A DNA stretch of 44,878 nucleotides, taken from Eubacteriales Family XIII. Incertae Sedis bacterium. Its GTDB lineage: Bacteria; Bacillota; Clostridia; Peptostreptococcales; Anaerovoracaceae. Of this stretch, positions 1-44,878 are shown piece after piece; position 1 is the first letter of the stretch, and every line of letters begins with the position of its first letter. The stretch is taken from NCBI GenBank assembly GCA_031266025.1, contig JAISBV010000148.1, positions 1-44,878 on the forward strand. Direction: 5' to 3'. The position numbers and the translations under genes were made by a program. Under the pieces are notes generated by a model. The model did not search any database and was not told where the DNA came from. It saw only the letters and a list, made by a program, of their open reading frames with translations.

Positions 1-2
1 GG

Positions 3-86
3 GAGCTTTTGGGCATAAAGGTGATCGACCATATAGTCATAGGCGACGGAAACTATGTAAGCATGAGGCAGGATAATCTGATTTGA
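3..86 (+). CDS. radC: RadC family protein, C-terminal end (partial)
   Basis: Only the last 27 codons before the TGA are inside the window; the gene begins upstream of base 1. The visible peptide contains LLGIKVIDHIVIGDGNYVSM, which matches the end of the RadC / JAB-type metalloprotease-like domain, where an acidic residue in a conserved DHIIIG-type segment helps form the metal site. RadC-like proteins are named for DNA repair, but their real cellular role is unsettled. The gene points into the mreBCD operon, and radC directly upstream of mreB is a common Bacillota arrangement, which supports the call. No terminator is visible between it and mreB, so the two may be co-transcribed. Confidence 0.82.
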   Translation, partial: ELLGIKVIDHIVIGDGNYVSMRQDNLI

Positions 87-154
87 CGTTCACGCGGTTC
101 TTGTCGCGTCCGCGTCCGCTAATACACTATTACAAAGGAGTGTTGAAATACAGA

Positions 155-1195
155 ATGATGCTGTTCAACAAAGACATAGGAATAGACCTCGGTACCGCCA
201 ATACGCTGATTTACATAAAAGGCAAGGGCATAGTCGTTAATCAGCCGTCTGTCATAGCCGTCGATACGGGCGTGCGCAGGATATTGGCCGTGGGGCGCGA
301 GGCCAAAAATATGATAGGCAAAACGCCGGAGCATATCAAGGTTGTGCGCCCGCTTCAGGACGGCGTCATTTCGGATTTCGAGATGACGGCGAATATGCTC
401 AGGGTATTCCTGAAAGGGATATTGGACGGCGCCGGGCTTTTGACGCGCATACGTATAGTCGTCGGCGTGCCGTCAGGCGTTACCGAGGTAGAAAGACGCG
501 CCGTCGAAGAGGTTATCAGGCAGATGGGCGCGAGGGATGTGTTTATATTGGACGAACCTATGGCCGCCGCGATAGGCTGCGGATTGCCGGTGGACGACCC
601 GATGGGCTGCATGATAGCCGACATAGGCGGCGGTACGTCGGACATCGCTGTGATAGCGCTTGGAGGCATAGTTACAAGCACGTCGCTGCGTCACGCGGGC
701 GACAAGCTCAACGAGGCCATCATAGCGTATATGCGGCGTTCGTACGATCTTCTCATAGGCGACAGGACAGCCGAAGAATTAAAGATCGCGATAGGCTGCG
801 CGTACATAGACGACGGCGCTGACGACGACGAAAAACTTCTTTATCTCGACGCCAAGGGCAGGGATATCATCACGGGGCTTCCAAAGATTATAAAGGTGTC
901 GTCCAAGGAAATACACGAAGCATTGGAAGAGTCTATAGGCGTGATCATAGACGGCGTCAAGAACACACTTGAACATACGCCGCCCGAGCTTGCCGCCGAC
1001 ATAGTCAGCCACGGCATGGTGCTTTCCGGCGGCGGCGGTTTGATACGCGGATTGGACAAACTCATAACGCGGCATACGGGTTTGCAGGTATTTATAGCGG
1101 AGAACGCGCTTGAAGCCGTCGCTGAGGGCACGGGCAAGAGTTTGAAGAATATAGAGAAGCTTGAGCGTTACGCCAGCAAGAAGTTAAAGAAATAG
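155..1195 (+). CDS. mreB: Rod shape-determining protein MreB (first paralogue)
   Basis: Actin-like ATPase that forms membrane-associated filaments guiding lateral peptidoglycan synthesis. Seen here are the N-terminal phosphate-1 motif (IGIDLGTANTLIY), the family signature VGVPSGVTEVERRAV, the phosphate-2 loop ADIGGGTSDIAVI and the adenosine motif (LSGGGGLIRGLDKL). The ORF track starts at 83, but the preceding 24 codons do not resemble the family; ATG at 155 gives a normal 346-residue protein, with AAAGGAG at 134-140 as a rather distant ribosome site. An acidic insert (DDGADDDEKL) and a lysine-rich C-terminal tail set it apart from the second copy at 22853-23875. mreC starts 3 bases after the stop, so they share an operon. 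Confidence 0.95.
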   Translation: MMLFNKDIGIDLGTANTLIYIKGKGIVVNQPSVIAVDTGVRRILAVGREAKNMIGKTPEHIKVVRPLQDGVISDFEMTANMLRVFLKGILDGAGLLTRIRIVVGVPSGVTEVERRAVEEVIRQMGARDVFILDEPMAAAIGCGLPVDDPMGCMIADIGGGTSDIAVIALGGIVTSTSLRHAGDKLNEAIIAYMRRSYDLLIGDRTAEELKIAIGCAYIDDGADDDEKLLYLDAKGRDIITGLPKIIKVSSKEIHEALEESIGVIIDGVKNTLEHTPPELAADIVSHGMVLSGGGGLIRGLDKLITRHTGLQVFIAENALEAVAEGTGKSLKNIEKLERYASKKLKK

Positions 1196-1198
1196 TGT

Positions 1199-2020
1199 AT
1201 GAAATGGATACGAAAACACACCGGAGCAAGCACGGTCATCGCGGTCTTCGCCGCGTTGCTTATTCTTGTTTTGGTTTCATATCAAACATTCGGAGAGAGT
1301 AATATTCTGGGCAGATCGGCGGGCCGCATAGTAGGAATAGTGCAGACGCCGCTTGCCGGAGTCGGACGTTTCATAGACGCGCGGTTCTCCGTTTACCTGA
1401 ATTCGGGCGATATAGCTCGGGAAAACGAGCAGCTAAAGGCGCGCGTCGACGAGCTTGAACGCGAGCTTAACGAAGCGCGGCTCTCGGGCGCCGACCTCGC
1501 AGACCTTGAAAAACTGTCCGAAGCGCTGAATTACGCCGATCTTGGGAATGATTATAACCTTGTTACGGCGGACGTGATCGGTCTCGACAATTCGAACGGC
1601 TTTAACATCTTCACGATCAATGTCGGATCACAAAACGGCGTTTCGAACGATTCCGTCGTAATAGACAGCAACGGTCTGATCGGGCGCGTAATGGCGGTAA
1701 ACGAAAGTTCGGCAAAGGTCATTTCTATAATAGACGAAACAAACAAAGTGGGCTTTCAGGTGTTCAGGAACCTTGAATGGCTCGGCATGCTGAACGGCGA
1801 CGGCGACGGCAAGCTCACGGGCTATATGCTCGATGAAACCGCTGCGGTGCGTGAGGGAGACCGTCTTATCACCTCCGAGGTGGGCGGTTTCTATCCGGCC
1901 GGCATCACAATAGGCAAGGTGACAAGCGTTGAATGGAATCATGATTCTCCGCTGAAGACAGTGCGCGTTGAACCCGCGGTCTATTTCAAGAGCATCAGGA
2001 AGGTGACGGTGCTGATATGA
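1199..2020 (+). CDS. mreC: Rod shape-determining protein MreC
   Basis: Bitopic membrane protein that links MreB filaments to PBP2/RodA in the elongasome. The 273-residue length is typical. There is a short basic N-terminus, one transmembrane helix at about residues 13-30, a coiled coil at about 68-98 (rich in E, L, A and R), and then the beta-rich extracellular domain with NGVSNDSVVID and NGLIGRVMAVNESSAKV, the conserved core. It starts 3 bases after mreB and its last four bases overlap the mreD start (ATGA), as expected for a translationally coupled mreBCD operon. The ribosome site in front of it is weak, consistent with coupling to mreB. Confidence 0.95.
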   Translation: MKWIRKHTGASTVIAVFAALLILVLVSYQTFGESNILGRSAGRIVGIVQTPLAGVGRFIDARFSVYLNSGDIARENEQLKARVDELERELNEARLSGADLADLEKLSEALNYADLGNDYNLVTADVIGLDNSNGFNIFTINVGSQNGVSNDSVVIDSNGLIGRVMAVNESSAKVISIIDETNKVGFQVFRNLEWLGMLNGDGDGKLTGYMLDETAAVREGDRLITSEVGGFYPAGITIGKVTSVEWNHDSPLKTVRVEPAVYFKSIRKVTVLI

Positions 2021-2550
2021 AGACGCGCTACGCGATACTGCTGTTTACGGTCGCGTTTGTCATACAGGCTTCCATGCTGCGCTATATAGCTGTATACGAC
2101 GTTTCGCCAAACATACTGCTCTGCCTTGTGATCATGTTCGCGTTCCTTTACGATGAACCCCTTGGCGTTGTGTTCGGCGTTGTTTTCGGTATATTGTGGG
2201 ATACAGAGTTTGGCCTGTACATCGGGATATCCGCTGTTTCGCATATGTCGGCGGCTTTGGCGGTAATGAAGATCAAGCAGTATTTGAATCACGAGCTGCT
2301 GCTTCCCGCTCTCGTGAGCGGACTTGCGGGTATAATTTTGAATAACGGCGTCTACTGGGGCCTGTACAAACTGACAGGTATACCTCATACGTTCGGTTAT
2401 ATATTGCGCATGCAGCCGGTATTGATCGCGTATAACCTGCTGTTCGTGATGATATTCCACCTTATCTTGCGACGCGGGGTTATTCGCCACAGGAAAGACC
2501 GCGATTACAAGGGCGGATTCAAAGAAGCGAAAGGTTTTATAATGAAATGA
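2017..2550 (+). CDS. mreD: Rod shape-determining protein MreD
   Basis: Small, very hydrophobic membrane protein of 177 residues with about five predicted membrane segments, the usual form of MreD. It acts with MreC and RodA/PBP2 in side-wall growth. Sequence conservation in this family is low, so the call rests on hydropathy, size and its position between mreC and the PBP2 gene. Both junctions are ATGA overlaps (2017-2020 and 2547-2550), which indicates translational coupling through the whole operon. The C-terminus is basic and probably cytoplasmic. Confidence 0.92.
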   Translation: MKTRYAILLFTVAFVIQASMLRYIAVYDVSPNILLCLVIMFAFLYDEPLGVVFGVVFGILWDTEFGLYIGISAVSHMSAALAVMKIKQYLNHELLLPALVSGLAGIILNNGVYWGLYKLTGIPHTFGYILRMQPVLIAYNLLFVMIFHLILRRGVIRHRKDRDYKGGFKEAKGFIMK

Positions 2551-5300
2551 AATGGATCAAACCGCGCGACAATCAGATCATGCTGCTCGCCGCCGTCTTG
2601 ATGGCCGTTTTGATTTTGCGGCTGTTTGTGCTGACGATATTGCAGCACGACGAATGGACAGCGGCGGCCGACGACAACGATATGCGGAGCATCTATACGG
2701 TCGCTCCGCGCGGTGAGATATACGACCGCTACGGACGGCTTTTGGCGGGCAATCTGCCGAGCTTCACCGTGCAGTTCAGCAGGGGCAATATGCGCGACGC
2801 CGAGTTGAACGATACGGCCGCGCGCCTGATCGAGATATTGGAAGAGAACAACGAGGTATACATTGACAATTTCCCGATAATTTACGACAACGGGAATTTC
2901 AAGTATAAATATCAATTGGATATAGAGGATTGGCTGATATCGCAGGGTATGCCGCCTGATTTTTCGGCGGAGCAGGCTTTCGACGAGATTCGCAGACGCA
3001 ACAACATCGACGATGATTTAGACCCTTACGAGGCGCAGCTTGACATGCAGAAGCTCGGTGTTTCGCCGCCCATATCCGTCGTTCACATGAATTATACAAA
3101 GGATATGGACAAGACGGCCTTCCTGCAGCGTTACGGGCTCGAAACGGGCATTTCCGCGCGCGACGCGTTCTATGAGATACGCGATGATTTTGAAATCGAC
3201 GAATCCGTTCCGACGTCTACGGCCCGCAAGCTCATGGTTCTGCGCAACGAGCTGAAGCTGCTCGGATACAGGCAATACGTTCCGGCCAACATCGCCGCGA
3301 ACGTTTCCGACGCCACGGTCATGCAGATCGAAGAAATGGGCAACAGTCTCAAGGGCGTCAGCGTAGTGACCGAAACGATCAGATATTATCCGAACGGCAA
3401 TACGGCGAGCCATGTGCTCGGATATATGGGCAAGATATCCGAGTCGCTCAAGGAGCGATATGTGGATGAGCTTGGGTACAGGCCAACGGATATGATAGGC
3501 CTTGACGGCGTCGAAAAGAGCTTGGAAAGCACGCTCAAGGGCAAAGACGGCATCAAGGAGGTTCAGGTCAATTCCATAGGCGAGCTTAAAAGGCTGATAA
3601 GCGAACAGGTCGCCGAAAAGGGCAAAGACGTGTATCTCACCATAGACCTTTCCTTGCAAAAGGCCTGTGAAGAGATATTGGCAAAGGGGCTTTCTCGTCT
3701 GCAGAACGGAGAAGTATTTGAAAGTCAATGGGGCAATTACTCATACAGGGACGCTCAACCCAACGCGAATGTCGGTTCCATCGTCGTCCTTGACGTGGAG
3801 ACTGCGGAACCTCTCGCCATCGTCAACGCGCCGAGCTTTGATCCGAATCTGTTCGCCACGGGCATCAGCAATGAAGACTGGAACGCGCTGCAGAGCCAAA
3901 ACCCGCGCGATCTCCTTGCGCCCCTGCCGCTGTACAACGTGGCGGCCCGCACGGCCGTGCAACCGGGCTCGACGTTCAAGCCCATAACGGCTATCGCCGC
4001 GCTCGAATCGGGCCTTAACCCGAACACGCGTCTGTATGACGGGCGCTTCGTAACTGTGGGAAACAGGGATTATAAATGTTTGCTTTACAGCACGAACGGC
4101 GGCAGCCTCGGCAGCGTAAATCTCTTTGAAGCGCTTGAGGTATCCTGCAACTATTATTTCTTCGATATCGCGACGGGTATGGACTTTTACAATAATAAGC
4201 CGCTTTCATATCGGGGCTCCATAAATATAGACAAGATCACATCCTATGCCGAACAATTCGGTCTCGGACAGTATACGGGCATAGAGTTGGCCGAAACCGC
4301 CGCCGGCGCGCCGAACGCCGCCAAGAAGATGGAGATGACAAAGTCCCTGCTGAAACGCCATCTGTACGACAACGCGGAGGAATATTTTACGAGCGAGCTT
4401 CTTGGCAATTCGGCCATGCTTGGCGGCAGTATAGAGGAGATCGTGAGTTGGGCTGAGGAAAATCCCAAGCGTTCGGATATTATCGCGCGCATGCAGGATA
4501 TCGGTATAAAGCCGGATCAGATCAATCGAGTTGCGGATACATGCAAATCCACGTATTTCAATTTCGCCCAGTGGACGACGGGCGATGAGCTGAATATTTC
4601 GATAGGGCAGGGTGAGAACGCATACACGCCCTTGCAGATGGCGAATTATATCGCGACTATAGGCAACGGCGGCGTCAGAAACAATGTCAGTCTCGTGCGT
4701 GCCGTTGAGGGCGAGGGTATAAGGGAAAAGGAGCCGGGCGTAAAGGTCGAGCTCAGCGACGACGCGTTTCTCGGTTACGTAATCGAAGGCATGAAGCGCG
4801 TCGCGAGCGGTTCTCACGGCAGCCTGACAAGCCAATTCAGAGGTCTGCCCGTTTCCGTGGCCGCCAAGACGGGAACCGCGCAAAAATCGGGCTTCATTCA
4901 GCCTCCCGATGAGGTTGAGTATATAAAGGAGCATCTTGAGAGCATCGACGGCAGCTTGGAGTGGGAGACCGTCGAGGCCGAAATGCACAGGCTTACGGCG
5001 CTTTTGCCGGATATCTACACGTCCGAGAACAAAGCGGTTCGCAGGGCGGTCATCAATCTGAGCAGTTACAGCCCCGCGAAAACGGAGGAACGCATGGACG
5101 CGTTCAAGGACAGCTACAGACCGTTTTCATGGGTCGTGGCACTCGCGCCGGCGGACGATCCGCATATCGCGGTCGCGGTGCTCGTGTTTCAGGGCAACAG
5201 TTCTCTGAACGCCGCGCCTATTGCAAAGGAGGTAATAGCGCAGTATATGGAGCTTGAGAAGGAATATAAGGATTACAGTCTCGATACGGTGATCAATTGA
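2547..5300 (+). CDS. mrdA: Penicillin-binding protein 2 (elongation transpeptidase)
   Basis: Class B PBP, the D,D-transpeptidase partner of RodA in side-wall peptidoglycan synthesis. One N-terminal membrane helix (about residues 10-30) is followed by a dimerisation/pedestal region and then the transpeptidase domain. The active-site triad is visible: SxxK as STFK with Ser475, SxN as SCN at 533-535, and KTG at 774-776. At 917 residues it is longer than proteobacterial PBP2 but in the range seen in Clostridia; extra residues lie in the N-terminal region (about 90-210), between SxN and KTG, and just after KTG. It overlaps mreD by four bases. Its TGA stop is itself the start of a repeat that recurs upstream of tmcAL. 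Confidence 0.95.
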   Translation: MKWIKPRDNQIMLLAAVLMAVLILRLFVLTILQHDEWTAAADDNDMRSIYTVAPRGEIYDRYGRLLAGNLPSFTVQFSRGNMRDAELNDTAARLIEILEENNEVYIDNFPIIYDNGNFKYKYQLDIEDWLISQGMPPDFSAEQAFDEIRRRNNIDDDLDPYEAQLDMQKLGVSPPISVVHMNYTKDMDKTAFLQRYGLETGISARDAFYEIRDDFEIDESVPTSTARKLMVLRNELKLLGYRQYVPANIAANVSDATVMQIEEMGNSLKGVSVVTETIRYYPNGNTASHVLGYMGKISESLKERYVDELGYRPTDMIGLDGVEKSLESTLKGKDGIKEVQVNSIGELKRLISEQVAEKGKDVYLTIDLSLQKACEEILAKGLSRLQNGEVFESQWGNYSYRDAQPNANVGSIVVLDVETAEPLAIVNAPSFDPNLFATGISNEDWNALQSQNPRDLLAPLPLYNVAARTAVQPGSTFKPITAIAALESGLNPNTRLYDGRFVTVGNRDYKCLLYSTNGGSLGSVNLFEALEVSCNYYFFDIATGMDFYNNKPLSYRGSINIDKITSYAEQFGLGQYTGIELAETAAGAPNAAKKMEMTKSLLKRHLYDNAEEYFTSELLGNSAMLGGSIEEIVSWAEENPKRSDIIARMQDIGIKPDQINRVADTCKSTYFNFAQWTTGDELNISIGQGENAYTPLQMANYIATIGNGGVRNNVSLVRAVEGEGIREKEPGVKVELSDDAFLGYVIEGMKRVASGSHGSLTSQFRGLPVSVAAKTGTAQKSGFIQPPDEVEYIKEHLESIDGSLEWETVEAEMHRLTALLPDIYTSENKAVRRAVINLSSYSPAKTEERMDAFKDSYRPFSWVVALAPADDPHIAVAVLVFQGNSSLNAAPIAKEVIAQYMELEKEYKDYSLDTVIN

Positions 5301-5331
5301 GTAGTTTTGATTGAAATCTTTATGCAGTACC
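5297..5331 (+). repeat. Dispersed leader repeat, copy D (upstream of minD)
   Basis: Bases 5297-5321 (beginning TTGAGTAGTTTTGATTG) are an exact 25-base inverted match to 36095-36119 upstream of tmcAL. The similarity continues with small differences into a GCAGTA motif here, against GAGCAGTAAC in the reverse of the other copy. The first bases include the PBP2 stop codon. The element sits in the 56-base gap between mrdA and minD, just before the minD ribosome site. A diverged copy lies at 25716-25775. Function unknown. Confidence 0.75.
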
Positions 5332-5356
5332 AATTGAAGGAATTGAGGAAAATAAA

Positions 5357-6079
5357 TTGGGTAAAGTCATAGTAACCGCATCAGGAAAGGGAGGCGTAGG
5401 CAAGTCGGTATTCACGGTGAATCTCGGCGCCGTCTTGGCGGAACGGGGCGTAAGGGTCGTCATGATCGATATGAACCTCGGGCTGCGAAATTTGGACATC
5501 TACCTCGGTCTTGAGAATAAGGTCATATTTGACGTCGCCGACGTTCTCGGCGGTCTGTGCGGCTATAAGCGGGCTATGCTGCGCGACAGACGTTTTCCTT
5601 GTCTCCATATGTTACCCGCGACGCAAAACAGAAGCAAATTCGTGTTTGGCGAGGATGATGTTTCGGAGCTCTACGCGCAGCTTGGTGAGAACTATGACTA
5701 CATACTTGTGGACGGGCCCGCCGGCGTGGGACGGGATATGACGCTCGCGGCCTCGGGCGGAGAAGTCGCCGTTATTATAACGACGCCGGAGTATGTTTCG
5801 CTGCGCGACGCCGATATGGCCGACCGCGTCCTCTCGGACGCGGGTATGACGCGGCGCGCCTGCGTGCTGAACAAGGTGAACAAAGATCTGATGCGCACCG
5901 GCGCCTTCCCGGGTCTTGAGGACGTATCCACGCGCATAAGATCACCGCTCATCGGTATCATCCAGTATGACGATAATATCAATATATCCGCTAATTGCGG
6001 CGTTCCTATCGTTCACCAAAAAGGCAGCTACATAGAAGAAAATTTCAATAATATAGCGGACAGGATTATCGGCCTGTGA
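5357..6079 (+). CDS. minD: Septum site-determining ATPase MinD
   Basis: Deviant Walker-type ATPase of the MinD/ParA family that places the division septum by recruiting MinC to the membrane. The P-loop KGGVGKS is at residues 11-17 with the signature lysine (K11), followed by VVMIDMNLGLRNLD (switch I / A' region) and the Walker B-like ILVDGPAG. The start is TTG at 5357 with GAGGAAA six bases upstream. At 240 residues it is shorter than typical MinD (about 265); the end (FNNIADRIIGL) could form a short amphipathic membrane-targeting helix, but a strong basic one is not obvious. No minC or minE lies in the window. MinD next to mreBCD fits a Bacillota mreBCD-min locus. Confidence 0.88.
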   Translation: MGKVIVTASGKGGVGKSVFTVNLGAVLAERGVRVVMIDMNLGLRNLDIYLGLENKVIFDVADVLGGLCGYKRAMLRDRRFPCLHMLPATQNRSKFVFGEDDVSELYAQLGENYDYILVDGPAGVGRDMTLAASGGEVAVIITTPEYVSLRDADMADRVLSDAGMTRRACVLNKVNKDLMRTGAFPGLEDVSTRIRSPLIGIIQYDDNINISANCGVPIVHQKGSYIEENFNNIADRIIGL

Positions 6080-6088
6080 CCACAGATT

Positions 6089-6182
6089 GTCATTCCGGGC
6101 TTGTTCCGCTTGTACCGGATGCCTTGTCCGGTGTAATCCCAAAATATACTGTGGATTCCGGGATAGTTCTTCCCGGAATGAC
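6089..6182. repeat. Palindromic intergenic repeat (REP-like)
   Basis: The gap between the convergent minD and rodA genes holds an inverted repeat with 11-base perfect arms, GTCATTCCGGG (6089-6099) and CCCGGAATGAC (6172-6182). Inside are ACCGGA/TCCGGT (6114-6119 / 6127-6132) and a hairpin ATTCCGGGA/TCCCGGAAT (6155-6163 / 6171-6179). The right arm can therefore pair with either of two partners. No clear T-run follows, so it looks like a dispersed REP-type element and not a simple terminator, though it may serve both convergent genes. The rest of 6183-6259 shows nothing recognisable. Confidence 0.7.
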
Positions 6183-6259
6183 TGAGAAGATGTACAGACC
6201 TCATGAGAACATATCTTTGATCAGCAGCAAATAACGAGAGAAAAAAGCTGTCCTAATCT

Positions 6260-7366
6260 TTAAAAGTTTATAGTCTTGTTTCTTATCCCGACATTCAATA
6301 CCAAGCCTATCGCGAGCATATTGGCCGCAACCGCCGTGCCTCCCGAACTCACGAAGGGCAGGGGTATGCCGGTCACGGGCATGACGCCCATGTTCATTCC
6401 TATGTTTTCAAATATCTGAAACGCGAACATCGTAACTATGCCTATGACGATAAGCGAGCCGTACATATCCTTGGCCTTGCCGCTGATACGCCATAGGCGC
6501 AGCAGAAAGACCAGATAGAGACATATGAGTACAGCGCCGCCCATAAAGCCCAGTTCTTCCACCATTACCGCGAATATGAAGTCGGATTCCTGCACGGGAA
6601 TGAACTGCAGTTCTTTCTGTGTGCCGGAAAACAGCCCCTTGCCCAACAGACCGCCCGAGCCTATGGCGACCTTTGCCTGATATACATGCCACGTTGCGCT
6701 TATACTCAGATTTTCGGGGTTGAGAAACGCGTCGATGCGATTCTTCTGATAACCCGCCATAAACCTGTACAGTACGGGAATCGCTACTATAAAGAGCGCC
6801 GCGAGCCGTCCGAACAGCTTACCGTTCACGCCCGCGTAGAACACCATGCCCACGCACATGACGGCCAGAACAAGCCCCGATCCGAAGTCCTGCTTCATGA
6901 TCAGCGTTAAGAAGGGCGCCGCGTACAGTATCGAAAAGAACACGCCCTGTATTCCGGATAGCGCGTCGCGTATGCGCGAAAGAAAATTCGCGAATACCAA
7001 TACGAACAGTATTCTGACAAGCTCCGACGGCTGCATCGTCGTTATGCCGAGGTCTATCCACGCGAGTGAACCCGTGTGCATATCGGTGCCGAGAGGCGTG
7101 TAGACGCTGAGCTGAAACAGCAGCGCGGCGGCATAGATCAGCTTTTCGTAGCGCGCGAACAGCTGATAATCTATCAGCAGCACCGCAGCTATGGCGACAT
7201 AGCCTATCAGGTAAGAGACCGCCTGCACCACTATGCTGCGGTTCAGCGGATTCACCCCGTCATACGTGATGCTCGCGATCATGACGATGCTTGCGAACGC
7301 GAAGAATATCGGCAGCGCGAGTAACAGCCTGTCTATCCTTTTTACTAAACTGAAAAAATATCTCAT
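6260..7366 (-). CDS. rodA: RodA-type SEDS peptidoglycan glycosyltransferase
   Basis: SEDS-family polymerase that forms glycan strands with PBP2 during elongation. The protein is polytopic with about ten membrane segments and the family motifs around KVAIGSGGLLGKGLFSGTQ and, near the end, MPVTGIPLPFVSSGGTA, both diagnostic of RodA/FtsW. The ORF track starts at 7426, but the first 20 codons are encoded by the repeat described at 7379-7447; ATG at 7366 gives a 368-residue protein with a normal RodA start. No strong Shine-Dalgarno sequence is visible for it. It ends the minus-strand operon behind the FliK-like and FlhB-like genes and faces minD. FtsW is the alternative, but the length and the nearby mrdA favour RodA. 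Confidence 0.92.
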   Translation of the reverse strand: MRYFFSLVKRIDRLLLALPIFFAFASIVMIASITYDGVNPLNRSIVVQAVSYLIGYVAIAAVLLIDYQLFARYEKLIYAAALLFQLSVYTPLGTDMHTGSLAWIDLGITTMQPSELVRILFVLVFANFLSRIRDALSGIQGVFFSILYAAPFLTLIMKQDFGSGLVLAVMCVGMVFYAGVNGKLFGRLAALFIVAIPVLYRFMAGYQKNRIDAFLNPENLSISATWHVYQAKVAIGSGGLLGKGLFSGTQKELQFIPVQESDFIFAVMVEELGFMGGAVLICLYLVFLLRLWRISGKAKDMYGSLIVIGIVTMFAFQIFENIGMNMGVMPVTGIPLPFVSSGGTAVAANMLAIGLVLNVGIRNKTINF

Positions 7367-7378
7367 AGCATAATTATT

Positions 7379-7447
7379 ACTACTCAAATCCCACGTGATT
7401 TTTACCCGTTCGCAAGCTCCGGGCACGCGTACCCATTTCGGAACCTG
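7379..7447 (-). repeat. Dispersed leader repeat, copy B (upstream of rodA)
   Basis: Read on the minus strand, this segment shares CAGGTTCCGARATGGGTA and then CGTGGGRTTTGAGTAGT with the region just upstream of tmcAL (36144-36186). Between these blocks it carries 26 extra bases bounded by repeated GGGTA. Part of that extra segment (GCGAACGGGTRAAA) is shared with the copy in front of the M23 hydrolase gene (25716). It ends 12 bases before the rodA start codon. This links otherwise unrelated leader regions; function unknown. Confidence 0.72.
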
Positions 7448-7477
7448 AGAGATGATTTGTTTTTGGGAAAAGCGAGG

Positions 7478-7933
7478 TTACAGCTCTTCGGCGGGTTCGG
7501 GCGCGCTCACCGGCTCGTCGTCGTTTTTGATCGCTTCGGCGCCGTTTTCGGCCGCGTCGTCGTTTTTGATCGCTTCGGCGCCGTTTTCGGCCGCTTCGGC
7601 GGCTTCTGCCGCGGCCCGCGCTTTGCCAAGGTATTTTTGCGGATTGTGCCGCCTGTCGGCGGTATCAAGGAGAGACAGATAGATATTGACGACGATTTGA
7701 TACAGCTCCTGCGGTATCTCCTTGCCGACGTCAAGCTTCGCGAGCATAGTCGCGGCGCTGTCGTCGTGGTATATCGTTATCCCGTTCTCTACAGCCACCT
7801 GCAATATCTTCTGCGCCACATAGCCTGAACCGGCGGCCACCACATGGGGAGCGCGGTCGCTGTCGGCGTCGTATTTCAGCGCGGCGACCTTCAGGTCGGG
7901 CGCGCCGTTTCCTTGATCATCAAATTCTGACAT
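7478..7933 (-). CDS. FlhB C-terminal domain-like protein (EscU/YscU-type)
   Basis: Stand-alone relative of the cytoplasmic domain of FlhB, the flagellar type III export switch; such a protein is known in Bacillus as YlqH. Residues about 12-95 match the region after the autocleavage site of FlhB, with ALKYD, APHVVAAGSGYVAQKI and GKEIPQELYQIV. There are no membrane helices and the NPTH autocleavage motif is absent, so it cannot self-cleave as FlhB does. The C-terminal 55 residues are Ala/Glu-rich and contain two perfect 13-residue repeats. The start overlaps the end of the FliK-like gene by 14 bases. It may act as an accessory or substitute for the FlhB C-terminus in hook-substrate switching (inference). 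Confidence 0.82.
   Translation of the reverse strand: MSEFDDQGNGAPDLKVAALKYDADSDRAPHVVAAGSGYVAQKILQVAVENGITIYHDDSAATMLAKLDVGKEIPQELYQIVVNIYLSLLDTADRRHNPQKYLGKARAAAEAAEAAENGAEAIKNDDAAENGAEAIKNDDEPVSAPEPAEEL
7516..7593 (-). repeat. In-frame 39-bp tandem duplication in the FlhB-like gene
   Basis: Bases 7516-7554 and 7555-7593 are tandem copies with a 39-base period, encoding AAENGAEAIKNDD twice in the tail of the FlhB-like protein. The period is a multiple of three, so copy-number change would keep the frame. The near absence of divergence between copies suggests a recent duplication or ongoing slippage. Confidence 0.85.
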
Positions 7934-9524
7934 CTATGCCGGCCTTTCTCATGGCGAGCTTGGGAAAACGCTGCATTATGTTCCTGTCCTCGCGGTACTC
8001 GTCCACATTGTATGCTGTGAGACGGTAGCCAAGTTCCTCTATCATAAGTCTCAGATCGCCGCGTATGGCGCGAACGTCGTCCGTGAGCAGACTTGGGCAT
8101 TTTATGTCAAGGTCTATGAACCGGTCGCGCGCAAGCATGTCAACTTCGAAATTTCCGAATTTGTCCGACTGTATGATGAAGAATATATTGCGCGCGTCGC
8201 CGGCGTCCTTTTTTCGCTCCTCGCAATCCTTGTCCACGTAAACTTCCGCGTATACGTCGTTCCCTTGGTATTTTGTCGGAAACAGAAAATGCAACAGCGC
8301 CAATACGGGGCTGTCGTTTTCTATCAGCTGCACGAGCATGTTTTGGGCCGCCGTATTGGCCTTGGACGAGACGCTCATCTCCATGGCGTGCCGCAGAACG
8401 TCGGCTATATCCTTTGCGGCTTTGCCGTCCAAAGCTTTGCCGGTCTCTTTCGCGCCGTCTTCTTCGAGCGCGCCGGCCAAGTATGCTTTGAGCTGCTCCG
8501 GCGACAGGAGTCCGCGTTTGCCTTCCTCGGGGGCCGCCGCGCTCCGGGCTGATTCCGCCGCCTGCGCGGTCGCGCTTTTTCCGGGCTCTGCGGCGCCGCC
8601 CCTGTTCGCGGCCGCGCGCGCTTCGGCGTCCTTTGCGTCGCGCAGATGGGCAAAGAGCATACGCCGCATATCCGCCACATCGTCGTCCGTCAGTCTGCCG
8701 AAGGACTTGAGCTCATCCCCAAGCTTCGCCATAGCGTTTTCGAGCAGCTTGATATCCGACTTGTCGAAGCGCACAACCTGATGTATGATCTCCATAAGGT
8801 TGGATTGCAGCTTCTCTCCGTTCAGGAACCGGTATTTGGTCGCCATGCTCTGGAGCAGCGGCAAAAGCTCGGATTTGATGAGGACGCCGAGCTCCTTTTG
8901 CAAGTCGGGCGTTCGTTCGGGCTTGTTCATGAGCGTTTCGAGGCGGTTCAGCGTATCCGTGACACGGGCCGCGTCTTCTTCCCGCAAGTATGACGCGAAA
9001 CGCGTGCTTTGAAGCAGGAGGGACTTAAGCGCGTTATCCCTGTTCACTTGGCTGTCGAACGCGCGGAGCAGGTTCACTATGGCCTCGCGCAGCTTGGGGA
9101 AGCCTTCGGCCTTCGCCAGCACGCGGAGCGCTTCGAAGAGCTCGCCGCGGAATACCGTCGCGTCTTTGTCACTGTTAACAAGAGCATCCATGAGGTCTTT
9201 CGCGTCGACGAAGAGCCCCTCTATGTCGCCGATCTTCGCGGCAAGCGCCGGGTTGTCGAAGAAGCGCAAAAACATGATAAGCTTTTTCAACCCGTCCGTC
9301 TGTGCGGTGAGATCGGCCTTGAGGGGCGCGAAAAACTCCTTACTCAGATTTCTGAGCAGGGCTTCGCGCGGATCCTCATCCTGCCGGCGTTCGAGCACCT
9401 TGTATTTGGGCGCATCTTCCAAATTGTTGATATCGAAGACGGCGTCCCCGGGCATCTGCCGCTGCAGGTTGTCAACCCTGTTCGTCGCGGGAATGGCAGA
9501 TGTAATTTTTAAGATATCGACCAC
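7920..9524 (-). CDS. FliK-like flagellar hook-length control protein (YlqG-like)
   Basis: 534-residue protein with a mostly helical N-terminal half, an Ala/Glu-rich low-complexity linker (about residues 300-345) and a compact C-terminal domain (about 420-534). In the C-terminal domain NIFFIIQSDKFGNFEVDML followed by a helix ending IEELGYRLTAYNV resembles the Flg_hook domain of FliK, whose usual form is an LGxVxV strand followed by an Lxx-L-GY/H helix. In Bacillus an equivalent long protein precedes the stand-alone FlhB-like protein, as here. The start is GTG at 9524, four bases past the regulator stop, with AAAGGCGG upstream. The N-terminal half is not recognisable, so the assignment rests on the C-terminus and the neighbour. 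Confidence 0.65.
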   Translation of the reverse strand: MVDILKITSAIPATNRVDNLQRQMPGDAVFDINNLEDAPKYKVLERRQDEDPREALLRNLSKEFFAPLKADLTAQTDGLKKLIMFLRFFDNPALAAKIGDIEGLFVDAKDLMDALVNSDKDATVFRGELFEALRVLAKAEGFPKLREAIVNLLRAFDSQVNRDNALKSLLLQSTRFASYLREEDAARVTDTLNRLETLMNKPERTPDLQKELGVLIKSELLPLLQSMATKYRFLNGEKLQSNLMEIIHQVVRFDKSDIKLLENAMAKLGDELKSFGRLTDDDVADMRRMLFAHLRDAKDAEARAAANRGGAAEPGKSATAQAAESARSAAAPEEGKRGLLSPEQLKAYLAGALEEDGAKETGKALDGKAAKDIADVLRHAMEMSVSSKANTAAQNMLVQLIENDSPVLALLHFLFPTKYQGNDVYAEVYVDKDCEERKKDAGDARNIFFIIQSDKFGNFEVDMLARDRFIDLDIKCPSLLTDDVRAIRGDLRLMIEELGYRLTAYNVDEYREDRNIMQRFPKLAMRKAGIDVRI

Positions 9525-9528
9525 AAAA

Positions 9529-9900
9529 TTACCGCCTTTTCAGAGCTTCAAGTACCGTTATGGCAACGAGAACATCGCTGCTTCTCGAATCCACGGTCAC
9601 GTCTATAAGCTGTTTGACCTCGGGCCTTTTGCCTATATACTCGATGAGTTTTTTGTTCTCCTCATTCAGCATTGCCGTTTCCGTGCTCAGATTTTCCGAA
9701 AGGAGTTCGGCCAATGTGATTCCGAGCACATTGCATATCTCATTCAGCCTTTCGAGGTCTATCGAATTTTTTCCTATTTCCCAAGCGGAAACCGAGCTGT
9801 GTGTGACCTCAAGGGCGTCGGCCAACTCCTTTTGCGTCATCTTCCGCATTTTTCGATAGATTTTGATGTTGTTTCGCGCTATGTTGTTTACAGCATCCAT
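9529..9900 (-). CDS. XRE-family helix-turn-helix regulator
   Basis: The N-terminal Cro/C1-type HTH spans about residues 10-65 (KMTQKELADALEVTHSSVSAWEIGKNSI is the helix-turn-helix core), followed by a short helical C-terminal part of unknown role. ATG at 9900 is chosen over 9942 because GAAAGGA lies just upstream and the domain fits; this gives 123 residues. It heads the minus-strand operon with the FliK-like, FlhB-like and rodA genes, and has its own promoter at 10022-10050 divergent from the cheA promoter. It may regulate this operon or cheA (inference from position). A GC-rich self-complementary sequence (9916-9935) lies in its leader close to the ribosome site. Confidence 0.88.
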   Translation of the reverse strand: MDAVNNIARNNIKIYRKMRKMTQKELADALEVTHSSVSAWEIGKNSIDLERLNEICNVLGITLAELLSENLSTETAMLNEENKKLIEYIGKRPEVKQLIDVTVDSRSSDVLVAITVLEALKRR

Positions 9901-10021
9901 ACAATTCGTCCTTTCGCGCGCCGCAGGCGCGCCTGTTGTCAATCAAATAAAGTCACTCCGCTCAATGTCGGCTCTCCGCTCGGACGCGGATGGCAATCAT
10001 GTTTTGTTTGGCGCTAATAGC

Positions 10022-10050
10022 ATTATATATTCTGTTTATCGCAAAATCAA
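10022..10050 (-). promoter_or_regulatory. Sigma-A-type promoter for the XRE regulator operon
   Basis: On the minus strand, TTGATT (10045-10050) and TATAAT (10022-10027) are separated by 17 bases. Predicted transcription would start near 10015, giving a leader of about 115 bases before the ATG at 9900. It is back to back with the cheA promoter. Confidence 0.65.
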
Positions 10051-10079
10051 GACCGGTTTAAGATTCGCTGCTGATTCAC

Positions 10080-10108
10080 TTGCAATTGCTTTGTATATTG
10101 CGTATAAT
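10080..10108 (+). promoter_or_regulatory. Sigma-A-type promoter for cheA
   Basis: TTGCAA (10080-10085) and TATAAT (10103-10108) with a 17-base spacer. The start would be near 10115, leaving a leader of about 143 bases. This leader contains the perfect palindrome TTGTCCGGACAA and a later GC-rich segment (CGGCGGCCGGACAGCCG); I recognise no riboswitch class. The 357-base gap 9901-10257 is thus explained by two divergent promoters plus leaders. Confidence 0.7.
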
Positions 10109-10257
10109 ATTAATCAGCTAAAACCCGTTACAGTAATTATTGTCCGGACAACCGAACACTGCGCATCTTGACGGCTGTTTTTCGTCTAGCCAATATATCG
10201 CAGAGTTTAATTGTCGGAGCAGTATCGGCGGCCGGACAGCCGCGTCGGAGGCAATGT

Positions 10258-12411
10258 ATGAGCGATTACGATACAAATGATTCCATGTTGGAATTGTATC
10301 TGTTTGAATCCACCACACTTTTGGAACAGTTGGATGAAATATTGCTGCAATCGGAGCATGACAAAATTCTTTCACAGGACAATATAAACGAAATATTTCG
10401 CACGATGCATACGATAAAGGGCTCTTCGGCCATGATGTCATTCAATATTATAGCCGAGGTGTCTCACAAGCTTGAGGATTTGTTTTTTATCGTCAGGGAT
10501 CGCGGCGGCGTTGACGAGGATTATTTTGAGGTGCTGTTTGACCTCGTGCTGCGCGTATCCGATTTCCTCAAGACCGAAGTCGACAAGATACAGCAGGGTA
10601 TCGAGCTTTCCGACGAGAAACCGCCCTTGGTCGATGAGATTTTGAATCTGATCGCGGCGATGAAAGGCGGGCCCGGCGCCGCGGCGCCCGCAGGCAAGCC
10701 CGAAGGGAAGTCTGCGCCGACGGCCGAAAGCGCGCCGGCGCACGACGTGTCCGCAGAGCTCCTTGACGGCGAGAGCATGTTCAGGCTGCACGTCTACTTC
10801 ACGGAAGACTGCCAAATGGAGAACATTCGCGCGTTCATGCTCGTCAGCAAGCTGCAGACTCTGGGTGAGGTTCTCAGTATAATACCGGACGATCTCGAAG
10901 GGAATCCGGACGTGGCCGATATCATCAAGGAACGCGGATTTTTCTGCAAGTTTGTAACCATGCTGTCGCGCGACGAGGTGGAGGCAAACGCAAAATCAAC
11001 GCTTTCGGTGGATACCGTGGCCTTCGTCGACAAGATGCCGGGCGAGGATTCGGGCGCGGGCGCGGCCGCGCCGGAACCCGCAGAGCCGCCCGCAGCAGAG
11101 CAGTCCGCAGCCGCCATACATACCGAGCCCGCCGCCGTGCAGGCCGAACCCGCGCCGGCGCCGCAAAGCGCGCCGCCCGCCGCGCCAAAGCCGGCCGATA
11201 AGCCCGCAGAAGGGGATCAGAACGCGCACAAGCCCACAAAGCAGAACCTTATCAACGTCGATTTGAACAAGCTTGACGTACTTATGAATTTAGTGGGAGA
11301 GCTCGTTATTACGGAGTCCATGGTTTCGGGCAGCCCGGATCTGACCGGGCTTGAGCTTGAAAACTTCAATAAGGCGGCGCGCCAGCTGCGAAAGCTTACG
11401 GACGAGATACAGGACACGGTCATGTCCGTGCGTATGATGCCCGTGGCGACGACGTTCCAGAAAATGCGCCGTATCGTCCGAGACATGAGCAAACAGCTTG
11501 ACAAGGACGTCGAGCTCACGCTCGAAGGCGAAACCACCGAGGTGGACAAGACTATTATAGACGCCATAGGCGACCCTCTTATGCATCTCGTCAGGAACGC
11601 TATGGATCACGCCATAGAATCAAAAGCCGACCGCGCCAAGACGCCCAAGCCCACGGTTGGAAGTATCAAGCTCTCCGCGCAGAATGTCGGCGGCGATATA
11701 CTGATAGCCGTAAGTGACGACGGCAAGGGGCTTGACGCGGAATACATACTTGGGAAAGCGCGTGACCGCGGTCTGCTCATAAAGTCCGAAAGCGAGTACA
11801 CGGAAAAAGAGATATTCAACCTCCTCATGCTCCCGGGCTTCTCCACGAAGGAGCAGGTCACGGAGTTTTCGGGCAGGGGCGTCGGCATGGACGTCGTGAA
11901 GAAGAACATCGAGAAGATAGGCGGAACTGTTACTATAGAGAGCGTCAAAGGCCAAGGCACGACCATTTACTTCAAGATACCGCTTACGCTCGCCATCATA
12001 GCGAGCATGGAGATAGAGGCGGGCGGCAATACCTACGCCATTCCGATAGCGAATATCCGAGAATCGTTCAAGGCCACTGAATCACAGCTCCTTTCGGATC
12101 CCGACGGCAACGAAATGATCATGATACGCGGCGCGGCCTATCCCATTATACGTCTGCACAGGATATTCAGCGTCGACGGCTGCATAGAGAGCGTGGTGGA
12201 CGGGATACTGCTGCTTGTGGATTCGGGCGACAGGTTGGCCTGCATCCTCGCCGACAGTCTTCTTGGCAAGCATCAGGTCGTCGTGAAGCCGCTTCCGAAT
12301 TATCTGGCTTGGTACGACGTCAAATCATCGGGCATAGCCGGCTGTACTATACTCGGCGACGGCAGTATAAGCTTAATACTGGATATACAGCGCATACTCA
12401 CGCAATATTGA
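10258..12411 (+). CDS. cheA: Chemotaxis histidine kinase CheA
   Basis: Cytoplasmic kinase that passes phosphate from receptor arrays to CheY/CheB. With the start at ATG 10258 (GGAGG six bases upstream) the protein has 717 residues; the ORF track starts 30 codons too early. Domains in order: P1 HPt with phospho-acceptor His51 in MHTIKGSSAMM; a P2-like response-regulator-binding domain (about 165-255); an Ala/Pro-rich linker (about 265-325); P3 dimerisation helices starting at LINVDLNKLD; P4 ATPase with MHLVRNAMDHAIE (N box), SDDGKGLD (G1) and SGRGVGMDVV (G2); and a CheW-like P5 at the C-terminus. All catalytic motifs are present. No cheW, cheY or cheB lies in the window, so the chemotaxis genes are dispersed. 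Confidence 0.96.
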   Translation: MSDYDTNDSMLELYLFESTTLLEQLDEILLQSEHDKILSQDNINEIFRTMHTIKGSSAMMSFNIIAEVSHKLEDLFFIVRDRGGVDEDYFEVLFDLVLRVSDFLKTEVDKIQQGIELSDEKPPLVDEILNLIAAMKGGPGAAAPAGKPEGKSAPTAESAPAHDVSAELLDGESMFRLHVYFTEDCQMENIRAFMLVSKLQTLGEVLSIIPDDLEGNPDVADIIKERGFFCKFVTMLSRDEVEANAKSTLSVDTVAFVDKMPGEDSGAGAAAPEPAEPPAAEQSAAAIHTEPAAVQAEPAPAPQSAPPAAPKPADKPAEGDQNAHKPTKQNLINVDLNKLDVLMNLVGELVITESMVSGSPDLTGLELENFNKAARQLRKLTDEIQDTVMSVRMMPVATTFQKMRRIVRDMSKQLDKDVELTLEGETTEVDKTIIDAIGDPLMHLVRNAMDHAIESKADRAKTPKPTVGSIKLSAQNVGGDILIAVSDDGKGLDAEYILGKARDRGLLIKSESEYTEKEIFNLLMLPGFSTKEQVTEFSGRGVGMDVVKKNIEKIGGTVTIESVKGQGTTIYFKIPLTLAIIASMEIEAGGNTYAIPIANIRESFKATESQLLSDPDGNEMIMIRGAAYPIIRLHRIFSVDGCIESVVDGILLLVDSGDRLACILADSLLGKHQVVVKPLPNYLAWYDVKSSGIAGCTILGDGSISLILDIQRILTQY

Positions 12412-12424
12412 TAACGGAAGGCCC

Positions 12425-12497
12425 GGGCGGGTTTGAAACCCGCCCCTACAAAAGGTCGCATACGGCAGTAGGTTCGGCGGTTTGAAACCCAAGAAAG
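12425..12497. repeat. Palindromic GC-rich intergenic repeat (REP-like)
   Basis: Between cheA and cheR, GGGCGGGTTTGAAACCCGCCC (12425-12445, arms of ten bases around one central G) is followed by a second partial copy of the same core at about 12476-12490 (GGCGGTTTGAAACCC). A relative on the other strand lies at 37459-37477. It can form a strong hairpin but has no T-run, so it is a dispersed repeat more than a typical terminator. It may still reduce read-through from cheA into cheR. Confidence 0.65.
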
Positions 12498-12513
12498 GCA
12501 ATGCCCGGTATTT

Positions 12514-13320
12514 ATGCTGAAAATAAAAGACAACGAATTCAATGACCTTGTAGCGTTCATACACGACAATTACGGTGTGGATTTGCATAAAAAACGCGCT
12601 CTGATCGAAGGCCGTCTCGGCAACTATATACCGAGTCTCGGTTACGACAACTTCGGCGATTATTTCGCGTTCGCGAAGAACGACAAGACAGGCGAGGAAA
12701 TGGTAACGCTGCTGAACAGGCTTACCACGAATTATACGTATTTTATGCGTGAGCGCGAACATTTTGATTTTTACAGAACCGGCATATTGCCTTGGATAGA
12801 CAAGGAGCTTGGCACGAAAGATTTACGCGTGTGGTGCGCCGGCTGCTCCACGGGGCAGGAACCCTATACGCTCGCGCTTCTGACCCTCGAGTATCTGGGC
12901 GCGAACGCCGCGGGATGGGATCACACCATTCTGGCTTCCGATATATCAGACAGGGCGCTCGCCGCCGCGAAGAAGGGGTTGTACCCCAAAAGCGATTTCA
13001 AAGAGATGCCCGGCGAATGGGTCAGAAAATATTTTGTTTCTTACGACGAAAATCAATACTCGGTCAACGACAAGCTGAAAAAAAGTCTCGCGTTCAGGCG
13101 TTTCAATCTTTTGGATAATTTTTCGTTCAAAAAACCGTTTCAGACTATTTTCTGCCGCAACGTGATGATTTATTTCGACGTTCCGACAAAAAATACGCTT
13201 ATAAACAAATATTATGACTGGCTCGTTCCGGGCGGTTATCTCCTGATCGGTCACAGCGAGTCGCTTTCGGGCTGCACGCACAAATTCCGATACGTCATGC
13301 CGTCCGTGTACAGGAAGTAG
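12514..13320 (+). CDS. cheR: Chemotaxis protein methyltransferase CheR
   Basis: Methylates glutamates of chemoreceptors using S-adenosylmethionine, for adaptation. It has 268 residues: an N-terminal helical domain (about 1-75) containing the substrate-contact segment RLTTNYTYFMRE, and a Rossmann-type domain with the SAM motif VWCAGCSTGQEPYTLA, then FDIS-like ILASDISDRAL and IFCRNVMIYFD. The start ATG is at 12514; GAAAGGCAATG lies upstream. It follows cheA after a 102-base gap that holds the palindromic repeat. The MCP at 39077 lacks a CheR-docking pentapeptide at its C-terminus, so CheR must reach that receptor directly. Confidence 0.96.
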   Translation: MLKIKDNEFNDLVAFIHDNYGVDLHKKRALIEGRLGNYIPSLGYDNFGDYFAFAKNDKTGEEMVTLLNRLTTNYTYFMREREHFDFYRTGILPWIDKELGTKDLRVWCAGCSTGQEPYTLALLTLEYLGANAAGWDHTILASDISDRALAAAKKGLYPKSDFKEMPGEWVRKYFVSYDENQYSVNDKLKKSLAFRRFNLLDNFSFKKPFQTIFCRNVMIYFDVPTKNTLINKYYDWLVPGGYLLIGHSESLSGCTHKFRYVMPSVYRK

Positions 13321-13340
13321 GCGGCTCCTTCATCGTTCAC

Positions 13341-13369
13341 AACAAGGGCGGGTGAATCCCGCCCTTGTT
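13341..13369 (+). terminator. Strong hairpin after cheR
   Basis: Perfect 12-base arms AACAAGGGCGGG (13341-13352) and CCCGCCCTTGTT (13358-13369) around a 5-base loop, 20 bases after the cheR stop. The following sequence is only mildly T-rich. A second, weaker hairpin (GCCG...CGGC) ending in seven T residues lies at about 13385-13416 and could complete termination. The core resembles the palindromic repeat family seen at 12425. Confidence 0.65.
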
Positions 13370-13431
13370 ATCGTTATTCCGCGTGCCGAACAGGCCCGGA
13401 ACGGCGATTTTTTTAATTTTCGCGCGAACGC

Positions 13432-13458
13432 TCAAGTTTTATCGTTTTTCGCCGATAC
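13432..13458 (+). promoter_or_regulatory. Sigma-28 (FliA/SigD)-type flagellar promoter for fliD
   Basis: TCAA (13432-13435), a 15-base spacer and GCCGATAC (13451-13458) match the known flagellar late-gene consensus TAAA-N15-GCCGATAA at 10 of 12 positions. It lies about 70 bases before the fliD start, with an AGGAGG ribosome site following. Its position in front of the fliD-fliS operon is just where a late flagellar promoter is expected. Confidence 0.75.
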
Positions 13459-13525
13459 TATAGATGATATGTATAGGAATTTATATCCTAATTGAGTCAG
13501 GGAGGACAGAGGAGGATAATTTATT

Positions 13526-15778
13526 ATGGCTACTGTAGGATCCGTAACGGGTTTATTGACAAAGACCGGTATAGGGGGACTCTCCTCCGGCATGGATATT
13601 GACGCCCTCATCCAAAAGATGACGTCTGTCAGCAGGGAAAGAATAACAAAGCAGGAGCAAAGCCTGCAGATATTGGAGTGGAAGCAGACGGCGTACCGAT
13701 CCGTCACGACGGCGCTGAACGAGTTTCGCAACAAGTATTTCACCAGTCTTTCGGCGACGAACTTCAAAGGCTCGACCATGTACAACACAATACGCGCCAC
13801 GCTGCCGAAGGACACGACGGCCTTTACGGCGACGGCGCAGTCGGGCGCGGCGGCCGGCAAGGCGTACGTAAATAAGATCGAACAGCTTGCGACGAGCCAG
13901 TCGGTGACGAATGTAAACGCTGTGACAAAGAAACTTGAGGCGGAGTTCACGACTTCCGCCACCGGTTTGAACGGTTTTATCGGCAAGGATTTTATGCTTA
14001 CCTTGGACGGCGTTTCACGAACTATCGCTATGGACAGCGCTTTCGAGGAAGATTTGAAGCGTATAGCCATGGCTGATCCCGGAAATTCATATTACAATGC
14101 AAGTCCGAGCGCAACAGATATTGCAACATTTAATTTGAATGTTGTAGCAGATACCGCCAAGCAGGCCGAATATATGCAAAAAGCGCTTCAAAACCGCGTA
14201 ACGTCGCTGTTTGACAACGCCGGAACGGCCCCGGCCGATTACAGTATCAAAATCAGCGTAAACTCAACGGACAACGGCGTTATATTTGAGACGCGGCCCG
14301 ACTCAAAGCTGACGTTTGGCTACGCGACACAGCCGGCGGCCGTACCCGAAAAGATCGACGGCGTACCGCTGACGAAGGCTCAGTACGACGCCCTCGTCAA
14401 GGCCGCGCACAACGCCACGGGACTCGGCGCTCTCGGCTTTAAGGCCGGACAGTCCAACAAGATCAATATTTTTTCCGATTCTATAGCCGACCTTCAGGGA
14501 AAGATCAACGGCAGCTTTATGGAGGCCGGGCTCGACGAACTTGGCAACCAATTCGTATATAAAGACGCAGACGGCAAGGTTCATGAACTGACAAACAGCA
14601 ATTTCAACTTCATAATCAACGACGTCAGATTCTCCATTGATCCGGATGAATCCGTATCGAGCCTTATGAGCAAGATCAACGCGAGCACCGCCGGCGTTAC
14701 GCTCAGCTATTCGGAGGTGACGGACAAGTTCACGCTTACGTCCAAGACGCAAGGCGCGGGCCAGAATATCGTTATGGGCGATACGAACCGCAACCTGCTC
14801 GCGGCGCTTGGCTTGCAAAACAGCAGCTTTGAGGTTGGGGTCAAGTTTAAAGACACCGGCGTCGTCAGCACAGTCACCCAAAGCAACAGCAACGCCGACG
14901 ACGTAAAGGCGGGGAAGAACGCCGTAGCCTATATAGACGGGCAGCGGATAGAGCGCACGAGCAACGAGTTCACAGTGAACGGCGTCGCCTACGCGCTCAA
15001 GGAGCTCTACAACGAGAGTGCGACTATTGATCCCTTAAATCCCGCGGACGCGACCAAGGGCGCGGCCGTAACGCTCGCGCCCGACACGACCGATCTTATG
15101 GAGAACATCAAGAGCTTCGTGAATGACTACAACGCGCTCGTCGATCTGCTCTACGGCCTGACGAACGAGGAGAAGTTCAGCGACTACGCGCCTTTGACGG
15201 AGACGCAGAAGGCCGCCATGTCCGAATCCGAGGTAAAGGCTTGGGAGGCGAAGGCCAAGTCGGGTCTTCTGCGGGCCGACAGCACGGTCAGTAAGATACT
15301 TTCGTCCATGCGCGAGGCGTTTTTGACCGCTTCGGACGGCTTCACCCTGTTCAGCATGGGTATCACATACGGTGGTCTCGGCGAGAACGGCAAGCTGAAG
15401 ATAACGGACGAGGCGCAGATGAAGGCGGCCCTCGAGGCGCGGCCCGACCAAGTGCGAGACTTCTTCACGAACGCGAGCAAAGGCGTGGCCGTAAAGGTCG
15501 ACAAGATCATAGACGACGCCGTGCGCACGACGGGCGGCAGCGGACACAGAGGCTCGCTCATAGAGATGGCCGGTTGGCCGTCCACGCTGTCGGAGAAGGA
15601 AAATAGCATCTATACGCAGCTTCTGAATCAAAGCAAACGCATTGATTCGCTCAAGGATCTGCTTGAAAAAGAGGAAAGCAGACTCTGGAAGCAGTTCTCG
15701 GCCATGGAGACGGCCCTTTCCAAACTGAACGAGCAGAGCAGTATATTGACGCAGTATATGGGTACAGGAAAAAGTTAA
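13526..15778 (+). CDS. fliD: Flagellar filament cap protein FliD
   Basis: Forms the cap at the filament tip and guides flagellin folding. The N-terminus has the family signature GIGGLSSGMDIDALIQKM, followed by coiled-coil-forming D0/D1 segments; the C-terminal 100 residues again form helices that pair with the N-terminus (LLNQSKRIDSLKDLLEKEE). At 750 residues it is much longer than the roughly 500 of Bacillus FliD; the extra length lies in the central surface-exposed region (about residues 130-480). AGGAGG lies 10 bases before the ATG. The stop shares a base with an upstream ATG of the fliS frame, so the genes are adjacent and probably coupled. Confidence 0.95.
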   Translation: MATVGSVTGLLTKTGIGGLSSGMDIDALIQKMTSVSRERITKQEQSLQILEWKQTAYRSVTTALNEFRNKYFTSLSATNFKGSTMYNTIRATLPKDTTAFTATAQSGAAAGKAYVNKIEQLATSQSVTNVNAVTKKLEAEFTTSATGLNGFIGKDFMLTLDGVSRTIAMDSAFEEDLKRIAMADPGNSYYNASPSATDIATFNLNVVADTAKQAEYMQKALQNRVTSLFDNAGTAPADYSIKISVNSTDNGVIFETRPDSKLTFGYATQPAAVPEKIDGVPLTKAQYDALVKAAHNATGLGALGFKAGQSNKINIFSDSIADLQGKINGSFMEAGLDELGNQFVYKDADGKVHELTNSNFNFIINDVRFSIDPDESVSSLMSKINASTAGVTLSYSEVTDKFTLTSKTQGAGQNIVMGDTNRNLLAALGLQNSSFEVGVKFKDTGVVSTVTQSNSNADDVKAGKNAVAYIDGQRIERTSNEFTVNGVAYALKELYNESATIDPLNPADATKGAAVTLAPDTTDLMENIKSFVNDYNALVDLLYGLTNEEKFSDYAPLTETQKAAMSESEVKAWEAKAKSGLLRADSTVSKILSSMREAFLTASDGFTLFSMGITYGGLGENGKLKITDEAQMKAALEARPDQVRDFFTNASKGVAVKVDKIIDDAVRTTGGSGHRGSLIEMAGWPSTLSEKENSIYTQLLNQSKRIDSLKDLLEKEESRLWKQFSAMETALSKLNEQSSILTQYMGTGKS

Positions 15779-15837
15779 TGACGGATAAGACCCCCGGCAC
15801 AAAAGACGCGATTCCTAAAAAAATGGAGGTAATAAAG

Positions 15838-16227
15838 TTGACGCTTCCCGCAAACAACCCCTACGCGCAGTACAAAGCGCGATCCTTGGAAACCATGACG
15901 AACGGCGAGATCATAGTCAGGCTCTTCGAGGAAGCTTCAAAGCAGATCAGCACGGCTATATTTCTTACGAGTCAAGGCGAGGACGTTAAGGCGTTCAACT
16001 GCATATCCAAGGCGCAGAAGGTTGTTTCCACGCTTTCACTGTCGCTCGATATGAGTTACGGCATCTCGCTGCAGCTGAGCGATCTGTACACCTTTATACA
16101 CGGGGAGCTCGGCAAGGCTGTCGCCGCGAAAGACGCGGCCTCCATGAAATCCATGCTCGGCATGGTGGACGAGCTGAAAGTCACGTTCCGCCAAGCGGAG
16201 AGAATGGCGCGCGCGGGAAAATTCTGA
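15838..16227 (+). CDS. fliS: Flagellin chaperone FliS
   Basis: Cytoplasmic export chaperone that binds the flagellin C-terminus. The four-helix protein shows the family features NNPYAQYKARSLETM at the N-terminus and SKAQKVVSTLSLSLDM in the middle. TTG at 15838 is preferred because GGAGGT sits eight bases before it and the resulting 129-residue protein begins like other FliS proteins. The ORF-track ATG at 15778 would add 20 atypical residues, although it overlaps the fliD stop as TAATG and remains possible. It overlaps the next gene as TGATG. Confidence 0.9.
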   Translation: MTLPANNPYAQYKARSLETMTNGEIIVRLFEEASKQISTAIFLTSQGEDVKAFNCISKAQKVVSTLSLSLDMSYGISLQLSDLYTFIHGELGKAVAAKDAASMKSMLGMVDELKVTFRQAERMARAGKF

Positions 16228-16622
16228 TGCGCGCGAGGTACACGCCCGAGAGCTATATAAAAGAAAAAAACGACGTTCTGACGCGAATCTTGCGTCTTAC
16301 GGAAGATATATACAGCGGAGTCAAGGCGCCCGAAACGCTTGAGTCTTTGCTTGACAGGCGCATGGAAACGATAGACGAGCTTCAAAGGCTTGAGCATGAC
16401 GCGGCGGACGCGAAGAAGGCTTGCCCGGAAAAGGCGCTTGCGGAGCTTGATTCCAAGCTGAGACTCATACTTAACCTTGACGCCAAGATCGAAAACGATA
16501 TGACGGACGCCAAGGCCGGGCTGTTCGACTCCATGAAGTCCAACGCTATGGAGCAGAAGTTTATAAAATACGAGATTGTGGGAGAGCCCGAAAAGGGCCG
16601 TTTGTTGGACGAGAAACAGTAA
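16227..16622 (+). CDS. Small coiled-coil protein after FliS, possible FlgN/FliT-type chaperone
   Basis: 131 residues, almost entirely helical by composition, with heptad-like spacing through TRILRLTEDIY, RRMETIDELQRLEHDA and LDSKLRLILNLDAKIENDM. I do not recognise a specific family. Its size, helical nature and position as the third gene of a fliD-fliS operon, starting on the last base of the fliS stop, fit a flagellar export chaperone such as FlgN or FliT, but no diagnostic motif supports that. A terminator follows directly. Confidence 0.6.
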   Translation: MRARYTPESYIKEKNDVLTRILRLTEDIYSGVKAPETLESLLDRRMETIDELQRLEHDAADAKKACPEKALAELDSKLRLILNLDAKIENDMTDAKAGLFDSMKSNAMEQKFIKYEIVGEPEKGRLLDEKQ

Positions 16623-16637
16623 GAAGTTATGTTATGA

Positions 16638-16673
16638 ACGCCATTTCGGAACAAATCGGAATGGCGTTTTTAC
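16638..16673 (+). terminator. Rho-independent terminator of the fliD operon
   Basis: AACGCCATT (16638-16646) pairs with AATGGCGTT (16661-16669), and the right arm runs into TTTTT. It lies 15 bases after the last gene of the fliD operon. Read on the other strand it also lies just downstream of the convergent J-domain gene, which ends at 16682. Confidence 0.82.
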
Positions 16674-16681
16674 GCTGCAAA

Positions 16682-17851
16682 CTATACGCCGACTTTTTCG
16701 AGAAGCGCGTCCAAAGCATCGCGAACACTGTCGCTTTGCGCGGGGCGTTTTATGGCCGCGGATATGCGGCACGGAAAGTTTGACTTTATATAACTGTCGT
16801 TCTTCAAAAGCCCCGCCAATTTTTCGAGCGCTCGCTTACCGTCGCGCGGCGTCGTTTCGGGGAAGAGCAGGGCGATGGCCAAGTCCGAACAGCGGCCGAG
16901 CACATCTGTTTTTCGTATATTCTCCGACAGAAAATCAAATATATAGGACATGTTCTTTTCGAGGGTTTCTTCTCCGTGCAGCGCGCCGTCTTCGGACAGC
17001 TGCGGCGCGAAACCGAACACGCCGAAGCACAGCCGGTTGCCGTAGCGCTTGCTGCGGTTCATCTCCCTTTCCGCTTCCTCTATCCAACCGTCGCGCGTGA
17101 GCATGCCGGTTTTCACATCTATCTTGTCGATCACCTTCACATAGACATCGTCAAGATCGCTCTTTGGTATCATGCGGGCCAACTTCAGAAACTTCTCCGT
17201 TATGGGTTTCAGGTCGTCCGTACCGAGACAGACGCGCAATGCATCGCCGTCGTCGGCGACGTATTTGTGACTGCTGCTCTCGACTATCTGACCCGTCACC
17301 TGCTGCAGCTCCGTGACGCGCACGATAAAATGGTATATCTTGGGATACACCTTGCCGCCGTAACGGCAGTCCTTGTACTTTCTGAAATAGCTTATATGAT
17401 AGTTTCCGAGCCTGTAGACGGCGTGAACCGCGCGCTTCCATTCGAGGAAGGCGCCAAAATCGACGCTTTCGCGATCCGAATGCGTAAGTCTGCCGTAGGC
17501 GTCCTCCCATTTCTCGTTCATTGTCTCGCGAAAAAACGAATCGAGCATGCCGTAGGCGTCGGCGGTTTCCTTATTTTCAACCGCGCGCCAACCCACCGTT
17601 TCGCGTTCGGAAAGGGTTCTCCACGCGTTTTTTTGCATCCACGCCCTGTGGTATTGCTCGCGCAGCGCTTCATTGCCCACTACTCGGTAGGCCATGTTGA
17701 TTTCTTTCATGCGCTCCGTCGCCGCGGGCGTACGGTTCAGATCCGGATGATACAGTTTTGACAGGCATCTGTACGCGGCGTCGATGACGTCCTGTTCCGC
17801 GTCGTGATGCACTTGCAATATATTATAGTAATCCTGTTCGAGATCAAGCAT
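16682..17851 (-). CDS. J-domain protein with a degenerate GGDEF domain
   Basis: 389 residues in three parts. Residues 6-70 are a J domain with the intact HPD motif at 35-37 (KLYHPDLN), so it could stimulate an Hsp70. Residues about 95-225 (DSFFRETMNEKWEDAYGRL, then a beta-rich stretch) look like an NTF2-like or uncharacterised alpha-beta domain. Residues about 243-385 follow the GGDEF pattern: DVKTGMLTRDGWIEEAEREM resembles the start DxLTGLxNRxxF, and RCSDLAIALLFPET occupies the GGDEF position. The signature has become CSDLA and the metal aspartates are gone, so cyclase activity is not expected. The start overlaps the carB stop by eight bases in another frame, implying coupling. The GGDEF assignment is from pattern only. 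Confidence 0.78.
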   Translation of the reverse strand: MLDLEQDYYNILQVHHDAEQDVIDAAYRCLSKLYHPDLNRTPAATERMKEINMAYRVVGNEALREQYHRAWMQKNAWRTLSERETVGWRAVENKETADAYGMLDSFFRETMNEKWEDAYGRLTHSDRESVDFGAFLEWKRAVHAVYRLGNYHISYFRKYKDCRYGGKVYPKIYHFIVRVTELQQVTGQIVESSSHKYVADDGDALRVCLGTDDLKPITEKFLKLARMIPKSDLDDVYVKVIDKIDVKTGMLTRDGWIEEAEREMNRSKRYGNRLCFGVFGFAPQLSEDGALHGEETLEKNMSYIFDFLSENIRKTDVLGRCSDLAIALLFPETTPRDGKRALEKLAGLLKNDSYIKSNFPCRISAAIKRPAQSDSVRDALDALLEKVGV

Positions 17852-20800
17852 TACAGAGGTATTCCTCCAAAGTTCTGTACCGCAGCGCCGCGCCGGCTTT
17901 TTTCAGTCTGATGGCTTCGAGAAAGACCTTTGCCGTGTCCATACAGGTCAGCACGGGCAAGCCGCGTTCTATAGCCTTCCTGCGTATATCGAAGGAGTTG
18001 CTTCCCGGTTTGTTCGCTACCTCCGGTACGTTGATAAGGCCGCATATTTCCTCGCCCGTCTTTTGCATAACTTCGTCAAAGCTTACGGTTTTCGCCTCTA
18101 TTCCGTATTCGTCCATGAACCGGCTCGTTCCTTCCGAAGCGTACAGTTTGAAACCGCAGTCTATGTACTCCTTCAATATCTCTGCGGTTTTCGCGTTTCT
18201 GTCGGGCGCTCTGAGTCCGATATAGAAACCGCCTTCCGTCGGTATCTTCATGCCCGCAGCCAGAAAACCCTTGTACACGGCGCCCGCAAAATCCTCATCG
18301 ACGCCGAGTACCTCGCCCGTCGAACGCATCTCCGGCCCGAGCGCCACGTCGACGTCCGCCAACTTCGCGCCCGAAAATACGGGAACCTTGACGGCGCAGA
18401 GTTTCATCTTGCGGTACAGGCCGACGCCATACTCAGAGTCGCGCAGTTTTTTTCCGAGCATGGCGGCGACGGCAAGCTTCACCATCGGAACGCCCGTGAC
18501 CTTGCTGAGTATGGGTACGGTGCGCGAGGCGCGGGGATTGACCTCTATGACGCAGAGTTTTTCGCCGTCCCAAGCGTACTGCACGTTGATCAGCCCCACT
18601 ATGTTCAGCCTTCGCGTGATCCTTCGCGTGTATTCCACGAGCATATCCGCGACGTCGTTCGGCAGCGTATGCGGCGGATACACGGATATGCTGTCGCCCG
18701 AGTGAACCCCCGTTCTTTCGATGTGCTCCATAAGGCCCGGTATCAGTATATCCTCACCGTCGGCCACAGCGTCCACGTCCGCCTCCCTGCCTTCGATATA
18801 TCTGTCTATAAGCACGGGGTGTTCCGCGGAAAGAGAAACGGCTTCGTCCATGTATTTTATCAGTTCCTCATCGCTGTAGACGACTTGCATGGCGCGGCCG
18901 CCTATAACGTAGGAAGGGCGCACGACGAGAGGATAGCCGAGTTTTTCCACTACCTCGAACGCCTCTTTTTCATCCGTCACGGAGTAGCCGTCCGGCGTGG
19001 GTATACCCATTTCGCCGAGCAGCAGACGCAATTTCTCGCGATCTTCGGCAAGGTCTATGGATTTGAATTGCGTGCCGAGTATAGGTATGCCGCGCTTCGC
19101 CAAATTCTCCGCGACGTTCAGGGACGTCTGGCCTCCAAGCTGAATCACGACGCCGAGCGGATGTTCTTTCTTCACGACGTTCATCACGTCGTCCGTATGC
19201 AGGGCCTCGAAGTACAGCTTGTCGGACGTGTCGAAATCCGTGCTCACGGTTTCGGGGTTATTGTTTATGATGACGGCCTCGTAGCCGAGCTCCTTGATGG
19301 CCCATACGCCCTGAACGCAGCAATAGTCGAATTCTATGCCCTGTCCTATGCGAATAGGGCCCGAGCCCACTACCAATATCTTTTCGCGCTTCGATACGCG
19401 GCTTTCGTCTTCGGCGTCAAAGCATGAATAAAAATACGGTGTTACGGCTTCGAATTCGCCGCCGCAGGTATCGACCATCTTATATACGGGGAATATGTCG
19501 TTATATATGCGTATATCCTGCAATACCTCTCGCGGAACGCCGGACAGCCGCAGTATCTCATCGTCTGTAAAGCCCGTCTGTTCAGCCTCACGCACTGATT
19601 CGACCGTCAATTCTTCGCTTTGAAGCGCTTTTTCAATACGGACGATATTGCCGAGCTTGTTCAGGAACCAAGGATCTATGCGCGTTTGTTCGTACAGTGT
19701 TCCGACGTCCGTTCCTCTGCGCAGCGCCTCCGCTATGGCGAACAGACGTTCGTCGTCACAGGCGTCGATCTTGCGCCGGAGTTCTTCGTCGCCGAGACGG
19801 CTTACGGAGTCGACGCGCAGACCGTCCAACTTGACTTCGAGGGAAGTTATCGCTTTGAGCAGCGCGTCCTCAAATGTGCGCGATATGGCCATGACCTCTC
19901 CCGTCGCCTTCATTTGCGTGCCGAGCTTTCGCGAGGCGGCGCCGAATTTGTCGAAGGGCCATTTCGGGAATTTGACGACGCAGTAGTCGAGCGTAGGTTC
20001 GAAACAGGCGCTTGTCTTTTGCGTCACGTAGTTCTTCAGTTCGTCCAAGCTGTATCCCAATGCGATCTTTGCCGCTATCTTCGCTATCGGATAGCCCGCC
20101 GCCTTGGACGCGAGCGCCGACGAACGGCTCACGCGAGGGTTCACTTCTATGACGACGTATTCGCTGTTTTCGGGATTCAGGGCAAACTGCACGTTGCAGC
20201 CGCCTTCAATTTCGAGACTTCTTATGATCTTGAGCGACGCGTCCCTGAGCATCTGATATTCTTCGTCGCGCAGCGTCTGTATGGGCGCCACGACGATGCT
20301 GTCGCCTGTATGCACGCCCACGGGGTCGAAGTTTTCCATGCCGCAGACTATGATGCAGTTGTCCTTCGCGTCGCGCATCACTTCGTATTCTATTTCTTTC
20401 CAGCCCGCCACGGAGCGTTCGAGCAGTATCTGACCTATGGCGCTGTTTTCCATGCCGCGCCGCGCAAGCAGTGACAGGTCTTCGTCGCAGAAGGCGATGC
20501 CGCCGCCCGTACCGCCGAGCGTGTAAGCGGGTCTTATGATGACGGGATAGCCCACGTCACGGATGAAATCCCTGCACTCGTCCATATTCGTGGCGATCGC
20601 GCTGCGCGGCACCGGTTCGCCTATCGTCAGCATGAGCTCTTTGAACGCCTCGCGATCCTCGGCGCGTTTGATGCTGTTCCTGCCCGCGCCGAGCAGACGC
20701 ACGCCGAGACGCGCGAGCACGCCGCGTTCTTCGAGCGCCATGGAGAGATTCAGTCCCGTCTGTCCCCCGAAGCCCGCCAGTATGCCGTCCGGGCGTTCGC

Positions 20801-21038
20801 GCTCCAATATGGCGGTCATTGCGTCTTCGGTCAGGGGCTCCATGTACACCTTGTCCGCTATGCCCGGATCCGTCATGATGGTGGCGGGGTTGCTGTTCAC
20901 GAGGATGGTTTCTATGCCTTCTTCCCGTATAGCTTTGCACGCCTGTGTGCCCGCGTAGTCGAATTCTGCGGCCTGACCTATTATGATAGGGCCCGAACCT
21001 ATGATAAGCAGCTTTTTCAGCGCGTTGTTTTTCGCCAT
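17844..21038 (-). CDS. carB: Carbamoyl-phosphate synthase large subunit
   Basis: Makes carbamoyl phosphate from ammonia (supplied by CarA), bicarbonate and two ATP, for pyrimidine and arginine synthesis. At 1064 residues it is full length. It has two homologous ATP-grasp halves: the first begins LLIIGSGPIIIGQAAEFDYAG, the second repeats it as ILVVGSGPIRIGQGIEFDY. Each half has its ENPRxSRSSA / ENPRASRTVP-type metal-site segment. A C-terminal MGS-like allosteric domain (from about residue 935) follows. It starts on the last base of the carA stop (TGATG). It overlaps the J-domain gene at its end, an unusual downstream partner for carB. Confidence 0.97.
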   Translation of the reverse strand: MAKNNALKKLLIIGSGPIIIGQAAEFDYAGTQACKAIREEGIETILVNSNPATIMTDPGIADKVYMEPLTEDAMTAILERERPDGILAGFGGQTGLNLSMALEERGVLARLGVRLLGAGRNSIKRAEDREAFKELMLTIGEPVPRSAIATNMDECRDFIRDVGYPVIIRPAYTLGGTGGGIAFCDEDLSLLARRGMENSAIGQILLERSVAGWKEIEYEVMRDAKDNCIIVCGMENFDPVGVHTGDSIVVAPIQTLRDEEYQMLRDASLKIIRSLEIEGGCNVQFALNPENSEYVVIEVNPRVSRSSALASKAAGYPIAKIAAKIALGYSLDELKNYVTQKTSACFEPTLDYCVVKFPKWPFDKFGAASRKLGTQMKATGEVMAISRTFEDALLKAITSLEVKLDGLRVDSVSRLGDEELRRKIDACDDERLFAIAEALRRGTDVGTLYEQTRIDPWFLNKLGNIVRIEKALQSEELTVESVREAEQTGFTDDEILRLSGVPREVLQDIRIYNDIFPVYKMVDTCGGEFEAVTPYFYSCFDAEDESRVSKREKILVVGSGPIRIGQGIEFDYCCVQGVWAIKELGYEAVIINNNPETVSTDFDTSDKLYFEALHTDDVMNVVKKEHPLGVVIQLGGQTSLNVAENLAKRGIPILGTQFKSIDLAEDREKLRLLLGEMGIPTPDGYSVTDEKEAFEVVEKLGYPLVVRPSYVIGGRAMQVVYSDEELIKYMDEAVSLSAEHPVLIDRYIEGREADVDAVADGEDILIPGLMEHIERTGVHSGDSISVYPPHTLPNDVADMLVEYTRRITRRLNIVGLINVQYAWDGEKLCVIEVNPRASRTVPILSKVTGVPMVKLAVAAMLGKKLRDSEYGVGLYRKMKLCAVKVPVFSGAKLADVDVALGPEMRSTGEVLGVDEDFAGAVYKGFLAAGMKIPTEGGFYIGLRAPDRNAKTAEILKEYIDCGFKLYASEGTSRFMDEYGIEAKTVSFDEVMQKTGEEICGLINVPEVANKPGSNSFDIRRKAIERGLPVLTCMDTAKVFLEAIRLKKAGAALRYRTLEEYLCNA

Positions 21039-22129
21039 CAGTCTCTACCGCCTTCCATCATGGACAGGAAGCGATCAAACAGATACGAGGAATCGTTTGG
21101 GCCGGGCGAGGCTTCGGGATGGTATTGCACGGAGAAAACGGGAAGACTCCCGTGGCGCATACCTTCCACCGTGCCGTCGTTCAGATTCTTGTGCGTGATG
21201 ATCATGCCGCAGTCCGTAACGCTGCGTTCGTCCACCGCGAAACCGTGGTTCTGCGACGTGATGACGGAGCGTCCCTTCGCGTCGTCGCGAACGCCGTGAT
21301 TGCCGCCCCTGTGGCCGTATTTCATCTTGTATGTGCGCCCGCCGACGGCGAGGGCCAGTATCTGATGACCCATACATATGCCGAACAACGGCGCCTTTCC
21401 GAGCAGCGCGCGCGTCGTTTCCACACCCTCCGCAGCTGCCGCCGGGTCTCCGGGGCCGTTCGACAGGAATATCCCGTCGGGTTTGACCGAGAGTATTTCA
21501 TCCGCCGCGCTGCCGTAAGGGAATACGTGCAGATCGAGGCCCAAGGCCGAAAGGCCGCGCAGTATGGACGTCTTTATGCCAAAATCCAAGACGGCCACCC
21601 TGTATCCCGCGCCTTCTATGCGAAAGCGCTCCTTCGTTCCGGCTTCCTTCATCCAGTCCTGCCTGAGCTCGGTTTCGTCACAGAGTTTTTTTGCCTCGGC
21701 AAAGCTTAGACCTTCCGTACTGATTACGCTCTTTACCGTGCCTTCATCGCGAATCTTCTTCGTTATCATGCGCGTGTCAACGTTCCATATGCCGGGGATT
21801 CCCTGACCGGACAACCATTCGTCTATGTTCATGACGGAGCGGTTGTTCGAGGGTTTGAACGCTATATCCTTCGCCACGAGACCGAAGGCGTGTATGCGTT
21901 CCGACTCGTAGTCCGTTTCGTTGACGCCGTAGTTGCCTATAAGCGGATAGGTCATGTTGATGATCTGACCTTTGTAGGATGGATCCGTCAATATTTTCTG
22001 ATAGCCCGTCATGGATGTGTTGAACACGAGCTCGCCGACCCGCGTCGCGCGCTCCCCAAAGCTTTTGCCCGTGAACGCGGTTCCGTCGGCAAGATACAGT
22101 ATTCCTTTATTGTTCATCGTCGTCGACAT
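21038..22129 (-). CDS. carA: Carbamoyl-phosphate synthase small subunit
   Basis: Glutamine amidotransferase subunit that hydrolyses glutamine and channels ammonia to CarB. It has 363 residues: an N-terminal CPSase_sm domain (LYLADGTAFTGKSFG) and a C-terminal class I amidotransferase domain with nucleophile Cys252 in LFGICMGHQ and the His/Glu pair in VQYHPEASPGP. The ATG at 22129 is used; an in-frame ATG four codons later (22117) is equally plausible. The start overlaps the end of the DUF1836 gene by 23 bases. No pyrimidine attenuator is visible directly upstream, as the region is coding, so expression probably follows the mreB2 promoter. Confidence 0.96.
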   Translation of the reverse strand: MSTTMNNKGILYLADGTAFTGKSFGERATRVGELVFNTSMTGYQKILTDPSYKGQIINMTYPLIGNYGVNETDYESERIHAFGLVAKDIAFKPSNNRSVMNIDEWLSGQGIPGIWNVDTRMITKKIRDEGTVKSVISTEGLSFAEAKKLCDETELRQDWMKEAGTKERFRIEGAGYRVAVLDFGIKTSILRGLSALGLDLHVFPYGSAADEILSVKPDGIFLSNGPGDPAAAAEGVETTRALLGKAPLFGICMGHQILALAVGGRTYKMKYGHRGGNHGVRDDAKGRSVITSQNHGFAVDERSVTDCGMIITHKNLNDGTVEGMRHGSLPVFSVQYHPEASPGPNDSSYLFDRFLSMMEGGRD

Positions 22130-22802
22130 TCTTACCGCCTGTTTTCTGTTTTGCCCGCGCCTTGTGAGACGACTGCGGTTTGCCGTGCTTGTTCCGCGTT
22201 CCTTCCGGTCTTGTGAAGTATTCGCTCAAAATCCTCTGCACCGCGTATTTTGCGGCGTCCGCGCGCGCGGCAAGACTTAAAAGAAGCAGCAAGAGCTCGG
22301 TATTGTCGTCGTCTTCGAGTCCTTCGCCTCTTATGGCTGCTTTTACGTCCGTTACGCTGCCCTGTATTTCGCGCGACAACAGGGTTCGCTCTCTTTCGAG
22401 CACGGGCGCTATAGCCGCGTAGAGCCTGTAGAAGTCTATCTTGTCGTCAAACGTCGAGTCGTAATTGTCTATAAAAGGCCGCATAACGCTCTCTATTTCG
22501 TCCGTTCTGAGGACGCTCGTCATATAGAACAGCATGGTCATTATGATCACATGATCCCGCGCGTATTTCTTTTTTATGGGTTTTGGCAGTACGCCGCGTT
22601 TTACGCTGCTTGCAATGCCCGTCTCCGTAAGTACGGAATCGGATTTTTCGCGCGCGGCGCCCGCGTATATCTTCAGTTGCTCGTCAAAAAATCCCGCCAC
22701 TTGGTCGGCATAGAGCTCCATAGTCGGGAACGCGTCGGGTTTTATTATGCTCTCGGATGTGAAATCATCCATGACGTGCTTTATATATTCTTCATAGCGC
22801 AT
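22107..22802 (-). CDS. DUF1836 domain-containing protein
   Basis: 231 residues. The first 125 match the DUF1836 pattern: PTMELYADQVAGFFDEQL, a helix containing LTETGIASSVKRGVL, then KPIKKKYARDHVIIMTMLFYM. This family is widespread in Bacillota and is thought to be a MerR-like DNA-binding protein (family knowledge, no target known). The C-terminal tail is charged and Lys/Arg-rich (NKHGKPQSSHKARAKQKTGGKN). The ORF track begins at 23108 inside mreB2; the real start is ATG 22802, with GGAGG five bases upstream and the family's own N-terminus. It lies between mreB2 and carA, overlapping carA, and could regulate the operon (inference). Confidence 0.82.
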   Translation of the reverse strand: MRYEEYIKHVMDDFTSESIIKPDAFPTMELYADQVAGFFDEQLKIYAGAAREKSDSVLTETGIASSVKRGVLPKPIKKKYARDHVIIMTMLFYMTSVLRTDEIESVMRPFIDNYDSTFDDKIDFYRLYAAIAPVLERERTLLSREIQGSVTDVKAAIRGEGLEDDDNTELLLLLLSLAARADAAKYAVQRILSEYFTRPEGTRNKHGKPQSSHKARAKQKTGGKNVDDDEQ

Positions 22803-22852
22803 ACATGCCTCCATCGAAAAAGCAGGCGGCGCCTGCCGGATACGGGCGCGTC

Positions 22853-23875
22853 TCAAATATAGGGTCTGCGCCTGTTTACATGCCGCGACTCCATCGCGGG
22901 AAGTGAGTTTAACGCCTTGCCCGTGCCTACCGCCACGCAGGACTTGGGGTCGTCGGCTATGATTACGTGTATGCCCGTACGCTTGTTGATTCTCTTGTCT
23001 ATACCGTTGAGCAGCGCGCCTCCGCCCGTGATCACGATACCGCTGTTGCTGATATCCGCAGCCAACTCGGGCGGCGTTTTTTCCAAAACGGAGTGCACGG
23101 CCTCGCAAATTACCTGCAAGGGTTCGTCCAAGGCTTCAAGCATTTCGGCGGAGCTGACGTCTACGGATTTCGGCAGACCCGTCACGAGGTCGCGCCCCCT
23201 GCATTCCATGGCGAGGGGTTCTTCTATCGCGAAAGCCGTGCCTATCTTTATTTTCATTTCTTCCGCCGTGCGTTCGCCTATGAACAGCTTGTGCTCCTTG
23301 CGCATATATTTGATAATGGATTCGTCGAAACGGTCGCCCGCCACCTTGACCGACATGCTCGCGACTATGCCTCCGAGCGATATAACGGCTATGTCCGTCG
23401 TGCCGCCGCCTATGTCTATGACCATGATGCCATCGGGCTTTGTGATGTCGAGACCGGCGCCGATGGCGGCCGCTACGGGCTCCTCCATCAGGTATACGGA
23501 TTTGCCGCCCGCTTGCGTCGCGGCTTCGCTGACCGCGCGCTTTTCGACTTCCGTGACGCCGCTCGGCACGCAGACCATGATCTTGGGCTTGAACAGCTTG
23601 CTCGCGCCGCAGGTCTTGCGGATAAAATACTTCAGCATGCGTTCGGTGATGTCATAGTCTGAAATCACGCCGTCCTTCAGCGGACGCACCGCCACGATGT
23701 TGGCCGGCGTGCGCCCGAGCATCTGCCGCGCCTCCTCGCCTACGGCGACGATCTCATTGGTGTCCCTGTTGATCGCCACAACGGACGGCTCGTTCAATAC
23801 GACGCCTTTGCCTTTTATATAAACCAGCACGTTCGCAGTGCCGAGGTCTATCCCGACCTCTCCGGAAAACGCCAA
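22853..23875 (-). CDS. mreB: MreB-family rod shape protein (second paralogue)
   Basis: Second actin-like cell-shape ATPase in the window, 340 residues, with VGIDLGTANVLVYIKG, VCVPSGVTEVEKRAV, IDIGGGTTDIAVI and ITGGGALLNGIDKRI, all intact. It is closer to the generic MreB/Mbl consensus than the copy at 155-1195. AAGGAG directly abuts the TTG at 23884, but lies nine bases before a second TTG at 23875, giving the normal N-terminus MAFSGEVGIDLG. It is not accompanied by mreCD but heads an operon with DUF1836, carA and carB. A good promoter lies upstream. By analogy with Bacillus MreB, Mbl and MreBH, it may direct a different synthesis or hydrolase machinery (inference). Confidence 0.93.
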   Translation of the reverse strand: MAFSGEVGIDLGTANVLVYIKGKGVVLNEPSVVAINRDTNEIVAVGEEARQMLGRTPANIVAVRPLKDGVISDYDITERMLKYFIRKTCGASKLFKPKIMVCVPSGVTEVEKRAVSEAATQAGGKSVYLMEEPVAAAIGAGLDITKPDGIMVIDIGGGTTDIAVISLGGIVASMSVKVAGDRFDESIIKYMRKEHKLFIGERTAEEMKIKIGTAFAIEEPLAMECRGRDLVTGLPKSVDVSSAEMLEALDEPLQVICEAVHSVLEKTPPELAADISNSGIVITGGGALLNGIDKRINKRTGIHVIIADDPKSCVAVGTGKALNSLPAMESRHVNRRRPYI

Positions 23876-23947
23876 TAGAATCAACTCCTTTCGCCGGAAC
23901 AGGCGTGCGCCGCCCGAATCCGGCGCGCCCCGTCAACCTACCCAAAT

Positions 23948-23976
23948 ATTATACACGCTCTTGGGATGTATTACAA
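23948..23976 (-). promoter_or_regulatory. Sigma-A-type promoter for the mreB2-carAB operon
   Basis: On the minus strand, TTGTAA (23971-23976) and a perfect TATAAT (23948-23953) are 17 bases apart. The transcript would begin near 23941. Its leader holds a possible hairpin with 7-base arms, CGCCGGA and TCCGGCG (23919-23925 / 23892-23898), ending just before the AAGGAG ribosome site, so folding could influence translation. Confidence 0.75.
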
Positions 23977-24067
23977 ATTATTTTTGGAAGCTTGGCAGGG
24001 GGATTGTAACCTGTTCGCAGCCGGCGCCGAAAGTGCAATTGTAATCAACATGTAATATGGCGGCGGT

Positions 24068-24095
24068 TTTACAAAACAGTTGTTTTTGATATAAT
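24068..24095 (+). promoter_or_regulatory. Sigma-A-type promoter abutting ftsE
   Basis: TTTACA (24068-24073), 16 bases, TATAAT (24090-24095). The ATG of ftsE begins at 24102, seven bases past the -10 box, so the predicted transcription start falls on or next to the start codon. No Shine-Dalgarno sequence is present (the bases before ATG read CTCCTT). This predicts a leaderless ftsE mRNA. Confidence 0.7.
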
Positions 24096-24101
24096 CTCCT
24101 T

Positions 24102-24836
24102 ATGATCGAATATAAAAATGTAACCAAAACATATGGCTCCAACATCGGCTTGGACGACGTCAGCGTCAGTATAGACAAGGGAGACTTCGTGTTCCTTGTG
24201 GGCCCGTCCGGCGCCGGCAAATCCACGTTTATAAAACTGCTGCTCAAGGAGATCAAACCTGATTCGGGAAGTATAACGTTCAACGGTCTCGACATCACGA
24301 AGATGTCGAACCGCAGCGTGCCCAAGCTCCGCAGGAGCATAGGCATAGTGTTTCAGGATTTCAGGCTCCTTCCGAAAAAGACCGTGTACGAGAACGTGGC
24401 CTTCGCGATGGAGATCATACATATGGGGCCGCGCGTGATCAGGCGGCAGACGCCGCAGGCTCTCAGTCTCGTCGGTATAAGCTCCGAAGCCGCGAAATAT
24501 CCGGATGAGCTCTCTGCCGGAGAACAGCAGCGGGTCGCGATAGCGAGGGCCATAGTCAACAATCCCACTATACTCATAGCCGACGAACCCACGGGCAATC
24601 TCGATCCCGACACGGCCTGGGAGATCATGCATCTCCTTGAACAGATCAATATGCGCGGCACTACGATAGTCATGGTCACGCACGCGAAAGATATCGTGAA
24701 CAAGATGAACCGCCGCGTTATTTCCATAAAGTCAGGCCGTATCACGAGGGATGAGAAGAGGGGCGGATACGGCGAAACCGAAGACGATTTCGGCAGATCG
24801 GAGCTTCTTCTGCGAGGAGGGCCTTTCAGCCTATGA
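24102..24836 (+). CDS. ftsE: Cell division ABC transporter ATP-binding protein FtsE
   Basis: ATPase of the FtsEX complex, which does not transport but switches on peptidoglycan hydrolases at division. The 244-residue ABC domain shows Walker A GPSGAGKS, Q-loop IVFQDFRLLPKKTVYENVAFA (typical of FtsE), signature LSAGEQQRVAIARA, Walker B TILIADEPTGNLD and the H-loop VTHAKD. The C-terminal 20 residues are charged. No other in-frame start fits better than ATG 24102, which has no ribosome site. It overlaps ftsX by four bases (ATGA). Confidence 0.96.
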   Translation: MIEYKNVTKTYGSNIGLDDVSVSIDKGDFVFLVGPSGAGKSTFIKLLLKEIKPDSGSITFNGLDITKMSNRSVPKLRRSIGIVFQDFRLLPKKTVYENVAFAMEIIHMGPRVIRRQTPQALSLVGISSEAAKYPDELSAGEQQRVAIARAIVNNPTILIADEPTGNLDPDTAWEIMHLLEQINMRGTTIVMVTHAKDIVNKMNRRVISIKSGRITRDEKRGGYGETEDDFGRSELLLRGGPFSL

Positions 24837-25714
24837 GCTATTCGATAAAGCAGGCTGTTAAGCAGTTTTTTCGAAACGGCGCCATGTCAACGGCTTCGGT
24901 ATTTTCCATTTCCGCGATATTGCTCATACTCGGTTTCTTCTTTCTTTTGGTCGTCAATGTGACGAATATAGCGGAAAGCGTGAAAAAAGATTTCGACACT
25001 ATACAGATATATCTGCTCGATTCCACAGAATACGCGCTGTCCGACAGCATGATGAAGAAGCTCAACCTCATGCCCGAGGTGCTTGATGTTAATTATCTGA
25101 CAAAAGAACAGGCCATGGAGGACTTTAAGAAATTGTTCGGCGACAAGGCGTATCTGCTTGAGATGCGGCAGGAAAACCCGCTGCCGAATTCTATAGTGGT
25201 AAGGGTGACTAATATAGAAGGCGTCGACGCCGTCGTCGCGCGCGCAAGGAGCTTTGACGGCGTAGAGGGTATAAAATATTACAAAGAGGCCGTAAACCGC
25301 CTGATACGTTTCACGAACTTCATACAAGTCGGCGCATTGGCGCTTATCCTGTTTCTTGTCGTGATCTCGGTGGTCGTCGTCTCAAACACGATCAAGCTCA
25401 CCGTGGTGGCCCGCGACCGCGAAATCGGCATCATGAAATACATAGGCGCGACGAATTGGTTTATCAGAGGGCCTTTTTTAGTCGAGGGCATACTGATAGG
25501 GTTGGTTTCGGCGGTTGTTTCGGCGTTTGTCGTGGGTTTTGTATACGCGAAGATCATTGAGCTTTTCGGAACCGATTTGATCGTTATGCTGTCTACGGGC
25601 TTCGTTCCGCTGCGCTTTATGGTAGGAAATCTCGCCGTTATCTTCACGGCGCTCGGCGTGAGTATAGGCGCGTGCGGCAGTATTATATCCATGAGGAGAT
25701 TTTTGGATACATAA
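24833..25714 (+). CDS. ftsX: Cell division membrane protein FtsX
   Basis: Permease-like partner of FtsE: 293 residues with four membrane helices (about 22-43, 168-190, 218-245, 265-285). A large extracellular loop after the first helix (about 45-160) is the part that contacts the hydrolase or its coiled coil. The C-terminal FtsX domain contains VVVSNTIKLTVVARDREIGIMKYIGATNWFIRGPF, the family core. It starts within the ftsE stop. The next gene encodes a secreted coiled-coil M23 protein, the expected FtsEX-activated partner. Confidence 0.95.
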   Translation: MSYSIKQAVKQFFRNGAMSTASVFSISAILLILGFFFLLVVNVTNIAESVKKDFDTIQIYLLDSTEYALSDSMMKKLNLMPEVLDVNYLTKEQAMEDFKKLFGDKAYLLEMRQENPLPNSIVVRVTNIEGVDAVVARARSFDGVEGIKYYKEAVNRLIRFTNFIQVGALALILFLVVISVVVVSNTIKLTVVARDREIGIMKYIGATNWFIRGPFLVEGILIGLVSAVVSAFVVGFVYAKIIELFGTDLIVMLSTGFVPLRFMVGNLAVIFTALGVSIGACGSIISMRRFLDT

Positions 25715-25715
25715 T

Positions 25716-25775
25716 GCGAACGGGTGAAACCGGCGCGGCGTTCGGGTAGTCTTGATTGGCCTTTTAAGCAGTAAC
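25716..25775 (+). repeat. Dispersed leader repeat, copy C (upstream of M23 hydrolase)
   Basis: Begins one base after the ftsX stop. Its left part (GCGAACGGGTGAAA) matches the insert of the rodA copy. Its right part (GTAGTCTTGATTGG through TTTTAAGCAGTAAC) aligns with the exact repeat shared by minD and tmcAL, with roughly three quarters identity by eye. It ends before the ribosome site GGGAGG of the next gene. It thus bridges the otherwise different copies. Confidence 0.65.
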
Positions 25776-25803
25776 CGTACATAGATTTGGGAGGCGCTGT
25801 ATT

Positions 25804-26934
25804 ATGAATTATCGCGGCAAACGCAGCATTATTTACTTTTTGACGGTATGTTTGTTTCTTTTCGTTCTGACGCTCTCGCCCGGTTTTGCGGACGAAAAGG
25901 AAGATCTGGAGCAGGTGAGAAGGGAAATAAGCGAAACGCAGGCAAAGTACAACGACGGCAAAAAGAGGGAAAGCGCGTTGAATTCGCAGATCAAGGAATT
26001 GGACGCGAAGATAAAGGCGACGGAGACGGAAATCGCCGGCATACAGGGCGATATCAACGAAACGCAGAAAGCCATAAATACAGTGGAGCAGAATCTTGCC
26101 GAGGCCGAAGCGGAGATAAGCGTGCAGAACGGCGACATCAACAACAGGCTCAGAGCCATGTACATGAACGGCGAGACCGGTATGCTCGATATCATTTTGA
26201 GTTCCGCGAACATCTCGGAATTCATGTCCGCCGCGGATATGGTGCAAAAGATATATGAGAGCGACGTACAGCTTTTGGAAAGCATGGAGAGCCGATACGC
26301 GGAGATAGACGCGCAAAAGAAAGAGCTCGAAGCGCTGCGGCAGCAGCTTGTGTCCAAGCAGACGGCCCGCGTCAACAAACAGAATGAAATAGAGGCCGAT
26401 AAAAACACGGTCGCGTTGGCGCGCATAGAAGTCTCCGAGGAAAACAAAAAACTTTCTCAAATGCTTGACGATCTGAACGAGGAAGCGAACAGGCTCACGG
26501 CCGAGATTCTGAGGAAGATGAGTTCGCAGGAATTCATAGGCGGCGCGCTGCTGTGGCCTGTGCCGGGTCATTACAATATCACCTCGCATTTCGGCAACCG
26601 CGTACATCCCATACTGCGCGTTCCGAAGATGCACACAGGCATGGATATATCCTGTCCCAAAAATACGCCCATCGTGGCGGCCAACGGCGGCACGGTCATT
26701 ATGGCGGCTTGGAACAACAGTTACGGCAATGTGGTCATAATAGACCACGGCGGCAAGATCGTAACGCTTTACGCACATAACACGAGCCTTGCCGTGGCGG
26801 AAGGCGATATCGTCAGCCAGGGCCAAACGATAGCGTATGCCGGCATGACCGGCAGCGCGACGGGAAATCACTGCCACTTCGAGGTGCGCGTGAACGGCGA
26901 ATATCTGGATCCCGAGCTGTGGGTGAGCCCGTGA
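25804..26934 (+). CDS. Secreted coiled-coil M23 peptidase (EnvC/PcsB-like partner of FtsEX)
   Basis: 376 residues. A signal peptide (YFLTVCLFLFVLTLSPGFA) is followed by long coiled coils (about 30-115 and 150-235) and a LytM/M23 domain (about 245-376). Zinc ligands look intact: HTGMD for the H-xxx-D pair and HCHFEV for the HxH site, so it may be an active endopeptidase, unlike EnvC of E. coli whose LytM domain is inactive. Its position after ftsE-ftsX suggests FtsX binds its coiled coil to trigger hydrolysis during daughter-cell separation (family knowledge plus inference). GGGAGG lies about nine bases before the ATG. The stop overlaps the recJ start as TGATG. Confidence 0.92.
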   Translation: MNYRGKRSIIYFLTVCLFLFVLTLSPGFADEKEDLEQVRREISETQAKYNDGKKRESALNSQIKELDAKIKATETEIAGIQGDINETQKAINTVEQNLAEAEAEISVQNGDINNRLRAMYMNGETGMLDIILSSANISEFMSAADMVQKIYESDVQLLESMESRYAEIDAQKKELEALRQQLVSKQTARVNKQNEIEADKNTVALARIEVSEENKKLSQMLDDLNEEANRLTAEILRKMSSQEFIGGALLWPVPGHYNITSHFGNRVHPILRVPKMHTGMDISCPKNTPIVAANGGTVIMAAWNNSYGNVVIIDHGGKIVTLYAHNTSLAVAEGDIVSQGQTIAYAGMTGSATGNHCHFEVRVNGEYLDPELWVSP

Positions 26935-28637
26935 TGCATCTTCATCCCGCTATCAGGCGAATACTGAAACGCAGAGGCATTAAGGCGTCCAACGATATAG
27001 CGGAGTTTCTCTCGGAAAAACCGATCAGAACATACGATCCGTTCCTTCTTCGCAATATGCGCGAAGGGGTGGATTTCATATTGTCCGCAATCAACGAAAA
27101 CAAACGCATATGCGTGTACGGCGACTACGATGTCGACGGCATAGCGGCGACCGCGCTCTTGGTGCGCGCGCTGCGGTATATTACGGATAATGTGGATTGG
27201 TATATCCCGTCGCGTTTCTCCGAGGGCTACGGTTTGAACAAGGAAGCGCTTCGCAATATCGCGGATTCGGGCGCCCGAGCGGTGATCACGGTGGACTGCG
27301 GCAGCGTTTCTTCGGAAGAGGTGGCGTTCGGAAAATCACTGGGTTTGGATTTGCTTGTTACGGATCACCACAACATAGACGGGCGTGCGGCGGATTGCCT
27401 TATCATAAACCCGAAGCAGGAGGGCGACCCTTATCCGTTCCGGGATCTCGCGGGCTGCGGCGTGGCGTTCAAGTTGGCGCAGGCGCTGAGACAAACGCTG
27501 TCGCTGCCAAAGGACATGCTGAACGACGCGCTCGATTTAGTGGGCTTGGCGACCATAGCGGACATCGTGCCGCTCGTTGATGAAAACCGCACATTCGCGA
27601 AATACGGTCTTAAGGCGCTGAACCGTATGCGCCGGCCCGGTTTGCGAAGCCTTGTCGAAAAATTGGGTTTTGCGGGCAAAATGATCAGCGCCGACAAAGT
27701 GGCTTTCATCATAGCGCCGCACATAAACGCGGCGGGCCGTATGGGCGAAGCTCGGGACGTGGTAGAATTGCTGCTTACGGACGACAAAGCCGTGATCAAT
27801 CGCGTGACCGACGAGCTTATCGCTTATAACAACGAGCGCAAGAGCGTTCAGGAGGATGTGTTCGAAAACTGCGACAAGATCGCGGCGCGCATGATCAAGA
27901 GAGGAGCGCCGATATGCGTGGTGAACGCGGGCGACGCGCACGAGGGCATAACGGGTATAGTGGCGGGCAAGCTCAAGGAAAAGTACAGCAGGCCCGTGAT
28001 TATTTTAACAAACAGCGCGAGCGCACAGGACTCGGCTTATCTGAAGGGTACGGGCAGAAGCGTTGAGAGCGTGGATATGTACGAGCTCCTGAAGAACCAC
28101 GAGGATATGTTCGAAAAGTTCGGAGGACACGCGATGGCTTGCGGTTTTCTCATGAAAGCGGTCGATGAGGAGAGATTTCGGGATACGTTGATACGCGATA
28201 TGTACGTGTTGCTGTCGCGCTCACCCGATATTCTGGATGTTCCTGTTCCCGAGCCGGACGCGGAGATCAGACCGAAAGACGTAAACGCGGATTTCGCGCG
28301 GCGTCTGAGGGCGCTCGAACCTTTCGGAAGCGGAAATCCCATGCCTGTGCTGGCGGTGCGCAATCTTATTGTCTCGGATCTGGCGCGTATAGGACAAGGC
28401 CGTATTTTGAGGTTCAACGCGGGAAGTTTGCCCTGTGTGCTGTTTCGGCGCGCGGACGAATTTTACGACACGCTCGCTTCCGGAAATCCCGTTTCTGTAT
28501 TCGGCTGTCCTACGATAGAAACCTATAAGGGCAAGCAGCGCATGCAATTCAAAGTAGAATGGGTATTGGAGGCGACCGCGCAGCCCGGCGATTTTGATAG
28601 AAACTGTACAAACGAGGGTTTTGCATGTTCATTATAA
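26934..28637 (+). CDS. recJ: Single-stranded-DNA-specific exonuclease RecJ
   Basis: 5'-3' exonuclease of the DHH superfamily used in recombination and repair. It has 567 residues, the size of core RecJ. DHH motifs are visible: CVYGDYDVDGIAATALL (motif I), ITVDCGS (II), LLVTDHHN (III, the DHH), and the DHHA1 domain with FGGHAMACGF. A C-terminal OB-like domain (about 440-560) follows. The start is taken as ATG 26934, which overlaps the hydrolase stop; the ORF-track start five codons earlier is less natural. It overlaps the next gene by 13 bases, so the ftsEX-hydrolase-recJ-protease set is probably one transcript. Confidence 0.95.
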   Translation: MHLHPAIRRILKRRGIKASNDIAEFLSEKPIRTYDPFLLRNMREGVDFILSAINENKRICVYGDYDVDGIAATALLVRALRYITDNVDWYIPSRFSEGYGLNKEALRNIADSGARAVITVDCGSVSSEEVAFGKSLGLDLLVTDHHNIDGRAADCLIINPKQEGDPYPFRDLAGCGVAFKLAQALRQTLSLPKDMLNDALDLVGLATIADIVPLVDENRTFAKYGLKALNRMRRPGLRSLVEKLGFAGKMISADKVAFIIAPHINAAGRMGEARDVVELLLTDDKAVINRVTDELIAYNNERKSVQEDVFENCDKIAARMIKRGAPICVVNAGDAHEGITGIVAGKLKEKYSRPVIILTNSASAQDSAYLKGTGRSVESVDMYELLKNHEDMFEKFGGHAMACGFLMKAVDEERFRDTLIRDMYVLLSRSPDILDVPVPEPDAEIRPKDVNADFARRLRALEPFGSGNPMPVLAVRNLIVSDLARIGQGRILRFNAGSLPCVLFRRADEFYDTLASGNPVSVFGCPTIETYKGKQRMQFKVEWVLEATAQPGDFDRNCTNEGFACSL

Positions 28638-29854
28638 AGAAACGCAATTTCATATTCATGCTGTCCGCAGTTTTCTTGGCGGGCATGCTTGTGTTCGGCG
28701 TGGGCTTCAAGCTCAGCTTCGACGTCGTGGGCGGCGGCGCGCGCATCGTGTCTGCGGCCGACTATGAGGAATACAGCGCGTACAAGGATAATTACGCCGA
28801 ATTGATCGGTTTTGACGAATATCTGAAGGATAATTTCTATATGCCCGTGTCTGCGGAGACTTTGGAGGTCGGCGCGTACAAGGGCATGTTCGCGAGTCTC
28901 GGAGACAGGTACACGGTATACTATACGGCTGACGAATACCGAAGACAGTCGGAAAATACGCAGGGTGAGTTTTCCGGTATAGGCGCCACCGTTTCTATGG
29001 ACGAGAGCGGTTATCTCGGCATTGTCGAAATATTGCCGGGCGGCGCGGCCGAAAGAGAGGGTCTCCTTGTGGGCGACGTCATAGTTTCAATAGACGGCGT
29101 TTCGTATGAGGGGCAGGACTTGAACGGAGCGGTCGCGCTGCTTCACGGCGAGGAGGGCTCGGAGGTCAGGCTGCTCGTACGCAGAAACGGCGAAGAGTTT
29201 GAGAAAACGCTGATACGCGCGAAGGTTATCACGCCGTCGGTTTCGTCCGAATGGCTTGCGGACGGCAATATAGGCTATATCCGCGTATCTTCGTTCGCGA
29301 ATCGAACTGCGGAGGATTTCGGCGCCGCGCTGCGCGATATGGAAGAAAAACAGGCGGGCGGGCTGATCATAGATCTTAGGAACAACGGCGGCGGATTAGT
29401 GGACAGGGGAGTAGAGATAGCGGATATGCTGCTTGACGCGGGAACGGTCGCGACAGTCCGCTCAAGGGACGGCACGGAATCAACGGTCTATACGACCGAA
29501 GACGGCGCTACGCGTCTGCCGTACGTGCTGCTTGTGAACGGCGAAACGGCCAGTACGTCGGAGATATTGGCGGGCGCGGTCAAGGACAACAGCGGCGGGT
29601 ATATCGTCGGCGCGAAAACCACGGGCAAGGGGATACTTCAGCGGCTCGAACGCTTCGCCGGAGGCGACGGCGCCAGGATTACCGTCGCTCAATATTTCAC
29701 GCCGAACGGCGACGCGGTGCACGGCGTCGGCATAACGCCCGATTTTATAGTGGACGACCCCGACCCGAACGGGGACGGGGCCGATATGCAGCTCGAAAAA
29801 GCGATAGAATTGCTGTCTTCGGAGACCACCGGCCAAAGGCAGCCGGTGGAATGA
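28625..29854 (+). CDS. Carboxy-terminal processing protease (S41, CtpA-like)
   Basis: Membrane-anchored serine protease of 409 residues. One N-terminal membrane helix (about 8-28) precedes a helical region, a PDZ domain (about 100-185, with IGATVSMDESGYLGIVEI and GDVIVSIDGV) and the S41 domain. The catalytic dyad is visible as Ser in TASTSE and Lys in TTGKGI, 25 residues apart as in Tsp/CtpA. In Bacillota such genes commonly sit after ftsEX and the M23 gene, so it may trim or degrade cell-wall enzymes (inference). The C-terminal codons include a perfect 8-base hairpin (CCACCGGC/GCCGGTGG) that might help terminate transcription towards the convergent symporter gene. Confidence 0.93.
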   Translation: MFIIKKRNFIFMLSAVFLAGMLVFGVGFKLSFDVVGGGARIVSAADYEEYSAYKDNYAELIGFDEYLKDNFYMPVSAETLEVGAYKGMFASLGDRYTVYYTADEYRRQSENTQGEFSGIGATVSMDESGYLGIVEILPGGAAEREGLLVGDVIVSIDGVSYEGQDLNGAVALLHGEEGSEVRLLVRRNGEEFEKTLIRAKVITPSVSSEWLADGNIGYIRVSSFANRTAEDFGAALRDMEEKQAGGLIIDLRNNGGGLVDRGVEIADMLLDAGTVATVRSRDGTESTVYTTEDGATRLPYVLLVNGETASTSEILAGAVKDNSGGYIVGAKTTGKGILQRLERFAGGDGARITVAQYFTPNGDAVHGVGITPDFIVDDPDPNGDGADMQLEKAIELLSSETTGQRQPVE

Positions 29855-29885
29855 CAAAAGGGAAAATCTTACTTTAGCGTTGACC

Positions 29886-31406
29886 TTACCGCAATTCGCC
29901 TCCGAAAACCTTATCTGTATGTGCGCCGTCGAATTTCTTTGTCACGAGACTTACGAGCGGCACGGCTATGACCGACACGGCCATGGCCGCCACGCCCATC
30001 TGAGGCGCGAGACTTTTCGCCGCGGCAAAACCCATGGATGACGTGAAATATATCAGCAAGCCGCCCACAACAACTACTCCCGCAAGCAGACCCGCCCAAG
30101 CGCCGGCTTTTGTGACCCATTTGCCGTACAGTCCCCACAGAAAGGGGCCTATGAACGAGCCGGCCACGACTCCCCACGAGAACGACATCAGGTTTACGAT
30201 AAAAGAGATGTTCATCGTTGCGAATATGAACGAAAGAATGATGAACAACACGCAGAGCCAGCGCATAAGCATAAGCTGCGTACCCTGCTTCACGTTCGGG
30301 TTGATCTCATGAATCAGGTCTATGGATATCGCGGAGCTTGACGAGATCACTACGGACGACAGCGTCGACATAGACGCGGAAAGCAGCAGCAGCAATATGA
30401 CGCCGAGAATGATATTCGGTAATACGCCGTTGCCGAGCGCCGACATAAGCATGGCGGGCACAACGCCGTCGTATCCTGCCGCCAAGTCGGGCGCGCCGCT
30501 TTCGGCCGCGGGTACGAACAGTCTGCCGAGCGCGCCCGTAAAATACGCGCCGCCTCCTATGATAAGCGCGAATACAGTGGATATTACCGTCGCTATGCGT
30601 ATGCTGTTTTCATCCTTGACCGCGTAATATTTGTGTACCATCTGCGGCATGCCCCAGACGCCGAAGCTTGTCAGCAGTATGTTCGGGATCAGTTGTTTTA
30701 TGTTGGCGCCGCCGAATAAGTCGACCAGATTGCCGTCTATGGCCGACAGATTCAGGGTCGCGCCCGAAATACCGCCGACCTCGGGTCTGCCCGCAAGTAT
30801 CAAGAGCATCGCGATAAGGCCGACGACCATGATAAAGCCCTGGATCAGATCGTTTAACGTCGTGGCCACATAACCGCCGAGCACGAGATATATGCCCGTC
30901 AGCGCGGCGACGATGACGATGCACAGCGTCGGCGAAGCGCTCGTGAATATCGAACTGAACAGCACGCCGAGCCCTTTGTATACGCTTGCGGCATAAGGTA
31001 CAAGGAATATGAATATGATGACGGCGGCGAAGCGTTTCATGATGCTGCAGTTATATCTGGCCGCGAAGAATTCGGGGATGGTGCGCGCGTTCAGGGCGTG
31101 CGTCATGCGGCGCGCGGGCCTTGCAAGCACAAACCACGCTAAAAGACAGCCGAGCAGGGCGTTGGCGACGCCGATCCAGATGCCGGCCAGACCTATAGTC
31201 CATCCGAACATACCCGCGTAGCCCACGAAGATGACGGCCGAGAAATACGTCGTACCGTATGAAAAAGCGGAGAGCCACGGCCCGACCGTTCTTCCGCCAA
31301 GCAAAAAGCCCTCGACAGTGCGAGCCTTTCGCGAACTCACAACACCGACGGCAATCGTAACCAAGATAAAGCAAAGCAATACAATTCCTGCAATAACCTG
31401 TGTCAT
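29886..31406 (-). CDS. Sodium:solute symporter family protein (SSS/SSF)
   Basis: 506-residue polytopic protein with about 13 membrane segments and the LeuT-fold SSS pattern: an N-terminal region with FLLGGRTVGPWLSAFSYGTTYFSAVIFVGYAG, then RTIPEFFAARYN, GGYVATTLNDLIQG and TLSSVVISSSSAIS near the Na2 site. Substrate cannot be told from sequence; relatives transport pantothenate, proline or other organic solutes. It is a single-gene unit convergent with ctpA and divergent from rpmB. GAAAGAGG precedes the ATG. Confidence 0.9.
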   Translation of the reverse strand: MTQVIAGIVLLCFILVTIAVGVVSSRKARTVEGFLLGGRTVGPWLSAFSYGTTYFSAVIFVGYAGMFGWTIGLAGIWIGVANALLGCLLAWFVLARPARRMTHALNARTIPEFFAARYNCSIMKRFAAVIIFIFLVPYAASVYKGLGVLFSSIFTSASPTLCIVIVAALTGIYLVLGGYVATTLNDLIQGFIMVVGLIAMLLILAGRPEVGGISGATLNLSAIDGNLVDLFGGANIKQLIPNILLTSFGVWGMPQMVHKYYAVKDENSIRIATVISTVFALIIGGGAYFTGALGRLFVPAAESGAPDLAAGYDGVVPAMLMSALGNGVLPNIILGVILLLLLSASMSTLSSVVISSSSAISIDLIHEINPNVKQGTQLMLMRWLCVLFIILSFIFATMNISFIVNLMSFSWGVVAGSFIGPFLWGLYGKWVTKAGAWAGLLAGVVVVGGLLIYFTSSMGFAAAKSLAPQMGVAAMAVSVIAVPLVSLVTKKFDGAHTDKVFGGELR

Positions 31407-31490
31407 TTTATTTACCTCTTTCCTACAAAACTACGTGTGCGAAACCTCACCCCGACCTTCGCGGCGGAACGCACCCTACATGACGATAAT

Positions 31491-31517
31491 TGTATAATAT
31501 CCGGAGGGGTTTGTAAA
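31491..31517 (-). promoter_or_regulatory. Possible promoter for the SSS symporter
   Basis: On the minus strand, TTTACA (31512-31517) and TATACA (31491-31496) with a 15-base spacer, about 85 bases upstream of the symporter ATG. The spacing is short and overlapping alternative -10 sequences (TATTAT) exist, so confidence is limited. Confidence 0.35.
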
Positions 31518-31566
31518 GGGGGGAAAATAAAAATTTTATTGGAAATAACTACCTGAAAATCGGGTA

Positions 31567-31595
31567 TTGCAAAGCGCAACGCTTTATGGTACAAT
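31567..31595 (+). promoter_or_regulatory. Sigma-A-type promoter for rpmB
   Basis: TTGCAA (31567-31572), 17 bases, TACAAT (31590-31595). The spacer holds the partial palindrome AAGCGCAACGCTT. Transcription would start near 31602, about 50 bases before the rpmB ATG. Confidence 0.68.
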
Positions 31596-31653
31596 GGCGA
31601 AAACCCATGATTAATGTATTTGTTCGTCCTTGGAGAAGGGAGGTGCGGCGAAG

Positions 31654-31845
31654 ATGTCCAGAAAATGCGCTATTTGCGGAAAAGGTCAGGTTTCCGGCAA
31701 CAACGTTTCTCATTCCAACAGGCATACGAGACGGAAGTGGAACGCCAATATTCAGACTGTCAGGGTCAATGAAAACGGAACCGTCAGAAGAAAGAATGTT
31801 TGCACGAGATGCTTGCGTTCAGGAAAGGTTACACGCGCCATCTGA
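31654..31845 (+). CDS. rpmB: 50S ribosomal protein L28
   Basis: 63-residue ribosomal protein of the large subunit. Start ATG 31654 gives [20 protein letters not shown], the standard L28 N-terminus; the ORF-track start eight codons earlier is inside the leader. Two CxxC pairs (CAIC near the N-terminus and CTRC near the C-terminus) mark the zinc-binding form of L28. GGAGG lies upstream at about 10 bases. It is followed after 69 bases by an Asp23-like gene, the normal Bacillota neighbour. Confidence 0.95.
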
Positions 31846-31914
31846 CAGGCGGCGCGCGCCGGCAAGCCGCGAACGGTCTGCCGGATTTTGCCGCAAAGTT
31901 CATGAGGAATGACG

Positions 31915-32283
31915 ATGTTCTACGAGGTCAAAACGCGGAACGGAACTATCACCGTGGACAAGACCGTGCTCGGAAATATCATAAGGCGTGAGGCCGGAGC
32001 GTTTCGTGGCAAAGTCATGCTTTCAAACGCAAAAGGAAAGCCGGTCGGCGACGACGTCGGCTTTTTTGATTGTATTTGGTCGGACGGCGGCGCGTTCGAG
32101 CTGCGTGTTTTCGTTATACTGCAGTTCGGAAGCAGTATCAGCGCCGTCACAGGCGATCTTATAAACGGGCTCAGGTCACGGATCGAAGCTTTGACCGGTA
32201 TCCGGGCCGAGCGCATATGTATTGCCGTAAAGGGTATGCTGTCAAAAAATATCTCAAGACGCGATTTGGAGATCAGCGGTTGA
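31915..32283 (+). CDS. Asp23/Gls24 family (DUF322, YloU-like) protein
   Basis: 122 residues, small alpha-beta protein. Features consistent with the family are the start (EVKTRNGTITVDKTVLGNII), a central hydrophobic strand (FELRVFVILQFG) and a helix ending IEALTGIRAERICIAV, where the family usually reads xxxTGLxVxxVNVxV. The match is diverged, and the call leans on position between rpmB and recG. The Asp23/Gls24 family is linked to envelope stress in Gram-positive bacteria. ATG 31915 is preferred over 31909, because GAGGA is then six bases away. Between this gene and recG, Bacillus carries a fatty-acid kinase (yloV/fakA) that is missing here. Confidence 0.75.
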   Translation: MFYEVKTRNGTITVDKTVLGNIIRREAGAFRGKVMLSNAKGKPVGDDVGFFDCIWSDGGAFELRVFVILQFGSSISAVTGDLINGLRSRIEALTGIRAERICIAVKGMLSKNISRRDLEISG

Positions 32284-34400
32284 CGGCGGATCTTAGCGCG
32301 CCGGTTTCCCGGCTCAAAGGTGTCGGCGGTGTTCGCGGGGCGGCGCTTGAAAAACTTGGCGTTCGTACATTGGGCGATCTGCTTCGCTACTATCCGCGGG
32401 ATTACGAGGATCGACGCGATAAGCGCAATATCGGAGATTTGTCGCATAATATGACCGCCGTCGTCAAGGCCGCCGTCGTCTCCGTCATTGAAGACGGTTT
32501 GCGTTTCCCTCCGGTTCACGGCAAGAAACGTCCCCCTCTGAGACTGTTAGTGCGCGACGATACGGGCGTGATGGAAATCCTGTTCTTCGGCGCGCCGTAT
32601 CTTTCCCGTGTTTTCGCGCAGGGTGAAACATATATATTCTATGGCAATGTGATTCACGGCGCGCGAATGCTTCAAATGATACATCCTGATTTCAGCCGCG
32701 CCGACGAGGGCGGCGGCAGGGACATATTGCCTATATATCCTCTTTCCGCAGGCCTGAGCCAGAGGGATATGCGCAAGTGGACGGAGATGTTGCTGCCGTC
32801 AACCCGTCTTATAGAAGAAAATTTACCTGCCGGCACTATTGCCGCAAACAGGCTTTGCGGCATAGGCTACGCGCTCGACAATATCCATTATCCGGCGGAT
32901 GCGCAGCGTCTGCGCGAGGCGAAATACAGGCTTGTATTCGAAGAACTTTTGATATTGCAGACCGGGCTTTTGACGCTAAAGCGCGCAAGCGGGCGCGAAG
33001 GCTGCGGCATTGCGTTCAAACGCGCCGCAGAAGGGGCGGACACGGAAGACTTTGTCGCCGCTTTGCCTTTCGAACTGACGGGCGCGCAGCGCAGAACCCT
33101 TGATGAGATACAGAGGGATATGGAGTCGACCCGCGTTATGAACAGGCTGATTCAGGGCGACGTGGGTTCGGGCAAGACCGTAATCGCCGCCGCCGCCATG
33201 TATAAGGCCGTAAAGAGCGGGTACCAAGCTGTAATTATGGCGCCTACGGAAACGTTGGCGAGACAGCACATGGAAGAGTTTGAGAGACTTTTTGCCGGGC
33301 AAAACGTTCGCATGGGCTTTCTCACGGGCGCGGTCAGGGGAGACGAACGGCGCGATCTGCTTGAAAAAACAGAGAAGAATGAAATTGACATATTAATAGG
33401 CACGCATGCCCTCATACAGCCCGACGTTGTTTACGGCAAGCTCGGTCTCGTCGTAACGGATGAGCAGCATCGCTTCGGTGTGAAGCAGCGCGTCGGGCTT
33501 TCCAAGAAAGGAGCCGATCCGGACATACTCGTTATGACCGCGACGCCCATACCGCGAACGCTCGCGTTCATACTTTACGGGGACTTGGATGTTTCCGTTA
33601 TGGATGAAAGGCCGCCGGGCCGTAAACCCGTCGTTACAAGGGTTACGGACGCGGGAGGCAGGGACGCGGCTTATCGCTTTATAATGAAAGAACTGCGGGC
33701 CGGCCGTCAAGCCTATGTTGTGGCGCCTTTGATAGATGATTCGGACGAGACGGCGCTGCGTTCCGCGACGGGGCTTTACGATGAACTGTCTGAATTTTTT
33801 TGCGATTTTACCGTCGCTCTCGTTCACGGGCGCATGCGGCAGACCGAAAAAGACGCGGCTATGGACGCTTTCTACTCCGGCGCCGCGAATGTTCTCGTAT
33901 CGACGGTACTGATCGAAGTCGGCGTCAATGTTCCGAACGCGACGGTCATGCTGATTGAAAACGCCGAGCGCTTCGGTCTCGCGCAGCTGCACCAACTGAG
34001 GGGCCGCGTGGGGCGAGGATCCGCCCGGTCTTACTGTATACTTATAACGGAGGGCGGCCGCGACGGCGTTGGGGGCGCGGCCGTCGCCGTCGTCGGCGAA
34101 CATAAACCAACATTGGCCGCAGAGCGCGCGCGCATCATGCTTTCCACTGACGATGGTTTTGTTATAGCCGAAAAGGATTTGGAGCTTCGCGGCCCCGGCG
34201 AGTTTTTCGGCGTCAGACAGCACGGCATACCGCCGCTGCGTATAGCAAATTTGGCGAAGCACGTAAAGGCGCTGAGCGCCGTTAAGGCGGAGGCGGAGCG
34301 TATACTTGCCGACGACCCATTGCTTTGCAAACCTGAGAACGCGGCGCTGAACGTTGCCGTCGGCCGTTTTTTCGCGTCTGCGGCGGATGTGGGAATTTAA
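32280..34400 (+). CDS. recG: ATP-dependent DNA helicase RecG
   Basis: Branch-migrating helicase that remodels stalled forks and Holliday junctions. With a TTG start at 32280 the protein has 706 residues, normal for RecG; the ORF-track start would read 70 codons through the preceding gene. The wedge/OB domain begins LKGVGGVRGAALEKLGVRTLGDLLRYYPRDYEDRR. Helicase motifs are Walker A QGDVGSGKT, motif Ia MAPTETLARQH, DEQHRFGVKQR (motif II), TATPIPRTLAF (III) and HQLRGRVGRG (VI). The TTG overlaps the stop of the Asp23-like gene (TTGA), with GGAG upstream, implying coupling. Confidence 0.95.
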   Translation: MTADLSAPVSRLKGVGGVRGAALEKLGVRTLGDLLRYYPRDYEDRRDKRNIGDLSHNMTAVVKAAVVSVIEDGLRFPPVHGKKRPPLRLLVRDDTGVMEILFFGAPYLSRVFAQGETYIFYGNVIHGARMLQMIHPDFSRADEGGGRDILPIYPLSAGLSQRDMRKWTEMLLPSTRLIEENLPAGTIAANRLCGIGYALDNIHYPADAQRLREAKYRLVFEELLILQTGLLTLKRASGREGCGIAFKRAAEGADTEDFVAALPFELTGAQRRTLDEIQRDMESTRVMNRLIQGDVGSGKTVIAAAAMYKAVKSGYQAVIMAPTETLARQHMEEFERLFAGQNVRMGFLTGAVRGDERRDLLEKTEKNEIDILIGTHALIQPDVVYGKLGLVVTDEQHRFGVKQRVGLSKKGADPDILVMTATPIPRTLAFILYGDLDVSVMDERPPGRKPVVTRVTDAGGRDAAYRFIMKELRAGRQAYVVAPLIDDSDETALRSATGLYDELSEFFCDFTVALVHGRMRQTEKDAAMDAFYSGAANVLVSTVLIEVGVNVPNATVMLIENAERFGLAQLHQLRGRVGRGSARSYCILITEGGRDGVGGAAVAVVGEHKPTLAAERARIMLSTDDGFVIAEKDLELRGPGEFFGVRQHGIPPLRIANLAKHVKALSAVKAEAERILADDPLLCKPENAALNVAVGRFFASAADVGI

Positions 34401-34417
34401 ACCGGAAAACGGGCGGC

Positions 34418-34446
34418 TTGCCAATAGCGCGCATTGGTGATATCAT
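34418..34446 (+). promoter_or_regulatory. Sigma-A-type promoter for rsmD
   Basis: TTGCCA (34418-34423), 17 bases, TATCAT (34441-34446), each one mismatch from consensus. The leader then contains a GTGGCG-AAAA-CGCCGC hairpin and a TATGATAT that can pair with ATATCATA overlapping the -10. This is the only gap in the recG-coaD run large enough for a new promoter. Confidence 0.6.
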
Positions 34447-34505
34447 ACTGTTGTGGCGAAAACGCCGCCGGGATATGATATAAAAACGGAAGGAGAGAGG
34501 CTTTT

Positions 34506-35048
34506 TTGAGGGTCATTGCAGGCGACGTTCGCGGAAAGAAGCTTTTTTCACCGAGTGATCGCAATATTCGCCCGACTTCGGATAAGGTAAAAGGCGCTAT
34601 TTTCAACATGATAAGCGCGTATATCCCGGACGCCGCAGTCGTCGATCTGTTTTCGGGCTGCGGCAGTCTCGGCATTGAAGCGCTCAGCAGGGGCGCGCGC
34701 CGCTGTTATTTTTGCGACAATTCCGCGAAGGCGCGGGTGCTTACGGAAAAGAACGTCGCGCATTGCGGGATGTCGGAACGCGCCGAATTGCTGTGCTGCG
34801 ATTACAGGGCCGCGATCGGCATGATCGACGGGGCGGACGTAGTATTTATGGATCCGCCTTATGAGCGCGATTGCTATAAAAGTTGTCTCGCGGCCATGGC
34901 GTCGGCGGTCTGCGTGAACAGGGGCGGTATCGTCGTTTGCGAGCACGGCGCGTCAGTATCTTTCCCGGAGTCCGTTTTCGGATTTATAAAAATAAAGGAG
35001 AAAAAATACGGATCTACGGGCGTCACCGTGTTTTCGTATGAAGGTTAA
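34506..35048 (+). CDS. rsmD: 16S rRNA (guanine966-N2)-methyltransferase RsmD
   Basis: Methylates G966 of 16S rRNA during 30S assembly. It has 180 residues: the N-terminal RVIAGDVRGKKLFSPSDRNIRPTSDKVKGAIFNMI is characteristic; the Rossmann SAM motif is VVDLFSGCGSLGIEALSRGA and the catalytic NPPY-type motif is MDPPYE. It starts with TTG at 34506, with AAGGAGAG about nine bases upstream. It is followed eight bases later by coaD, the usual rsmD-coaD pair of Bacillota (Bacillus ylbH-coaD). Confidence 0.94.
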   Translation: MRVIAGDVRGKKLFSPSDRNIRPTSDKVKGAIFNMISAYIPDAAVVDLFSGCGSLGIEALSRGARRCYFCDNSAKARVLTEKNVAHCGMSERAELLCCDYRAAIGMIDGADVVFMDPPYERDCYKSCLAAMASAVCVNRGGIVVCEHGASVSFPESVFGFIKIKEKKYGSTGVTVFSYEG

Positions 35049-35056
35049 CCGTTGTC

Positions 35057-35584
35057 ATGAAGGGGAAAATATTGTATGCCGGATCGTTTGATCCGATTAC
35101 GAACGGTCATCTGGATATGATCGACAGGAGCGCGAAGCTCTGTGACCGGCTTGTAGTGGGCGTCACAGAGAATCTTTCAAAGAAAGCTCGTTACCCTGTC
35201 GAGGACAGGCTGAACATGATTCGCATGGCTACCTCGCATCTTGACAATGTCGATACGGAGAGCTTTACGGGATTGCTCGCCGATTACGCGAAACGTTTGG
35301 GTGTAGAGGCGGTTGTGCGCGGTCTGCGCGTAACCATGGATTTCGAGTATGAGCTTCAGATGGCTCATATGAACGCGCGTCTCTACGCAAACGGGATTGA
35401 AACAATATTTTTGATGACAAATCCCGCTTATTCATTTGTAAGTTCCGGTCTTGTGAGCGAGGTGTTCACGCTCGGAGGCGACGTGGACGGCCTTGTGCCG
35501 AGTTCCGTGCTCGAATATATGAAGAACCTCCATCGCGAAGAAAGGCGTAAAGATGAAAGTATTGGAATTGCTGGACGAGCTTGA
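35057..35584 (+). CDS. coaD: Phosphopantetheine adenylyltransferase
   Basis: Transfers AMP to 4'-phosphopantetheine in coenzyme A synthesis. The nucleotidyltransferase fold starts LYAGSFDPITNGHLDMI with the TNGH form of the HxGH motif; VVRGLRVTMDFEYELQMAHMN and the late SSGLVSEV segment are the other conserved blocks. At 175 residues it is slightly longer than average (about 160) through a charged tail. Its last 32 bases overlap the start of the coiled-coil gene in another frame, so part of that tail may exist because of the overlap. Confidence 0.95.
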   Translation: MKGKILYAGSFDPITNGHLDMIDRSAKLCDRLVVGVTENLSKKARYPVEDRLNMIRMATSHLDNVDTESFTGLLADYAKRLGVEAVVRGLRVTMDFEYELQMAHMNARLYANGIETIFLMTNPAYSFVSSGLVSEVFTLGGDVDGLVPSSVLEYMKNLHREERRKDESIGIAGRA

Positions 35585-36083
35585 CGAGATCGTTGAAACC
35601 GCGTCGGGCGTGCCGCTGATGAAAAAGATTATCGTGGACAGCGCCGAGATACAGGATATCGTGCGGGAGATAAGGGTGGCGCTCCCGGACGAGATACAGC
35701 AGGCGCAATGGATAAAAGAGCAGCGTCAGAATATATTGGATGAAGGAAAAAAAGAGTACGAGCTCGTTATCCAAGACGCGAGACAGCAAGCTGATATCAT
35801 ACTCGACAAGAGCGAGATCATGACAAGGGCAAGAGCAGCGGCGAAGGAGTTGACATCGCAAACCGAAGCCAATGTAAGGCAGCTGAAATTGGACACCTAC
35901 GACTATATCGACAAGATATTGTTTGAATTCCAAGGAAAAATGGAGCAAATGAACGCTGCGTATTTCGGAGATATGTTCACGAGCGTGCAGCGCACGTTCG
36001 AAGGTATCAACCGAACGGTACAGGAAAACCGCTTGGAAATCAAGGATTTGGCCTATAAGACACACTTGGAAAACGACGATTAA
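35553..36083 (+). CDS. Coiled-coil protein, conserved downstream of coaD
   Basis: 176 residues, strongly helical. The N-terminal segment (LELLDELDEIVETASGVPLMKKIIVDSAEI) is followed by a long charged helix (IQQAQWIKEQRQNILDEGKKEYELVIQDARQQADIILDKSEI) with the look of an ATP-synthase b-subunit or DivIVA-type coiled coil. Such proteins are often labelled ATPase in Clostridia without evidence; no nucleotide-binding motif is visible here. Its ATG has AAAGG upstream and lies inside the coaD end. Its conserved position between coaD and tmcAL supports a real gene; function unknown. Confidence 0.8.
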   Translation: MKVLELLDELDEIVETASGVPLMKKIIVDSAEIQDIVREIRVALPDEIQQAQWIKEQRQNILDEGKKEYELVIQDARQQADIILDKSEIMTRARAAAKELTSQTEANVRQLKLDTYDYIDKILFEFQGKMEQMNAAYFGDMFTSVQRTFEGINRTVQENRLEIKDLAYKTHLENDD

Positions 36084-36084
36084 T

Positions 36085-36188
36085 GTTACTGCTCAAAGAT
36101 TTCAATCAAAACTACTCAAACGCCGCTATTGTTTTGTTCAGATCAGGTTCCGAGATGGGTAAAAAAGGCGTGGGGTTTGAGTAGTTAC
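36085..36188. repeat. Dispersed leader repeat, copy A (upstream of tmcAL), with inverted arms
   Basis: The left block (36095-36119) is the exact inverted partner of 5297-5321. AACTACTCAAAC (36110-36121) and GTTTGAGTAGTT (36175-36186) are perfect 12-base inverted arms, extended by GCC/GGC, enclosing about 53 bases. The segment 36144-36186 (CAGGTTCCGAGATGGGTA and CGTGGGGTTTGAGTAGTT) matches the rodA copy. The outer ends GTTACTGCTCAAA and TTTGAGTAGTTAC are imperfect inverted repeats, suggesting a small mobile (MITE-like) unit or a structured leader. Confidence 0.72.
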
Positions 36189-36191
36189 AAA

Positions 36192-37406
36192 TTGACGACA
36201 GACAAGAGGATAGTTGGGATTGTCGCTGAATACAATCCCTTCCACAACGGGCATCTCTATCACCTGAAACGGGCGCTTGAGCTTACGGACGCCTTCGGCA
36301 GCGTCGCCGTTATGAGCGGTAATTTCGTGCAACGCGGCGAACCGGCGCTTATCGACAAATGGCGGCGTGCGGAGACGGCTGTCAGGAACGGCGTCGATTT
36401 GGTGTTGGAGCTGCCGTTTTTGTATGCTGCGGGCAGCGCCGAATATTTTGCTTCGGGCGCCGTGCGTTTGCTTGACGCGCTTGCATGTGTCACGCATGTG
36501 GCTTTCGGCTGCGAAGAGGGCGAATTGGCGCCGCTCGCAGAGGCCGCCAACGTACTTGCTGCGGAGCCGCCTGCTTTCAAAGAGGGTTTGCGCGACGCGC
36601 TCTCGGCAGGGCGATCATTTCCGCGCGCGCGCGCGGAGGGCTTGCGCCGGGCGGCGGGCGACGCGCAGGCGCGGTTGCTCGACTTGCCGAATAATATACT
36701 GGCTATAGAATACCTGAAGCAGCTTACGCTCACAAAAAGCCGCATAGAGCCCGTCGCTGTAAAACGCGCCGGCGCCGGATATTTTGACGCCGATCCGTGC
36801 GTACGGATTGCCGGCGCCTCGGCCATAAGGGACATGCTGCTCACAGGCAGAAAGGACGAAGCCCTTGTGTATTTGCCGCGCGGCGGCGCCGATACGGCTG
36901 TTTTTCAAAGTTTCGACAGATATTTTACGCTCATTGCCGCCGTCGCGAGACTGCGATCACGTGAGGAGCTTCACGAGATCATGTCCGCGTCCGAAGGCAT
37001 AGAAAATTGCCTGATACGCGCGCTTGACGGCGCTTCCGATATGCCGGCCCTGATCGCGGCTGTAAAGAGCGCGCGTTATACGGAGACTCGCGTCCGTCGC
37101 TTCCTGCTGCATACGCTTTTCGGCGTGACGCGCGGCAAATTCGCCGAGTCGGACGCAGCTTGGCCGGGCTACGCGCGCGTGCTCGCTCTCTCCGAACGGG
37201 GCGGCGAGATTCTGCGCATTGTTAAGGCGTACGCGAATATCCCCGTCGTTACGAACATGAACAAGCAGCGGCCGGGCGCGCCGGTTGCGGCTCTGCTCGA
37301 TCTTGACGTGCGGGCGGCCGACATTTACAATTTGATGGGCGCGGGCTCCATGCACGAAAGGTCGGATCACAGGATGCGGCCCTTTTTGTTCTTGAATCCC
37401 GTATAA
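36192..37406 (+). CDS. tmcAL: tRNA(Met) cytidine acetate ligase TmcAL
   Basis: Forms N4-acetylcytidine at the wobble position of elongator tRNA-Met using acetate and ATP (Bacillus YlbM). The nucleotidyltransferase motif is at the start: IVGIVAEYNPFHNGHLYHLKRA; then AVMSGNFVQRGEPALIDKWRRAE and FGCEEG. The ORF track starts at 36129, but the 21 extra codons are encoded by repeat copy A and do not resemble the family, so TTG at 36192 (or TTG 36177) is preferred; no strong ribosome site helps the choice. The last part (HERSDHRMRPFLF) is normal. Acetate use links it functionally to ackA next door (inference). Confidence 0.9.
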   Translation: MTTDKRIVGIVAEYNPFHNGHLYHLKRALELTDAFGSVAVMSGNFVQRGEPALIDKWRRAETAVRNGVDLVLELPFLYAAGSAEYFASGAVRLLDALACVTHVAFGCEEGELAPLAEAANVLAAEPPAFKEGLRDALSAGRSFPRARAEGLRRAAGDAQARLLDLPNNILAIEYLKQLTLTKSRIEPVAVKRAGAGYFDADPCVRIAGASAIRDMLLTGRKDEALVYLPRGGADTAVFQSFDRYFTLIAAVARLRSREELHEIMSASEGIENCLIRALDGASDMPALIAAVKSARYTETRVRRFLLHTLFGVTRGKFAESDAAWPGYARVLALSERGGEILRIVKAYANIPVVTNMNKQRPGAPVAALLDLDVRAADIYNLMGAGSMHERSDHRMRPFLFLNPV

Positions 37407-37458
37407 TTAACCGGTAAAATACATGTAAAACGTCTGTACTGAGTTCGTCATTCGCAGC

Positions 37459-37499
37459 GATGGGTTTCAAACCCGTCCGGATTTGTTACTGCTTAAAAG
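37459..37499. repeat. Palindrome and repeat fragment upstream of ackA (copy E)
   Basis: GATGGGTTTCAAACCCGTC (37459-37477) is a near-perfect palindrome of the same core as the cheA-cheR repeat. Eight bases later GTTACTGCTTAAAAG (37485-37499) matches in reverse the right end of copy C before the M23 gene. These lie just before the ackA ribosome site. Together they show that the two repeat types cluster in the same short leaders. Confidence 0.55.
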
Positions 37500-37513
37500 A
37501 AAGGAAAAATGTC

Positions 37514-38710
37514 ATGAAGGTATTAGTAATCAACTGTGGCAGTTCGTCGCTGAAGTATCAAGTTCTGAATATGACAAGCGAAACGCTTTTGGCCAAAGGA
37601 CTGGTCGAGCGGATCGGCATAGAGGGTTCCGCGATCACGCATGAAAAGATAGGCTTGGAGGAAAAATTCAAGCTTGTAACGCCAATGGAAAGCCATAAGG
37701 AAGCGATAGAACATGTGATAAAAGCGCTGACCGACAGCGAACACGGGGTTATAAATTCGTTGAATGATATCGGCGCCGTCGGACACAGGGTCGTGCACGC
37801 GGGCGAAAAATACGCAAACTCCGTGCTGATAGACGATAATGTGATAGCCGCGCTTGAAGAATGTATCGAATTAGCTCCTCTGCATAATCCTCCTAATATT
37901 CTCGGTATCAAGGCATGTATGGAATTGATGCCGAAAACGCCGATGGTCGCCGTATTCGATACGGCTTTTCACCAGACTATGCCGCCTGAGGCGTATATCT
38001 ACGCGCTGCCTTACAAGTATTATGAAAAGTACAAGATTCGCCGCTACGGTTTTCACGGAACGAGCCACAAATATGTCGCCGAGAGAACCGCGGATATGCT
38101 CGGCGTAAATTTGAACGACCTCAAGATCATAACCTGTCATCTGGGCAACGGCGCGAGCGTGACAGCCATCAAACGCGGGAAATGCATAGAAACGTCCATG
38201 GGTTTTACGCCTCTCGAGGGTCTTGTAATGGGTACGCGCTCCGGCGACCTCGACCCGTCCATAGTATCGTTTATCAGGGATAAAGAGGGTATACATCTGC
38301 ACGACGTCATAGATGTGTTGAATAAGGAGTCGGGTGTTCTCGGCATATCCGGCGTCAGCAGTGATTTCCGTGATCTCGATATAGCGGTCGAGGAGGGGAA
38401 TGAGAGGGCTTCGCTCGCCATCAAGGTATTTGCCCACAAGGTGCGTTTCTATATAGGCGCGTATATAGCCGAAATGAACGGTGTGGACGCTATTGTGTTC
38501 ACAGCCGGCGTCGGCGAGAACAGCGCCAATATGCGCAGCGTTATCTGCGCCGAGCTCGGTAATCTCGGCATCAAGCTTGATCTCGTGAAGAACAAAGTCA
38601 GGGGTAAGGAAACTATCATAAGCCGTGACGATTCGCGGGTCGCGATCCTGCTTATCCCCACGAATGAGGAGTTGATGATCGCGAGGGATACGTATAAGAT
38701 AACCAGATAG
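37514..38710 (+). CDS. ackA: Acetate kinase
   Basis: Interconverts acetyl phosphate plus ADP with acetate plus ATP, the ATP-yielding step of acetate fermentation. It has 398 residues: [15 protein letters not shown] at the N-terminus (ASKHA phosphate-1), [25 protein letters not shown] and [13 protein letters not shown] are the family signatures. ATG 37514 is chosen, with AAAGGA upstream; the ORF-track start 18 codons earlier lies in the repeat. No phosphotransacetylase gene is adjacent, unlike many Bacillota. It has no clear terminator; an AT-rich palindrome lies 20 bases past the stop. Confidence 0.96.
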
Positions 38711-38730
38711 CTTGTAAAAACACATGGCTT

Positions 38731-38771
38731 TATCATAAATGCTTTGCTATATTATGCATTTATGATATACT
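38731..38771 (+). promoter_or_regulatory. Promoter embedded in a 12-base inverted repeat after ackA
   Basis: TATCATAAATGC (38731-38742) and GCATTTATGATA (38756-38767) are perfect inverted arms separated by 13 bases. TTGCTA (38744-38749) and TATACT (38766-38771) with a 16-base spacer form a plausible promoter whose -35 lies in the loop and whose -10 overlaps the right arm. The dyad looks like an operator. The nearest gene, the MCP, starts 306 bases further on. Confidence 0.5.
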
Positions 38772-38777
38772 TAAATA

Positions 38778-38876
38778 CAGAAAGGCGCTTTTCACGTCGT
38801 GTTTGCGCGTTGCGTTTCTGCCTGTAGGCGGATGCGCGCGGCCCGACGCGGTGAATGGCGCCGTTTGTTTTTTTTG
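38778..38876 (+). ncRNA. Candidate short transcript between ackA and the MCP gene
   Basis: About 100 bases lie between the predicted start point of the promoter at 38744-38771 and a T-rich run (38864-38875, eight consecutive Ts) preceded by a short GC hairpin (CGGTG/CGCCG, 38849-38853 / 38859-38863). The segment is GC-rich with CAGAAA/TTTCTG self-complementarity and has no ORF. It could be a small RNA or an attenuated leader. I recognise no known riboswitch. The terminator stem is weak, so this is tentative. Confidence 0.25.
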
Positions 38877-38888
38877 TACTTGCAACTC

Positions 38889-39054
38889 GGTACACTGTAA
38901 CCCCTAAAAGTTGTCAGTAATCGGCGAGGATTTTTTTCGCCGGGCAAGGCGGAGGGTTCTGTTGATACCGGGCAGTATCAACAGGTTCTTTTCAACGCAG
39001 CCCGACGGAAAAAAGACCGTCGATCAGTAAAGCTTTAGGGGTTACAGGGTACTC
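38889..39054. mobile_element. 166-base terminal-inverted-repeat element with three hairpins (MITE-like)
   Basis: Outer arms of about 22 bases (38889-38910 and 39033-39054) are inverted repeats sharing GTAACCCCTAAA / TTTAGGGGTTAC and flanking GTAC. Inside are three consecutive hairpins: CGGCGA/TCGCCG (38922-38927 / 38937-38942), CTGTTGATAC/GTATCAACAG (38959-38968 / 38975-38984) and GACGG/CCGTC (39004-39008 / 39017-39021). The unit has no ORF and ends 22 bases before the MCP start. It is either a non-autonomous mobile element or a structured RNA with a closing stem and three arms. Confidence 0.6.
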
Positions 39055-39076
39055 AGTAGGGGAAGGGATAACTGCT

Positions 39077-40888
39077 ATGAAAAATTTAAAAATATCGGTG
39101 AAGATGATGACAGCCTTCGGCATCGTTGTGATTTTGACGCTCGCAATGGGGATTATTTCGATTCGTTCCGCAAGCGGTATCGAAAAATCGTACACCGAAA
39201 TGGTCGCTGAGGATACAAAAGCCCTGAGCGATCTCGGCGCGGCGCGCGCGGCAATTAGGGGCGAACGCTCTGAGCTTAGAGCCATCATGATATACGCCGC
39301 GCTCGACGATTCGGCCGGCATCAGTAAATCAGTCGAAAATTATCAGAAGAATAAATCTGTGTTGAAAACAAGCATGGACAGTTACAGCACGGGTCTGAGA
39401 ACAGAAGAGGGTCTCGGATATTACAGTGTATTTGAAAAGGAGTACGAAGATTATACCAAAGCCGCAGAGATATTTTTGGCCGCCTTGGATTCGGCGGAAC
39501 TTGAACGTCTGTACGCGCTTATGAAAGATTGCTCTGATGAGGTTGACAGTTCCATCGAAGCTATAGACGGTATGGAAGCCGCGAAGTTTCAAAACGTACA
39601 GGTGAGTAATGACAATATGACGAAACGCTCCACTGCGGGTATAATGATCACTGTAGGTATTTTGATAGCGGTGACTGTCGTATCAATAGGATTGGCCGTA
39701 TTTATTTCGGCCATGATTACAAAGCCGCTTGGTCTTATGAGGGATTTGCTGCAGCAGGTGGGCGAATCGGGCGATCTCGAATTCGGCGACACGCAGATGC
39801 GCAGAATAAGGGAAGAAGCGGCGTTTAAGGATGAGATAGGGCAGTCTATAGCGGCATTTGTCAAGATGATGGAACAGTTCGTTTACTACGGAAAATGTCT
39901 CGGCATGGTCGCGGAAAAGGATCTTACCGTAAATGTGAAAACCTTGAGCGGCAAAGATACATGCGGCGTCGCGCTGAAAAACATGTTGGCGAATCTCAAT
40001 TCCATGTTCGGCGAAATCAATATCTCCGCTTCTCAGGTGGCATCCGGTTCGTCGCAGATAGCGCAGGCGTCGACAAATCTGGCGACGGGCGCGGGCGAAC
40101 AGGCCGCTACCATTCAGGAATTTACCGCCACGGTGTCGGAGGTTAACAGGATGGCGGAGGATAATACAAAGATGGCTACGGAAGTGCTGAAAGACGTGCA
40201 GGAATCGGGCAGTCTGATGAACGAGTGCACAAACGAGATGAACAGGATGCTGCAAGCCATGCAGCTAATAGACGAGAAATCGCAGCAGATATCCAATGTT
40301 ATCAAGGTCATAGACGACATAGCGTTCCAAACGAATATACTGGCTCTGAACGCGGCCGTGGAAGCCGCCCGCGCGGGACAGCACGGAAAGGGCTTCGCCG
40401 TCGTTTCGGACGAGGTGCGAAACTTGGCGTCGAAATCGGCCGGCGCGGCCAAGGAAACGGCGGAGTTGATCGAAAGCAGTCTTCGCAGCGTCGCCGAAGG
40501 CAATATGATCGTGTGCAAGGTGAACGACAGCTTGCAGGCCGTAGGCTCAATCTCCGACAGGAACGCCGAATCCGTGGAAAAGCTGTACAACGGCTCGACT
40601 TCGCAGAGCAGTTCCATGTCGGAGATCAATACGGCCATCTTGCAGCTGTCCTCCGTGGTGCAGGCCAACTCCGCCACGGCGCAGGAAACGGCGGCGTCCT
40701 CGCAGGAAATGTCCGCCCAGTCCGTCATGCTGAACGATATAGTGAGCCGCTTCAAGCTGTCGGAAGACGCGCGCGCTCAAGGATGGACGAATCCCGGCTC
40801 AGGCGGTCATGCGAAAGCAAACGCCGCCCCTGCGAGCGACAAACCCGAGAGCGTGATTTCACTTTCCGACAGCAACGATAAGTATTGA
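39077..40888 (+). CDS. Methyl-accepting chemotaxis protein
   Basis: 603-residue transmembrane receptor that controls CheA. A first membrane helix (about 9-30) is followed by an extracellular four-helix-bundle sensor (about 31-186, 4HB_MCP type, with IRGERSELRAIMIYAA), a second helix (about 187-213), a HAMP-like region, and the cytoplasmic signalling domain with the near-invariant hairpin tip DDIAFQTNILALNAAVEAAR and GKGFAVVSDEVRNLA. The end is a hydrophilic tail without an NWETF-type CheR-binding motif. The ligand is unknown. GGGGAAGGG lies before the ATG. It stands alone, apart from cheA and cheR, between ackA and the trpB unit. Confidence 0.95.
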   Translation: MKNLKISVKMMTAFGIVVILTLAMGIISIRSASGIEKSYTEMVAEDTKALSDLGAARAAIRGERSELRAIMIYAALDDSAGISKSVENYQKNKSVLKTSMDSYSTGLRTEEGLGYYSVFEKEYEDYTKAAEIFLAALDSAELERLYALMKDCSDEVDSSIEAIDGMEAAKFQNVQVSNDNMTKRSTAGIMITVGILIAVTVVSIGLAVFISAMITKPLGLMRDLLQQVGESGDLEFGDTQMRRIREEAAFKDEIGQSIAAFVKMMEQFVYYGKCLGMVAEKDLTVNVKTLSGKDTCGVALKNMLANLNSMFGEINISASQVASGSSQIAQASTNLATGAGEQAATIQEFTATVSEVNRMAEDNTKMATEVLKDVQESGSLMNECTNEMNRMLQAMQLIDEKSQQISNVIKVIDDIAFQTNILALNAAVEAARAGQHGKGFAVVSDEVRNLASKSAGAAKETAELIESSLRSVAEGNMIVCKVNDSLQAVGSISDRNAESVEKLYNGSTSQSSSMSEINTAILQLSSVVQANSATAQETAASSQEMSAQSVMLNDIVSRFKLSEDARAQGWTNPGSGGHAKANAAPASDKPESVISLSDSNDKY

Positions 40889-40928
40889 GAGCGGACGGTC
40901 GTGTAATGAAATTGTAATAAAAGAGGTG

Positions 40929-40957
40929 TTGACAAATGCCGGCAGGGGTGCTATCAT
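40929..40957 (+). promoter_or_regulatory. Sigma-A-type promoter of the T-box/trpB unit
   Basis: Consensus TTGACA (40929-40934), 17 bases, TATCAT (40952-40957). The start would fall near 40964, just before the first conserved T-box bases, which fits well. Confidence 0.82.
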
Positions 40958-40964
40958 TGCTCTA

Positions 40965-41273
40965 AACCTATGACGAGGAAGTAAAATCGCGAAGCGGTCT
41001 TAGCATCCGGCAAATATTTTCAGCCGGGCGCTTACAGCGAGTTCGGGACGGTGGGAGCCGAGCGGATGCAGCCGCGAACAAATGGGCCTCTGAGGGCAAA
41101 GCGAAAGGATGTACATCCGAGTAGCGGCGACGCTTGATCCCGCGTTATCGGGATAGGGGTGTGATGGCGCCCCGCCGAGAGGGTGCGCGTTTGCGCATCA
41201 AACAAGGTGGCACCGCAGGCTGTAATAATACGCCTGTCCTTGTACTTTTGCAGTACATGGACAGGCGTTTTTG
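40965..41273 (+). promoter_or_regulatory. T-box riboswitch, tryptophan-specific
   Basis: Leader RNA that reads the charging state of tRNA-Trp. Stem I begins with GACGAGGAAGTAAAA; the distal loop elements GGGACGGTGGGAGCCG follow; the specifier region GAACAAATGGGCCTCTGAG offers TGG (41083-41085), the Trp codon. The T-box itself is AACAAGGTGGCACCGC (41201-41216). It ends in an intrinsic terminator: ACGCCTGTCC.TGTAC pairs with GTACA.GGACAGGCGT (41230-41245 / 41253-41268, one mismatch), then TTTTG. Uncharged tRNA would stabilise the antiterminator and allow trpB expression. This fills almost all of the 412-base gap before trpB. Confidence 0.95.
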
Positions 41274-41300
41274 TTTGTTTAAAAAGAAAGGAACAGAGAA

Positions 41301-42689
41301 ATGAGTACAAAAGACAATATCCCCTACAAGATTTATTTGAACGAAAATGAGATTCCCAAGGCATGGTACAATGTACGCGCGGATATGAAAACGGCGCATC
41401 GTCCGATTTTGCATCCGGGAACCCTAAAGCCCGTAACGGAAGCAGATTTGAGTCCCGTTTTCTGCGACGAGCTTGTCAAGCAGGAGCTGAACGATAAGGA
41501 CAGGTATATCGAGATACCTACGCCCGTACTTGATTTCTACAAGATGTACCGTCCTTCGCCGCTCGTGCGCGCCCGCTTTCTCGAAAAGGCGCTCGGAACT
41601 CCCGCGCGCATATATTACAAGTACGAAGGCGGCAATACCTCCGGCAGCCACAAGCTCAATTCCGCCATAGCTCAGGCATATTACGCAAAAGCTCAGGGTC
41701 TGAAGGGCGTAACGACCGAAACGGGGGCGGGGCAGTGGGGCACCGCGCTCTCAATGGCTTGCGGCTACTTCGATCTGGATTGTCTTGTGTATATGGTGAA
41801 GGTTTCGGCGGCGCAGAAGCCGTACCGCAAAACAGTCATGGAGACCTATGGCGCGAAGGTTACGCCGTCGCCGTCCGATACGACGAATATCGGCAGGAAG
41901 ATGCTTTCGGACAATCCCGAAACCACAGGCAGTCTCGGCTGCGCCATTTCGGAGGCCGTAGAGGTCGCCGTTTCCACGGACGGTTACAAGTATGTACTCG
42001 GCAGCGTGCTGAATCAGGTGCTGATCCATCAGTCCGTCATCGGGCTTGAAGCCAAGTCAGCGCTCGAAAAATGCGACGAATATCCGGATATTCTGATCGG
42101 CTGCGCCGGCGGAGGTTCAAATCTCGGCGGCCTTATGGCGCCGTTTATGGCCGACAGACTGGCCGGTAAGCGGTCGCCGCGTTTCATAGCCGTCGAGCCC
42201 GCATCCTGTCCGTCCATGACGCGCGGACGTTTTGCCTATGATTTTTGCGATACGGGAATGGTTACGCCGCTCGCGAAGATGTATACGCTCGGCGCGTCGT
42301 TTATCCCCGCGTCGAATCACGCCGGCGGTCTGCGTTACCACGGCATGAGCCCCATATTGTCGCAGCTCTATCATGACGGATATCTGGACGAGGCCAGGGC
42401 CGTTGGGCAGATCAGCGTGTTTGAGGCCGCGAAGCTGTTTTCAAAGGTGGAGGGATTGCTGCCCGCTCCCGAATCCGCTCACGCCATACGCGTAACGATC
42501 GATGAGGCGCTCAAGTGCAAGGAGAGCGGCGAGGCGAAGACGATACTGTTCGGTTTGACAGGCACGGGTTATTTTGATCTCGGGGCCTACGCCCAATATA
42601 ACGACGGCACGATGGAAGATTATATCCCGACCGATGAGGATCTCGCTATAGGTTTCGCCGGTCTGCCGGATTTGAAAGGCGCAGAGTAG
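41301..42689 (+). CDS. trpB: TrpB2-type tryptophan synthase beta chain (TrpB-like)
   Basis: PLP enzyme that condenses indole with serine. At 462 residues it is longer than TrpB1 (about 400) and has the N-terminal extension and FYKMYRPSPLVRARFLEKALG segment of the TrpB2 group. The PLP lysine is K118 in GGNTSGSHKLN; the phosphate loop is GCAGGGSNLGG; the catalytic glutamate region is VTTETGAGQWG. No trpA or other trp gene is adjacent. With the Trp T-box in front, it may scavenge indole, since TrpB2 enzymes do not depend on TrpA (family knowledge plus inference). AAAGGA lies before the ATG. It ends directly against the convergent purF. Confidence 0.93.
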   Translation: MSTKDNIPYKIYLNENEIPKAWYNVRADMKTAHRPILHPGTLKPVTEADLSPVFCDELVKQELNDKDRYIEIPTPVLDFYKMYRPSPLVRARFLEKALGTPARIYYKYEGGNTSGSHKLNSAIAQAYYAKAQGLKGVTTETGAGQWGTALSMACGYFDLDCLVYMVKVSAAQKPYRKTVMETYGAKVTPSPSDTTNIGRKMLSDNPETTGSLGCAISEAVEVAVSTDGYKYVLGSVLNQVLIHQSVIGLEAKSALEKCDEYPDILIGCAGGGSNLGGLMAPFMADRLAGKRSPRFIAVEPASCPSMTRGRFAYDFCDTGMVTPLAKMYTLGASFIPASNHAGGLRYHGMSPILSQLYHDGYLDEARAVGQISVFEAAKLFSKVEGLLPAPESAHAIRVTIDEALKCKESGEAKTILFGLTGTGYFDLGAYAQYNDGTMEDYIPTDEDLAIGFAGLPDLKGAE

Positions 42690-44120
42690 TTATAGCACTC
42701 GGGCCAGATGCCGGTCGAATATGTGTTTTTCGGCCGCGATCGGCGGTTTGATGGGATATCTGCCGCTGAAACAGGCGTTGCAGATAGGGCAGCCCGCCTT
42801 GTTCATCACATCGGAGAGCGACGTGAGCGACAGGTACGCAAGCGAGTCCGCGCCTATGATCCGCGCCGTTTCGTCTATCGTGTGATTATGGGCGATCAGG
42901 GCCTCGCTGTCAGGAATGTCGGTTCCGAAATAGCAGGGATGCAGAAACGGCGGCGACGATATGCGCATATGCACCTCGCGCGCTCCCGCCTCTCGAAGCG
43001 CGGATACGATGCGTGCCGACGTCGTGCCTCGCACGATGGAGTCGTCTATCATGATGACGCGTCTGCCTTTTATGTTGGCGGAAAGCGGATTCAATTTGAG
43101 ACGCACGGCCCGCTCGCGCTGCCCCTGTGACGGCTGTATGAATGTTCGGCCGATATAGCGGTTCTTTATCAGTCCGACGCCGTAGGGAATACCCGTTTCC
43201 GCCGCGTAACCCTGCGCCGCGCTGATACCCGAATCGGGAACCCCGATTACGATATCGGCGTCGACGCTGCTCTCGCGGGCGAGATATCGGCCCATTTCCT
43301 GCCTGGCCCATTCCACGCCTATGCCCTCAAGTATGCTGTCGGGCCTTGCGAAGTATATGAATTCAAAAGAACAGAACGATTTGTTGTCCGCATGCAGACC
43401 CGAGTCTATGGAACGCATACGGCCGTTTTCGACGACGACGATCTCTCCGGGAGCGACGTCGCGCAGGAATGTACCGCCCACGGCGTCTATAGCGCATGTT
43501 TCCGAAGCGAATATATAGTGATTGTCGAGCTTGCCCGCGCAGAGCGGCCGAAAGCCGTTTGGGTCGCGAGCGGCTATCAGTTTTCTCGGACTCATGATAA
43601 GCAGCGAATACGCGCCCTTTATGCGTCTCATTGCGCGTGATAACGCCTCTTCTATAGAATTTACAGAGAGCCTTTCCTGCACTATGATATAGGCGATGAT
43701 TTCCGTGTCGTTTGACGAATGGAAGATGCCTCCGATCTTTTCTATATCGTGCCGCAATTCTCCGGCGTTCACGAGATTCCCGTTGTGAGCTATGGCGAGG
43801 TTACCCTTGTGGTGTGTTACTACGATAGGCTGCGCGTTTTCGACATTGGAATTTCCCGTGGTGGAATAGCGCACATGGCCTATGGCCGCGTCGCCTTTCA
43901 TGGCGCGCAGCGTTCGCTCGTCGAACACTTCCATTACAAGTCCAAGATCCTTGCGGCATGAGATTACGCCCGAGTCATTGACGGCGATGCCGCTTGATTC
44001 CTGTCCTCTGTGCTGCAGGGAAAAAAGTCCCGTAAATGTTTCGTAGGCGGAGTCGACAGAGGACTCGGTTGACGCGGCTATACCGAATACGCCGCATTCC
44101 TCATGAAGCTTGTCAAACAT
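42690..44120 (-). CDS. purF: Amidophosphoribosyltransferase
   Basis: First committed step of purine synthesis: PRPP plus glutamine to phosphoribosylamine. It has 476 residues. The short propeptide MFDKLHEE precedes nucleophile Cys9 (ECGVFGI), as in the Bacillus-type enzyme that is processed to expose cysteine. The Ntn glutaminase domain includes HVRYSTTGNSNVENAQP and AIAHNGNLVN. The phosphoribosyltransferase PRPP loop is VIMIDDSIVRGTTS. Cysteines near HPCYFGTD and GCPICNACFSGRYP fit the iron-sulfur cluster form. It lies three bases after the ANTAR gene, so they form an operon. No purine riboswitch is visible upstream. Confidence 0.96.
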   Translation of the reverse strand: MFDKLHEECGVFGIAASTESSVDSAYETFTGLFSLQHRGQESSGIAVNDSGVISCRKDLGLVMEVFDERTLRAMKGDAAIGHVRYSTTGNSNVENAQPIVVTHHKGNLAIAHNGNLVNAGELRHDIEKIGGIFHSSNDTEIIAYIIVQERLSVNSIEEALSRAMRRIKGAYSLLIMSPRKLIAARDPNGFRPLCAGKLDNHYIFASETCAIDAVGGTFLRDVAPGEIVVVENGRMRSIDSGLHADNKSFCSFEFIYFARPDSILEGIGVEWARQEMGRYLARESSVDADIVIGVPDSGISAAQGYAAETGIPYGVGLIKNRYIGRTFIQPSQGQRERAVRLKLNPLSANIKGRRVIMIDDSIVRGTTSARIVSALREAGAREVHMRISSPPFLHPCYFGTDIPDSEALIAHNHTIDETARIIGADSLAYLSLTSLSDVMNKAGCPICNACFSGRYPIKPPIAAEKHIFDRHLARVL

Positions 44121-44123
44121 TTG

Positions 44124-44708
44124 CTATTCCTCATAATTGCTGATGACATAGGTGTTGATGACGCGGCGCGCCACCTCGCCTTTTGTGATGCGGCGCTCCA
44201 TAGCCTGTTTTTCGATGAACCTGTGGGCTTGAGGCTCTGACATCTTGAGCCCCGTCATAAGTATGGATTTCGCGCGGTTAATGTACTTTACATCCTCTAA
44301 TTTTTGTTTGAGCGTTTCGTTCTGCTCCCGCATGGCCGACATGCGGTTGTGTACGACTGCCATATTTCGAACGGCGTTCCAAAGCACGTCTCGCCGCACG
44401 GGTTTTGTGATAATGAATACGCCCGCGGACTCGACTGCCGCGCGCATATTTTCGGCAAGTTTTTCCGCCGCGACGATCAGGCTTTGCCCGTTTCCGCTGT
44501 GCACCGCGCGAAGCGCGAGCGCCGTGCCGTCCGAGTCGGGCAGGGGAGCGTTGATTATGCAAAGGTCGTATTCGCGCGCGTCCATAAGCGCTCCGGCTTC
44601 CTCCGCGCTTGCGGCCGGACTTATATCGCTGTATTGGCAGGCGCGCAGAAAATCACAGAAGAACGCGCGGCTTTTTTCTGTTGCGGATACGACAAGCACG
44701 GTTTTCAT
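44124..44708 (-). CDS. ANTAR-domain RNA-binding regulator with a pseudo-receiver
   Basis: 194 residues from ATG 44708 (the ORF-track start six codons earlier is less typical). The N-terminal receiver-like domain (about 1-115) lacks the phosphorylation apparatus: the acidic pair after the first strand is replaced (VLVVSATEK), the phospho-acceptor Asp is Asn (CIINAPLPDSDG) and the switch Thr/Ser is Ala (LIVAAEK); only the Lys of ITKPV remains. A coiled coil links it to a C-terminal ANTAR domain (INRAKSILMTGLKMSEPQAHRFIEK) that binds tandem-hairpin antiterminator RNA in known members. In Clostridia such proteins sit near glutamine-using enzymes; here it precedes purF, which consumes glutamine. 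Confidence 0.88.
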   Translation of the reverse strand: MKTVLVVSATEKSRAFFCDFLRACQYSDISPAASAEEAGALMDAREYDLCIINAPLPDSDGTALALRAVHSGNGQSLIVAAEKLAENMRAAVESAGVFIITKPVRRDVLWNAVRNMAVVHNRMSAMREQNETLKQKLEDVKYINRAKSILMTGLKMSEPQAHRFIEKQAMERRITKGEVARRVINTYVISNYEE

Positions 44709-44847
44709 AGAATACCATGATATCACAAAGCCGTTATTTTTGCAAACGGCCGGAATTCACGACGGTGTCAAGTTGTTCTGGATTTTATCCGTGATATTTT
44801 TTTCGGGATATCAATAATATACGAAAATGCCGTCCCTCTCTTTTTGC

Positions 44848-44865
44848 AAAACCGTCACGCGACGG
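44848..44865 (-). terminator. Possible terminator of a gene entering from the right edge
   Basis: On the minus strand CCGTC-GCGT-GACGG (44852-44865) is followed by TTTT. A TGA in one frame (44855-44857), closing the short reading ...CPGSPVA, overlaps the hairpin and might be the end of an upstream minus-strand gene that is otherwise outside the window. Too little sequence is present to name it. The rest of 44709-44847 shows a TTGACA on the minus strand (44766-44771) without a good -10. Confidence 0.3.
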
Positions 44866-44878
44866 GCGATCCCGGACA

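What the first reader, a model, noticed from the sequence alone, without database searches (positions are those of the whole stretch)
36085..36188. Shared leader module connects five genes: minD, rodA, M23 hydrolase, tmcAL and ackA
Pairwise overlaps chain the copies together. minD and tmcAL share a 25-base block; tmcAL and rodA share CAGGTTCCGARATGGGTA plus CGTGGGRTTTGAGTAGT; rodA and the M23 gene share GCGAACGGGTRAAA; the M23 copy also aligns to the minD/tmcAL block; ackA has a 15-base end fragment. Every copy lies between the previous stop and the next start codon. Three of five precede envelope or division genes. This mosaic suggests either a recombining intergenic repeat family or a reused 5' regulatory element.
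Basis: partly seen in the sequence, partly recalled or inferred. Interest (0 to 1): 0.72.

Follow-up and report, generated by a model that had tools for sequence, protein, structure and literature searches.

The report
Miniature transposon repeats between genes
The shared "leader" in front of five genes is debris and one shortened copy of a small jumping-DNA element that occurs at more than 70 places in this bacterium; it is not a common gene switch, but it carries a hairpin tip that is also found, unexplained, in unrelated bacterial phyla.

Summary
The shared blocks are real, but they are pieces of a dispersed, roughly 175-bp miniature transposon (MITE), not a shared 5' leader. The tmcAL copy (36085-36188) is an internally deleted element. 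The minD, rodA and M23 copies are fragments, two of them antisense to their gene, and the ackA "copy" is a 14-nt end. A covariance model finds about 75 places in this 2.6-Mb genome. Elements have ends GTWACTRCTCAAA and exactly 8-bp target duplications (8-mer flank identity 64% against 29% expected). Relatives have tmcAL without the element. Ends and duplication length match the ISBst12 group of the IS66 family (PMC12898284). Copies fall in all gene orientations and before unrelated genes, including rplD and rpsM, so a common regulatory leader is not supported. Two features go beyond an ordinary MITE. The element folds into one long, strongly covarying hairpin. Its tip, C-GGA-RCGUAC...GUACGU-GA-G, recurs in up to 84 copies per genome in Nitrospirae and Proteobacteria, and in a few copies in Acidobacteria, Rokubacteria and other Clostridia. 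In Nitrospirae the ends and target site (CTAG) differ. The tip is not in Rfam. Its function is unknown; I infer recognition of the folded strand.

The parts
36085..36188 (+). Internally deleted copy (104 bp between ends) of the MITE upstream of tmcAL: both termini (GTTACTGCTCAAA / TTTGAGTAGTTAC), hairpin arms, no hairpin tip
   Evidence: CM R1 hit 91 bits, E 1.2e-17; ends flush with the 8-bp duplication; empty site in relatives
36077..36084 (.). Left target-duplication remnant CGATTAAT (ancestral GGATTGAC; now carries the TAA stop of the upstream gene)
   Evidence: comparison with uninterrupted relative L249 ...GGGGATTGACGACAGAC...
36189..36196 (.). Right target-duplication remnant AAATTGAC
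36192..37406 (+). tmcAL (HIGH nucleotidyltransferase) downstream of the element
   Evidence: Pfam PF05636 E 4.7e-117
5297..5332 (-). Left-end fragment (outer and inner end motifs) in front of minD, antisense to minD; overlaps the stop codon of the upstream PBP gene
   Evidence: E 1.8e-9
7379..7448 (-). Right-half fragment upstream of rodA, with the optional 27-bp side module CGCGTGCCCGGAGCTTGCGAACGGG
   Evidence: E 1.8e-9
25727..25775 (-). Left-half fragment upstream of the M23 peptidase gene, antisense to it
   Evidence: E 1.8e-9
37484..37497 (+). Solo left-end motif TGTTACTGCTTAAA upstream of ackA
   Evidence: 1 mismatch to the 13-bp end; pattern excess 208 v 19 in the genome

Best explanation
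The blocks are copies and decayed pieces of one non-autonomous DNA transposon family (a MITE). The intact element is about 174 bp: left end GTTACTGCTCAAA, a 26-nt step to a second copy of the end motif, then one long imperfect hairpin ending at the right end TTTGAGTAGTTAC. SHOWN: multi-copy spread, inverted ends, exact 8-bp target duplication, empty sites, intergenic placement, covarying stem and conserved tip. INFERRED: an IS66-family transposase of the single-ORF ISBst12 group, acting in trans, cuts or copies it at the 11-13-bp ends. INFERRED: insertions survive where they do little harm, between a stop codon and a Shine-Dalgarno sequence, including inside ribosomal-protein operons, and then decay to solo ends and internally deleted copies. 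INFERRED, weaker: the hairpin tip is kept because something recognises the folded strand (RNA or single-stranded DNA) during spread or in the host.
For: About 75 distinct places in the genome by CM, 99 BLAST pieces. 8-mer flank identity 64% against 29% expected, only at length 8, with 9 perfect 8-bp duplications among 38 elements. Precise empty site between the upstream gene and tmcAL in G001-G004 and G010. End motif in 208 places against 19 in the control. ISDge4, an ISBst12-group IS66 element caught transposing, has ends GTGACTACTCAGCA / GTAACTGCTCAGCA and an 8-bp repeat (PMC12898284); 10 of the first 11 bases equal the window element's ends. A related MAG with 20 tip copies holds an IS66 transposase gene (NF033517 E 8.5e-68) bounded by GTTACAGGTCAA(G/A)GGTG ends. 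Covariation: 97.2% of cells paired, 31 pairs with double changes against 18 in shuffles. Other small elements in the genome carry the same ends with a different inside (L053, L076).
Against: No IS66 transposase gene was found in the window's own genome or its congeners; all are MAGs of 69-82% completeness and repeats assemble badly. The L262 IS66 ends match less well (8 of the first 11) and its own 8-bp duplication is imperfect (5 of 8). No transposition was observed. A weak sense bias (34 v 19, P = 0.053) leaves room for some benefit as a transcribed hairpin.
Confidence: 0.88

Rival explanations
1. A reused 5' regulatory element (riboswitch, protein-binding leader or mRNA-processing hairpin) that controls the downstream envelope/division and other genes in cis.
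For: Many copies abut a Shine-Dalgarno and start codon (e.g. L008, L019, L030, L031). Long stable hairpin, z about -8.5 to -10. Strong covariation. Sense copies outnumber antisense 34 to 19.
Against: 19 antisense and 11 convergent placements; two of the five window copies are antisense fragments. tmcAL relatives lack it. Downstream genes have no common theme. The window copies lack the conserved tip. Covariation can arise by template switching (PMC8794818).
Confidence: 0.07
2. The stem covariation reflects arm-to-arm correction of a DNA quasipalindrome by replication template switching, with no function of the folded form at all.
For: Stem segments switch as blocks between subfamilies. L060 and L044 have a right arm rewritten, including an indel, to mirror the left arm. 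A 27-bp module sits at mirrored positions, 7 times in the left arm only, 6 in the right only, never both. In the own genome G-U and A-C cells are equally frequent, 37:36.
Against: An unpaired or wobble centre (G-U, U-U, U-G at columns 74-76/146-148) is invariant in 67 of 67 copies although correction would erase it. The tip with its GGA and GA bulges is conserved across phyla. In relatives G-U exceeds A-C 52:7.
Confidence: 0.3
3. REP/RAYT-like or integron-like element moved as single-stranded hairpin DNA by a Y1 or tyrosine enzyme.
For: Long imperfect hairpins with conserved extra-helical bases and a conserved tip resemble what such enzymes read.
Against: Inverted ends with an exact 8-bp target duplication are the mark of DDE transposition, which these systems do not leave.
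Confidence: 0.04

Closest known systems
IS66 family, ISBst12 group (e.g. ISDge4 of Deinococcus geothermalis, PMC12898284)
   Same: Ends GTRACTRCTCA, 8-bp target duplication, single-transposase group
   Different: The element has no gene; it is 174 bp and almost entirely hairpin; no IS66 gene detected in the own genome
Prokaryotic MITEs such as Chunjie (Geobacter uraniireducens, 178-235 bp, intergenic, one in an operon), QMITE2 (Coxiella, about 190 bp, 7-9 bp repeats) and Correia elements, as reviewed in PMC10969869
   Same: Size, terminal inverted repeats, direct repeats, intergenic placement, many decayed copies, long hairpin transcript
   Different: Second copy of the end motif 26 nt inside the left end; hairpin tip conserved across phyla; paired side-module insertions. 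Sequence identity with these elements was not tested
REP / BIME / REPIN repeats with RAYT transposases
   Same: Dispersed intergenic palindromes
   Different: Here target duplications and transposon ends; the 5'-GTAG/GGAG hairpin grammar was not recognised
Rfam structured RNA families
   Same: Covarying hairpin with a conserved tip
   Different: No family matches at gathering or relaxed thresholds, apart from sub-threshold eukaryotic miRNA models on a hairpin

Membership tests
MITE (non-autonomous DNA transposon) | Short, no transposase gene of its own, many copies | tested here: met
   104-342 bp elements without a gene; about 75 places
MITE (non-autonomous DNA transposon) | Terminal inverted repeats | tested here: met
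   GTTACTGCTCAAA / TTTGAGTAGTTAC
MITE (non-autonomous DNA transposon) | Target-site duplication of fixed length | tested here: met
   8 bp only; 64% v 29% identity; 9 perfect of 38
MITE (non-autonomous DNA transposon) | Empty sites in relatives | tested here: met
   upstream gene-tmcAL gap uninterrupted in five relatives
MITE of the IS66 family (ISBst12 group) | Ends and duplication length as in IS66/ISBst12 | tested here: met
   10 of the first 11 end bases equal ISDge4's; both make 8-bp repeats
MITE of the IS66 family (ISBst12 group) | Autonomous IS66 element with the same ends in the same genome | tested here: inconclusive
   None in own or congeneric MAGs; one in related MAG L262 with similar ends
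MITE of the IS66 family (ISBst12 group) | Mobilised in trans by that transposase | not testable with these tools
   needs a transposition assay
Riboswitch / cis-regulatory RNA leader | Consistent sense orientation upstream of a coherent gene set | tested here: not met
   34 sense, 19 antisense, 11 convergent, 10 divergent; mixed functions
Riboswitch / cis-regulatory RNA leader | Covarying secondary structure | tested here: met
   not specific to regulation
Known Rfam family | Score above a family's gathering threshold | tested here: not met
REP / RAYT system | No target duplication; Y1 transposase gene flanked by the repeat | tested here: not met
   8-bp duplications present; RAYT gene itself not searched

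The most novel reading that the evidence does not exclude
The hairpin tip C-GGA-RCGUAC-N4-7-GUACGU-GA-G is a conserved recognition module that has travelled across at least five bacterial phyla while its flanking transposon ends changed: IS66-like ends with 8-bp duplications in Clostridia, GAGCCTGTCC ends at CTAG sites in Nitrospirae. It would be a 'universal' passenger motif bound, as folded RNA or single-stranded DNA, by a widespread host or mobile-element protein that decides where and how such miniature elements spread.
Probability: 0.3. Interest if true: 0.75.

Novelty: new variant of a known kind. Interest (0 to 1): 0.42.

Why it matters
It turns an apparent shared regulatory leader into a well-delimited mobile element, which matters for anyone reading regulation from intergenic conservation. 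It adds a high-copy MITE family with IS66-type ends. It also exposes a hairpin tip, absent from Rfam, that recurs with nearly identical sequence in miniature elements of distant phyla; what reads that tip is now a testable question.

Tried and rejected
1) Rfam at gathering and relaxed thresholds: no family. 2) IS66 transposase in own genome and congeners: none. 3) Looking for an autonomous partner next to other end-motif elements (L200-L205): no transposase among the ORFs inspected, though those ORFs were not scanned against Pfam. 4) Geobacter metallireducens 'class 4' multicopy sites as the same thing: they are CCYTC pentanucleotide repeats, not this. 5) Viral contigs and plasmids: no copy of the tip or of two Nitrospirae elements. 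6) Longer target duplications in the Nitrospirae copies: none beyond CTAG. 7) Sequence text search of papers for the tip: only unrelated hits. 8) G-U against A-C asymmetry as a proof of an RNA form: mixed, own genome 37:36, others 52:7.

Full report
WHAT IS THERE. Searching the window's own genome (G000, 2.6 Mb in 162 contigs, 82% complete) with this stretch gave 99 significant pieces. A covariance model built from 67 full copies found about 75 distinct places after removing antisense shadows. The 13-bp end motif GTWACTRCTCAAA with at most one mismatch occurs 208 times against 19 for the reversed control, so many solo ends and fragments exist besides. The window copies are one internally deleted element (tmcAL), three half-element fragments (minD, rodA, M23) and one solo end (ackA). 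This explains the 'chained pairwise overlaps': different fragments of one element overlap in different parts.

ANATOMY. An intact copy is about 174 bp: left end GTTACTGCTCAAA, a spacer, a second copy of the end motif (ACTACTCAAACGCC) 26 nt inside, then a single long imperfect hairpin whose 3' foot is the right end GGCGTGGGGTTTGAGTAGTTAC. Folded as RNA it is a continuous rod, -80 kcal/mol, z about -8.5 to -10; the deleted tmcAL copy keeps only the foot, z -3.2. Some copies carry extra modules. A 27-bp piece sits at mirrored positions of the arms, 7 times in the left arm only, 6 in the right only, never both. Other copies have larger branching inserts on both arms (L019, 342 bp).

IT IS A TRANSPOSON. 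For 38 copies with clear ends I compared the flanks: identity between the last 8 bases before the left end and the first 8 after the right end is 64%, against 29% between unrelated copies. No other length from 3 to 11 stands out, and 9 are perfect. The gene pair around the tmcAL copy is conserved in five relatives, and there the gap is uninterrupted. G003 reads GGGGATTGACGACAGAC, and the window has (C)GATTAAT-element-AAATTGACGACAGAC, i.e. the same target with a decayed duplication; the upstream gene's stop codon changed from TGA to TAA in the process. These are shown facts.

WHICH TRANSPOSON. ISDge4, an ISBst12-group IS66 element caught transposing in Deinococcus geothermalis, has ends GTGACTACTCAGCA and GTAACTGCTCAGCA and made an 8-bp repeat (PMC12898284); 10 of the first 11 bases equal either end of the window element. 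A related MAG with 20 copies of the hairpin tip (G076) holds an IS66 transposase ORF (PF03050; NF033517, 8.5e-68) bounded by GTTACAGGTCAA(G/A)GGTG inverted ends. No IS66 gene was seen in the own genome or congeners, all incomplete MAGs. IS66-type mobilisation in trans is therefore well supported by ends and duplication, but inferred.

NOT A SHARED LEADER. Among copies with a gene called on both sides in the own genome, 34 lie sense and 19 antisense between co-directional genes, 11 between convergent and 10 between divergent genes; only 2 lie in ORFs (sense v antisense P = 0.053). Two of the five window copies are antisense to their gene. Of 30 downstream genes scanned, products range over an S-layer-homology protein, thiolase, electron-transfer flavoprotein, histidine kinase, CheB, DapB, flagellin, MotB, YbeY and ribosomal proteins L4 and S13; no envelope or division theme stands out. 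Placement next to Shine-Dalgarno sequences and stop codons is what survival of insertions in a compact genome would give. That copies persist just upstream of ribosomal-protein genes suggests they do not act as terminators there; this is inference.

STRUCTURE AND ITS MEANING. On the 67-copy alignment 97.2% of cells form standard pairs (87.5% in shuffles, 31-43% when slid), 31 of 51 pairs show double changes (18 in shuffles), and the covariation score is 0.312 against 0.137. I see signs of that: block-wise switches of stem segments, and arms rewritten to mirror each other in L060 and L044. Against pure correction, a G-U/U-U/U-G centre is invariant in 67 of 67 copies, and the tip is conserved.

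THE TIP. The motif CGGARCGTAC-N7-TACGTGAGRAG matched 73 stretches of the 84,980-species collection outside the own genome. In the genomes behind those hits a slightly relaxed form occurs 84 and 68 times in two Nitrospirae, 83 times in a proteobacterium, 57 times in the own genome, 8-23 times in several Family XIII MAGs and 1-4 times in Acidobacteria, Rokubacteria, Sinanaerobacter, Emergencia and others; the reversed control gives 0 everywhere. In nearly all of the examples I folded it caps a long hairpin with the same bulges, CC-GGA-RCGUAC...GUACGU-GA-GG; in a second Nitrospirae type (L136) the minimum-energy fold differs. In Nitrospirae the ends (GAGCCTGTCC...GGACAGGCTC) and the flanking CTAG differ, with no longer duplication, but the element again has an extra end-like copy 26 nt outside the hairpin. 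So the tip is shared while the transposon ends are not. It is absent from viral contigs at exact match and two such elements were absent from plasmids. What reads the tip is unknown; a protein or enzyme acting on the folded strand is my inference.

VERDICT. Observation confirmed; repeat-family reading supported; regulatory-leader reading not supported. The element is a new MITE family with IS66/ISBst12-type ends, hence a new variant of a known kind, with one interesting loose end, the cross-phylum hairpin tip.

Noticed in passing
window 40961-41244 (+): T-box leader, sub-threshold in Rfam (50.9 bits, E 1.5e-9; gathering 93), upstream of a TrpB-like gene at 41301-42689.
   Followed up: partly
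window 38885-39057: Another inverted-repeat pair, 24 nt at 88% with 125 nt between (ACTCGGTACACTGTAACCCCTAAA...), just upstream of a chemoreceptor gene at 39077: possibly a second, unrelated MITE-like element.
   Followed up: no
window 12423-12452 and 37451-37480: Dispersed palindrome GGCGGGTTTGAAACCCGCC in two places, one right next to the ackA end fragment.
   Followed up: no
L076 324-486, L053 78-536, L058, L064 (own genome): Other small elements with the same GTWACTRCTCAAAGGTATG ends but different insides; parts of L053 recur in all six related MAGs.
   Followed up: partly
L019 1501-1842; L068 407-656; L065 218-507; L080 3177-3397: Long versions of the element with branching side hairpins; a similar ACGGACAGCG module appears beside the tip in L130 and L160 from other genomes.
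   Followed up: no
L123 and genome G067 (proteobacterium SKS4.bin33): 83 copies of the same hairpin tip; ends and target duplication not worked out.
   Followed up: no
L052, L060, L066, L089, L042, L044: Neighbouring genes end inside the element, apparently using stop codons of its terminal TTTGAGTAGTTAC sequence.
   Followed up: no
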